Below are positions 1 through 38,160 of a stretch of DNA of 38,160 bases, one piece after another (position 1 is the stretch's first letter; every line of letters starts with the position of its first letter). The notes under the pieces are model-generated. The model was not told where the DNA came from. It made no database searches and saw only the letters and a list, made by a program, of their open reading frames with translations. This stretch comes from Chloroflexota bacterium (GTDB lineage Bacteria > Chloroflexota > Dehalococcoidia > SZUA-161): assembly GCA_021787935.1 (NCBI GenBank), contig JAJYLC010000012.1, positions 1 through 38,160 on the forward strand. The letters are read 5' to 3'. Position numbers and translations under genes: made by a program.

Positions 1-677
1 ATCTGAAGACGTTCCTTAAAGGCTAAAGCTATAGTCTCGTTAGACTCTTTTATTTCCCAGCCAAAGAAATTGCCCTGAGTATTGTAAGCGATTTGTCTCC
101 AAGATTCGTCACCCCAGTACGCATTCATTCGCTCGATATCAGCAGGATCCACATTCTCAGGATTGCGCCAAAGCACATTCCGGTTCATATCAGCAACTGG
201 AAAGTTTAGGAACATGTCAATGCTTTTCATTTCCCCTGCAGTCTGTATTACCTCCCAGTTTAAATGCAGGCCATATGGATCGAGCAGGCATAGAGCTCTC
301 CGATATTCCTCAAATTTAGCTCTAGGGAAAACATCGTTCAATAGAATGGGATTGCAGTCTCCCTCGTAGATATAAGCTCCTGCTCTCTGTGATACCAGCT
401 TCCTTAGCTCGACTATCTTCGCGCTTTTAATGTCTATGAAATGGTACTCCTTGAATGGAGGATTTATATTCAACGCGATTTGAGGGCTCCCTTTTACAAT
501 GTCTCCTGTTCTTTTTGAGATGTGCTTGCCTGAACCTGCAAAGGCATCTATGTAGATGTGATAAAATTCCGGATTTTTTCGACTTGCCATTATCATAGAA
601 TACGCAGAAGCATATTTCTTGATAATTTCCAATTTGATTTCAGTCCAAGCTCCAATGGTATCGAATACTAGTTTCAT
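1..677 (-). CDS. tcmP: TcmP-like three-Cys-motif partner protein, 3' end beyond window
   Basis: An open frame runs from ATG at 677 to the left edge (225 codons) without a stop, so the C-terminus lies outside the window. The N-terminal part carries the motif IDAFAGSG (about residues 41-48), then LLDPYGLHLNW, which I recognise from the TcmP (three-Cys-motif partner) family. That family is usually encoded beside a three-Cys-motif (phage Gp37-like) protein and often found in mobile or defence-type loci. The FAGSG loop resembles a nucleotide- or SAM-binding loop, but the biochemical role of the family is not established. The gene looks more A+T-rich than those to its right, which suggests acquisition. 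The partner gene, if present, would lie to the left. I am fairly sure of the family and not of the function. Confidence 0.75.
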   Translation of the reverse strand, partial: MKLVFDTIGAWTEIKLEIIKKYASAYSMIMASRKNPEFYHIYIDAFAGSGKHISKRTGDIVKGSPQIALNINPPFKEYHFIDIKSAKIVELRKLVSQRAGAYIYEGDCNPILLNDVFPRAKFEEYRRALCLLDPYGLHLNWEVIQTAGEMKSIDMFLNFPVADMNRNVLWRNPENVDPADIERMNAYWGDESWRQIAYNTQGNFFGWEIKESNETIALAFKERLQ

Positions 678-688
678 TTCAGGGGTGT

Positions 689-717
689 ATTATACATCGT
701 TGGTGCATATTAAACAA
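689..717 (-). promoter_or_regulatory. Sigma-70-type promoter for the tcmP-like gene
   Basis: On the minus strand, TTGTTT (717-712), a 17-bp spacer and a perfect TATAAT (694-689). The -10 box ends only 11 bp before the ATG at 677, so transcription should start about five bases before the start codon. This gives a leaderless or nearly leaderless mRNA, and no Shine-Dalgarno is present. Confidence 0.65.
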
Positions 718-828
718 GTACGATAGTCTTGTAAAACTAAACTACGTGCTTAGTGCTGGGAACAATACTGCCATGCTGGCGATGAATATGAAGGAGATCT
801 AAAGTCAGGCGCTTCGTGAACTGCCCTT

Positions 829-1530
829 CTAAAAGACGTTAAGCAGCCATTCGCCCAGCGCTTGCTTGCCTACGACCTCCTGTTTGCGATACCAGCTTTG
901 TACAATGTCGACGACTCCCTTCGGCGTGTCGCAGACCCGCAGCAGGTGGAGGTCCTCGGGGGATATGTATCCCTTAGCGAGAGTGTAGCTCTGTAGCCAG
1001 TCCAGTAATCCCTTCCAGTAAGCGCTTTTGAACAATATCACCGGAAAGGGCCTTATCTTGTGAGTTTGCATCAGGGTCAGGACTTCCGTGAGCTCGTCCA
1101 TTGTCCCCAGGCCGCCGGGCATGATGACAAAGGCCAGAGCGTATTTGACCAGCATGACCTTGCGGACAAAGAAGTGGTGAAAGGTTATCGACATAGTGGT
1201 ATATTCATTGCAGTACTGCTCCTCGGGCAGCTCGATATTCAGGCCAACAGATTTAGCGTTCGCCTCGAGAGCGCCCTTGTTAGCCGCCTCCATAATTCCG
1301 GGACCGCCACCGGTTATAATGTTGAAACCCAGCTTGCCCAGTCGGCGAGCGATTTCTTCGGTCTTGGCATAGAGCTCATCGCCCGGCCTTACCCTGGCTG
1401 AGCCGTATATGGTTACCGCCGGTTCCACACTGGTAAGGGTATCGAAACCCGACACCAGCTCCCCGATTATACGGAACATGCGCCATGATTCCTCTTTGAC
1501 CAGTTCGTTTATCTCATATCCCTGTTCCAT
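829..1530 (-). CDS. LOG-family protein (TIGR00730-like)
   Basis: This 233-residue protein has the Rossmann-type LOG fold formerly called lysine decarboxylase-like. Diagnostic motifs are GGGPGIMEAAN (about 74-84) and PGGLGTMDE (about 138-146), with the SITFHHFFVRK segment typical of the TIGR00730 subfamily between them. Characterised members are cytokinin-nucleotide phosphoribohydrolases acting on nucleoside 5'-monophosphates, so a cytosolic nucleotide hydrolase is the likely role, but the substrate cannot be read. I place the start at ATG 1530 because a strong Shine-Dalgarno (GGGAGG) sits five bases upstream. An in-frame ATG at 1563 would add 11 residues but has no such site. A second LOG-family gene of another subfamily lies at 5644. 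Confidence 0.85.
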   Translation of the reverse strand: MEQGYEINELVKEESWRMFRIIGELVSGFDTLTSVEPAVTIYGSARVRPGDELYAKTEEIARRLGKLGFNIITGGGPGIMEAANKGALEANAKSVGLNIELPEEQYCNEYTTMSITFHHFFVRKVMLVKYALAFVIMPGGLGTMDELTEVLTLMQTHKIRPFPVILFKSAYWKGLLDWLQSYTLAKGYISPEDLHLLRVCDTPKGVVDIVQSWYRKQEVVGKQALGEWLLNVF

Positions 1531-1634
1531 GTCGTCCTCCCTGATAGGCAGATAATACCACATCGAGAGACCAGGCTGCTACGTTTTGTTCATAGATTAG
1601 TAGGTAGAGTGAATTACTATAAAGTTACGTTATC

Positions 1635-1663
1635 TTGACTCAGCCCATGGCGTAATTTAGGAT
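1635..1663 (+). promoter_or_regulatory. Candidate promoter for the small unknown gene at 1730
   Basis: TTGACT (1635-1640), a 17-bp spacer and TAGGAT (1658-1663). The leader would be about 60 bases. It includes an inverted repeat, TAGTAC...GTACTA, near 1671-1693 that could bind a regulator. Confidence 0.45.
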
Positions 1664-1729
1664 TTCAGATAGTACTTTAGTATCGGTACTACAGTTTTGT
1701 TTCAAATAGTACGATAAGGTTAGTGCGTG

Positions 1730-2068
1730 ATGAAAGCAACTATCAGCCATATCGATGTTTTGGAAGATACCCTGTGGGAGGGCGAAGCCCTCAGCGCCAC
1801 TCGGGAGGGTAAAAAAGGCGAGCTGGTTATCCGGGGAAGTAAGAGCAACGGCAACGCACTGACCTCAGTTGTGACCAGCATGGTGAACAGAAACCAGCTT
1901 ACCATCGAGATCGAGGGCAATGAAACAGGCTGTCTGGTGTGGCGGGGTCAGGTAGGCAGCGCAGAGTTCCACACGTTCGGGACCGACCAGTTGGAATGCA
2001 GCCTGGTCATGTTGTTGGACGATTGGTACAGTGTCGTCCACCGTTATACCAAGTTCTCCTCTTCGTAG
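1730..2068 (+). CDS. Small protein of unknown function (112 aa)
   Basis: I do not recognise this family. The protein is 112 residues, acidic and soluble-looking, with no membrane segment or signal peptide. The N-terminal half alternates short beta-like stretches (ISHIDVLEDTLWEGEALSA, GELVIRG), and the C-terminal half contains CLVWRGQVGSAEF and ends in a Ser-rich tail. Codon use resembles that of its neighbours, and a plausible promoter lies upstream. The frame actually opens with GTG-ATG; I chose the ATG at 1730. The Shine-Dalgarno is weak (AAGG about ten bases upstream). It converges on thyA with only nine bases between the stop codons. Confidence 0.6.
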   Translation: MKATISHIDVLEDTLWEGEALSATREGKKGELVIRGSKSNGNALTSVVTSMVNRNQLTIEIEGNETGCLVWRGQVGSAEFHTFGTDQLECSLVMLLDDWYSVVHRYTKFSSS

Positions 2069-2077
2069 CGGCGCATC

Positions 2078-2731
2078 CTAAATTCCCTCCAGCCGCGCCG
2101 CAGTCCTGGCTAGCTCCCAGGTATAGTCATATAAATGCAGTCCCTTGCTTAACGCTATTATCTCGCCGTCTTCCGCACCTATCTCGCTGGCTACGTACTC
2201 TTTGAGGAGCTGTATTCCCGCCAGGTTCGAGGGGAACCCCGCCCACAGATCCCACGACCTGAAGTAAGCTATAAAGTGCAGTTTACCGTTCATAACCCTG
2301 GTGTCTATGCCTCTCAGGCAGGGCGGGTCGGAAAGCTTGATAGATTCCTTGCTGCCCACCGCCATGAACCCCTGGTTGGTATTGTAGCCGCCCTCTTTAT
2401 ATATCCTGATCAGCTCCGGTATCTGGTCTGCCAGGTCCTCACCATAGGTATACTGCTCGTTGTCGGCTTTGAGGGAGGTCACCAGGTACTGGAGATAGTT
2501 CTCCACATACTCCATGGACGAAGGAGGGGGCACGCCTTGCGGCACGTCGGGCACAAGCGGCCTTGTGCAGGGGTGTCTCACCTGGACGACGACGAAATCG
2601 AGCTCTTTTCTTTTGTGTCCCACATTACTGCCCCTGTCGATGATATACTCTCTGCCCTGCGTAAGCGTCTTGCGCAGGCACAGAAACCAGGCTTCCGGCA
2701 GGTCTCTGGCTTCTATCTGTTCGATTTTCAT
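2078..2731 (-). CDS. thyA: Thymidylate synthase, archaeal/methanogen type
   Basis: This 217-residue protein resembles the short archaeal form of ThyA, which methylates dUMP to dTMP. The nucleophile motif is DPPCLRG with Cys138. It is followed by a stretch matching the ThyA dUMP-binding region, FRSWDLWAGFPSNLAGIQLL (about 158-176), with Arg158, Asp161 and Asn169 in the expected places. Bacterial ThyA is normally 264 or more residues with PCH at the active site; the shorter length and PCL point to the methanogen-type branch. ATG 2731 is chosen because GGTGG lies seven bases upstream; the frame also has a TTG two codons earlier. It follows the ArsA-like gene by 28 bases on the same strand, so the two are probably cotranscribed. 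Confidence 0.75.
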   Translation of the reverse strand: MKIEQIEARDLPEAWFLCLRKTLTQGREYIIDRGSNVGHKRKELDFVVVQVRHPCTRPLVPDVPQGVPPPSSMEYVENYLQYLVTSLKADNEQYTYGEDLADQIPELIRIYKEGGYNTNQGFMAVGSKESIKLSDPPCLRGIDTRVMNGKLHFIAYFRSWDLWAGFPSNLAGIQLLKEYVASEIGAEDGEIIALSKGLHLYDYTWELARTAARLEGI

Positions 2732-2759
2732 TATCAAACCACCTTACTCACCGAGCTAG

Positions 2760-3674
2760 CTAAGGGAACAGTATTTTCTCTACCTCTTTAAGCCTGTCCC
2801 AACCTGTGAGCTCATAGGGGAATAGTGGTACCTCAACTATCGGTATATCGGAATACCTTTCGTGCATAATATTCAGATACTTCTTTTGCTGTGCGGCTTT
2901 CGTCTTGAGGAACTCCGAGTCATCCACCTTTATCACGTTATTAATTATCAACTGTTCCACCTGGAGGCCATACCGGCATAGCTGGAAGAAAACGCTTTCC
3001 AATTGCTCTACCGCGAGGGCCTCGGGTATGGTGACCAGCACGAATTTTACCCTGTTCCGCAGAAATGCCATTTCATCTGCGGATAGCTTCTGCCACCGCT
3101 TTATGATATCCAGTATCGGCTCTTTGCTGATGTTGCTGACCTTCAGCCTGGTGTAGACCCGCGGCGCCAGTTTCAGGTGGTCCACCAGCATGGCCGGTGT
3201 CTGGAACAAGGTGAGCGTCTGCCCCAGCGGCGCTGTATCCCAGATGACATTGTCCCACTCGTCCGTCAGGCTCAGTTCCCTGATATAGTCAACCATGAAC
3301 TCATCGCTGAGCCCCGGCAGTATGGACGTGGTAAATTCCACGAACTGCGGATAGTCTATAGCAACGAATGTGGAGAAGACGTCATAGACCTCTCTGCCGA
3401 ACTTTTCATCCCACATCTCCTCTACTTCGTCCACTCCGAGTTCGTTGATGTACAAAGAGTCTTTCACCTGCTGAGGTTTCTCTAATACCGGCCTGGCGAA
3501 GATATGCGACAGCGAAGGGGTGGCATCGGTCGAGATGGCCAGGGTTTTTTGTCCCGAGGAGGCATAGTGGAGGGCGGTTGCCGCGGCACAGGTTGTCTTG
3601 CCCACGCCGCCCTTACCTGAGAACATGGTGATGCTCGCCTTTGGGGAAGCAGACTTCTTCTTAGTATCGTTCAT
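2760..3674 (-). CDS. ArsA/Get3-like anion-transporting ATPase
   Basis: A 304-residue member of the ArsA/TRC40 family of deviant-Walker P-loop ATPases. The N-terminus has the deviant Walker A GKGGVGKTT (20-28) with the signature lysine, and DTAPLGQTL (about 146-154) matches the ArsA switch motif DTAPTGHTL. It is a single-domain, Get3-sized protein rather than the duplicated ArsA of arsenite pumps. No ArsB or arsenite-binding Cys triad is visible nearby, so arsenic resistance is not supported. A chaperone-like or partitioning role is equally possible. The start at 3674 has AGGA close upstream. It is the first gene of a probable two-gene unit with thyA. Confidence 0.85.
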   Translation of the reverse strand: MNDTKKKSASPKASITMFSGKGGVGKTTCAAATALHYASSGQKTLAISTDATPSLSHIFARPVLEKPQQVKDSLYINELGVDEVEEMWDEKFGREVYDVFSTFVAIDYPQFVEFTTSILPGLSDEFMVDYIRELSLTDEWDNVIWDTAPLGQTLTLFQTPAMLVDHLKLAPRVYTRLKVSNISKEPILDIIKRWQKLSADEMAFLRNRVKFVLVTIPEALAVEQLESVFFQLCRYGLQVEQLIINNVIKVDDSEFLKTKAAQQKKYLNIMHERYSDIPIVEVPLFPYELTGWDRLKEVEKILFP

Positions 3675-3770
3675 CGTCCTGAGCTACAGCAGTTCCTTAT
3701 ATTTTACACTATACCATTGTCGGGAGAAAAGCGGGCCGCAATCTATTATGCAGGCAGGAAGGTGATTTCT

Positions 3771-3833
3771 GTAGAGGGTGAACAAACGTGTTCACCCCGC
3801 GAGGATCGGGCAGACAAACTGGTCAGCCCCTAC
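3771..3833. repeat. REPIN-like element, subfamily with GTAGAGGG head
   Basis: A 63-bp unit that begins GTAG and ends CTAC. Inside are two hairpins: GGGTGAACA/TGTTCACCC (9 bp, 4-base loop, 3776-3797) and GGGCAGAC/GTCAGCCC (one mismatch). A GTAG tetranucleotide at the foot of each hairpin, with the pair in inverted orientation, is the architecture of REPINs, which are mobilised by RAYT-type Y1 transposases. No RAYT gene is in this window. Confidence 0.6.
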
Positions 3834-3876
3834 GGACTCTGACCCTGGCATGGAATGGATGCCCCGTGCTAGCCAT

Positions 3877-3935
3877 GTAGCGTCGTGACTCCTGTCACGA
3901 CGAGTTATTCGTCGCCACGGGAGTGGCGACGCTAC
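3877..3935. repeat. REPIN-like element, copy 1 of the 59-bp family
   Basis: A 59-bp imperfect palindrome beginning GTAGCGTCG and ending CGACGCTAC. It contains hairpin GTCGTGAC-TCCT-GTCACGAC and hairpin GTCGCCAC-GGGA-GTGGCGAC, whose loops are nearly complementary. The copy at 36447 has the same length and about 55 of 59 identical bases; a third, decayed copy is at 15114. Confidence 0.75.
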
Positions 3936-3967
3936 ACTGCTCAATGGTCAAACCTGCGGGGTTGGCT

Positions 3968-5461
3968 CTACGGATTTTGAGGTGTTGTGCCACGTCTCCT
4001 GGGCAGCACCACTTTCCAGATAATCAGGCCCAGTATAACTACGCCTGAACCTATCATGGTGTAAATGGCCATCCACTCTATCCCTGAGGCGAAACTGCCG
4101 GCAACGTTGCGAATCACCTCGTTGCCCTTCTCAGCCATTACTGCTGCCACGCCCTGGTACTCTGAGGGATGGAAAAGGTCCCGCGTCAATCTTGGCTCGA
4201 CTGCGTGGGCGTAGGATACTGTCACGGCTATATAAATAGCCAGCGACGTAACGAACAGCGTCCCGAGCCCCCAGAAAGCCCTGCTTAACCAGTTACGGCC
4301 GCACAATAGGGCGATGAGTATGAGAACGGCGAACGGTATCAGCCAGAGGGCCCAGAGCCAGGTCCTGACGGTGTTTATTCTATGCCGGGCTGTATCAAAA
4401 GAGGCGAGGTCTCCGTTATTTTTCGCGATCTCATTTCTCACGTCGGCCTGGGTCAGCGTGTAGCCGTTCTTTATCCAGCCGCGCATATCCTCAAGGGTCT
4501 GCGCATTTTTGCTTCCCAGTTTAGCTATCAGTTGGGCGTCAGTGTATGTCCACTGGTTGGGTATCTGACCTTGGACTATCTGCTGTATTGAACTGGTAAC
4601 CCTGGCATCCACATTGAACATATTTTTAAATTCCTGATAGGTCAGGTCGGCGGGGCGGCACGGCGGTAGACTTCCTGTCGACAGGGCCTGAACAGCCTGG
4701 TTGAATTGAGTTGTACTACAGGTAGGCAGGCTATAGAACAGAGCCTCGATTTTCTGGTCAGCCAATGCTGCGAGCGCTGTTATTGTCTCAGCAACACGAT
4801 CCTGCAGATAGATTGTGATGGTGAAGTGGTTGGTATCTCCTATCATGTATGCTTCAAGGGAATCCACGCCTGCGCTGGCCTGCGAAGCTGCCCAATCTAT
4901 GGGTATCCCTTGCTTGAGCGCGTTCTCTATATCCACTTTGCTGAATGTCAGGGAATAGGGCAGAGTGCCGATGTTTTGCAGCACCCTGTCTGCGGCGTAA
5001 GATATGCCGTCGTTGTAAAGGCTGTTGAAAGCATCGCCGTGTATTATGTCGCTCTTCACCACCTCGTCAGCCAGCTCGACCCTGTCTTTTAGCACTAAGG
5101 TGTAAGTGAAGCTGTCGGTTTTGCCCACAAAATAAGGGATGATTGTATTGCTGGCAGTCTCGGCCTGTGTCTGGAGCCACTCTGGAGGCGCTATCTTTCT
5201 GGCGGCTGAGGCGACAGGTGCTTTGATAGCGTCTACGTTTAGATTGAAGTCCGGTGATACGTCAGTTTTCACTTGGTCCAGCGCTGCGGGCAGTGCCTTA
5301 TCGTAGACAAAGTTATACATATCTGCACGTTGGAGTTGGCTGTTGTAGAACCCGGGGCTGGCAAAGGAGTTATTTATCTGTGTGACGACGAGTGCCCCGA
5401 TAAACAGGACAACGAAGATAATGATGAGCGGAATGGCTGCTATCCGTCTAAACCACATCAT
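3968..5461 (-). CDS. Membrane-anchored protein with internally duplicated extracellular domain
   Basis: A 497-residue protein I cannot assign to a named family. One membrane segment lies at residues 8-27. A large polar, presumably external, region follows to about 370, and then three hydrophobic segments lie near the C-terminus (about 370-390, 397-415 and 460-482). The external part is duplicated: residues 95-128 and 190-223 align without gaps over 34 positions with 13 identities (Trp at the start, FT-x-T and L-x-DRV at the end). The tail is basic (PRRR), fitting a cytoplasmic end. The start is ATG-ATG with a weak Shine-Dalgarno; the two Met codons are equally possible. A promoter candidate lies at 5499-5528. 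It is divergent from the LOG gene at 5644. Confidence 0.75.
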   Translation of the reverse strand: MMWFRRIAAIPLIIIFVVLFIGALVVTQINNSFASPGFYNSQLQRADMYNFVYDKALPAALDQVKTDVSPDFNLNVDAIKAPVASAARKIAPPEWLQTQAETASNTIIPYFVGKTDSFTYTLVLKDRVELADEVVKSDIIHGDAFNSLYNDGISYAADRVLQNIGTLPYSLTFSKVDIENALKQGIPIDWAASQASAGVDSLEAYMIGDTNHFTITIYLQDRVAETITALAALADQKIEALFYSLPTCSTTQFNQAVQALSTGSLPPCRPADLTYQEFKNMFNVDARVTSSIQQIVQGQIPNQWTYTDAQLIAKLGSKNAQTLEDMRGWIKNGYTLTQADVRNEIAKNNGDLASFDTARHRINTVRTWLWALWLIPFAVLILIALLCGRNWLSRAFWGLGTLFVTSLAIYIAVTVSYAHAVEPRLTRDLFHPSEYQGVAAVMAEKGNEVIRNVAGSFASGIEWMAIYTMIGSGVVILGLIIWKVVLPRRRGTTPQNP

Positions 5462-5498
5462 AACAATTCACACTCTTACTCAAACCAAGCTGCCCCCA

Positions 5499-5528
5499 AC
5501 ATTAGCATATTCGTGGCAGGTTATGCAA
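5499..5528 (-). promoter_or_regulatory. Candidate promoter for the 497-aa membrane protein
   Basis: On the minus strand, TTGCAT (5528-5523), an 18-bp spacer and TAATGT (5504-5499) preceded by TGC, i.e. an extended -10 shape. The leader would be about 30 bases. Confidence 0.4.
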
Positions 5529-5567
5529 TAGTCACTTCGATGGGTTGTTGGTGACAAAAAGTAGGGA

Positions 5568-5596
5568 TTGCCCCCGGCTGGCCTTGGTGTTATCAT
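5568..5596 (+). promoter_or_regulatory. Candidate promoter for the LOG-family gene at 5644
   Basis: TTGCCC (5568-5573), a 17-bp spacer and TATCAT (5591-5596), about 48 bases before the ATG. Confidence 0.45.
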
Positions 5597-5643
5597 CTTG
5601 GCACTTTAGTTCGTAGTTCGACCTACTGAGGGGTGATGAGCAT

Positions 5644-6306
5644 ATGGATGTTAAACAGAAAGACGACAACCTTTTTCCCAGGATGACTGTAGGGGTAATG
5701 GGGTCGGCAGGCGGGACGCTGGAAGAAGAAGTGCGCCTGCCGGTGCGCCGCCTGGGCGGCGCCATAGCCAGGCGTGGCTATGTACTCATAACCGGGGCCT
5801 GCCCGGGCATGCCGCATGAGGCTGTCAAGGGAGCTAAGGAGCAGGGTGGGATTGTGGTAGGCGTCTCCCCGGCCCTCAACCTGGATGAGCACGTCACGAA
5901 GTATCACTCACCCACGCGGGGCTATGACACTATCATCTATACCGGAAGCGGCCTCATGGGGCGTGAGATAGAGAACATCAGAAGCTGCGACGTGGTTGTC
6001 TTCGCCGGAGGACGCTCGGGCACGCTCGGGGAGTTCGCCATCGCCTATGACGAGGCGAAGGTGATAGGAGTCCTGGAAGGCACCGGCGGCATCACACAGC
6101 ATTTGAAGAAGATAATTAGCTTTGTGAAGAAAAATACCGGGGCTGTCATATGCTACGATGCTGACCCGGAGCGCCTCTTGGATAAGCTAGAGCAGGTTTA
6201 CCAAGAACACATTCTGCCCCGGCACTTAAAGGCCTTGAAGGGCCGCGACCCCGATGGAGTGCTTGAGCCGAACGGCAATGATGAAGAGGCGCACCGGCAT
6301 CTTTAA
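5644..6306 (+). CDS. LOG/SLOG-family nucleotide-binding protein
   Basis: A 220-residue Rossmann-like protein related to the LOG superfamily but of a different subfamily from the gene at 829. It has an N-terminal VGVMGSAGG, then LITGACPGMPHEAVKGA where LOG proteins have GGGPG, and GGRSGTLGEF (about 121-130) in place of PGGxGTxxE. The glutamate of the second motif is retained, so nucleotide hydrolysis or binding is plausible. The altered first motif (ACPGMP) may indicate another ligand. The C-terminal 25 residues are charged and probably disordered. The start has GAGGGGTG about ten bases upstream. It is transcribed alone and converges on the beta-CASP gene. Confidence 0.8.
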   Translation: MDVKQKDDNLFPRMTVGVMGSAGGTLEEEVRLPVRRLGGAIARRGYVLITGACPGMPHEAVKGAKEQGGIVVGVSPALNLDEHVTKYHSPTRGYDTIIYTGSGLMGREIENIRSCDVVVFAGGRSGTLGEFAIAYDEAKVIGVLEGTGGITQHLKKIISFVKKNTGAVICYDADPERLLDKLEQVYQEHILPRHLKALKGRDPDGVLEPNGNDEEAHRHL

Positions 6307-6338
6307 TCTATGACACCCGAATCAGACTCAACCTCTTC

Positions 6339-7733
6339 TCAGACCAGGGTGACTTTGTCCCGATAGCCAGGCACCGATATAGGCCACCCCGTTTTTTCCC
6401 TTACGAAGTTGGCAAAGTATTGGGCCGCCTCGGGCTCGCCATGGGTTACGAAGAGGTGCTGAGGAGGCTTCTTCAGCCCTGACAGCCATCTGAACAGCTC
6501 GTCCCTATCCGCATGGGCTGAGAATCCGTTTATCTTAACAATTCTCGCCTTGACGGGGTACATCTGGCCCAGTATCCTCACCTCTTTGGCACCGTCAATG
6601 ATCTGCCTGCCCAGTGTCCCGGTAGCCTGGTATCCGGGAAAGAGTATAGTGCTCTCAGGTCTGGAGATGTTGTTCACCAGGTGATGCTTTATCCTGCCGC
6701 CGGTACACATTCCTGAGCCGGCTATGATGATAACTGTGCCGCTTATGTGATTAATTACCTTGGATTCATCGGTAGTTCTGGTCATTTTCAGCCCGGGGAA
6801 ATCGAAAGGGGACTTTTTCCGGCGTATGAGCTCGAGCATATTCTCATCGAGCAGGTCCGGATAACGCTCGAAAACCTCTGTGATGCTTGTCGCCATAGGG
6901 CTGTCCAGAAAGACCATTAGATGTGGAATGCGGTCTCCCAGGAGCAATTCATTCAGGTAATATAATACTTCCTGCGCACGCTCCAAGGCGAAGCTGGGGA
7001 TGACTATGTTTCCCCCGCGTTTTCTGGTGGAGTTTACTATTTCGGCCAGCATCTCTGCTATCCCTTTCTGGTCCTCATGCAGCCTGTCTCCGTATGTGGA
7101 CTCCACCAGGACGTAATCCGCCTCTTCGAAGATTGTAGGGTCATGCAGCATTGGCTTCTCCCACCTGCCCACGTCGCCGGAGAATATCAGCGTCCTTTGC
7201 TCTCCGTTCTGGCTTATCCTGACCTTTATCATAGATGAGCCGAGCACATGACCCGCGTCGTGAAACGTCGCTTCAATGCCCTCGCCCAGCTCGACGGGCT
7301 CCTCGTATCCTACGGGCGAGAATTGAGGGAAAGAAGCTGCGGCATCTTTCACTGTGTAGAGCGGGACCTCAGGGTATGGCCCTTTTCTGTCCTCATGTTC
7401 ATGCCTCTTTCGCTTGAACTCTGCGTCCTGCTCCTGCAGGTGAGCGGCATCGAGGAGTATTATCTGAGCGATATCGCTGGTGGCATGCGTGCAGAATATC
7501 TTACCTGCGAACCCCTCTCGGACCAGCTTGGGCAACCGCCCGCTGTGGTCGATATGGGCATGAGATAGAAGGACGGCGTCTATGGTGCGAGGTACAATAG
7601 GGAAAGGGCCCCAGTTCCTGGCCGTTAATTCTCGTTCCTGATAAAGGCCGCAATCTACCAGAAGCCTGACGCCGTTGGCTTCCAGACAGTATGCCGAGCC
7701 GGTCACGTTCTGGGCTGCGCCCAGAAAATTCAA
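6339..7733 (-). CDS. MBL-fold beta-CASP ribonuclease-like protein
   Basis: A 464-residue (from TTG) member of the CPSF73/YSH1-like beta-CASP family of metallo-beta-lactamase RNA-processing nucleases. The zinc motif is HAHIDHSG (about 58-65). GSGMCTGGRIKHH and GYQATGTLGRQI belong to the beta-CASP region, and the C-terminal HGEPEAAQYF supplies a final metal ligand. RNA 3' processing or decay in the cytosol is expected. The annotated TTG at 7733 has no Shine-Dalgarno. Four codons upstream, ATT at 7745 has AGAGG seven bases before it and would give the usual (M)QIRLNFLGAA beginning, so initiation at AUU is possible. It lies just downstream of marC on the same strand and is probably cotranscribed. 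Confidence 0.9.
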   Translation of the reverse strand: MNFLGAAQNVTGSAYCLEANGVRLLVDCGLYQERELTARNWGPFPIVPRTIDAVLLSHAHIDHSGRLPKLVREGFAGKIFCTHATSDIAQIILLDAAHLQEQDAEFKRKRHEHEDRKGPYPEVPLYTVKDAAASFPQFSPVGYEEPVELGEGIEATFHDAGHVLGSSMIKVRISQNGEQRTLIFSGDVGRWEKPMLHDPTIFEEADYVLVESTYGDRLHEDQKGIAEMLAEIVNSTRKRGGNIVIPSFALERAQEVLYYLNELLLGDRIPHLMVFLDSPMATSITEVFERYPDLLDENMLELIRRKKSPFDFPGLKMTRTTDESKVINHISGTVIIIAGSGMCTGGRIKHHLVNNISRPESTILFPGYQATGTLGRQIIDGAKEVRILGQMYPVKARIVKINGFSAHADRDELFRWLSGLKKPPQHLFVTHGEPEAAQYFANFVREKTGWPISVPGYRDKVTLV

Positions 7734-7772
7734 TCTAATCTGAATACTTACGCCTCTGTTGTTAGATTCGCA

Positions 7773-8405
7773 TTAAGCCGTAAGGTGAAGTACTCCGAGG
7801 ATTTCCAGTCCCTTAATCACCATGCTTACCGCGATAGCAGCGAGCAGTAGGCTGAACACCCTCGATACCGCCTTTATTCCGCCCTGCCCCAGGAAAGCAG
7901 CAATCCTGGTGCCAGCCATGCATATAATCCAGGCAATGAGCAGATTCAGGACGAAGGAGAGTGAGACCATATACAGCGGGAACTCTTGCTGCGGCGGGGT
8001 CCCCTGCTGCTGTTTCACCAGCAGTAGCAGAGTAGTTATGGTGGCTGGCCCCACAGTCAGAGGGGTGCCGATAGGGACAACGCCCACCAGCTCACGCGAT
8101 TCCTGCTCGTGCACTTCTACCATCTGCCCTGTTATCATGTACCTGATGGATAGGGCCAGGAGGATAAGACCTCCTGCGATGGCGAAAGACCCGAACGATA
8201 TGCCCATTGCGTTCAGGACTAGCTGGCCCAGGAACAAGAAGGCGAAGCCGACAATAGCAGCAGTTGTGATTGCGATATTAATCATCCTGAAGCGCTCGCC
8301 TGTTGTCATGCCTTCGCCCGCGGAGATGACAAAAGGCAGGTTCCCTATAGCATCGATGACGATGAACAGGGGCACGAAAGTCAAAACAAAATTATGCGCT
8401 GTCAC
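7773..8405 (-). CDS. MarC family (UPF0056) integral membrane protein
   Basis: A 210-residue protein with six hydrophobic segments in the MarC pattern. FVPLFIVIDAIGNLPFVI at the N-terminus, GGLILLALSIRYM in the middle and VVPIGTPLTVGPATITTLLLL after the central loop are the conserved family blocks. The family's function is unsettled; the old link to multiple antibiotic resistance in E. coli has been withdrawn, and a transporter role is only inferred. The start codon is GTG at 8405 with a weak GGA site. A good promoter is seen at 8448-8476. The beta-CASP gene follows within about 40 bases. Confidence 0.88.
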   Translation of the reverse strand: MTAHNFVLTFVPLFIVIDAIGNLPFVISAGEGMTTGERFRMINIAITTAAIVGFAFLFLGQLVLNAMGISFGSFAIAGGLILLALSIRYMITGQMVEVHEQESRELVGVVPIGTPLTVGPATITTLLLLVKQQQGTPPQQEFPLYMVSLSFVLNLLIAWIICMAGTRIAAFLGQGGIKAVSRVFSLLLAAIAVSMVIKGLEILGVLHLTA

Positions 8406-8447
8406 TAGATTTCCACTCTATTTTGAGATGGCCTAAACTAGCCTACG

Positions 8448-8476
8448 ATGGTAAAGCAACAGACACCGATTGTCAA
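8448..8476 (-). promoter_or_regulatory. Promoter for marC-like gene
   Basis: On the minus strand, perfect TTGACA (8476-8471), a 17-bp spacer and TACCAT (8453-8448). It lies about 43 bases before the GTG start and probably also drives the beta-CASP gene. Confidence 0.55.
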
Positions 8477-8554
8477 CGACTTTGTGAGAAGATTGTTCAG
8501 TAAAAGCAGGTGGAGAGAGGAAATTCGCTCTTAGCCAAGGTATCGGGGCAGCCT

Positions 8555-9340
8555 TCAAACATGCTTCATATCTTCGACTCCGGCTTTCTCGAGGATTTCC
8601 TCTATGCGGTCAACGTGCCCGAAAAAGAGGCTGCTCCGGGCATATTCAAAGCGGGGCCGCGGTATGTCGATTTTCACTTCGCCGATTATCCTTCCCGGTC
8701 GGGGAGCCATAATCAGCACCCGGTCAGCCATAAGCACGGCCTCTTCGACTAAGTGGGTGACTATGACAAAAGTGTCGGGATGTGTGGTGCGGTCGTTCCA
8801 GATGCGCAATGTTTCCTTTCGCAGCTCTCTGGCAGTCACCTCGTCAAGCGAGGAGAATGGCTCGTCCAGAAGCAGGACATCCGGGGCTACCGCGAGTGCT
8901 CGTGCTATACCCACCCGCTGTTTCATTCCTCCGGAAAGCTCGCTGGGATAGTTATTTTCGAAACCTTCCAATCCCAGCTTTTTCAGCAATGCCTGCGCAA
9001 CCTCCTCTTTCTCCCGTCGGCTTATAGGCTTAGCGTCCAGAGCAATGAGGATATTGTCTCTGGCCGTCTTCCAGGGCAGCAGGGCAAAATTCTGGAAAAC
9101 CATGCTGACGCCCGGCATAGGCCCCTTGATAAGCTTATCCTGGAAATAGATATGGCCCTTTGTAGGGAATTCGAGCCCTGCGATCATTCTCAGAATAGTG
9201 CTCTTGCCGCAGCCGCTGGGACCGATAATAGCCAGGAATTCTGTATCCTCTATGCCGAAAGAGACATTATCCAGGCTCAGCAGCTCTCCCTTTGGCTCGT
9301 AGAATGCCTTGCTGACCTGCTCAATTCTTATCAGAGGCAA
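8555..9340 (-). CDS. ABC transporter ATPase, NitT/TauT (SsuB/TauB) type
   Basis: A 261-residue nucleotide-binding subunit. Walker A is GPSGCGKST (40-48), the Q-loop is VFQNFALLPW (81-90), the signature is LSGGMKQR (135-142) and Walker B is VLLLDEP (155-161), followed by the D-loop SSLDE and switch His in VTHLVEEA. The Q-loop and C-terminal sequences fit the nitrate/sulfonate/taurine importer class; the substrate is not readable. Translation starts at TTG 9340 with a strong GGAGGAG six bases upstream, which overlaps the end of the permease gene. The two genes are three bases apart and surely cotranscribed. No substrate-binding protein gene is next to them. Confidence 0.92.
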   Translation of the reverse strand: MPLIRIEQVSKAFYEPKGELLSLDNVSFGIEDTEFLAIIGPSGCGKSTILRMIAGLEFPTKGHIYFQDKLIKGPMPGVSMVFQNFALLPWKTARDNILIALDAKPISRREKEEVAQALLKKLGLEGFENNYPSELSGGMKQRVGIARALAVAPDVLLLDEPFSSLDEVTARELRKETLRIWNDRTTHPDTFVIVTHLVEEAVLMADRVLIMAPRPGRIIGEVKIDIPRPRFEYARSSLFFGHVDRIEEILEKAGVEDMKHV

Positions 9341-9343
9341 GAT

Positions 9344-10837
9344 TTACTCCTCCTCGAGCACATGAGTGCTGGCACGGCTGAGAAGCCTTCTCCAGATCAG
9401 ACTGTTCATAACGATAACTATGGTACTCATCACAACTAAGAGCACTACCAGTTGATGGTTATTGCCGGTTTGGGAGGCCTCGTCCAGGGCAGAGCCCAGC
9501 CCGGGTATAGTATGAACCTTGTTTCCGATATTAACATATTCGGAGACAATAGTAGCGTTCCATCCTCCTCCCCATGCCAGTATACTGCCGGTGACCAGTG
9601 CGGGCAATAAGGCCGGGATCGCCATATGGCGAAGGTATCTGCGCCCCCGTACCCTGAATACTTCTGCCAGGTCTTTTATCTCCTTGGGCCAGTGCTCCAC
9701 CGCCTCAATGACATTGAATATCAGATACCATAGCATGCCAGTGAGCATCAGGAGCACGGCAGCGATCTCCAGGCCTATTTGTTCCGGAAAGATACTGGTG
9801 AAGATAAGCCAGAGCAAAGGAAAGTATGCCAGCGCCGGGATTGATTGGGCTATATCGGTGAAGATGATTATAGCATTCTTGGTAGTCGGCCGCTGCAAAA
9901 TTAGATACCCCACGGCGATTGCCAGGGCAAGGCTTATGAAATAAGCAATGGCCAGCCTGCTCATGGAGTACCCTGTGTCTCTGGCAAGGTGTTCCAGGTC
10001 TAGGGACGTGATAGGCAGTCGTATCCATCCGTAGAAAACGCCGACAATCACTATGAGCAAGCCCACGGCAACCAGCAGGTAATTCAGTCTTCTGATGCGG
10101 AACCGGAGCAGAAACCATGATGGCAGATGTACTCCCTGGACGGCGTTCAATCTGGAGTCGATGTAGCTGACCTGTTTGGCCCAGAAGCTTTGCCCTGCAG
10201 ATTCCCTGGGAGTGAAACCATGAATCAACAGAAACCTGTGTTCCTTTGCCCTCTCATTCAGGCGGTGCCAGATGAGCCTGTTCATCAAAAAGACAATGAT
10301 ACCTATGGTCGCCAGTCCGGCTAGTGACATCCAGACGCTGCTATATCTGAAGGAGGCCGTCTGCAGATAGTATCCCAGGCCAGGAAGCGAGTAAGTCTTG
10401 CCCCCGTAGTTTATGAACTCAGTCACGATGACGAAATACCAGCCGCTGCCCCAGGCCAGGATGCTTCCTGCGATTACGTAGGGATAGATAGAGGGGAACA
10501 AGATATGCTTTAGATAGTCCCAGCCCTCGATATGGAAGACCTGGCTCATATCCTTCAAATACGACGGCATAGACTTGATACCGGCGATTACGCCGAAGAC
10601 GATGCTCCACTCCATGCTGGTGAAGAGAAGGAACATGGAAGCTAACTCGAGACCAAAGGTGCTGCCGTGAAATGCGCTTATGATAACCGCCAGAGCCAGT
10701 GGGAAGAAACCCAGCACGGGGACCGACTGCAGAATATCCAGAAGGGGTATTATCAAGTTGCCCACCCTCTCTTTGGTGGCGGCCAGGATACCAACCCCAA
10801 GGCCAAAAGCTAGGCATATAATGTAAGTGATGCTCAA
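9344..10837 (-). CDS. Double-domain ABC permease, NitT/TauT type (5' end apparently frameshifted)
   Basis: This 497-residue reading starts from TTG at 10837. Two BPD_transp_1 permease domains are fused in one chain: the first covers about 1-190 and the second about 240-490. Each has an EAA-like coupling loop followed by a SILAWG-x-GW segment (first copy about 122-130, second about 428-436), which shows the internal duplication. Some NitT/TauT-like importers have such fused permeases, so one chain could replace the usual homodimer. The true N-terminus is longer: the frame stays open upstream and encodes a further hydrophobic helix, but reaches a proper ATG (11022) only through a one-base shift. 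See the separate entry for 10838-11022. Confidence 0.85.
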   Translation of the reverse strand: MSITYIICLAFGLGVGILAATKERVGNLIIPLLDILQSVPVLGFFPLALAVIISAFHGSTFGLELASMFLLFTSMEWSIVFGVIAGIKSMPSYLKDMSQVFHIEGWDYLKHILFPSIYPYVIAGSILAWGSGWYFVIVTEFINYGGKTYSLPGLGYYLQTASFRYSSVWMSLAGLATIGIIVFLMNRLIWHRLNERAKEHRFLLIHGFTPRESAGQSFWAKQVSYIDSRLNAVQGVHLPSWFLLRFRIRRLNYLLVAVGLLIVIVGVFYGWIRLPITSLDLEHLARDTGYSMSRLAIAYFISLALAIAVGYLILQRPTTKNAIIIFTDIAQSIPALAYFPLLWLIFTSIFPEQIGLEIAAVLLMLTGMLWYLIFNVIEAVEHWPKEIKDLAEVFRVRGRRYLRHMAIPALLPALVTGSILAWGGGWNATIVSEYVNIGNKVHTIPGLGSALDEASQTGNNHQLVVLLVVMSTIVIVMNSLIWRRLLSRASTHVLEEE

Positions 10838-11022
10838 TCTGAGGAGGGTGCGCAGAGCATAATAGGGTAGGAGACGAGTCTCGGAAAAGGCGGAAGCCTT
10901 CAGAAATATTATCCCCAGTAAGGCAGCAAAGCCCAGGATGCCCAGGCCTATTATGAGTTTCTGCAGAGGTTTTCGAGAGAACGTAGCTACATCCCAGAGC
11001 TTAGAAATTTTGTTTTCGCCAT
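10838..11022 (-). pseudogene. 5' end of the ABC permease with apparent -1 frameshift
   Basis: In the permease frame this stretch encodes a polar lead (ISKLWDVATFSRKPLQ) and a transmembrane helix (KLIIGLGILGFAALLGIIFL), the expected first segment of such permeases, but no ATG, GTG or TTG. The ATG at 11022, with G-rich sequence upstream, reads MAKTKF and stops after 11 codons in another frame. Adding one A to the AAAA run at 11008-11011 would join ATG 11022 to the permease, giving about 559 residues. The cause may be a homopolymer sequencing error, a real mutation or slippage; sequence alone cannot decide. Confidence 0.6.
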
Positions 11023-11058
11023 ATCCTAACCCCCCGACTATCGGTAGTCAATACTCCC

Positions 11059-11088
11059 TTGTGGCGAAATGGACGTCTAAGGTAAAAT
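11059..11088 (+). promoter_or_regulatory. Promoter for the DUF6125-like gene
   Basis: TTGTGG (11059-11064), an 18-bp spacer and TAAAAT (11083-11088), about 30 bases before ATG 11119. A minus-strand TATAAT (11092-11087), with TCGACA 19 bp upstream of it, overlaps this and may serve the ABC permease, so the two directions could share control. Confidence 0.5.
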
Positions 11089-11118
11089 TATAGCGGCACT
11101 AAGATCAGGGGTGTCGAG

Positions 11119-11634
11119 ATGAAGAGAGTTGAGTTAGAGAAACTTCCCAGGAAGACCTTAATAGAGCTGGCGAAGGTATATTCCCGAAACTGGCAGTCCC
11201 TCGATGGCAACTGGTTCGGCCTTGTGGAGGCTGAGTTTGGCCTGGAAACTGCGGTCAGGCTGGATTTAAAGAGCTGGGAGAAACAGGCTATCCTGGAGGC
11301 GAAGAGGATAAAGAAAGTGCTGAATCTCGATAAAGGTGGGCTATCATCGGTTCTGACTGTGCTGAGCTTTATGACCTGGCAGCTTGCCTCTCCTCTTTTC
11401 GAAATCGAGGAGGAGAGCCCTGAAAAGGTAGTCTTTTATTATACGCGCTGCGCCATTCACGAAAGCAGGAACATGCAGGGTAAACCGTTGTTCCCCTGTA
11501 AAACGATGAAGCTGGGACTGCTCTCAAGTATCGCCAGGGTGGTAGAGCCAAGGGCAGTGGTCAGGTGTCTCAATTGTCCTCCAGACCCGCATCAGGAAGG
11601 CTTCTGGTGTAAGTGGGAGCTTAAGCTTGGATAA
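11119..11634 (+). CDS. DUF6125-like cysteine-containing protein
   Basis: A 171-residue soluble protein that looks like the DUF6125 family (related to the ATC-hydrolase-like group). Its hallmarks are the N-terminal NWQSLDGNWFGLVEAEFG (about 24-41), a central all-alpha stretch, and a Cys-rich C-terminal part with YTRCAIHESR, LFPCKTMK and CLNCPPDPHQEGFWCKWEL. The conserved Cys and His residues suggest binding of a metal or small ligand, but no activity is established. It is a single gene with its own promoter. It converges on the HAD gene with eight bases between them, over a small GGTGTG/CACGCC inverted repeat that may act as a shared terminator. Confidence 0.65.
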   Translation: MKRVELEKLPRKTLIELAKVYSRNWQSLDGNWFGLVEAEFGLETAVRLDLKSWEKQAILEAKRIKKVLNLDKGGLSSVLTVLSFMTWQLASPLFEIEEESPEKVVFYYTRCAIHESRNMQGKPLFPCKTMKLGLLSSIARVVEPRAVVRCLNCPPDPHQEGFWCKWELKLG

Positions 11635-11642
11635 CGGGTGTG

Positions 11643-12386
11643 TCACACGCCTTTGAGGTAATTTGCTAAATCCTTCTCGTCTTTGGGAACGAACGCTTTG
11701 TATTTTAAGGCAAACCTTTGTTTAAGCTCGTCCTTAGCTAAAAAAGCTGCCACCGGATACCCCACAATCTCGAAGCAGCCCTCATCGTCTTCACTGTCTC
11801 CCAGGTATGCCACATTCCTGGCATCCATATTCCTGTCCTGAAGCAACTTCAGTAGAAACTCAGGTTTCCTTTTATAAATATCAAGGCCGAATCCAATAGC
11901 CTCTCCGCGGTTTGCTTTGAGCTTATCGGCTTCGATAAAATCAAAGCATTCGGCATATCCGGCAACTGCCAGAATCCTTTCGATGCCATATCCATACCCG
12001 GCAGAGAAGATGCCTGTGGTCTTGCCGGACTTATGGCACTCCCTGAGCGGCCTGAGGACTCTGTGTTCCAGCTTATCCTGGGTCTGCCGCTTGCGGGCGT
12101 ACTTTTCAATAGAACGCAGTATTACCGAGACCGGCACGCCTTCTATTATCCGCTCGTTATAGATGCGAAACAGCGCTCTGATGAAATCAGCTTCGGCATT
12201 GCTGCGTCCTCTCTCATATAGCTCCTCCAATTCCCTCCTCGCTTTCAGGATGCGGGCCATCCTGAAAGGGTGAAAAGGGAAGGAAGCCCTGAACACATCT
12301 CTTGCCGCGTTCTCCAGCACGGGCCTCTCATCCGGGTACTCGATCAGCGTACCGTTCCAGTCGCATATTATGGTGTTAATTGACAT
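11643..12386 (-). CDS. HAD-superfamily hydrolase
   Basis: A 247-residue HAD phosphatase. Motif I is CDWNGTL with the nucleophile Asp9; the usual general acid at +2 is Asn11 instead of Asp, as in some HAD subgroups. Motif II is IFSAGYG with a Ser, and motif IV is AYLGDSEDDEGCFEI with both acidic residues. A helical cap lies between residues 20 and 110. A small phosphorylated metabolite is the likely substrate. Asp-to-Asn at +2 is known to weaken or alter phosphatase activity in related enzymes, so the reaction is uncertain. It starts at ATG 12386 with an extended -10 promoter upstream. Confidence 0.8.
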   Translation of the reverse strand: MSINTIICDWNGTLIEYPDERPVLENAARDVFRASFPFHPFRMARILKARRELEELYERGRSNAEADFIRALFRIYNERIIEGVPVSVILRSIEKYARKRQTQDKLEHRVLRPLRECHKSGKTTGIFSAGYGYGIERILAVAGYAECFDFIEADKLKANRGEAIGFGLDIYKRKPEFLLKLLQDRNMDARNVAYLGDSEDDEGCFEIVGYPVAAFLAKDELKQRFALKYKAFVPKDEKDLANYLKGV

Positions 12387-12436
12387 AACTATACTTTGCA
12401 GTCTGCGATTGTGTTCTGTAGTGCTCTGAGTTGAAT

Positions 12437-12445
12437 ATTATACCA
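12437..12445 (-). promoter_or_regulatory. Extended -10 promoter for the HAD gene
   Basis: Minus-strand TGG-TATAAT (12445-12437), a perfect -10 box with the TGn extension and no clear -35, about 50 bases before the ATG. Confidence 0.45.
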
Positions 12446-12598
12446 TTTCCACTTGCTGTGGATATGTGCCTGGTACTCCCCGCAGCCGTACCATTTTCGC
12501 ATAGTTATTAACCGAAATTACTATTTATACCAGGTGCCAGTCATGCTAACTTGGAATTGGGGCATTGTACAGCAATGTCCAGCCCTGAGGGAGTAAAT

Positions 12599-13750
12599 AT
12601 GGAACAGCCCAGGGGAATGATATTAATAGTAGACGATGAAGAGCCCAGCAGAGCTACCCTCTCCCGCAAATTGCAGGCTGAGGGCTATACTTGTGCCACA
12701 GCGAACGATGGTGAAGGGGCGCTGCGGAGGACATCAGTACAGGAATTCGACCTGGTGCTTCTGGATTTGGATATGCCCGGGCTGTCGGGCATGGAGGTAT
12801 TGGTTCGAGTGGCTGCTGCACATCCTGATACATGTGTCATCATGATGACGAACATAGAGAATATGCCCTCGGCAGTCGAAGCGATGAAACTGGGGGCCTA
12901 TGATTACGTAATTAAGCCTCTGAATATGGACGATGTGGTTATCAGAATAGAGAGAACGCTGGAAAGACAGAGACTGGCCCGGGAAAACAGGGAGTATGAG
13001 TACCATCTGGAGCATAAGGTCGAGCTTCAGGTAGCTCAGATACGGAAGTATCTATATGATTCCGTCGAAGCTCTTGGCATCCAGCAGATGTCGATGGATA
13101 CACCTGATGCAATGCACCAGGCGCAGCAGTATGCCAGAAAAATGTTTCAGATAAGCGGCACTAGGGATGAGGCTGATATGGAGGCCGCTTATTTAAAGAT
13201 GTCCCGGACTCTGTCTGCCATAGCTGAAGCGCGGGAGCCTTACGCCAGCGGTCACGCCGACAGAGTAGGTTTGCTGGCCAATGAAATTGCTATCGAACTC
13301 GGCTGCTCCGAAAGTATGAAGAGGCAGATAAACTTCGCCGCTCTACTCCAGGACATCGGCAAGATTGTGATATCGGAAAGTATTCTCAGCAAGCAGGGAA
13401 ATTTAACGCCCGCTGAATACCGAGAAATAAACAAGCATCCTACAGCATCGGTAGAGATAATACAGCACATTGAGTACTTCAAAGATATCCTTCCACTGGT
13501 GGAGAGCCATCACGAATGGTACGATGGCAGCGGCGGCTACCCTAAAAGGTTGAGGGGAGAGCAGATACCTCTGGGTGCACGCATTCTGGCTGTGGCCGAT
13601 GCCTATGACGCACTGACCTGTCAGCGACCCCACCGTCCCTCCCAAACCCCCGCTCAGGCAGCAGAGGTGCTCAAAAAGGGAGCAGGAAAGCAGTGGGACC
13701 CTGTTATCGTGGAGACATTACTCAAAAAACTGGGCGTGGCAACAGCCTAG
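12599..13750 (+). CDS. Response regulator with degenerate HD-GYP output domain
   Basis: A 383-residue two-domain signalling protein. The receiver domain (about 6-122) has the acidic pair DDE (12-14), phosphoacceptor Asp56, Thr84 and Lys106. A helical linker (120-200) leads to an HD-GYP domain (about 205-380) of the type that hydrolyses cyclic di-GMP. The metal-binding set is incomplete: His219 (SGHADRV), His280 (NKHP) and His304-His305 are present, but the HD doublet is Gln251-Asp252 (LLQDIGK). The GYP motif reads DGSGGYP with one extra Gly. Hydrolysis may be lost or altered. ATG 12599 is chosen for its GGGAG five bases upstream; an in-frame TTG at 12551 lacks this. No sensor kinase lies beside it. 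Confidence 0.9.
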   Translation: MEQPRGMILIVDDEEPSRATLSRKLQAEGYTCATANDGEGALRRTSVQEFDLVLLDLDMPGLSGMEVLVRVAAAHPDTCVIMMTNIENMPSAVEAMKLGAYDYVIKPLNMDDVVIRIERTLERQRLARENREYEYHLEHKVELQVAQIRKYLYDSVEALGIQQMSMDTPDAMHQAQQYARKMFQISGTRDEADMEAAYLKMSRTLSAIAEAREPYASGHADRVGLLANEIAIELGCSESMKRQINFAALLQDIGKIVISESILSKQGNLTPAEYREINKHPTASVEIIQHIEYFKDILPLVESHHEWYDGSGGYPKRLRGEQIPLGARILAVADAYDALTCQRPHRPSQTPAQAAEVLKKGAGKQWDPVIVETLLKKLGVATA

Positions 13751-13986
13751 TATCCGCAGTTTCTGCCGCTAAGATTTACGAGCCATCCTTCCGCCTCTTT
13801 AGACCCGCTTAACTGTTCCAGATCCACCTAATTCCCGACTTCTTTGCTGGACGAGTAGTAAACTATATCATCCCTAGCGTGTATGCTATACTTATGTTTA
13901 TCAGGAAAACAAACACAAATAAACCCAAAATCCGAACCACCATCTTCATTCCCGGTGAATACAAAGGGCTGAAAAACATTTCAGAA

Positions 13987-15117
13987 ATGAATTTTAAGTC
14001 CGATATCACTATCATAGGGGCCGGTGTGGTCGGCCTCGCTATAGCTGCTCAGGTTGCAGGCCGGTATAAGACAATTTACGTGCTGGAAAGGAACGAAAAG
14101 TTCGGCCAGGAGACTAGCAGCAGGCACAGTGGCGTTGTCCACTCAGGCATTTATTACCCGTATGGCTCTCTGAAGGCGAGGCTGTGTGTTGAAGGCAACC
14201 GCCTCCTTTATGAGCTCTGCCGGAATCATGGCATAGGCTACCGGGAACTGGGAAAGCTTATAGTAGCCACCAATGATGAAGAGATCGTGCAGTTGGAAGA
14301 ACTGCAGCAGAGGGGACAGGGAAACGGCGTTGAGGGGCTGAAAATGATTTCGAAGCAAGAGTTGAAGAAGCTGGAACCGAATGTGGAAGGTGTTGCGGCA
14401 CTACTCTCGCCATCAACGGGCATTATCGACGCTCATGCTTTGATGGGGTTCTTCGCTGCCAGGGCGAAGGAAGGCGGGGCAGAGATTGCATTTGGCAAGA
14501 ATGTGGTAGGGATAGAAAAATTGCCGGATGGCTACAAGATAACGGTGGAAGAAAACGACAGGGATAAATTTTCCTTCGATACACGAGTCCTGATAAACTG
14601 CGCTGGACTTCAGTGTGATAAGATAGCTGAGTTGGCCGGAATAAACATAGCCAGAGCCGGGTATAAATTGCATTACTGCAAAGGAGAATACTTTACCGTA
14701 GGCAATGGCAAGAGCAAGCTGGTCAAGCGATTGATATATCCGGTGCCTGAGGTGAAAGGTACCGGGCTCGGCGTCCACGTTGCCCTTGACCTGGAAGGAA
14801 GGATGCGGCTGGGCCCCAATACGGAGTATGTTGACAAGATTGATTACGCCGTGGACAGCAGACATAAAGATTCGTTTTATAATTCTACAAAGAGAATATT
14901 GCCGTTTATAGAGTATGAGGACCTGGAACCCGAGATGGCGGGTATCAGGCCCAAGCTCCAGGGGCCTGGAGAGGAGGTCAGAGATTTCGTCATCAGAGAC
15001 GAGGCTGACAAAGGCCTGCCCGGTCTCATAGACCTCATCGGCATCGAGTCACCTGGCCTGACCGCCTCACCAGCGATAGCCAAGTATGTAGCGGGGCTGA
15101 TTAGGAATATCATGTAG
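13987..15117 (+). CDS. lhgO: L-2-hydroxyglutarate oxidase-like FAD-dependent oxidoreductase
   Basis: A 376-residue DAO-fold flavoprotein. The FAD-binding GAGVVGLAIA follows at once from the chosen start, then ETSSRHSGVVHSGIYYPYGSLKA, the signature of L-2-hydroxyglutarate oxidase/dehydrogenase, and GIRPKLQGPG and DLIGIESPGLTASPAIA near the C-terminus. It likely oxidises L-2-hydroxyglutarate or a similar 2-hydroxy acid to the keto acid and passes electrons to a quinone or protein carrier. The frame is open to ATG 13879; I prefer ATG 13987 because family proteins begin just before the Rossmann motif, though no good Shine-Dalgarno supports either. The stop codon TAG (15115-15117) lies inside the GTAG head of a REPIN-like repeat. 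Confidence 0.82.
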   Translation: MNFKSDITIIGAGVVGLAIAAQVAGRYKTIYVLERNEKFGQETSSRHSGVVHSGIYYPYGSLKARLCVEGNRLLYELCRNHGIGYRELGKLIVATNDEEIVQLEELQQRGQGNGVEGLKMISKQELKKLEPNVEGVAALLSPSTGIIDAHALMGFFAARAKEGGAEIAFGKNVVGIEKLPDGYKITVEENDRDKFSFDTRVLINCAGLQCDKIAELAGINIARAGYKLHYCKGEYFTVGNGKSKLVKRLIYPVPEVKGTGLGVHVALDLEGRMRLGPNTEYVDKIDYAVDSRHKDSFYNSTKRILPFIEYEDLEPEMAGIRPKLQGPGEEVRDFVIRDEADKGLPGLIDLIGIESPGLTASPAIAKYVAGLIRNIM

Positions 15118-15170
15118 CGTCGTGACTCCTGTCACGACGCAAGTTCGTCACCACCGGAGGGGAGATGCTA
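15114..15170. repeat. REPIN-like element, decayed copy 2 of the 59-bp family
   Basis: The left half, GTAGCGTCGTGACTCCTGTC and onward to CACGACG, is identical to the copies at 3877 and 36447. The right half has diverged (CACCACCGGAGGGGAGATGCTA), so only the first hairpin remains intact. The GTAG head supplies the TAG stop of the flavoprotein gene. Confidence 0.7.
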
Positions 15171-15233
15171 AGCTAGTAAAGTCGCTAAATATTCCGGGTT
15201 CAAAGCAGGTCATGTATAAGCGGGGGGAACGAG

Positions 15234-17444
15234 ATGAGCAAAAAGCGTACTGATGAACAGGTGATAATGACCACCTGTGCCAGCCACTGCGGCGGGTTTT
15301 GTGGTCTGAAGGTGCATGTAAAGGATGGCGTAATCACGAGAATCGAGACCGATGAGGGTGAGGAGCCGCAAGCCAGGGCTTGTCTCAAGGGGCGGTCATA
15401 TCGTCAGCGGGCCTATCATCCCGACCGCCTGCTCTATCCCTTGAAAAGGGTGGGAGAGAGGGGCGAAGGTAAATTTGAGAGGATTTCGTGGGACGAGGCC
15501 CTGGACACCGTAGCCGGTGAGATAAAGCGTGTCAGGGATACCTACGGGCCGCAGGCAATATTGCTCAAGACCTCCGTGGGTGATATGAATTTTATCCACA
15601 CAGGGGCCATGGTCGTGGAGAAGCTGCTGGCTATGGCGGGCGGCTATTCTTCGCCCTGGGCGTACTTCTCCTACGAAGGCGGCACTTTCGCCGAGCTGAC
15701 CACCTACGGTACGATGTCATCTCAGAGTTCCCGCGAGGATTTTCTGAATTCACGCTTGATAATTATGTGGGGCTGGGACCCGGCGGTTACGATACAGGAC
15801 ACAAACACTATCTGGTACCTGGCACAGGCCAGAGAAGCTGGCTGCAAGATTGTCTCGATAGACCCCAGATTCACCGATACCACGGCAACCGTGGCGCACC
15901 AGTGGATACCTATCAGACCGGGCACTGACCCCGCCATGATGATTGCCATGGCCTACGTTATGTTGCGAGACGGCCTCCAAGAACAGGCGTTTCTGGATAA
16001 ATACACCTACGGTTTCGATAAATTCAAAGATTATGTCATGGGATTAGAGGATGGCGTGCCCAAAACTCCGGCCTGGGCTGAGCCCATCACCGGCGTCCCA
16101 GCGACTGTGATAGAGAACCTGGCCAGAGAATATGCTGCCACCAAGCCTGCAGCGCTCATCGCGGGCATAGGCCCCGGGCGCTCCGCCAGGGGAGAGCAGT
16201 ACCATCGGGCAGCCATAACCCTGTCCGCCATGACGGGCAATATCGGCATCCACGGCGGGAGCGCTGCCCAGAGGTCCTGGCCGGCAGGGCTGGTCCCGTT
16301 TCCTTTCATGATGATGGGCATCCCCGAAATTGTGGTTAACCCTCACGAGTCGAATAATGCTCCCCCGGGGGATATGCTGCCGCTGCGCAGAATCTGGCCC
16401 TGGGGTGCAGGCAGCATACACGTTGCTCAAATGGCGGACGCTCTACTCAAAGGGAAGGCCGGAGGTTATCCCGCCGACTATAAGCTGCTCTACATAGCCA
16501 GTACCGGCTATCCCAATCAATACCTCAATGTCAACAAGCATGTGCAGGCCATGAAATCGAAGTCACTGGAGTTCATCGTCATGCACGAGCAGTTCATGAC
16601 GCCCGGCGCTAAGTTCGCCGACATCCTGCTGCCGTGCAGCACCTTCCTGGAACGCAACGACATGGCTCAGTGGTCTGCCACCTGGTTCTATGGATACCAG
16701 AACAAGGTGATCGAGCCCCTGGGCGAGTCGAAATCGTCATGGGATATATGCAAAGAGCTGGCCTTGAGACTGGACATACCGCACTTTTTCGATAAAACGG
16801 AGGACGAGACGCTGAGGGACATGGTGAAAGGTTGCCCCGACATCAAGGACTACGATATCTTCAAGAAGCAAGCCCTGCACAAAATGCACCCTGCGGAGCC
16901 GCATGTCGCTTTCGGCGATGAGATTAGAGACCCCGATAACAATCCCTTCCCTACCCCATCGGGCAAAATCGAGATATACTCCCAGTTGATTGCGGAGATG
17001 AATAACCCGGAGATACCCCCTGTCCCTAAGTATCTGGGCAACTGGGAAGACCTCAACGACCCCCTGGCCCGGAAATACCCTCTGCAGCTCGTCACCACGC
17101 ATTTCAAAGGCCGCGCCCATTCACAGTTCCATAATGTGCCCTGGGTGAAGGAGCTGCTGCCTCAGACAGTATTGATAAACTCATCCGATGCTAAGTCCAG
17201 AGGCATAAAGGATGGTGACTTGGTCAGGGTGTTCAACGACCGGGGCCAGATGATAATTCCGGCCAGGGTCAGCCAGCGTATTATGCCCGGCGTGGTGGAT
17301 GTCCCGCAGGGAGCCTGGTACGACCCCGACGAAAAGGGCATAGACCGAGGCGGCTGTGCTAATATATTGACCAAAGATGCCTATTCTCTCGGCGGCGCGT
17401 GCTGCACCAACACTGCGCTGGTTCAGGTTGAGAAAGCTCACTAG
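15234..17444 (+). CDS. Molybdopterin oxidoreductase, DMSO reductase superfamily
   Basis: A 736-residue catalytic subunit. The N-terminal [4Fe-4S] motif is Cys15-x3-Cys19-x3-Cys23-x26-Cys50 (TTCASHCGGFCG ... RACLKG). Molybdopterin-binding segments follow (IIMWGWDPAVT, IVSIDPRFTDTT, IPIRPGTDPAMM), and the C-terminal dinucleotide-binding domain starts near residue 615 (LQLVTTHFKGRAHSQFHN). There is no twin-arginine signal, so it should be cytosolic, unlike exported DmsA-type reductases. No electron-transfer FeS subunit or membrane anchor gene adjoins it. The substrate is not readable; reduction of S- or N-oxides or hydroxylation of an organic compound are both possible. The start at ATG 15234 has a GGGGGG tract upstream. 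The MBL gene follows after 16 bases. Confidence 0.9.
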   Translation: MSKKRTDEQVIMTTCASHCGGFCGLKVHVKDGVITRIETDEGEEPQARACLKGRSYRQRAYHPDRLLYPLKRVGERGEGKFERISWDEALDTVAGEIKRVRDTYGPQAILLKTSVGDMNFIHTGAMVVEKLLAMAGGYSSPWAYFSYEGGTFAELTTYGTMSSQSSREDFLNSRLIIMWGWDPAVTIQDTNTIWYLAQAREAGCKIVSIDPRFTDTTATVAHQWIPIRPGTDPAMMIAMAYVMLRDGLQEQAFLDKYTYGFDKFKDYVMGLEDGVPKTPAWAEPITGVPATVIENLAREYAATKPAALIAGIGPGRSARGEQYHRAAITLSAMTGNIGIHGGSAAQRSWPAGLVPFPFMMMGIPEIVVNPHESNNAPPGDMLPLRRIWPWGAGSIHVAQMADALLKGKAGGYPADYKLLYIASTGYPNQYLNVNKHVQAMKSKSLEFIVMHEQFMTPGAKFADILLPCSTFLERNDMAQWSATWFYGYQNKVIEPLGESKSSWDICKELALRLDIPHFFDKTEDETLRDMVKGCPDIKDYDIFKKQALHKMHPAEPHVAFGDEIRDPDNNPFPTPSGKIEIYSQLIAEMNNPEIPPVPKYLGNWEDLNDPLARKYPLQLVTTHFKGRAHSQFHNVPWVKELLPQTVLINSSDAKSRGIKDGDLVRVFNDRGQMIIPARVSQRIMPGVVDVPQGAWYDPDEKGIDRGGCANILTKDAYSLGGACCTNTALVQVEKAH

Positions 17445-17460
17445 ATAAGAGGATAAAGCC

Positions 17461-18357
17461 GTGCCGGATTTAAAGGAAGTGGCTGATAAGATTTACCGAC
17501 TTGAGGCAGGCCTGCCGGTGATGACCAACGTGTTCACGGTATACCTTATCAAGGAGGCTCAGGGCGTGGTAATAGACCCTGGCCCCGGAGCCCTGGTTCC
17601 CCAAATTCAGGAAGCAATGAAAAAGTTGGGCATGAAGGACTTGGCCTATATCATCCCTACCCACATCCATGTTGACCACGCAGGCGGCGCTGGTAAGCTG
17701 GCTCAGCTTTTCCCCATGGCGAAGGTGCTGGTTCACCCCGCCGGAGTGAAACATGCAGTCAATCCGTCCCGTCTCATCGAGAGTACCAAAACCGTTTTCG
17801 GCGAGGACTTCGAGGCAGGGTTCGGGCCGATTCTCCCCGTTCCGGAATCTCAAATAAAGTCGGTAGCGGATGGCGAGATAATTAAGGTGGATGGCAGAGA
17901 GCTGCAGATTATCTATGCACCGGGCCATGCGCCCCATCATATAGCCATCTTTGACCGCAGAGTGAAGGGCATCTTCTGCGGCGAGGCGCTGGGCCTGCCC
18001 GGAGGCGAGGGCAACCGGACTCTGCTGCCCGCTGTGGCACCGCCCAGCTTCGACCAGGAGACATATCTGGAGACCATGGAAAAGCTGAGGAAGCTGAATG
18101 CCCGAATTATCTTCTATGCCCACGGCGGTGTGGTAGGTCGCGATCCGGATAAGCTGATTACGCAGGCAGAAAAGAATACCAGTATCATCGGCGACATAAT
18201 TCTCCAGGCCTTAAAGGATGGTGGAACAATCGAGGATATAAACCGCCGGGTGAAGGAATCAGCTTCCAGTCGTTTTGGCATGACCTTGACCGACATGGAC
18301 CTGGCTCTGACGGTAGGGGGCTACGAGGTCTACTACAAGAAGAAAGGGTTGTTGTGA
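17461..18357 (+). CDS. MBL-fold metallo-hydrolase
   Basis: A 298-residue metallo-beta-lactamase-fold protein. The metal motif is THIHVDH (His68, His70, Asp72, His73), with later ligands in APGHAPHHIAIF and YAHGGVVG. The C-terminal third is helical, as in thioesterase- or lactonase-like members with an added cap. It starts at GTG with AGAGGA eight bases upstream, 16 bases after the molybdopterin oxidoreductase stop, so the two are cotranscribed and probably act in one pathway. Hydrolysis of a thioester or lactone produced by the oxidoreductase is a guess. A REP-like hairpin lies just past its stop. Confidence 0.88.
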   Translation: MPDLKEVADKIYRLEAGLPVMTNVFTVYLIKEAQGVVIDPGPGALVPQIQEAMKKLGMKDLAYIIPTHIHVDHAGGAGKLAQLFPMAKVLVHPAGVKHAVNPSRLIESTKTVFGEDFEAGFGPILPVPESQIKSVADGEIIKVDGRELQIIYAPGHAPHHIAIFDRRVKGIFCGEALGLPGGEGNRTLLPAVAPPSFDQETYLETMEKLRKLNARIIFYAHGGVVGRDPDKLITQAEKNTSIIGDIILQALKDGGTIEDINRRVKESASSRFGMTLTDMDLALTVGGYEVYYKKKGLL

Positions 18358-18721
18358 GGGAGGTCTGATTGCTTCTGTAGGGGCAGACCAATGTGTCTGC
18401 CCTAATTGGAATGTCTGATTTGCTTGTACTATGACCATTCTTCCCACAAGGAGTCATTAAGCATTCTACCACAAAACCCACTAAAACCTATCATGACTTA
18501 GCACCGGGTAATGGGTCATTTTGACGAGTCAAGTCAGCAGTTTACTTTATTCCTTGCCTCAGTAAATACATCGTAAGTGACTATCTCAGTAGCCGTAAAG
18601 TACCCTGCAGAAAAGTACCCTAAGGTGATTACTGTAACTATCCCTCTTCGTCATAATTCAAGCAGCGGGAAAACATATCGCTGTAGAATGTCACAATAAA
18701 CTGTGTTAAGGAGTAAAGCGA
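18358..18721. other. 364-bp gene-free region
   Basis: Holds the REP-like hairpin at 18377-18404, flanked by near-identical direct repeats GTCTGATTGCTT (18363-18374) and GTCTGATTTGCTT (18413-18425). A direct repeat AAAGTACCCT occurs at 18597-18606 and 18612-18621. A clean Shine-Dalgarno AAGGAG (18709-18714) precedes the NERD gene. I see no ORF or RNA gene. Confidence 0.5.
18377..18404. repeat. REP-like hairpin after the MBL gene
   Basis: GTAG followed by a perfect 8-bp hairpin GGGCAGAC-caatgt-GTCTGCCC and TA. It lies 20 bases after the stop at 18357 and may also act as a transcript-end structure, although no T-run follows. Confidence 0.6.
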
Positions 18722-19507
18722 ATGTGTTTATTCTCGGAAGTTACAAAAAATGAAAAAAGAAGCCCCCTAAAAGAAAAGCCTCTTCGCAATCCCGGACAAT
18801 CGCTTGATGAGCAATTGGACCAAATCAAATGGGATATGTTGTCGTTCCTCCTAGCACCTTTGTTGCTTGTGTTTTTAGCTATATGGGAGTGGTGGAGTTG
18901 GTATCTGAAGTCTCCGCCACACCCTATTGCGGCCACTATACTTGCAATTATTCTGTTAGGATATTGCATCCCCAAATTCTTCAAGCTCAGGAGGCGTCGC
19001 CGTAATATTGAGCTAGGACGTGATGGAGAAAAGGTCGTTGGGCAAGCTTTGGAAGGTCTTCGCCAGCAAGGGTGTTTAGTTTTTCATGATGTGGTAGGTA
19101 AGAACTTCAATGTTGACCATGTCATAGTCTCCACGCATGGTATATTCTCAATCGAGACGAAAACGTACAGCAAGCCGACGAATGTAAACTCAAAGGTCAC
19201 GTTCAACGGGGAAAACATTCTGGTGGCTGGCAAATCCATCTATCCAAGTCCGGTAGAGCAGGCAAAGGCAAGCGCTAAATGGCTATGTTGCGACATACTT
19301 CATGAAAGCACTGGCAAATGGTTTCCCGTAAAACCAGTCGTAGTATTTCCTGGCTGGTGGGTTAACGAACAGAAAACTGGAGAAGTATGGGTGCTAAATC
19401 CCGATGGGCTTAAATATTGTATAGACAGAGAGCCCGAAATGCTCACCGAAGAGGACATGCATTTAGTGGTATATCACCTGTCGCGGTTTATCCGCGCGAC
19501 AGGTTGA
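18722..19507 (+). CDS. NERD-domain membrane protein
   Basis: A 261-residue protein. Residues 1-38 are polar; two membrane segments follow (about 40-58 and 68-85), then a basic stretch RRRRR and a NERD (nuclease-related) domain from about residue 97. The domain shows GRDGEKVVGQALEGL, then NVDHVIVSTHGIFSIETKT, where the D...E-x-K pattern matches the restriction-endonuclease-like active site proposed for NERD. Its role is unknown; DNA processing or defence has been suggested for the family from context only. It looks more A+T-rich than its neighbours, fitting horizontal transfer. The start at ATG 18722 has AAGGAG seven bases upstream. Confidence 0.8.
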   Translation: MCLFSEVTKNEKRSPLKEKPLRNPGQSLDEQLDQIKWDMLSFLLAPLLLVFLAIWEWWSWYLKSPPHPIAATILAIILLGYCIPKFFKLRRRRRNIELGRDGEKVVGQALEGLRQQGCLVFHDVVGKNFNVDHVIVSTHGIFSIETKTYSKPTNVNSKVTFNGENILVAGKSIYPSPVEQAKASAKWLCCDILHESTGKWFPVKPVVVFPGWWVNEQKTGEVWVLNPDGLKYCIDREPEMLTEEDMHLVVYHLSRFIRATG

Positions 19508-19672
19508 ACGCGAAAGTCGGGTTCTCTAACTCGCAGTTGTTTTTAGAAAGCTCCCACATTGTTATTAACATAGGGATCAAAGCCGAACACATAGGTTCAC
19601 CCACACAGAAAATTGACAACCGTCTTCGCTACTGCTAGGATTCTAGTTACTCCAGGGAACGGAGGTGCTGCT

Positions 19673-19831
19673 ATGAAATCGCGTTGTGAAAACTGCAGTA
19701 TGCGCAAGCGCGCCGAGAAAAATCCCAACTCCATAATCAGCAAAATCTGGCGCTGGCACACAGGCTGGTGTCCCGGCTGGAAGGCGTATCAACGCGAGCT
19801 GGCGCAGCAAAAGGTAAATAATAAGCCCTGA
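19673..19831 (+). CDS. Small Cys/Trp-rich protein (52 aa)
   Basis: A 52-residue basic protein with the pattern CENCSMRKRAEKNPNS (Cys at 5 and 8) followed by WRWHTGWCPGW with a third Cys near position 34. The Cys and His residues could bind a metal, but I know of no assigned function. Strong evidence for translation is the GGAGGT six bases before ATG 19673. A longer open frame begins at 19613 without such a site. A hairpin with a T-run lies 35 bases downstream and closes the transcript. It stands alone between the NERD gene and the alpha-2-macroglobulin gene. Confidence 0.7.
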   Translation: MKSRCENCSMRKRAEKNPNSIISKIWRWHTGWCPGWKAYQRELAQQKVNNKP

Positions 19832-19865
19832 CCACTGAATCCTACATAAGTCTATAATTCGAATG

Positions 19866-19893
19866 GTAGGGGCACGGTGCCCCTACGTTTTTT
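19866..19893 (+). terminator. Rho-independent terminator built on a GTAG-headed palindrome
   Basis: GTAGGGGC-ACGGT-GCCCCTAC (stem of at least 8 bp) followed by G and six T. It ends the small Cys-rich gene. Its GTAGGGGC head and CTAC tail are the same as in the REP-like repeats of this window, so a repeat may have been co-opted as terminator. Confidence 0.8.
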
Positions 19894-20021
19894 AACAGTC
19901 TTACGGGAACTTTCCTGCCCAGACCTCCGTCTTTCTTTACAGAAGGCTGTTTATCCCTTACTGCAACTAGCAATCCGATGGTTGATAAGCGACCCCACAA
20001 GCACTTTCCGAGGAGGAAGCC

Positions 20022-23000
20022 ATGAGGTCTACAGGATTGGTAGGTATAGCATTTATTCTTATTCTAGCTCTGGCCATTATCGCCCCCATCGCGTCTGTGT
20101 TTACGGAGAATGAGGCAGTGGGGCAGGTCGAAAGCTATATGGCGGTAGTCCCCAAAGTCCTGCACGCAGGGAGCCAGGAATCTATATCTCTGGCCCTTTT
20201 CAGCGGGTCAGCGCTGACCTCGGATAGGGTCGAGGTGGCTTTGCTCAAGGATGGCAACCAGGTTCTCCACGTCACCAGGCAGGTCAGCGGAAAAGGCACC
20301 ATAGATTTCAAGGTTCCCCCGACTGCGGAAGGCACTTATGTGCTCAGCGTCAAAGGGTCTGGCTTCGAGGACAAAGCCCAGGTGACCGTACAGAAAAGCT
20401 CGCTCATTTTCCTGGAGACCGATAAGCCTATTTACAAGCCGGGACAGAACATCGAGATGAGGGTGATGACCCTCGACCCTGACCTCAAGCCGGTAAGCCA
20501 GGCCGCTACCGTGGAGGTGCTGGATGCCAAGGGCATCAAAATCTTCCGCAGCGAAATCTCCACGGATGCATACGGCATGGCAACCCTGGAGCTTCCCATT
20601 TCCCAGGAACCCAACCTGGGCACGTGGAAGATAACCGCTAAATCGGCTAATGACGATACTGAGATAGATGTTGCCGTCGAGGAGTATGTGCTGCCCAAAT
20701 ATGAGGTCAAGGCTGAGCTTCCCAAGGACTGGTTCCTGGCCAGCGAGCCCATCAAGGGCAGCGTCTCAGCGGAATACAGCTTCGGCAAGCCTGTAAAAGG
20801 TGAGCTTGTCATCACCGCCGAGAGATATGTCGGCCAGTGGGAACAGTACGCTACCATCTCCAAGCCCATTGACGGGCAGACCGACTTCGAACTGCCAGCG
20901 GTGGGCTATGTCGCGGGAGTGCCTTCAGCAGGCGGCATGGGCAACGTTATGCTCGACATCGCGGTTAAGGAAAGTGAGACCGGCTATGAAGGGAACACCA
21001 GCGAGCTGTTAACAGTCTCCAGCACCCCGCTCAATATCCAGATAATCCCCGAGAGCCCGGTATTCAAGCCCGGTTTGCCTTTCAGTTTTCTTATTATCAC
21101 CGAGACGCCTGATAACGAAGGTGTAGATGCTCAAGTAGCTGTCACGGTAACTTATCTCAATGAGAAGCTCGAGGAGATAAGCAAAGATGAAAGAAATGTC
21201 GATACCACCGGCGGCAAAGCCCTGGTCGAGGTGAGTCCACCCGCGGACAGCGTAGCTCTGGCGATCGAAGCCTTCGAGCTTACGCCGATTTCGTCCCGGC
21301 CGCCAGCCCAGGCTTCCAAGATGGTGGAAGCTGGCTACTCTCCCTCGGGCAACTTCATCCACGTGGAGCAGGTGAGCCAGGGCACGCCCAAGATAGGGCA
21401 GCAGATCATGTTCAAGGTCTACTCTACCAGCGAGGCTGCCAATTTCTACTACGAGGTCGTAGCCCGCGATAGGGTAGTCTTCACCGATTTTACGCAGAGC
21501 AACATAATAACCTTCGATACCACCCCTCTCATGACACCCTCCGCCAAGCTGCTGGTCTATCAAATCCTGCCCAACAGCGAGGTGGCAGCAGATTACCTGC
21601 CCTTCGCCGTCGAAGCAGTATATCCCAATGATGTGAATGTGGAGTTCAATCAGACCCAGGCTAAGCCTGGAGACCAGATCCAGATAAATATCCAGTCCCA
21701 GGGCCAGTCTGAGATCGGCCTCACGGCGGTGGACAAGTCGGTCTTTATCCTCGCCGGAAACAGGCTCAATCTACAGCAGGTATTCGATGAGCTGGAGAAG
21801 TTGTATATGGAGCCGCAGGCTGAGCTGCACGAGGTCTCCATCTATAATGGTATCAATGTCCAGGGCACCAAGGACATCTTTGATGACGCCGGCGTGGTGG
21901 TGTTGACCAACAACAACATCCCGAAAGGCGAGAAGTATCAGTTGGAGTGGGGGCCGCGAGCCTGGGAAGGCGCCTGGAAGTTTATGGGTCAGGGCCCTGT
22001 CGGTGGAAATGGAGTTGTGCTGGCGCCAAACGCCGTGGGATCACATGGATTTTCGGCTTCAGGATTCAGTCCTGAAGAGCTTGCCCAGGTCCAGCGGGTA
22101 AGGCAGTATTTCCCTGAAACCTGGCTCTGGCAGAATGTCATCACCGACGCTAGTGGAAAAGCAACTCTGGATGTCACCGTGCCCGACACCATAACCACCT
22201 GGATGCTGCGTGCCGTTGCCCTGTCCAAAGAAAACGGCCTGGGTGTCGCCGAAAGCCAACTCATAGCGTTCCAGCCGTTCTTCCTCAGCGCCGACCTGCC
22301 ATACTCGGCGATAAGGGGCGAGCAATTCCCGGTCAAAGTAGCTATATACAACTATCTCGACCAGCCGCAGAACGTTGTGGTGCAAATCGATAACGCCGAC
22401 TGGTTCGACCTGCTTGACCAGTCCCAGAAGACGGTGGAGATAGCTCCCAACGATGTCGGCGGCGTCGAGTTTAACATAAAGCCAACGCAGTTAGGAGTCG
22501 GGCAATTGAAGATTACCGCCAGGAGCAGCCAGGCTGCTGATGCCGTAGTCAAGACGCTGATAGTCGAGCCTGAAGGAGTCGCCAGAGAGGATGTGCAGAA
22601 TCTGGTACTCTCCGCTGGTAACAGCACGGTGGTAAATACCAATATTCCTGCTTTAGTGGTCGACGGCTCGGGCAGAGCTTACATCGCAGTAACCTCCAGC
22701 TATTTGACACAGACCATAGATGGTCTGGACGCGCTCATTCAGATGCCCTTCGGCTGCGGCGAGCAGAACATGATTCTGTTTGCCCCCGACGTTTACATCA
22801 CCAAGTATCTTAAGGAATCGGGCCAACTCAAGCCCGAGATCATGGCCAAAGCGGAAAAGCTGATGATTACCGGCTACCAGAGAGAGCTTACTTATCAGCG
22901 CAGCGACGGCAGCTTCTCCGCATTCGGGGACAATGATGAGCAGGGCAGCCTGTTTCTCACCGCTTTTGTGCTTAAGTGCTTCTCCCAGGCCAAAAGCCTG

Positions 23001-24212
23001 GTCTATATTGATGACAGTGTTCTATCTCAAGCCGAGAAGTGGATAATCAACCATCAGAACGCTGACGGCTCTTTCGACCCGTTTGGCTTTGTTGCCCATC
23101 AGGATATGATGGGCGGGCTCAAAGGTAAAACCGCACTCACCGCCTATGTCGCTATAGCATTGCTTGAGGCTGGTGATAAGGCGGACGCTTCCAGAGCCAT
23201 TAGTTACCTGGAAGGCCAGCTTAACAACATAAATGACGCCTACACCATGGCGATTACGGACTATGCCCTGGAGCTCGGCGGAAGCGCACTCAGCGGACAG
23301 GCCCACATTAAACTGATGGAGATGGCGCAGGAGGACGAGAATGGCCTGCACTGGGGCAACGTTACAGAGATTGAACCTCTGAATCAAGCAGGCGGCGCCA
23401 TGATGCCGTTCCGCCCTATGGAGATGAACAGGAGCAACGCCATTGAGGCTACAGGCTACGCCACCCTGGCTTTGCTCAAAAATGGCGATGCCTTCGATGC
23501 CTCCCGCGCTGCCAAGTGGCTGGTCTCGCAGCGCAACGCCTACGGCGGCTACGGCTCGACCCAGGATACTGTGGTGGCTCTCCAGGCGCTGACCGAGTAC
23601 TCCACTAACGCCAGGGCTGATGTCGACCTGACCGTGGCCATAAACGCCGGTAGCCAGACAAAGCAGCTCAGGATTACTCAGGACAACTTCGATGTTCTCC
23701 AGACGGTGGAGGTGCCTCTGAATCAGGATATTACCATAAGCACGGCGGGCAGGGGTGATGCCATTGCCCAGATTGTCGAGAGATACAACCTGCCCCAGGC
23801 CGAGCAGCAAAGTGACCAGATATTGAAGATAAACGTTGGCTATGATACCGACCAGGTCGAGGTGAATGACCTGGTCAAGGTCTCGGTAGACCTAACATAT
23901 AACCCGCCGATAGACATGAAGGCTGAGATGGTAGTGCTTGACGTCTCAGTTCCCACCGGCTTCTCTCCGGTTACCGAATCCATAGACAAAGTAATTGCGG
24001 GCAATGACAGCATCAAGCGGTATGACATTGCGGGAAGGAAGGTCATCTTCTACATCGAGGACATGCAGCCGGGCGCTAAAATATCGTTCAGCTTCGATGT
24101 GAAGGCGCTGTACCCGGTCACGGCCAAAGGTGTTACGTCACAGGCCTATTCCTATTACAACCCAGACATCAAAGCCGAGACCTTGAGCCAGGGCATTGTA
24201 GTCACCCAGTAG
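20022..24212 (+). CDS. Alpha-2-macroglobulin family thioester protein
   Basis: A 1396-residue exported protein that would trap proteases through an internal thioester. One N-terminal hydrophobic segment (residues 6-27) acts as signal peptide or membrane anchor. Macroglobulin MG domains follow (for example LETDKPIYKPGQNIEMRV near 130 and VEEYVLPKYEVKAELPKDW near 220). Then come the A2M block FPETWLWQNVITDASGKATL with VPDTITTWM (about 695-735) and the thioester motif GCGEQN with Cys912 and Gln915. An alpha/alpha-toroid with repeated DGSF motifs and a receptor-binding-like C-terminal domain complete it. The layout resembles animal TEP/CD109 proteins more than the E. coli type (CLEQ). AGGAGG precedes the ATG. 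No pbpC-like gene is adjacent. The stop TAG lies in a REP-like GTAG. Confidence 0.93.
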   Translation: MRSTGLVGIAFILILALAIIAPIASVFTENEAVGQVESYMAVVPKVLHAGSQESISLALFSGSALTSDRVEVALLKDGNQVLHVTRQVSGKGTIDFKVPPTAEGTYVLSVKGSGFEDKAQVTVQKSSLIFLETDKPIYKPGQNIEMRVMTLDPDLKPVSQAATVEVLDAKGIKIFRSEISTDAYGMATLELPISQEPNLGTWKITAKSANDDTEIDVAVEEYVLPKYEVKAELPKDWFLASEPIKGSVSAEYSFGKPVKGELVITAERYVGQWEQYATISKPIDGQTDFELPAVGYVAGVPSAGGMGNVMLDIAVKESETGYEGNTSELLTVSSTPLNIQIIPESPVFKPGLPFSFLIITETPDNEGVDAQVAVTVTYLNEKLEEISKDERNVDTTGGKALVEVSPPADSVALAIEAFELTPISSRPPAQASKMVEAGYSPSGNFIHVEQVSQGTPKIGQQIMFKVYSTSEAANFYYEVVARDRVVFTDFTQSNIITFDTTPLMTPSAKLLVYQILPNSEVAADYLPFAVEAVYPNDVNVEFNQTQAKPGDQIQINIQSQGQSEIGLTAVDKSVFILAGNRLNLQQVFDELEKLYMEPQAELHEVSIYNGINVQGTKDIFDDAGVVVLTNNNIPKGEKYQLEWGPRAWEGAWKFMGQGPVGGNGVVLAPNAVGSHGFSASGFSPEELAQVQRVRQYFPETWLWQNVITDASGKATLDVTVPDTITTWMLRAVALSKENGLGVAESQLIAFQPFFLSADLPYSAIRGEQFPVKVAIYNYLDQPQNVVVQIDNADWFDLLDQSQKTVEIAPNDVGGVEFNIKPTQLGVGQLKITARSSQAADAVVKTLIVEPEGVAREDVQNLVLSAGNSTVVNTNIPALVVDGSGRAYIAVTSSYLTQTIDGLDALIQMPFGCGEQNMILFAPDVYITKYLKESGQLKPEIMAKAEKLMITGYQRELTYQRSDGSFSAFGDNDEQGSLFLTAFVLKCFSQAKSLVYIDDSVLSQAEKWIINHQNADGSFDPFGFVAHQDMMGGLKGKTALTAYVAIALLEAGDKADASRAISYLEGQLNNINDAYTMAITDYALELGGSALSGQAHIKLMEMAQEDENGLHWGNVTEIEPLNQAGGAMMPFRPMEMNRSNAIEATGYATLALLKNGDAFDASRAAKWLVSQRNAYGGYGSTQDTVVALQALTEYSTNARADVDLTVAINAGSQTKQLRITQDNFDVLQTVEVPLNQDITISTAGRGDAIAQIVERYNLPQAEQQSDQILKINVGYDTDQVEVNDLVKVSVDLTYNPPIDMKAEMVVLDVSVPTGFSPVTESIDKVIAGNDSIKRYDIAGRKVIFYIEDMQPGAKISFSFDVKALYPVTAKGVTSQAYSYYNPDIKAETLSQGIVVTQ

Positions 24213-24231
24213 GGGCGAGGTTGCCTTGCCC
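24209..24231. repeat. REP-like hairpin overlapping the A2M stop codon
   Basis: GTAG (24209-24212) followed by GGGCGAGG-ttg-CCTTGCCC, an 8-bp stem with one G-T pair. The TAG of GTAG is the stop codon of the alpha-2-macroglobulin gene. Confidence 0.6.
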
Positions 24232-24269
24232 AATTCCCCCTTGGCATGACAATCCGCTAAACACGACCC

Positions 24270-24324
24270 AAAATGTCACAATTTTTTAAGCTTTCCCTCT
24301 CTTCTTTTATAACTTCTTGATGTC
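24270..24324 (+). promoter_or_regulatory. Shared 55-bp upstream box, copy A
   Basis: An A+T-rich block running from AAAATGTCAC through AATTTTTTAAGC, TTTCCCTCTC and TATAACTTC. Without gaps it matches copy B (28453-28507) at 40 of 55 positions. It lies 154 bases before the ferritin-like gene. Its nature (operator, UP-like element or repeat relic) is unknown. Confidence 0.45.
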
Positions 24325-24478
24325 TTTACGAATAACATGCTTAGTACAGCCGCAGCATCTGGCTTTCCACGTGCGTGAGAGAATGGCCGTGAAATGGAAC
24401 CAGGAGGGGCAGTATGATTTAGGCTTATGGAGGGCTATCGCTGCCGGACCGGGGGCACATCAATAAAGGAGGTAACGG

Positions 24479-24916
24479 ATGAATACAAAGGAGTTACAGG
24501 AACAGATCATCTCGGACATGAAGCAATGGCAGAAAGCTGAGAACGCGTCGGTGGCGTCAACAGGTCGCATCATCGAGAAGACGAAAAACCCTGTGGTACG
24601 CCTGGTTATGGAGATCATTCAACGGGACTCCAAGATGCATTATCAGGTGCAAGGTTTCATTGCCGATAGCCTCGGAGAAAAGACGGTTAGCTTGACTCCC
24701 GAGGAGTTGGCCCAGGTCTGGGAAATGATCGAGCAGCATATACAACTGGAGAAAAAGATGATAGAAGCTGCTGGACAGCTACTAGCCTCCTTAAAGGGCA
24801 AGCACATGGTTATACAACAATATCTGATAGATTACCTGTTAGAAGATGAGACTAAACACAACAACCTGCTGGACCGATTGAGTGGGATCAAAACGAAGAT
24901 GTATCCTTATGGCTGA
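24479..24916 (+). CDS. Ferritin-like four-helix protein
   Basis: A 145-residue all-alpha protein with the spacing of a ferritin-like diiron bundle. Candidate ligands are Glu21 (QKAENAS) in helix 1, Asp-x-x-His (RDSKMHY, about 50-53) in helix 2, Glu in IQLEKKMIEAA in helix 3 and Glu-x-x-His (LEDETKHNN) in helix 4. This resembles rubrerythrin-type domains without the rubredoxin tail, so iron binding or peroxide handling is plausible but not shown. The use of Asp rather than Glu in helix 2 is unusual. The Shine-Dalgarno AAGGAGGT is near perfect. It shares an upstream box with the lipoprotein and rubrerythrin genes, which hints at common control. Confidence 0.65.
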   Translation: MNTKELQEQIISDMKQWQKAENASVASTGRIIEKTKNPVVRLVMEIIQRDSKMHYQVQGFIADSLGEKTVSLTPEELAQVWEMIEQHIQLEKKMIEAAGQLLASLKGKHMVIQQYLIDYLLEDETKHNNLLDRLSGIKTKMYPYG

Positions 24917-25242
24917 TGATTAAGTGTAAAAATGACATTAGTCAGATCAGGATAAAGCATCCCGAGGTCGCCTGCCAGCGTTCCACATATCTTAATTCAA
25001 AAATTGTTCCCATTCGTAGGGTCACAACGTGCTGTGCCAAAAACCGTGGGGTGTGCAGGCGAAAATCCTGACCTTTTCAACGTTTTCCCTCTCGCTTTTT
25101 TGACTTTGTCATGGTGGATGTGAAACAATATGCGGAGTGGTGATATATTAAATAGAAAGTGGTTAATGAAAAAAAGACGGTAACAGTGTGTTTGTGTCTT
25201 CTGGTCGGCCGCCCCGAGTATTGTTTAGAAAAGGAGAGATAA
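24917..25242. other. 326-bp gene-free region with shared box copy C
   Basis: Contains copy C of the upstream box (25062-25114), an A+T-rich stretch around 25140-25180 likely to hold the lipoprotein promoter, and the Shine-Dalgarno AAGGAGAG before ATG 25243. TCGCCTGC near 24967 and GCAGGCGA near 25055 form an 8-bp inverted repeat about 80 bases apart. No ORF or RNA gene is recognisable. Confidence 0.4.
25062..25114 (+). promoter_or_regulatory. Shared upstream box, copy C (weaker)
   Basis: Begins AAAATCCTGACC and contains TTTTCCCTCTCGC and TTTTTTGACTTTG. The first 32 positions match copy A at 21 places, including an identical 10-base TTTCCCTCTC at the same offset; the end is shifted by one base. 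It lies 128 bases before the lipoprotein gene. Confidence 0.35.
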
Positions 25243-25680
25243 ATGAAACGAAGGTCTATCCGCTGGTATATCTTACCACTTTTCATCCTGCTGGTGCTCG
25301 TCTTGTTTTTTTCCGCATCCTGCCTCGGATCTCAGAGCAAACCGGTCAGCGCCTTCTATGACTCAGGAGCCAACGATCTCATCATGACCGGTACTCAGTT
25401 CGGCCAGTACGTACTGTTCCGCTTTGACACCAGTGCTTCGGAGCATATACTGACCACGCCGAGTGCGGCAGATATCGTTTCTCGTTTCTCGTCCCCGGTT
25501 GTGGGCTCGGTGTCTGTTTTGGCGGTGACAGCGGATGGGAGTAATATCGTTACACTCAAGGGTGGCGCGAATGTTATTGTTAAGCCCAGCGCCTCGACGG
25601 TTGCCGGAAACACCACGCTTACGTTATTCTGCGAGCTCGACAACGTGACCAAGGGCAGCGAAGCCGTGACTTTTTATTAG
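25243..25680 (+). CDS. Putative lipoprotein of unknown function
   Basis: A 145-residue exported protein. The N-terminus MKRRSIRWY is basic, followed by a hydrophobic core and a lipobox-like FSASC at residues 23-27, so Cys27 would be lipidated and the protein anchored outside the cell membrane. The mature part is rich in Ser, Thr, Val and Gly with alternating beta-like strands, suggesting a small beta-sandwich; no known domain is recognised. AAGGAGAG precedes the ATG. The isochorismatase-fold gene follows after 57 bases and may be cotranscribed, although no functional link is evident. Confidence 0.7.
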   Translation: MKRRSIRWYILPLFILLVLVLFFSASCLGSQSKPVSAFYDSGANDLIMTGTQFGQYVLFRFDTSASEHILTTPSAADIVSRFSSPVVGSVSVLAVTADGSNIVTLKGGANVIVKPSASTVAGNTTLTLFCELDNVTKGSEAVTFY

Positions 25681-25737
25681 CCGGTGCCGAGGGGAGCAGC
25701 CGAGGAATAAGCTGTATGTAAGTGGAGGAGGAAGGGA

Positions 25738-26367
25738 ATGAAAACACTGGGTAAACTGACGATTTTTGAGAATCTTAAAGAAATCGCTAATCCGGAATAT
25801 ACAGCGCTCGTTCTCTGGGACTGCCAGAACGCGCTGGTCGACCACATCTTCGATAAGGAAGAGTTTCTGGCTAACCTCAAAGCGCTTCTTACCGCCGCCC
25901 GCCGCCGTAAAATCCCTGTAATCTATACCAAAATCACGCCGCTGCCCACTGGCTACCAGTCCGGCTGGGGCATCTACCAGGCCATGAAACGCTTCGGTAT
26001 AGACGACCCCTCTAAAATCCCCGTTTTCATGAAGCCGGGCAGTCCCGAAGCCGAAATTGCCGCTCCTCTGGCGCCAGCCGACGGCGAGGTAGTTATCAAC
26101 AAGCATTCGCCCAGCATCTTTTTTGGCACCAATTTCGAGCAACTGATGCGCTTCCGCGGCGTACAGACTATTCTCTTTACGGGCATCGCCACTGAGTACG
26201 GCGTCGAGCATAGCGCCCGCGAAGCCGCCATCCGCGGCTTCTACACTGTTGTAGTCTCCGACTGCGCCTCCTCGACCGACAAAACAGCGCACGAGATGGC
26301 ACTCAAGATACTGCCGCGCATGTGCCTGGTGCAGTCCTCGAAGGATATTATGAAAGAATGGGCTTAA
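25738..26367 (+). CDS. Isochorismatase-fold hydrolase lacking the catalytic Cys
   Basis: A 209-residue protein with the isochorismatase-like fold. The catalytic Asp is Asp28 in LWDCQNALVD and the lysine is Lys122 in INKHSPSIFFG. The third residue, normally Cys in nicotinamidase and other cysteine hydrolases of this fold, is Gly155 (ATEYGVEHSARE). True isochorismatases such as EntB also have Gly at the nucleophile position, so a non-thiol reaction is possible. The substrate is unknown; no siderophore, menaquinone or phenazine genes are nearby. GGAGG and GGAAGGG precede the ATG. It converges on cvpA. Confidence 0.85.
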   Translation: MKTLGKLTIFENLKEIANPEYTALVLWDCQNALVDHIFDKEEFLANLKALLTAARRRKIPVIYTKITPLPTGYQSGWGIYQAMKRFGIDDPSKIPVFMKPGSPEAEIAAPLAPADGEVVINKHSPSIFFGTNFEQLMRFRGVQTILFTGIATEYGVEHSAREAAIRGFYTVVVSDCASSTDKTAHEMALKILPRMCLVQSSKDIMKEWA

Positions 26368-26436
26368 TATAATAGCCTCTTGACCCGGTTCACAGGACGG
26401 TCAAAGCGCGGCTTTCAAGATATCTTTGCTTTCCTG

Positions 26437-26922
26437 TCATTTTTGGAAAAACTGTTTGACGTGGTCGAAACTTCCGGGAAGGAAAGAAAGCGCCAGTGGA
26501 AATTTCTCCACCAGGAAAGCAGCGACTACGGAACCGGATATCGGGGATACTCCGATTGAGTGATTGAGCAGTATAGATAGAATAGCGCCGGCGATGAACC
26601 CGCCCAGCAGCGCACCCAGAACGAATCCGGCCAGGTGATTCAACCAGTCGAGCAGTACCAGTTTCAGGAAACGGTGCACTATCATTGTTACAATAAAAGC
26701 AGCTATCATAAAAAGGATGACGATCACCACAAACGCAGCTATATAAGCGGCGGTGGAGTGCCCGTGGAAGCCATGGGCCAGGCCGGTATAGTAGCGTCCT
26801 GCTACCACGATGCCGGCAATCAGACCGATGATAGGAATAAGGGTGCTTATCAGGCCGCGCATGAGCCCCCAGATTGCCATTATAAGTAAGAAAATACCTA
26901 GCACGACATCAAGCCAGTTCAT
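26437..26922 (-). CDS. cvpA: CvpA family membrane protein
   Basis: A 161-residue protein with four membrane segments (about 5-21, 27-44, 60-84 and 98-121) and the CvpA/colicin V production pattern: N-terminal NWLDVVLGIFLLIMAIWGLMRG, then a central segment ending in a basic loop, and GFVLGALLGGFIAGAIL. The molecular role of CvpA is unresolved; roles in envelope stress and biofilm formation are reported. GGGAGG lies about ten bases before the ATG, with GAGG directly at it. It is divergent from the glycosyltransferase and converges on the isochorismatase-fold gene. Confidence 0.85.
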   Translation of the reverse strand: MNWLDVVLGIFLLIMAIWGLMRGLISTLIPIIGLIAGIVVAGRYYTGLAHGFHGHSTAAYIAAFVVIVILFMIAAFIVTMIVHRFLKLVLLDWLNHLAGFVLGALLGGFIAGAILSILLNHSIGVSPISGSVVAAFLVEKFPLALSFLPGSFDHVKQFFQK

Positions 26923-27118
26923 CCTCTGAAGACCTCCCTTCTCATAAATACCTCTATGTCAATATAATATTGTGCCAAGGTTAACAGACCCGCGGTGTAA
27001 AAGTCATAAAATCCAGAGCAATAATATTAAAAATATCTTACATTTAGCAGTTGGATTTACACCTTTCTCGGCTATCTCAGCGCCTTCTGTGGTGGACTGC
27101 CTCAGAAAAAGCTTTGCC

Positions 27119-27147
27119 TTGACAAACGTCCTGCTATCGCATATAAA
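27119..27147 (+). promoter_or_regulatory. Consensus promoter giving a leaderless glycosyltransferase mRNA
   Basis: Perfect TTGACA (27119-27124), a 17-bp spacer and TATAAA (27142-27147). Only eight bases separate the -10 box from ATG 27156, so the transcript should begin within about two bases of the start codon. Confidence 0.75.
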
Positions 27148-27155
27148 GGCCTTAA

Positions 27156-28391
27156 ATGAAGATTTGCCTCCTGACCTACAGGGGAAATATGTATTGCGGC
27201 GGGCAGGGGGTCTATATATGCTATCTGGCCGGAGCGCTCCAGGAGCTGGGGCATGAAGTCCATATAGTATCAGGCCCGCCATATCCCACACCCCCTGAAG
27301 GCGTCAAGCTGCACAAACTGCCGGGACTCAACCTGTACGAGACCAGCAGCCTCTCCTCGCTGTCGAGCCCTCTTCAGGCCTTGACGCCGCTCAATCTCTA
27401 TGAAATTGCTGCGGTGCATATCGGGTTCTTCCCCGATATATTCACCTTCAGCATGAGGGCTTACTTCAAGCTGCGCGACCTCATGTCCCAGGAAAGGTTT
27501 GACGTCATTCACGATAACCAGACCCTGGGCTACGGCCTGCTCTTGATGAAAAGCCTCGGCGTGCCTATTGTCGCTACCATACATCATCCCATCACTGTCG
27601 ACCTCGCAGCCTCCCTGGCCCAAGCCGATACCTTCAGGCGCGGCGTCAGATGGGCCATGTTCTATTCCTTCCTCAACATGCAGGGCATTGTCAGCAGGCG
27701 CATGGCAAGGGTGATCACTGTCTCCCAGTCCTCGGCTGAAGACACTGCCCGCGCCTTCAAATTGCGCAAAGACAGGGTCAGGGTTGTCTATAACGGCATT
27801 GATACCGACATGTTCAGGCGGCTCGACGGCGTCGGGAAAGAGCCCAACAGCCTGGTCGTAGTGGGTAAAGTCGAGGATAAGACCAAGGGGATTCCATACC
27901 TGCTGGAGGCGGTTAAACTGCTGAAAGGCGACGTTGATGTTAAACTCTACGTCGTGGGCAAGCAGGAAGCCAGCGAGGGTTATGGCACGAACCTGGCGCA
28001 GCAGCTCGGCATCTCTGACAGAATCACCTTCACCGGCTATGTCAGCACGGAGGAGCTGGTCAGGCTCTACTCCTCTTCAGAGATAGGGGTTACGTCCTCT
28101 GTCTACGAAGGTTTCGGATTGCCTGCGGCAGAAGCGATGTCATGCGGAACTCCTGTCATAGCTACCAGAGCGGGGGCATTGCCTGAGATAGTAGGCGACG
28201 GTGCAGCCGGGATTCTGGTGCCGCCTGCAGACCCGCAGGCGCTGGCAGCAGCGATAAAACGACTTCTGGCAGATAAGCTGCTGAAGCAGAAGATGGGGCA
28301 GGCAGCCCGGAAGAGGATCGAGGACTTCTTTAGCTGGCAGGCGGCAGCCCGGAAGACCGTTGAGGTCTACCGCGAACTTATGTATCCCTAG
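27156..28391 (+). CDS. Glycosyltransferase family 4 protein
   Basis: A 411-residue GT-B fold retaining glycosyltransferase. The N-terminal domain starts MKICLLTYRGNMYCGGQGVYICYLAGALQ, with the Gly-rich loop near residue 15. The C-terminal nucleotide-sugar domain includes VVGKVEDKTKGIPYLLEA, then YEGFGLPAAEAMSCGTPVIA (about 311-330) with the E-x7-E motif and GILVPPADPQALA. It probably transfers a sugar from a nucleotide donor to a lipid or cell-surface acceptor, in the cytosol or at the inner membrane face. It is a lone gene with its own strong promoter and almost no leader. Confidence 0.92.
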   Translation: MKICLLTYRGNMYCGGQGVYICYLAGALQELGHEVHIVSGPPYPTPPEGVKLHKLPGLNLYETSSLSSLSSPLQALTPLNLYEIAAVHIGFFPDIFTFSMRAYFKLRDLMSQERFDVIHDNQTLGYGLLLMKSLGVPIVATIHHPITVDLAASLAQADTFRRGVRWAMFYSFLNMQGIVSRRMARVITVSQSSAEDTARAFKLRKDRVRVVYNGIDTDMFRRLDGVGKEPNSLVVVGKVEDKTKGIPYLLEAVKLLKGDVDVKLYVVGKQEASEGYGTNLAQQLGISDRITFTGYVSTEELVRLYSSSEIGVTSSVYEGFGLPAAEAMSCGTPVIATRAGALPEIVGDGAAGILVPPADPQALAAAIKRLLADKLLKQKMGQAARKRIEDFFSWQAAARKTVEVYRELMYP

Positions 28392-28452
28392 GTTTGTGTT
28401 TGGTTCCAGATACGTCATTGAGCTTCTACTCAGCCAATTTAACAATTACCCC

Positions 28453-28507
28453 AAAATGTGATAACTTTTTAACCTTTCCTCGCCTCATGTTATGACTTCG
28501 TTATCTC
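28453..28507 (+). promoter_or_regulatory. Shared 55-bp upstream box, copy B
   Basis: Begins AAAATGTGATAAC, continues TTTTTAACCTTTCC and ends TTATGACTTCGTTATCTC. It matches copy A (24270-24324) at 40 of 55 positions without gaps. It ends 55 bases before the rubrerythrin ATG, so the A+T-rich tail (CATAAT, TACAAT) between them probably contains the -10 element. Confidence 0.5.
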
Positions 28508-28562
28508 CCATATATATCATAATATTTGATACAATAAAATTGTGATTAAAGGAGGTTGAAGC

Positions 28563-29111
28563 ATGCACGACATTACATCGGCCAATCTGCATAACGCCTA
28601 TGGTGGTGAGTCTATGGCTCACATGCGCTACGGGACCTGGGGCGATAAGGCAGAGAAGGATGGTTTCCCCAATACTGCGCGTCTGTTCAGAGCGATTACC
28701 TTTGCCGAAAAGATTCACGCCAACAATCACTTCAGGGAGTTGAAGAATTTGGTGGGCGGCTTTGTCTGTAACTCTGCGGCTGTCTTCGGAATTGGTCCCA
28801 CGTCGCAGAATCTGCAGGGAGGTATTGACGGCGAGACTTACGAGATCAACGAGATGTATCCCACCTTTCTGGAGACAGCGAAGTTCCAGGGTGAGAAGGG
28901 CGCCGAGCGGAGCTTCTTCTATGCACTGTCCTCCGAGAAAACCCATGCTGCCTTCTTCCAGAAAGCAAAGTCGGCTGTCGACTCAGGCAAGGATGTACAG
29001 TTGGGACCTATGCAGATATGCACTGTGTGCGGCTGGACTTATGAAGGCGAGGCCCCTGACGTATGCCCTATATGCGGGGCCAAAAAAGACAAGTTCCGCA
29101 CTTTCGCTTGA
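28563..29111 (+). CDS. rbr: Rubrerythrin
   Basis: A 182-residue peroxide-scavenging protein of anaerobes. The ferritin-like diiron domain (about 1-140) carries ligands in GGESMAHMRY, FAEKIHANNHF, EINEMYPTF and SSEKTHAAFF. A C-terminal rubredoxin domain follows with CTVCGW (about 157-162) and CPICGAKKDKFRTF (about 170 onward), the four Cys binding one iron. It would reduce hydrogen peroxide using electrons from rubredoxin or related carriers. AAAGGAGG lies seven bases upstream of the ATG. It heads a unit with the glutaredoxin-like and FTR-rubredoxin genes. Confidence 0.95.
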   Translation: MHDITSANLHNAYGGESMAHMRYGTWGDKAEKDGFPNTARLFRAITFAEKIHANNHFRELKNLVGGFVCNSAAVFGIGPTSQNLQGGIDGETYEINEMYPTFLETAKFQGEKGAERSFFYALSSEKTHAAFFQKAKSAVDSGKDVQLGPMQICTVCGWTYEGEAPDVCPICGAKKDKFRTFA

Positions 29112-29153
29112 TTCTGACAGGGGACATATTCGATTCGAGAAGAAAGAGGAATA

Positions 29154-29456
29154 ATGAAACTTGAAAAGTATGCCAAGAAGGTGCCTGGCAAGAGAAAAGG
29201 CGACATACTTCTGTTCGCGCTGAGCACCTGCGGGTGGTGCCGCAAGACGAAGAATTTGCTTGATACCCTCGGCGTAGGGTATAGATACATAGACGTTGAC
29301 CTGCTGGACGGCGAGGCAAGAAATGAAGTGATGGCGGAGCTTGACCGCTGGAACAAGGCGCATTCTTTCCCATCAGTAGTGATAGACGATGATAGGTGCA
29401 TAGTCGGCTTTCAGGAGGACAAGATCACGCAGGCGGTAGGCGGTGGAAAGAACTGA
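29154..29456 (+). CDS. Glutaredoxin/NrdH-like thiol-disulfide protein
   Basis: A 100-residue thioredoxin-fold protein with active-site [10 protein letters not shown] (Cys26, Cys29). Strand and helix order fits the glutaredoxin/NrdH group: DILLFAL before the motif, [11 protein letters not shown] after it and FPSVVIDD with the cis-Pro. It would exchange disulfides in the cytosol. The next gene, a ferredoxin:thioredoxin-reductase-type protein, overlaps its end by 14 bases, so the FTR-like protein is the likely electron donor. It begins 42 bases after rubrerythrin. Confidence 0.88.
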
Positions 29457-30099
29457 GGTCGGCGACAAAGCGGTAGATGCCCTCTACCAGCGGCTGAACC
29501 GGGAAGCCGAAGAAGGTGGGTATCACCTTAACCCTGATGTGGGTTTCACCAAAGACCTTGTCAGAAGCCTGCTGGTTAACGAAAAACGCTATGGCTACTG
29601 GGCCTGCCCCTGCCGTCTCGCCTCGGGCGTTAAGGAAGATGACCTTGACATAATATGTCCCTGCGACTACAGGGATGCCGATGTAGACGAGTATGGAGGA
29701 TGCTACTGCGCGCTCTATGTATCCACTGAGGTATTAGAGGGTAAAAAAGTAGCTGGTCCGATACCCGAGCGGCGGCCTCCGGAGCAGGAAAGGAAGAGGC
29801 TGAAAGAAGAGGCCTCGAAGCTAAAAGCTAAGGGCGCAGCACAGCCTGTTTCACTGCCCGTTTGGCGCTGCACGGTATGCGGATACCTGTGTGCCAGAGA
29901 CGGGCCGTCTGAAATCTGCCCCGTATGCAAGGCGAAAAAGGACAGGTTCGAAAAATTCATAGACGTGGGGGCCGCATTTTCTGTTACGGTGCCTGTGTGG
30001 CACTGCAGGGTGTGCGGCTATCTCTGCGCACGGAACGAGCCTCCCGAGGTCTGCCCGATATGCAAAGCGAAAAAGGACCGGTTCGAAAGATTCTTGTAG
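29443..30099 (+). CDS. Ferredoxin:thioredoxin reductase catalytic domain fused to two rubredoxins
   Basis: A 218-residue fusion. Residues 1-100 form the FTR catalytic (FtrB-type) domain with three Cys pairs: CPC (55, 57), CPC (72, 74) and CYC (87, 89). The last is CHC in plant-type FTR, so the His near the cluster is Tyr here. A charged linker (105-138) leads to two nearly identical 34-residue rubredoxin modules (139-172 and 184-217; Cys 143/146/159/162 and 188/191/204/207) sharing 26 of 34 residues, a recent duplication. The rubredoxins could feed electrons to the [4Fe-4S] centre that reduces the upstream glutaredoxin-like protein. It starts at GTG 29443, overlapping that gene. The TAG stop lies in a REP-like GTAG. 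Confidence 0.87.
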
Positions 30100-30265
30100 G
30101 GGCGAGTCTCCACAACCATTCCGACGGAAGTCGGAACCCAGTCACGACCAATATACTTCTCTTACAAATCTGTCCATTCCGTGATCATAATAGCTAGTCA
30201 TGCAACTGGATTCCGTTTTTCAACGGAATGGAAGCGTTTTATCCTGAGCACTGGATTCGTAAACC
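30096..30265. repeat. REP-like head and two imperfect palindromes downstream of the redox operon
   Basis: GTAGGGGCGAG (30096-30106) begins at the FTR gene stop codon but its hairpin has decayed. TTCCGAC-GGAA-GTCGGAA (around 30120) and ATTCCGTT-TTTC-AACGGAAT (around 30213) are further stem-loops with a shared ATTCCG arm. The stretch lies between convergent genes, so these may act as terminators. Confidence 0.45.
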
Positions 30266-31282
30266 TCAGTGCAGGGTAGTTTTCATCCAGTCGGCAATCG
30301 CCTTAACCACATCAGGGGAGATAGGTCCCCGATCCTCATAGTAAAGCTGCGGGCTTGGCTGGCCAGGAGTAGGGCGGAACATGTGGTCGAGGTTAGCGAA
30401 GGTAATTAATTTCACGTCTTTATTCCCGCCTTCGATGAAAGCTTCCTTTAGCAGTTGTGATTCCTCAGGTATATTCGTGAACAAGTCCTTGTCTCCCTGC
30501 AGGATCAGGGCAGGGCATTTGATCTTCTTGGCGTAGTCAGCGCCGGATATATCCATAACCGCCTTTACGTATTCATACTGAAAGCTTTCGGAAGGCGGCA
30601 TAGTCGACAGGTCGAGTTGACCTGAACGGAGCAGGTCATATATCGCATTTTGCCTGGCAACTGCTGCGGCAACGTCGGTACTGTTACCTCCCTGAGATTT
30701 CACCAGCCACTCGATCTGTTCGTCGAGTACCTCGCTCATGGGATTGGCCGGCGTAGCCATAACGCATACTGCGGCTATACTGTCATTCCCGGCAGCCTCC
30801 ATCAGGGCCCACAGGCCGCCGAGGCTGTGTCCCACCAGCGCAATACGCTTGGGGTCAACGGATGGATTATCTTTGAGGAAAGCAACCGCTGCTTTGAGGT
30901 CGCGTAGTGAGGGCTCCGGGAAGTCCCCGCCTTCTCCGGTGCTGTTCCCAACGCCTCGTTTATCGTAACGCAGGGTGACAAAGCCTTCCTGGGCTAGGGC
31001 ATAAGCGATATCCTTGTAGGTAGAGCTCAATTTCAAGGGTTCGCCACTCCTGGGGTCAACATCTCCGTTGCGATCAAATGGCCCGCTGCCGGCGAGCACT
31101 ATCACGGCCGGGAACGGTCCCTTGCCCTCGGGGATTGTCAGGTTGCCCACGATATGCGAGTCTGTGGTCTGGAAAGACACCTCGCTTTCAGTGAATTTGC
31201 CAACCTTCGCCCCGCATCCACTGAACGCAGCCAATATCACCAGCACAGCGATTAGACCTGAGAGCGCTTTTGTTAAACCCAT
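30266..31282 (-). CDS. Alpha/beta-hydrolase lipoprotein
   Basis: A 338-residue exported hydrolase. The N-terminus MGLTKALSGLIAVLVILAAFSGC is a lipoprotein signal with the lipobox FSGC, so the enzyme would be anchored on the outer face of the membrane. The alpha/beta-hydrolase core shows VIVLAGSGPFDRNGD (oxyanion region), LRYDKRGVGNS and the nucleophile elbow GHSLGG. The late Asp is probably in LILQGDKDLF and the His in NLDHMFRP. Esterase or peptidase activity is likely; the substrate is unknown. I chose ATG 31282 (AAAGGA seven bases upstream) over the in-frame ATG 31309, whose AAAGG is too close. It follows the crotonase gene closely and is probably the last gene of that operon. Confidence 0.85.
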   Translation of the reverse strand: MGLTKALSGLIAVLVILAAFSGCGAKVGKFTESEVSFQTTDSHIVGNLTIPEGKGPFPAVIVLAGSGPFDRNGDVDPRSGEPLKLSSTYKDIAYALAQEGFVTLRYDKRGVGNSTGEGGDFPEPSLRDLKAAVAFLKDNPSVDPKRIALVGHSLGGLWALMEAAGNDSIAAVCVMATPANPMSEVLDEQIEWLVKSQGGNSTDVAAAVARQNAIYDLLRSGQLDLSTMPPSESFQYEYVKAVMDISGADYAKKIKCPALILQGDKDLFTNIPEESQLLKEAFIEGGNKDVKLITFANLDHMFRPTPGQPSPQLYYEDRGPISPDVVKAIADWMKTTLH

Positions 31283-31335
31283 GAGTTTGTCCTTTCTGTA
31301 CCCATTCACCTTTCTTATCAGCGGCGGCCGCTAAA

Positions 31336-32121
31336 TCACTTACCGCGGAAGATGGGCGGTCTCTTTTCCTTAAACGCCTTTATCGCTTCTTGGTAGTCCT
31401 CGGTCACAATTAGTATAGATTGCACGTCCATAGCATCTTCGAGCCCAAATTTGGCCTCCCTCTGCTGGAAGTTTCTGTTGATGAGCTGCTTGCCCATTCC
31501 CAATGCCAGAGGAGCCTTTTGCGCCATCTTCAACGCGATTTTATGTACCTCATCTTTAAAGACTTCCTGAGGGAAAATTTGATTTATCAGCCCCAGCTCT
31601 TCCGCCCTCTTGGCCGTGATGCTGTCACCGCTCAGTATGAACCCCTTTGCCCTTGCCAGGCCCATTAACCAGGGCAGGCGGACAGTGGCGCCGGAATCGG
31701 GAACAATGCCGAAGTTTATCTCCGGCAGAGAAAAAGTGGCACTGTCCACGGAGTATCTCAAATCGCAGCAGATGGCAAACTCCAGGCCGCCGCCGATAGC
31801 CGGGCCGTTCAGAGCTGCGATAGTCAGCTTTTGTATATCCTCGAATTCGTTGAACACCCTGTTCCAGTACCTGCGCTGCCGCCAGCGGAAAGTCGCCGGA
31901 GTCAGCGTTGATAGAATCTCCAGGTCTGCACCTGCCGAAAAGTATCTGCCTGCCCCTGTCAGGACTATAACCCGCACATCCTCGTCCGCAATTATATCCT
32001 GAAGCAGGGACCATATCTCGTCCAGCATCTCGAAGTTTATGGCATTCAGTTTCGCCGGACGGTTGAGCGTAATAGTGCCTGTGCCCTCCGACTTTTCATA
32101 GACAATGTTTTTTAGCTCCAT
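31336..32121 (-). CDS. Enoyl-CoA hydratase/isomerase (crotonase) family protein
   Basis: A 261-residue crotonase. FSAGADL and NGPAIGGGLEFAICCD form the CoA-thioester oxyanion region. Both catalytic Glu of hydratases are present: the one in GGGLEFA and, 20 residues on, the one in SLPEINFG. Activity as an enoyl-CoA hydratase is therefore plausible. PDSGATVRLPW replaces the usual PGxGGTQRL, a small departure. It lies 24 bases after the acyl-CoA dehydrogenase on the same strand, matching the order dehydrogenation then hydration of a beta-oxidation-like route. Confidence 0.92.
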   Translation of the reverse strand: MELKNIVYEKSEGTGTITLNRPAKLNAINFEMLDEIWSLLQDIIADEDVRVIVLTGAGRYFSAGADLEILSTLTPATFRWRQRRYWNRVFNEFEDIQKLTIAALNGPAIGGGLEFAICCDLRYSVDSATFSLPEINFGIVPDSGATVRLPWLMGLARAKGFILSGDSITAKRAEELGLINQIFPQEVFKDEVHKIALKMAQKAPLALGMGKQLINRNFQQREAKFGLEDAMDVQSILIVTEDYQEAIKAFKEKRPPIFRGK

Positions 32122-32145
32122 TGCTCCGCCTTTCGACAGGTCTGC

Positions 32146-33660
32146 TTAAAATGTTTCCCTTTTCTTGTCCACGAAATCAGGGAAGAACTGATAGTGCTTC
32201 TGCGGCTTGGCCTTCTTGAGACCTGCGTAGGTAGCCTTGGCCAGGGCGATGCGGCCCCGCTTCCGGTAAAGGGCCACCAGCTTTTCCGCCTCCGCAGCTT
32301 CCAGTGCCTTATCCAGGTCTTCGCCGGTCAGCCCCAGCTTCTCCATCATCTCTTCCTTTTCCATGTAAAGAGCAGGATGCCGGCAGTAGAAATCCGCCAG
32401 AGCATCCAGGATTTTCTTTTTCGCTGCCGGGCCTGTGGTGCTGCTGCGGGTGACCGGTTTTCTGCTTGCGCTGCGCAGGGCCAGGTAGTCCTTCAGCCAG
32501 AGTCTCCACACCAGATGCTGCATCAGCTCGTTAGCCCCGGCTCCAATCTCGATGAGCTTGGAGTCACGCATCAGCCTTTCCACGGGGTAGTTCCGCATGT
32601 AGCCATCACCGCCGTGACACTGCACAGAGTCCAGCACGGTTTTCATCAGGGACTGCGTGGCGTAGACCTTGGCGATAGTGCAGCCGAGGGGAACATCGAT
32701 GCCCAGGTCCATCTTGTGCGCGGAGTAGTAAACCAGCAGACTGATCAAATTTGTCCTGGTCACCATGTCTCCGCACATGGTCTGCACGCCTGGGATGTCG
32801 GCTAGGGTCTGATTGAAAGCCACCCGCCGGGTCACATATTCCGCTGTGAATTCGATAGCCGAGCGGGACGTCCCCACAGCGCCGGCCGCTACACCGAGCC
32901 TTTCGATGTTCAGGGCATCGGTGAGGATTTTCCAGCCATCACCTTCATTTAAAATAAGGTTCTCTTTGGGTACGCGCACTTCATCGAAGTTCAGCACAGC
33001 GTGCCTGGAGCCGAAACGTCCCATGGGGTCGTGTATAGCCTCCACAGTAAACCCCGGAGTACCTTTTTCTACCACGAAGGTGCTCAGGTGCCGGTGATTC
33101 CTGCGGTCTTCGGGGTCATCGCTGGTCTTGCAATAGACGACGTACAGATTGGCTATACCGCCTAGGGTGATGAACCGCTTCTTGCCGTTGATGATGTATT
33201 CATTGCCTTTGCGTACGGCTGTGGTTTGAATGTTCGCCGCATCGGAGCCCATAAAAGGTTCGGTGATGACGATGGCAGCGAAAAGCTCGCCGGTGGCCAA
33301 TCTGGGAAGCCATTTTTTCTTCTGCTTCTCAGTGCCGAATCTGACAATGGGAGAGTATCCGTAGATGGTGGTCTCATAGAAGTCTACTGCGACAGGGGCT
33401 CCGCGGGCAATCTCCTCCAGTACGATACAGAAGCCTGTAGTCCTGCCGATACCCTTGCCTGTGCCGCCGTATTTTTCAGGGATAAAAGCCCCGTACCAGC
33501 CCCTCATGCCCATTTCCTCAAACCAGTTCCAGGGGAACTTCTTTGACCTCTCGATTTCGTTGATTTGCGCCCTGATCACGTTGTCCGAGAAATCCGCCAC
33601 CTCGTCAGCCAATTTCCGTTCCGCCTCATTCCACCAGAGGTATTTTTCTGCTGAATACAT
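32146..33660 (-). CDS. Acyl-CoA dehydrogenase with C-terminal helical extension
   Basis: A 504-residue flavoprotein. The acyl-CoA dehydrogenase core (about 1-395) has VITEPFMGSDAANIQT and GKKRFITLGG for FAD and substrate binding, DPMGRFGSRHA and QCHGGDGYMRNYPVERLMRDSK. The usual catalytic YEGT near the end is replaced by IEIGAGANELM, so the base, if any, lies elsewhere, as in isovaleryl- or long-chain-type enzymes. About 100 extra residues follow (405-504), rich in Lys and Glu with a winged-helix-like pattern (DLDKALEAAEAEKLVALYRKRG split over two helices and a wing). Typical enzymes end near residue 385. The start has AGGAG seven bases upstream. It is first in an operon with the crotonase and hydrolase. 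Confidence 0.9.
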   Translation of the reverse strand: MYSAEKYLWWNEAERKLADEVADFSDNVIRAQINEIERSKKFPWNWFEEMGMRGWYGAFIPEKYGGTGKGIGRTTGFCIVLEEIARGAPVAVDFYETTIYGYSPIVRFGTEKQKKKWLPRLATGELFAAIVITEPFMGSDAANIQTTAVRKGNEYIINGKKRFITLGGIANLYVVYCKTSDDPEDRRNHRHLSTFVVEKGTPGFTVEAIHDPMGRFGSRHAVLNFDEVRVPKENLILNEGDGWKILTDALNIERLGVAAGAVGTSRSAIEFTAEYVTRRVAFNQTLADIPGVQTMCGDMVTRTNLISLLVYYSAHKMDLGIDVPLGCTIAKVYATQSLMKTVLDSVQCHGGDGYMRNYPVERLMRDSKLIEIGAGANELMQHLVWRLWLKDYLALRSASRKPVTRSSTTGPAAKKKILDALADFYCRHPALYMEKEEMMEKLGLTGEDLDKALEAAEAEKLVALYRKRGRIALAKATYAGLKKAKPQKHYQFFPDFVDKKRETF

Positions 33661-33889
33661 TCCTGCACTCCTGATAAATTTATTACTACGCCCATCATGT
33701 CATTCCTGCCTCCGAGCAGGAATCCAGGTGCCCCGTCGCCCTTGCCACTTGCTCTGGATGTTATCATCCATAGCCCCGTTCATCGCCTATCCTCTCGCCC
33801 CTTGAGGGAGAGATAAGAGCCTGTCCTGAGCCCAGTCCTGAGCTTGTCGAAAGATTGCCGAAGGATGAGGGAATCCGTTCGCCTTGCGC
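33661..33889. repeat. Repeat-rich intergenic mosaic
   Basis: About 230 bases between two minus-strand genes. They contain the hairpin ATTCCTGC-CTCCGA-GCAGGAAT (33702-33723), a stretch TCTCGCCCCTTGAGGGAGAG (33790s to 33810s), and two copies of GTCCTGAGC near 33814 and 33835, the second followed by TTGTCGAAAGA and CCGAAGGAT. Such pieces resemble dispersed intergenic repeats of other bacteria; no gene is seen. Confidence 0.5.
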
Positions 33890-34660
33890 CTAGATTAGCA
33901 CGCCGCCGTCCACAGCCAGCGTCTGGCCGGTGACGTAGTTTGCTGCAGCCGAGCAAAGGAATACGGCGACCCCTTTGATATCGTCTTTCGTTCCCAGCCT
34001 CTTCATCTGAATAGTGCGCATAAGTTGCGGCTGCCGGTTCTCTATCAGAAACTTGGACATCTTAGTGGCGAAGTAGCCGGGGGCGATAGCATTTATATTT
34101 ATGTTGTACTGACACCATTTGCGCGCCAGGTCGCGGGTAAAAGACACCACTGCTCCCTTGCTGGCGCTGTAGGCGATAGTGTTGGACAGCTCGGGGTCTG
34201 CCGAGACCAGTGCAGCTACAGAGGCGATATTGATAATCTTCCCCTGCTTCTGTTTAATCATGTGCTTGCCGACTTCCTGCGTGAACAGGAAAGTCCCGGT
34301 AGCATTTATCGCCATAGTCCGGTTCCATTTTTCCAGCGACATATTCTCCAGGGGCTCCTCCCAGATGAAGCCAGCGTTGTTGATCAGAATATCTATACGC
34401 CCGAACTGGGCAATAGCCTTTTCCACCACGTCCTTCACCTGAGTCTGATCGGACACATCGCAACTGAATGCAGCGCTGCGGACGCCGATTTCCCTGATAG
34501 CCTTGGCTGCTTCCTGGCACGGTTCCAGCTTTCTGGCGCAGAGGACAACATCAGCGCCGGCCTCGGCCAGCGCTTCCGCCATCCAGAACCCCAGCCCTCT
34601 CGACCCGCCGGTCACAATGGCTACCTTGCCATCAAGCCTGAACAGTTCCATAACATTCAT
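33890..34660 (-). CDS. Short-chain dehydrogenase/reductase
   Basis: A 256-residue classical SDR. The cofactor loop is TGGSRGLGFWMAEAL, with NNAG, catalytic Ser in NIASVA and YSASK with Tyr and Lys. The C-terminus ADVDG-like block (TGQTLAVDGGVLI) is typical of FabG-type enzymes. It probably oxidises or reduces a hydroxy/ketoacyl-CoA in the adjoining acyl-CoA pathway, using NAD(P). AGGAG lies nine bases upstream of ATG 34660. An excellent promoter (34729-34758) drives it, divergent from the crotonase-like gene at 34854. Confidence 0.92.
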   Translation of the reverse strand: MNVMELFRLDGKVAIVTGGSRGLGFWMAEALAEAGADVVLCARKLEPCQEAAKAIREIGVRSAAFSCDVSDQTQVKDVVEKAIAQFGRIDILINNAGFIWEEPLENMSLEKWNRTMAINATGTFLFTQEVGKHMIKQKQGKIINIASVAALVSADPELSNTIAYSASKGAVVSFTRDLARKWCQYNININAIAPGYFATKMSKFLIENRQPQLMRTIQMKRLGTKDDIKGVAVFLCSAAANYVTGQTLAVDGGVLI

Positions 34661-34728
34661 GAGGCTGCTCTCCTATCCACAGGCTGCCGGCTTTGCCGTG
34701 AGAACGAATCTACTTTGAAGCCGAGGTC

Positions 34729-34758
34729 ATTATAGCATCGAGCTATTGAGGAATACAA
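34729..34758 (-). promoter_or_regulatory. Promoter for the leftward acyl-CoA gene group
   Basis: Minus-strand TTGTAT (34758-34753), an 18-bp spacer and perfect TATAAT (34734-34729) with TGC before it (extended -10). It lies 30 bases from the divergent promoter at 34789, so one regulator between them could control both arms. Confidence 0.7.
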
Positions 34759-34788
34759 CACATACTCCTCACTGGCTTTTTCCCTGCC

Positions 34789-34817
34789 TTGACAGCTATG
34801 GAAGCTGCAAATATACT
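34789..34817 (+). promoter_or_regulatory. Promoter for the rightward crotonase/SDR pair
   Basis: Perfect TTGACA (34789-34794), a 17-bp spacer and TATACT (34812-34817). Transcription should start near 34824, giving a 30-base leader with GGAAGG before ATG 34854. Confidence 0.7.
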
Positions 34818-34853
34818 ATGGTGCAAAATGACGGATTTTAAGGAACGGAAGGT

Positions 34854-35660
34854 ATGAATAACCGAAGACCTGCGAGGCGGACTCAGCGTTATGGTGATTA
34901 TGAGACTATTATCTTTGAAGTCAAAGACAAGGTCGCCACTGTGACTATGAACCGCCCCGATAAGCTCAATGCTTGCAGCCTTAAGATGTTCCGCGAGATA
35001 GACCACGCGCTGGCGTCGGTGGAGGATAACGACGACGTAAGGGTCGTGGTCATCACAGGAGCAGGAGACAGGGCTTTCAGCGCTGGAGTTGACTTTGAGG
35101 AGCTGCATTTCAAGGATTTGAAGGAGTCAAACGCCTTTATCAGGTCGGACGCCAGGATGTTTCGCCGCATCGAGAATATCCCCCAGCCTGTGATAGCTGC
35201 CATCAACGGCTATGCCTTCGGATATGGCTGCAAGATCGCTATTGTCAGCGACATCGCTGTAGCCTCGGACAGGGCGCAGTTCGGGCTTCAGGGCATAAAG
35301 GTAGGTGCTGTCCATGTCATAACCCTGGGCAGAGGCAGAGGGACTCTGGGACGGGGCAGGCTCGGCTACCTGCTGCTCTCCGGAAAGACCATAGATGCAA
35401 AAAAGGCTGAGGAGTACGGCATAGTTGCCCAGGTGGTGCCCCACGACAAACTCCCTGCCGAGGTGGAAAGCTTGGCTCAAAGTATCGCCGAATACCCTGT
35501 TTTGGCGGTGCGCGCTATAAAACGTATGCTCCATCGGGGCTGCGATGACGATTACCGCTGGGAAGACCTGCTCAGTCCGGGCCTGCTTCTGATGGAGGAT
35601 GTCAAGGAGGGCAGGAAGGCTTTTCTGGAGAAACGCAAGCCCCACTTCAAGGGCAGATAG
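34854..35660 (+). CDS. Crotonase-fold protein without the hydratase glutamates
   Basis: A 268-residue crotonase-superfamily protein. The fold is clear from TMNRPDKLNA, AFSAGVDFEEL, INGYAFGYG and the C-terminal EGRKAFLEKRKPHFKGR. The two catalytic Glu of enoyl-CoA hydratases are replaced by Lys127 (GYGCK) and Gly147 (FGLQGIKVG). The FG-xx-G-x-KVG motif is instead like that of the MenB/BadI branch (naphthoate synthase, ketocyclohexanecarboxyl-CoA hydrolase), so ring-forming or ring-opening chemistry is possible. A Gly/Arg-rich tandem motif LGRGRGTLGRGR (about 158-169) is odd. An N-terminal basic tail of about 15 residues precedes the domain. It is followed closely by an SDR gene. Confidence 0.85.
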   Translation: MNNRRPARRTQRYGDYETIIFEVKDKVATVTMNRPDKLNACSLKMFREIDHALASVEDNDDVRVVVITGAGDRAFSAGVDFEELHFKDLKESNAFIRSDARMFRRIENIPQPVIAAINGYAFGYGCKIAIVSDIAVASDRAQFGLQGIKVGAVHVITLGRGRGTLGRGRLGYLLLSGKTIDAKKAEEYGIVAQVVPHDKLPAEVESLAQSIAEYPVLAVRAIKRMLHRGCDDDYRWEDLLSPGLLLMEDVKEGRKAFLEKRKPHFKGR

Positions 35661-35686
35661 GAGAGCCGGAGATTAAGATATTCGAC

Positions 35687-36433
35687 TTGACAGGGAAAGT
35701 GGCCATAGTCACCGGCGCAGGGACTGGTCTGGGAGAGGCATGTGCTAAAGCTCTGGCTGAGGCAGGAGCCTCCATAGTGGCCAGCGGACGCAGGAAGGAG
35801 CCTCTAGACAGGGTTGTCTCGGAAATCCAGGCCCGGGGAGGTATAGCGCTCTCTATGTCCACGGATATAACTCGAAAAGAAGAAGTCGATGCCATGGTAG
35901 CTGGGGCGATTAAGGCTTTCGGCAGGGTTGACATCCTGGTGAACAATGCCGGAATTAACCTGGTGAAGCCTTTCCTGAAGCTGACGGAGGCGGAGTGGGA
36001 TTCCGTGATGAATACCAACCTGAAGGGATGTTTCTACTGCTGCCAGGCTGTGGGGAAGGGCATGGTGGAGAGGAAATCGGGCAGCATCATAAACATGGTC
36101 TCGGTGTTCGGGCTCACCGGCTTCATGAATATCTCGCCTTATGTAGCAAGCAAAGGCGCTATAGTCCAGTTGACCAGGGCACTGGCAGTTGAGTGGGCCA
36201 GGTATAACGTAAGGGTCAATGCTATTGCTCCATCCTATATCGAAACCGAGATGACCAAGCGGGACATCGAGTCAGATGAGAGAATCCTCCAGTTCAACCT
36301 GAGTAAAATCCCTATGCGCAGGAGCGGCAAGCCTCACGAGTTGGCAGGGGTCGTGGTCTTCCTGGCGTCTGAGGCGTCGAGTTTCGTCACCGGCGATACC
36401 ATAGCCGTGGATGGAGGCTGGCTCGCCTGGTAA
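35687..36433 (+). CDS. Short-chain dehydrogenase/reductase
   Basis: A classical SDR of 248 residues from the TTG at 35687. TGAGTGLGEACAKAL is the NAD(P) loop, NNAG follows, catalytic Ser lies in NMVSVFG and YVASK carries Tyr and Lys; TGDTIAVDGGWLAW ends it. The TTG has no Shine-Dalgarno at a usable distance. Five codons upstream, ATT at 35672 has AGGAG eight bases before it and would give the common SDR beginning (M)KIFDLTGKVAIVTG, so AUU initiation is likely. It lies within 30 bases of the crotonase-like gene and is cotranscribed; a hydroxyacyl-CoA dehydrogenase role (compare BadH) is inferred from that pairing. Confidence 0.9.
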   Translation: MTGKVAIVTGAGTGLGEACAKALAEAGASIVASGRRKEPLDRVVSEIQARGGIALSMSTDITRKEEVDAMVAGAIKAFGRVDILVNNAGINLVKPFLKLTEAEWDSVMNTNLKGCFYCCQAVGKGMVERKSGSIINMVSVFGLTGFMNISPYVASKGAIVQLTRALAVEWARYNVRVNAIAPSYIETEMTKRDIESDERILQFNLSKIPMRRSGKPHELAGVVVFLASEASSFVTGDTIAVDGGWLAW

Positions 36434-36446
36434 TCGGCACATCGCT

Positions 36447-36505
36447 GTAGCGTCGTGACTCCTGTCACGACGGGTGATTCGTCGCCACGGGAGTGGCAGC
36501 GCTAC
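36447..36505. repeat. REPIN-like element, copy 3 of the 59-bp family
   Basis: A 59-bp imperfect palindrome from GTAGCGTCG to GCGCTAC, nearly identical to the copy at 3877 (differences in the central spacer and one GA/AG swap near the right foot). It sits between the convergent SDR and acyl-CoA dehydrogenase genes, where it may also end transcripts. Confidence 0.75.
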
Positions 36506-36512
36506 ATCTGCA

Positions 36513-37634
36513 TCAACGAGGTAAACGCTTAGCAATCAATTCTCTTTGTATCTCAGATGTACCTTCAAGCAACTCATACATTTTGGCATCCCTGAAGATT
36601 CGTTCAATCTTGTACTCCTTGCTGATGCCGTAGGCACCGTGAACCTGCATGCCCCATCTGCAGACATCCACGGCAGTCTGGGTTACGAATAGCTTCGTAA
36701 TGGCCATATCCTTTATGGTACCGACACCTTGATCCTTCAAGAAGGCAGCCCTATAGGTTAACCAGCGTGATGCCTCGAGCCTGGACGCCATCTCAGCCAA
36801 TAGCCAGTGAATGGCCTGCAAATCGAAGATGGGCTCATCGGAATGCATTCTGTGCATGGAATATTTAATTGCCTCTTCCAATGCTGCCTGCATCAGCACT
36901 ACACAGTGGGCGCTGAGACAGAGCTTGCCCAGCGTCATGGCGTCCTTCAGGGCATCGAATTTCCCACCTCTGCCACCCAACAAGTTCTTCTTCGGTATTC
37001 GTACGTTATCCATAATCAAATCGCAGAGCTCTGTGCCTCTCAATCCGAGCTTGTCCATCTTCGGGCCGCGCGAGAAACCTACCCTGTCAGTCTCTACAAT
37101 GAATATACTGATATCTCCCTCGAGCTTGGCAAAAATCAAAGCCACATCGGCAAACCGGCCGTTAGTGACGAAGCGTTTGGTCCCGTTGAGTACATAACTG
37201 TCGCCCTGCTCAACCGCCACGGTCTTGAGCATCTTCGGGTTTGAACCAGTGTCCGGCTCGGTGAAGCAAAAACAGCCTACTTTCTTACCTGCACAAATCG
37301 GCGCTAGTATCTCTTGTTTTTCCTCTTCAGTGCCAAGCTTGACGAATCTGTCGCCCACGGTATGCTGGCATTGCACGTGCATTGAGAGTGGAGCTATGAT
37401 GCGGGCCAGCTCCTCAAGAGCCAGGGTCAAGCTCGCATGATCTGCCCCGGCTCCGCCGTATTTCGGCTCCCAGGGAATCCCGTACAGATTCATAGCGGCC
37501 AGCTTCGGCCGAATCTCCTGAGGAAATGTGTTATTTTTGTCCATTATGTCCACCAGCGGAGCAATCTCCTTCTCGGCGAACTTCCTGACTTGCTTCTGGA
37601 ATGCCTCTTGCTGTTCCGTCAGATTGAAATCCAA
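36513..37634 (-). CDS. Acyl-CoA dehydrogenase
   Basis: A 373-residue flavoprotein of normal family length. CFCFTEPDTGSNPKMLKTVA and GTKRFVTNG serve FAD/substrate binding, and the catalytic region near the end reads MYELLEGTSEIQRELIAKR with the Glu in EGT conserved, unlike in the enzyme at 32146. MQVHGAYGISKEYKIERIFRDAK is the conserved block before it. It introduces a double bond into an acyl-CoA and passes electrons to an electron-transfer flavoprotein; chain length or ring specificity cannot be told. It starts at TTG 37634, supported by a strong AGGAGG nine bases upstream. It converges on the SDR gene across a REPIN-like element. Confidence 0.93.
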   Translation of the reverse strand: MDFNLTEQQEAFQKQVRKFAEKEIAPLVDIMDKNNTFPQEIRPKLAAMNLYGIPWEPKYGGAGADHASLTLALEELARIIAPLSMHVQCQHTVGDRFVKLGTEEEKQEILAPICAGKKVGCFCFTEPDTGSNPKMLKTVAVEQGDSYVLNGTKRFVTNGRFADVALIFAKLEGDISIFIVETDRVGFSRGPKMDKLGLRGTELCDLIMDNVRIPKKNLLGGRGGKFDALKDAMTLGKLCLSAHCVVLMQAALEEAIKYSMHRMHSDEPIFDLQAIHWLLAEMASRLEASRWLTYRAAFLKDQGVGTIKDMAITKLFVTQTAVDVCRWGMQVHGAYGISKEYKIERIFRDAKMYELLEGTSEIQRELIAKRLPR

Positions 37635-37770
37635 AGCTTATTTCCTCCTATCCAAGACCTTGCTTCTTCGAAATATTGTAGCACTTTCCTGGCACTAGAG
37701 TGTATTCGGGGTATCCCCCATTTTTTAACTGCCTTAGGATGGTGAAATTAAGAAGTTGTGAAAATGCTTA

Positions 37771-37798
37771 TAGACGTCCTCAGATAATATGCTATACT
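37771..37798 (+). promoter_or_regulatory. Promoter for the Lon-like gene
   Basis: TAGACG (37771-37776), a 16-bp spacer and TATACT (37793-37798) preceded by TGC (extended -10). Transcription would start near 37805, just upstream of the palindromic pair at 37811-37827. Confidence 0.5.
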
Positions 37799-37810
37799 AA
37801 ACAAAAACTA

Positions 37811-37827
37811 GGTATACCAGGTATACC
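37811..37827. promoter_or_regulatory. Tandem palindromic operator GGTATACC-A-GGTATACC
   Basis: Two copies of the 8-bp perfect palindrome GGTATACC separated by one A, immediately downstream of the expected transcription start and 37 bases before the Lon-like ATG. The spacing (9 bp centre to centre, about one helical turn) suits a dimeric repressor binding cooperatively. Confidence 0.55.
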
Positions 37828-37863
37828 CCTGCTCTCCGCGGTTATCTTTTTATGGAGGTAGTA

Positions 37864-38160
37864 ATGGCCAGGAAACTGACTGCTAAAGAAGTGAGAAGAG
37901 TCTGTAACCCGAATACCCTGGGATTTGAGAGCACTGAGGGTCTCAAGCCCGTGCAGACTATTATCGGGCAAAGCCGTGCGCTTCAAGCCCTTCAGTTCGG
38001 CCTCAGTATACAGAACTCTGGTTTTAACATCTACGCTGCAGGCCTGCCTGGCACCGGGAAAAGCACGGCAATCGTCGCCTTCCTCGAAGCTGTGGCTCGT
38101 GAGAAGGATGTCCCGCCCGACTGGTGCTATGTCCATAACTTCAAGGATGCCTATACACCA
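37864..38160 (+). CDS. Lon-like AAA protease (COG1067 type), 3' part beyond window
   Basis: The first 99 codons of a gene running off the right edge. After MARKLTAKEVRRVCNPNTL comes FESTEGLKP, then IIGQSRALQALQFGLSIQ and the Walker A AAGLPGTGKST, followed by PPDWCYVHNFKDAYTP. This order matches the AAA_32/Lon-like ATP-dependent proteases (LonB/LonC-type, COG1067), whose Ser-Lys protease domain would lie to the right. It would degrade proteins in the cytosol or at the membrane. GGAGG stands five bases before ATG 37864; an in-frame ATG four codons earlier is the one overlapped by that site and is less likely. A tandem palindrome upstream suggests repressor control. Confidence 0.85.
   Translation, partial: MARKLTAKEVRRVCNPNTLGFESTEGLKPVQTIIGQSRALQALQFGLSIQNSGFNIYAAGLPGTGKSTAIVAFLEAVAREKDVPPDWCYVHNFKDAYTP

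Follow-up and report, generated by a model that had tools for sequence, protein, structure and literature searches.

A tandem-operator promoter class and a candidate two-component general stress regulon in Dehalococcoidia

In the Dehalococcoidia, a class of two-component promoters with double operators appears to act as a general stress regulon. The window analysed here, a stretch of 38,160 nt from the genome of an uncultured member of this class (G000; 2.68 Mb in 169 contigs), carries copies of a 54-bp box that belongs to a family of about 65 sites genome-wide, well beyond the copies reported before, and that consists of two copies of the 18-bp operator ATKTNAYRAYTTYTTNAY, set 31 bp apart, that is, three helical turns. 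It is likely that an OmpR-family response regulator of the type encoded on contig C146, together with its kinase, switches on these roughly 65 sigma-70-type promoters and that they form a general stress regulon. In the literature searched, no description of a general stress regulon of Dehalococcoidia, this one included, was found.

Box copies and promoter anatomy

The preliminary description of the window had noted that two intergenic copies match at 40 of 55 positions, and this is borne out by a gap-free pairwise match of 74% over 58 nt (24267-24324 against 28450-28507), which far exceeds chance (Table 1). A third copy had been placed at 25062-25114; a weak match is indeed present there, but it is limited to model positions 15-54, the first half-site is absent, no TANNNT follows at the expected distance, and the copy is marginal. 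The copies described before lie on the plus strand; an additional one, overlooked previously, lies on the minus strand.

Table 1. Positions of boxes, associated elements and genes in the window and on other contigs of the same genome.
Feature	Sequence	Position	Strand	Remarks
1396-aa ORF	window	20022-24212		immediately upstream of the 24268 box
Box copy 1	window	24268-24321	+	profile 48.0 bits, E 2.6e-12 (24269-24321); copy itself in profile
Half-sites of copy 1	window	24274-24279, 24285-24290, 24305-24310, 24316-24321	+	register of the 54-position model
-10 element TAACAT of copy 1	window	24333-24338	+	fixed TANNNT position, 10-13 nt past box
145-aa gene under copy 1	window	24479-24916	+	ORF; start 157 nt past box, strong ribosome-binding site
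Weak copy	window	25059-25112	+	16 bits, E 0.026
Lipoprotein-like gene past weak copy	window	25243-25680	+	ORF
CvpA/Colicin_V-type membrane protein gene under copy 3	window	26437-26922	-	PF02674, E 6.4e-19
-10 element TAACCT of copy 3	window	26978-26983	-	TANNNT position
Box copy 3	window	26995-27048	-	27.3 bits, E 7.5e-6; outside profile
Box copy 2	window	28451-28504	+	profile 54.6 bits, E 2.2e-14 (28452-28504); copy itself in profile
Half-sites of copy 2	window	28457-28462, 28468-28473, 28488-28493, 28499-28504	+	54-position model
-10 element TATCAT of copy 2	window	28515-28520	+	fixed TANNNT position
Rubrerythrin gene under copy 2	window	28563-29111	+	PF02915, E 1.8e-22; RUBY_RBDX
Glutaredoxin-like gene	window	29154-29456		comes after rubrerythrin gene
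127-nt direct repeat	window	29832-30093		two copies, 74% identical, in or near ORF 29443-30099
Candidate OmpR-family response regulator	C146	61124-61819		PF00072 + PF00486
Crp/FNR-family regulator gene	C146	L296:1001-1699	-	after divergent kinase
OmpR-family regulator	C26	L128:14-688		degenerate receiver
OmpR-family regulator	C47	L133:1495-2187	-	degenerate receiver
Box before rpoB-like gene	C43	L105:663-712		33.5 bits; 248 nt before gene
Stand-alone receiver-domain protein	C96	L111:1706-2077		weak box (23.3 bits) before gene
Box beside two-component system	C59	7748		drives divergent NfeD gene

BLAST searches of the genome with either main copy returned more than 20 further places each. A sequence-only profile (R1) was built from 37 copies in register, which share AAATGTSAYRAYTTYTTAACNTTT-N9-ATTTTATRACTTCTTNAY, and, run against the 2.68 Mb, found 68 places with E<=1e-3; scores drop steeply below this threshold. 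Exact matches to the pattern among named genomes all fell in Dehalococcoidia or Chloroflexi MAGs.

The frequency profile of 64 sites contains two conserved blocks, and the box is described as ATKTNAYRAYTTYTTNAY in tandem, at a distance of three helical turns, because the autocorrelation of this profile has a single dominant peak at lag 31 (0.223, elsewhere at most 0.087). The motif T-N-A-Y occurs at model positions 9 and 20 and again at 40 and 51, in steps of 11 bp, with the key T and A present in 87-100% of sites, and each operator may be seen as a head-to-tail pair of YKTNAY half-sites in the 11-bp spacing to which dimers of OmpR-family response regulators bind. This is a reading and not a measurement, as within a single operator lag 8 gives a higher autocorrelation (0.087) than lag 11 (0.046).

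Outside the box the information is close to zero, with the exception of a TANNNT 10-13 nt downstream. The box model leaves out this -10 element, and, counted on sites outside the model, TANNNT is found at this place in 26 of 27 sites of the genome itself and in 75 of 78 sites of relatives (101/105 in total), against about 2 and about 5, respectively, in control windows; a sigma-70-type -10 element is thus present at a fixed position. The sequence 17-18 bp before it, ATRACT, lies inside the downstream operator and matches the -35 consensus TTGACA poorly, as expected for an activator-dependent promoter. The combination of tandem operators with a TANNNT at fixed distance in nearly every site identifies the box as a promoter class, not the relic of a mobile repeat. 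An RNA element was also set aside, since a box upstream of the -10 element should not be transcribed.

Genes downstream of the boxes

The sites lie in intergenic gaps, and the start codon of a co-oriented gene follows after 37-412 nt (median 82); where genes diverge, four box pairs are arranged back to back. Genes were called by script, and the first genes, of which about 60 were scanned, were assigned by Pfam. Among their products are two rubrerythrins, PMSR (MsrA), hemerythrin, Rieske, ferredoxin, flavin reductase and two pyridine nucleotide-disulphide oxidoreductases, one of them a thioredoxin reductase by sequence, and there are also two cupredoxins, a cytochrome b5-like and a PNPOx-like protein, a cation ATPase, three glyoxalase or 3-dmu-9 proteins, two YCII proteins, LUD and BON. 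Further products are two Usp proteins, HSP20, a LonC-type protease, a ClpP-like SDH protease, PrsW and Ku, and the remainder includes RpiB, ribulose-phosphate epimerase, a phosphoribosyltransferase, DUF488 and CvpA.

Box-headed units, in which the gene stands first or second and whose membership was assigned from coordinates, contain five of the eight rubrerythrin-family genes genome-wide, three of the six glyoxalase genes and two of the seven Usp genes. For these 10 of 21 redox, detoxification and USP-family genes the binomial p is ~2e-8 at an assumed, generous background of 5%, the gene-class background frequencies coming from these three family searches only. The preliminary description had proposed a regulatory site of an oxidative-stress or iron regulon, to be checked by a motif scan and a test for enrichment; the stress part is supported by the fixed -10 element and by this enrichment before redox and detoxification genes, but an iron regulon is rejected, the target list being broader than iron. 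The term 'general stress' suits the targets better because they include proteases, Hsp20, Ku and USPs.

In the window itself, the gene name rubrerythrin was confirmed by Pfam, and in the relative G008 a rubrerythrin gene carries a box at the same place. The name ferritin-like, given to the 145-aa product under copy 1, found no backing, as this protein matches no Pfam or NCBIfam family; the gene called a lipoprotein is a plus-strand open reading frame, but its product has no family match in either collection. The rubrerythrin gene and the glutaredoxin-like gene that comes after it may constitute one stress unit; a homologue of the latter in G005 has a box of its own (L179). Elsewhere in the genome, the box before an rpoB-like gene on contig C43 would link RNA polymerase supply to the regulon, and the weak box before the gene for a stand-alone receiver-domain protein on C96, which is related to the receiver of the C146 regulator, represents possible feedback.

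Among 294 genomes sampled from the class Dehalococcoidia, boxes were found in 32, densely in the family of the window's genome (f1) and patchily elsewhere, the counts per genome being lower bounds (19 candidates scored in each). Box-bearing genomes are drafts or MAGs and most are split into many contigs, although G008, which is 70% complete, consists of a single one. By sequence, the first genes in these relatives encode rubrerythrin- and ferritin-like proteins, thioredoxin reductase, Hsp20, glutaredoxin-like, Fe-SOD-like and DegP-like proteins and PfpI. For six genes with counterparts in other genera, identity is 59-87% in the box and 13-38% in the 60 bp preceding it.

A candidate regulator and its kinase

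OmpR-family regulators, of which the window's genome encodes nine, were examined because the operators suggested this family. Among relatives with the box, one regulator type repeatedly adjoined a box, and its representative on contig C146 is most likely the regulator of the box, as judged from the comparisons that follow. Its orthologues form a clean group of 63-96% identity, the next group being at most 50% identical, and a profile (A3) built from ten of them gave at least 366 bits for orthologues and at most 312 for all other proteins in the 294 genomes. An orthologue is present in 30 genomes. Regulator and box occur together in 27, the regulator only in 3, the box only in 5 and neither in 259 (Fisher 6.5e-30), a class-wide comparison that covers the C146 type as the one regulator family. 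To allow for relatedness among the genomes, labels were also shuffled within families, and the permutation p was 3.5e-5. Two of the three regulator-only genomes have weak boxes adjoining the regulator and the third, G068, is without a detected box; the genomes with boxes and without a detected orthologue (G005, G101, G114, G209 and G214) are all drafts, as is G068. Of the 30 orthologue loci, 25 have a box immediately 3' of the regulator gene, where it usually precedes a DJ-1/PfpI gene, and five have no adjacent box. In some genomes the box adjoining the regulator is the sole one among those listed.

The C146 regulator combines a receiver domain (PF00072; 115.5 bits, cut-off 30.2) with a C-terminal winged helix (PF00486, Trans_reg_C; 64.2 bits, cut-off 26.2), residues D10, D11, D54 and K103 are invariant in the ten orthologues, and the protein gives full-length matches to the structures of MtrA, PrrA, RegX3, KdpE and PhoP. 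The best-scoring named family was RpaB (NF045944), with 214.4 bits against a cut-off of 330, and the scores for YycF (NF040534; 194.5 against 340) and PhoB (TIGR02154; 174.5 against 296.2) were likewise below threshold. On sequence grounds it belongs to the OmpR/PhoB family and to none of the RpaB, YycF and PhoB equivalogs tested.

A histidine kinase gene is divergent to the regulator in most loci, though not at every one, and in G000, G291, G124 and G012 the divergent gene encodes both HisKA and HATPase_c, as a partner kinase should. The output half (HisKA, HATPase_c) is constant and the sensor half varies among lineages: MASE3 and PAS in G000, GAF and PAS in G291, MEDS and PAS in G124, PAS in G012 and, for the one stretch covered in G003, GAF and PAS. 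A Crp/FNR-family regulator gene comes after the divergent kinase in the window's genome and also in G001 (L297). A further two-component system, on contig C59, also adjoins a box. The OmpR-family regulators of C26 and C47, with PhoB-like recognition helices (RTVD[VI]HIRRLRSKIED), had been the first candidates and were dropped; only the C146 type adjoined boxes in genome after genome.

A different DNA-binding protein might nevertheless read the box as a regulon operator, the C146 type being merely a conserved neighbour of a DJ-1/PfpI target. Except in G062, the box adjoining the regulator gene precedes the PfpI gene and not the regulator itself, five genomes have boxes without a C146-type orthologue, and there are eight other OmpR-family regulators in the genome, two of them combining degenerate receivers with recognition helices of PhoB type. 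We nonetheless regard this as unlikely, given that the C146 type tracks the box over the 294 genomes and within families, that in some genomes the only box listed is the one beside it, and that G006, a member of the same family without boxes, has two OmpR-family regulators only, neither of the C146 type. Still less probable is that an alternative sigma factor uses the box as its promoter, with the conserved blocks acting as an extended -35; conserved block B does occupy the -35 position with a fixed -10 after it, but this -10 is of the ordinary TANNAT type, and conservation extends about 60 bp upstream of it, with a second 18-bp copy three helical turns off, neither of which a sigma factor needs. 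Many alike copies dispersed in intergenic gaps could recall a small mobile element or dispersed repeat, a possibility raised in the preliminary description, but relics of this kind are scarcely credible where conservation ends sharply outside the box and its -10, orientation and distance to the gene are constrained, no terminal repeats accompany the operator repeat, the box is retained at the same genes in other genera with diverged flanks, and neither ends nor flanks were found to be conserved irrespective of where genes start.

Proposed mechanism and relation to known systems

Under regulation by the C146 type, a stress signal would cause the divergently encoded kinase to phosphorylate the regulator, and two regulator dimers would then occupy each box, one per ATKTNAYRAYTTYTTNAY operator and on the same helix face. 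With the downstream operator covering the -35 region and the TANNAT -10 element following it, the downstream dimer would recruit RNA polymerase where the -35 itself is poor, so that about 65 promoters would be turned on together, supplying peroxide and aldehyde detoxification, metal handling, proteases, a chaperone and USPs. The stress signal, phosphorylation, binding and activation rather than repression are inferred from the box anatomy and from how PhoB-type regulators work.

In the pho box of PhoB, half-sites of the TGTCA type form 11-bp direct repeats, the proximal operator lies at -35, and PhoB aids sigma-70 polymerase at a poor -35. The present box is similar in half-site type, in the 11-bp step (here a reading), in the proximal operator at -35 and in the poor -35, but its two operators have a fixed 31-bp spacing and its targets lack recognised phosphate genes; no Pst/Pho-type family was found among the approximately 60 first genes scanned by Pfam. 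The SigB-type general stress regulons of Bacillales comprise chaperone, protease and redox or detoxification genes as well as general stress protein 18/DJ-1. These target classes are similar to those found here, but the box regulon is likely to be a two-component one at sigma-70-type promoters and not one of an alternative sigma factor.

WalR/YycF operators have the form TGT(A/T)A(A/T/C)-N5-TGT(A/T)A(A/T/C), that is, TGTWAH-N5-TGTWAH (PMC5405149). They share with the box direct-repeat hexamers separated by 5 bp (an 11-bp step, which here is a reading), a very similar half-site and an OmpR-family regulator, and differ in that the box has two operators, spaced by 31 bp and held at a constant distance from the -10, and targets stress genes, not cell-wall genes. 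In cyanobacteria, RpaB and its HLR1 element likewise pair one OmpR-family regulator with a direct-repeat element at many stress-induced promoters; the HLR1 examples are 16-bp elements (PMC6331805), in contrast to the 54-bp double-operator box. RpaB is a repressor at high-light-inducible genes (PMC6331805), and the box promoters might be repressed in the same manner.

A broader proposal, which we consider evenly balanced, is that one two-component system, and no alternative sigma factor, would run the general stress response of Dehalococcoidia, the regulator and double operators being kept, the kinase sensors (MASE3, GAF, MEDS, PAS) differing by lineage, and the regulon having expanded, in the window's genus, to about 65 boxes from roughly one that adjoined the regulator. 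The genomes with one box and those with dozens would offer a natural series for regulon growth, and a locus that stays the same while the kinase sensor varies would illustrate input swapping. Members of the Dehalococcoidia are common in sediments and groundwater, and nearly all of them are uncultured; a promoter code of 54 bp, combined with the likely regulator, may allow stress genes to be predicted in uncultured genomes, including those for unknown proteins such as the 145-aa product in the window.
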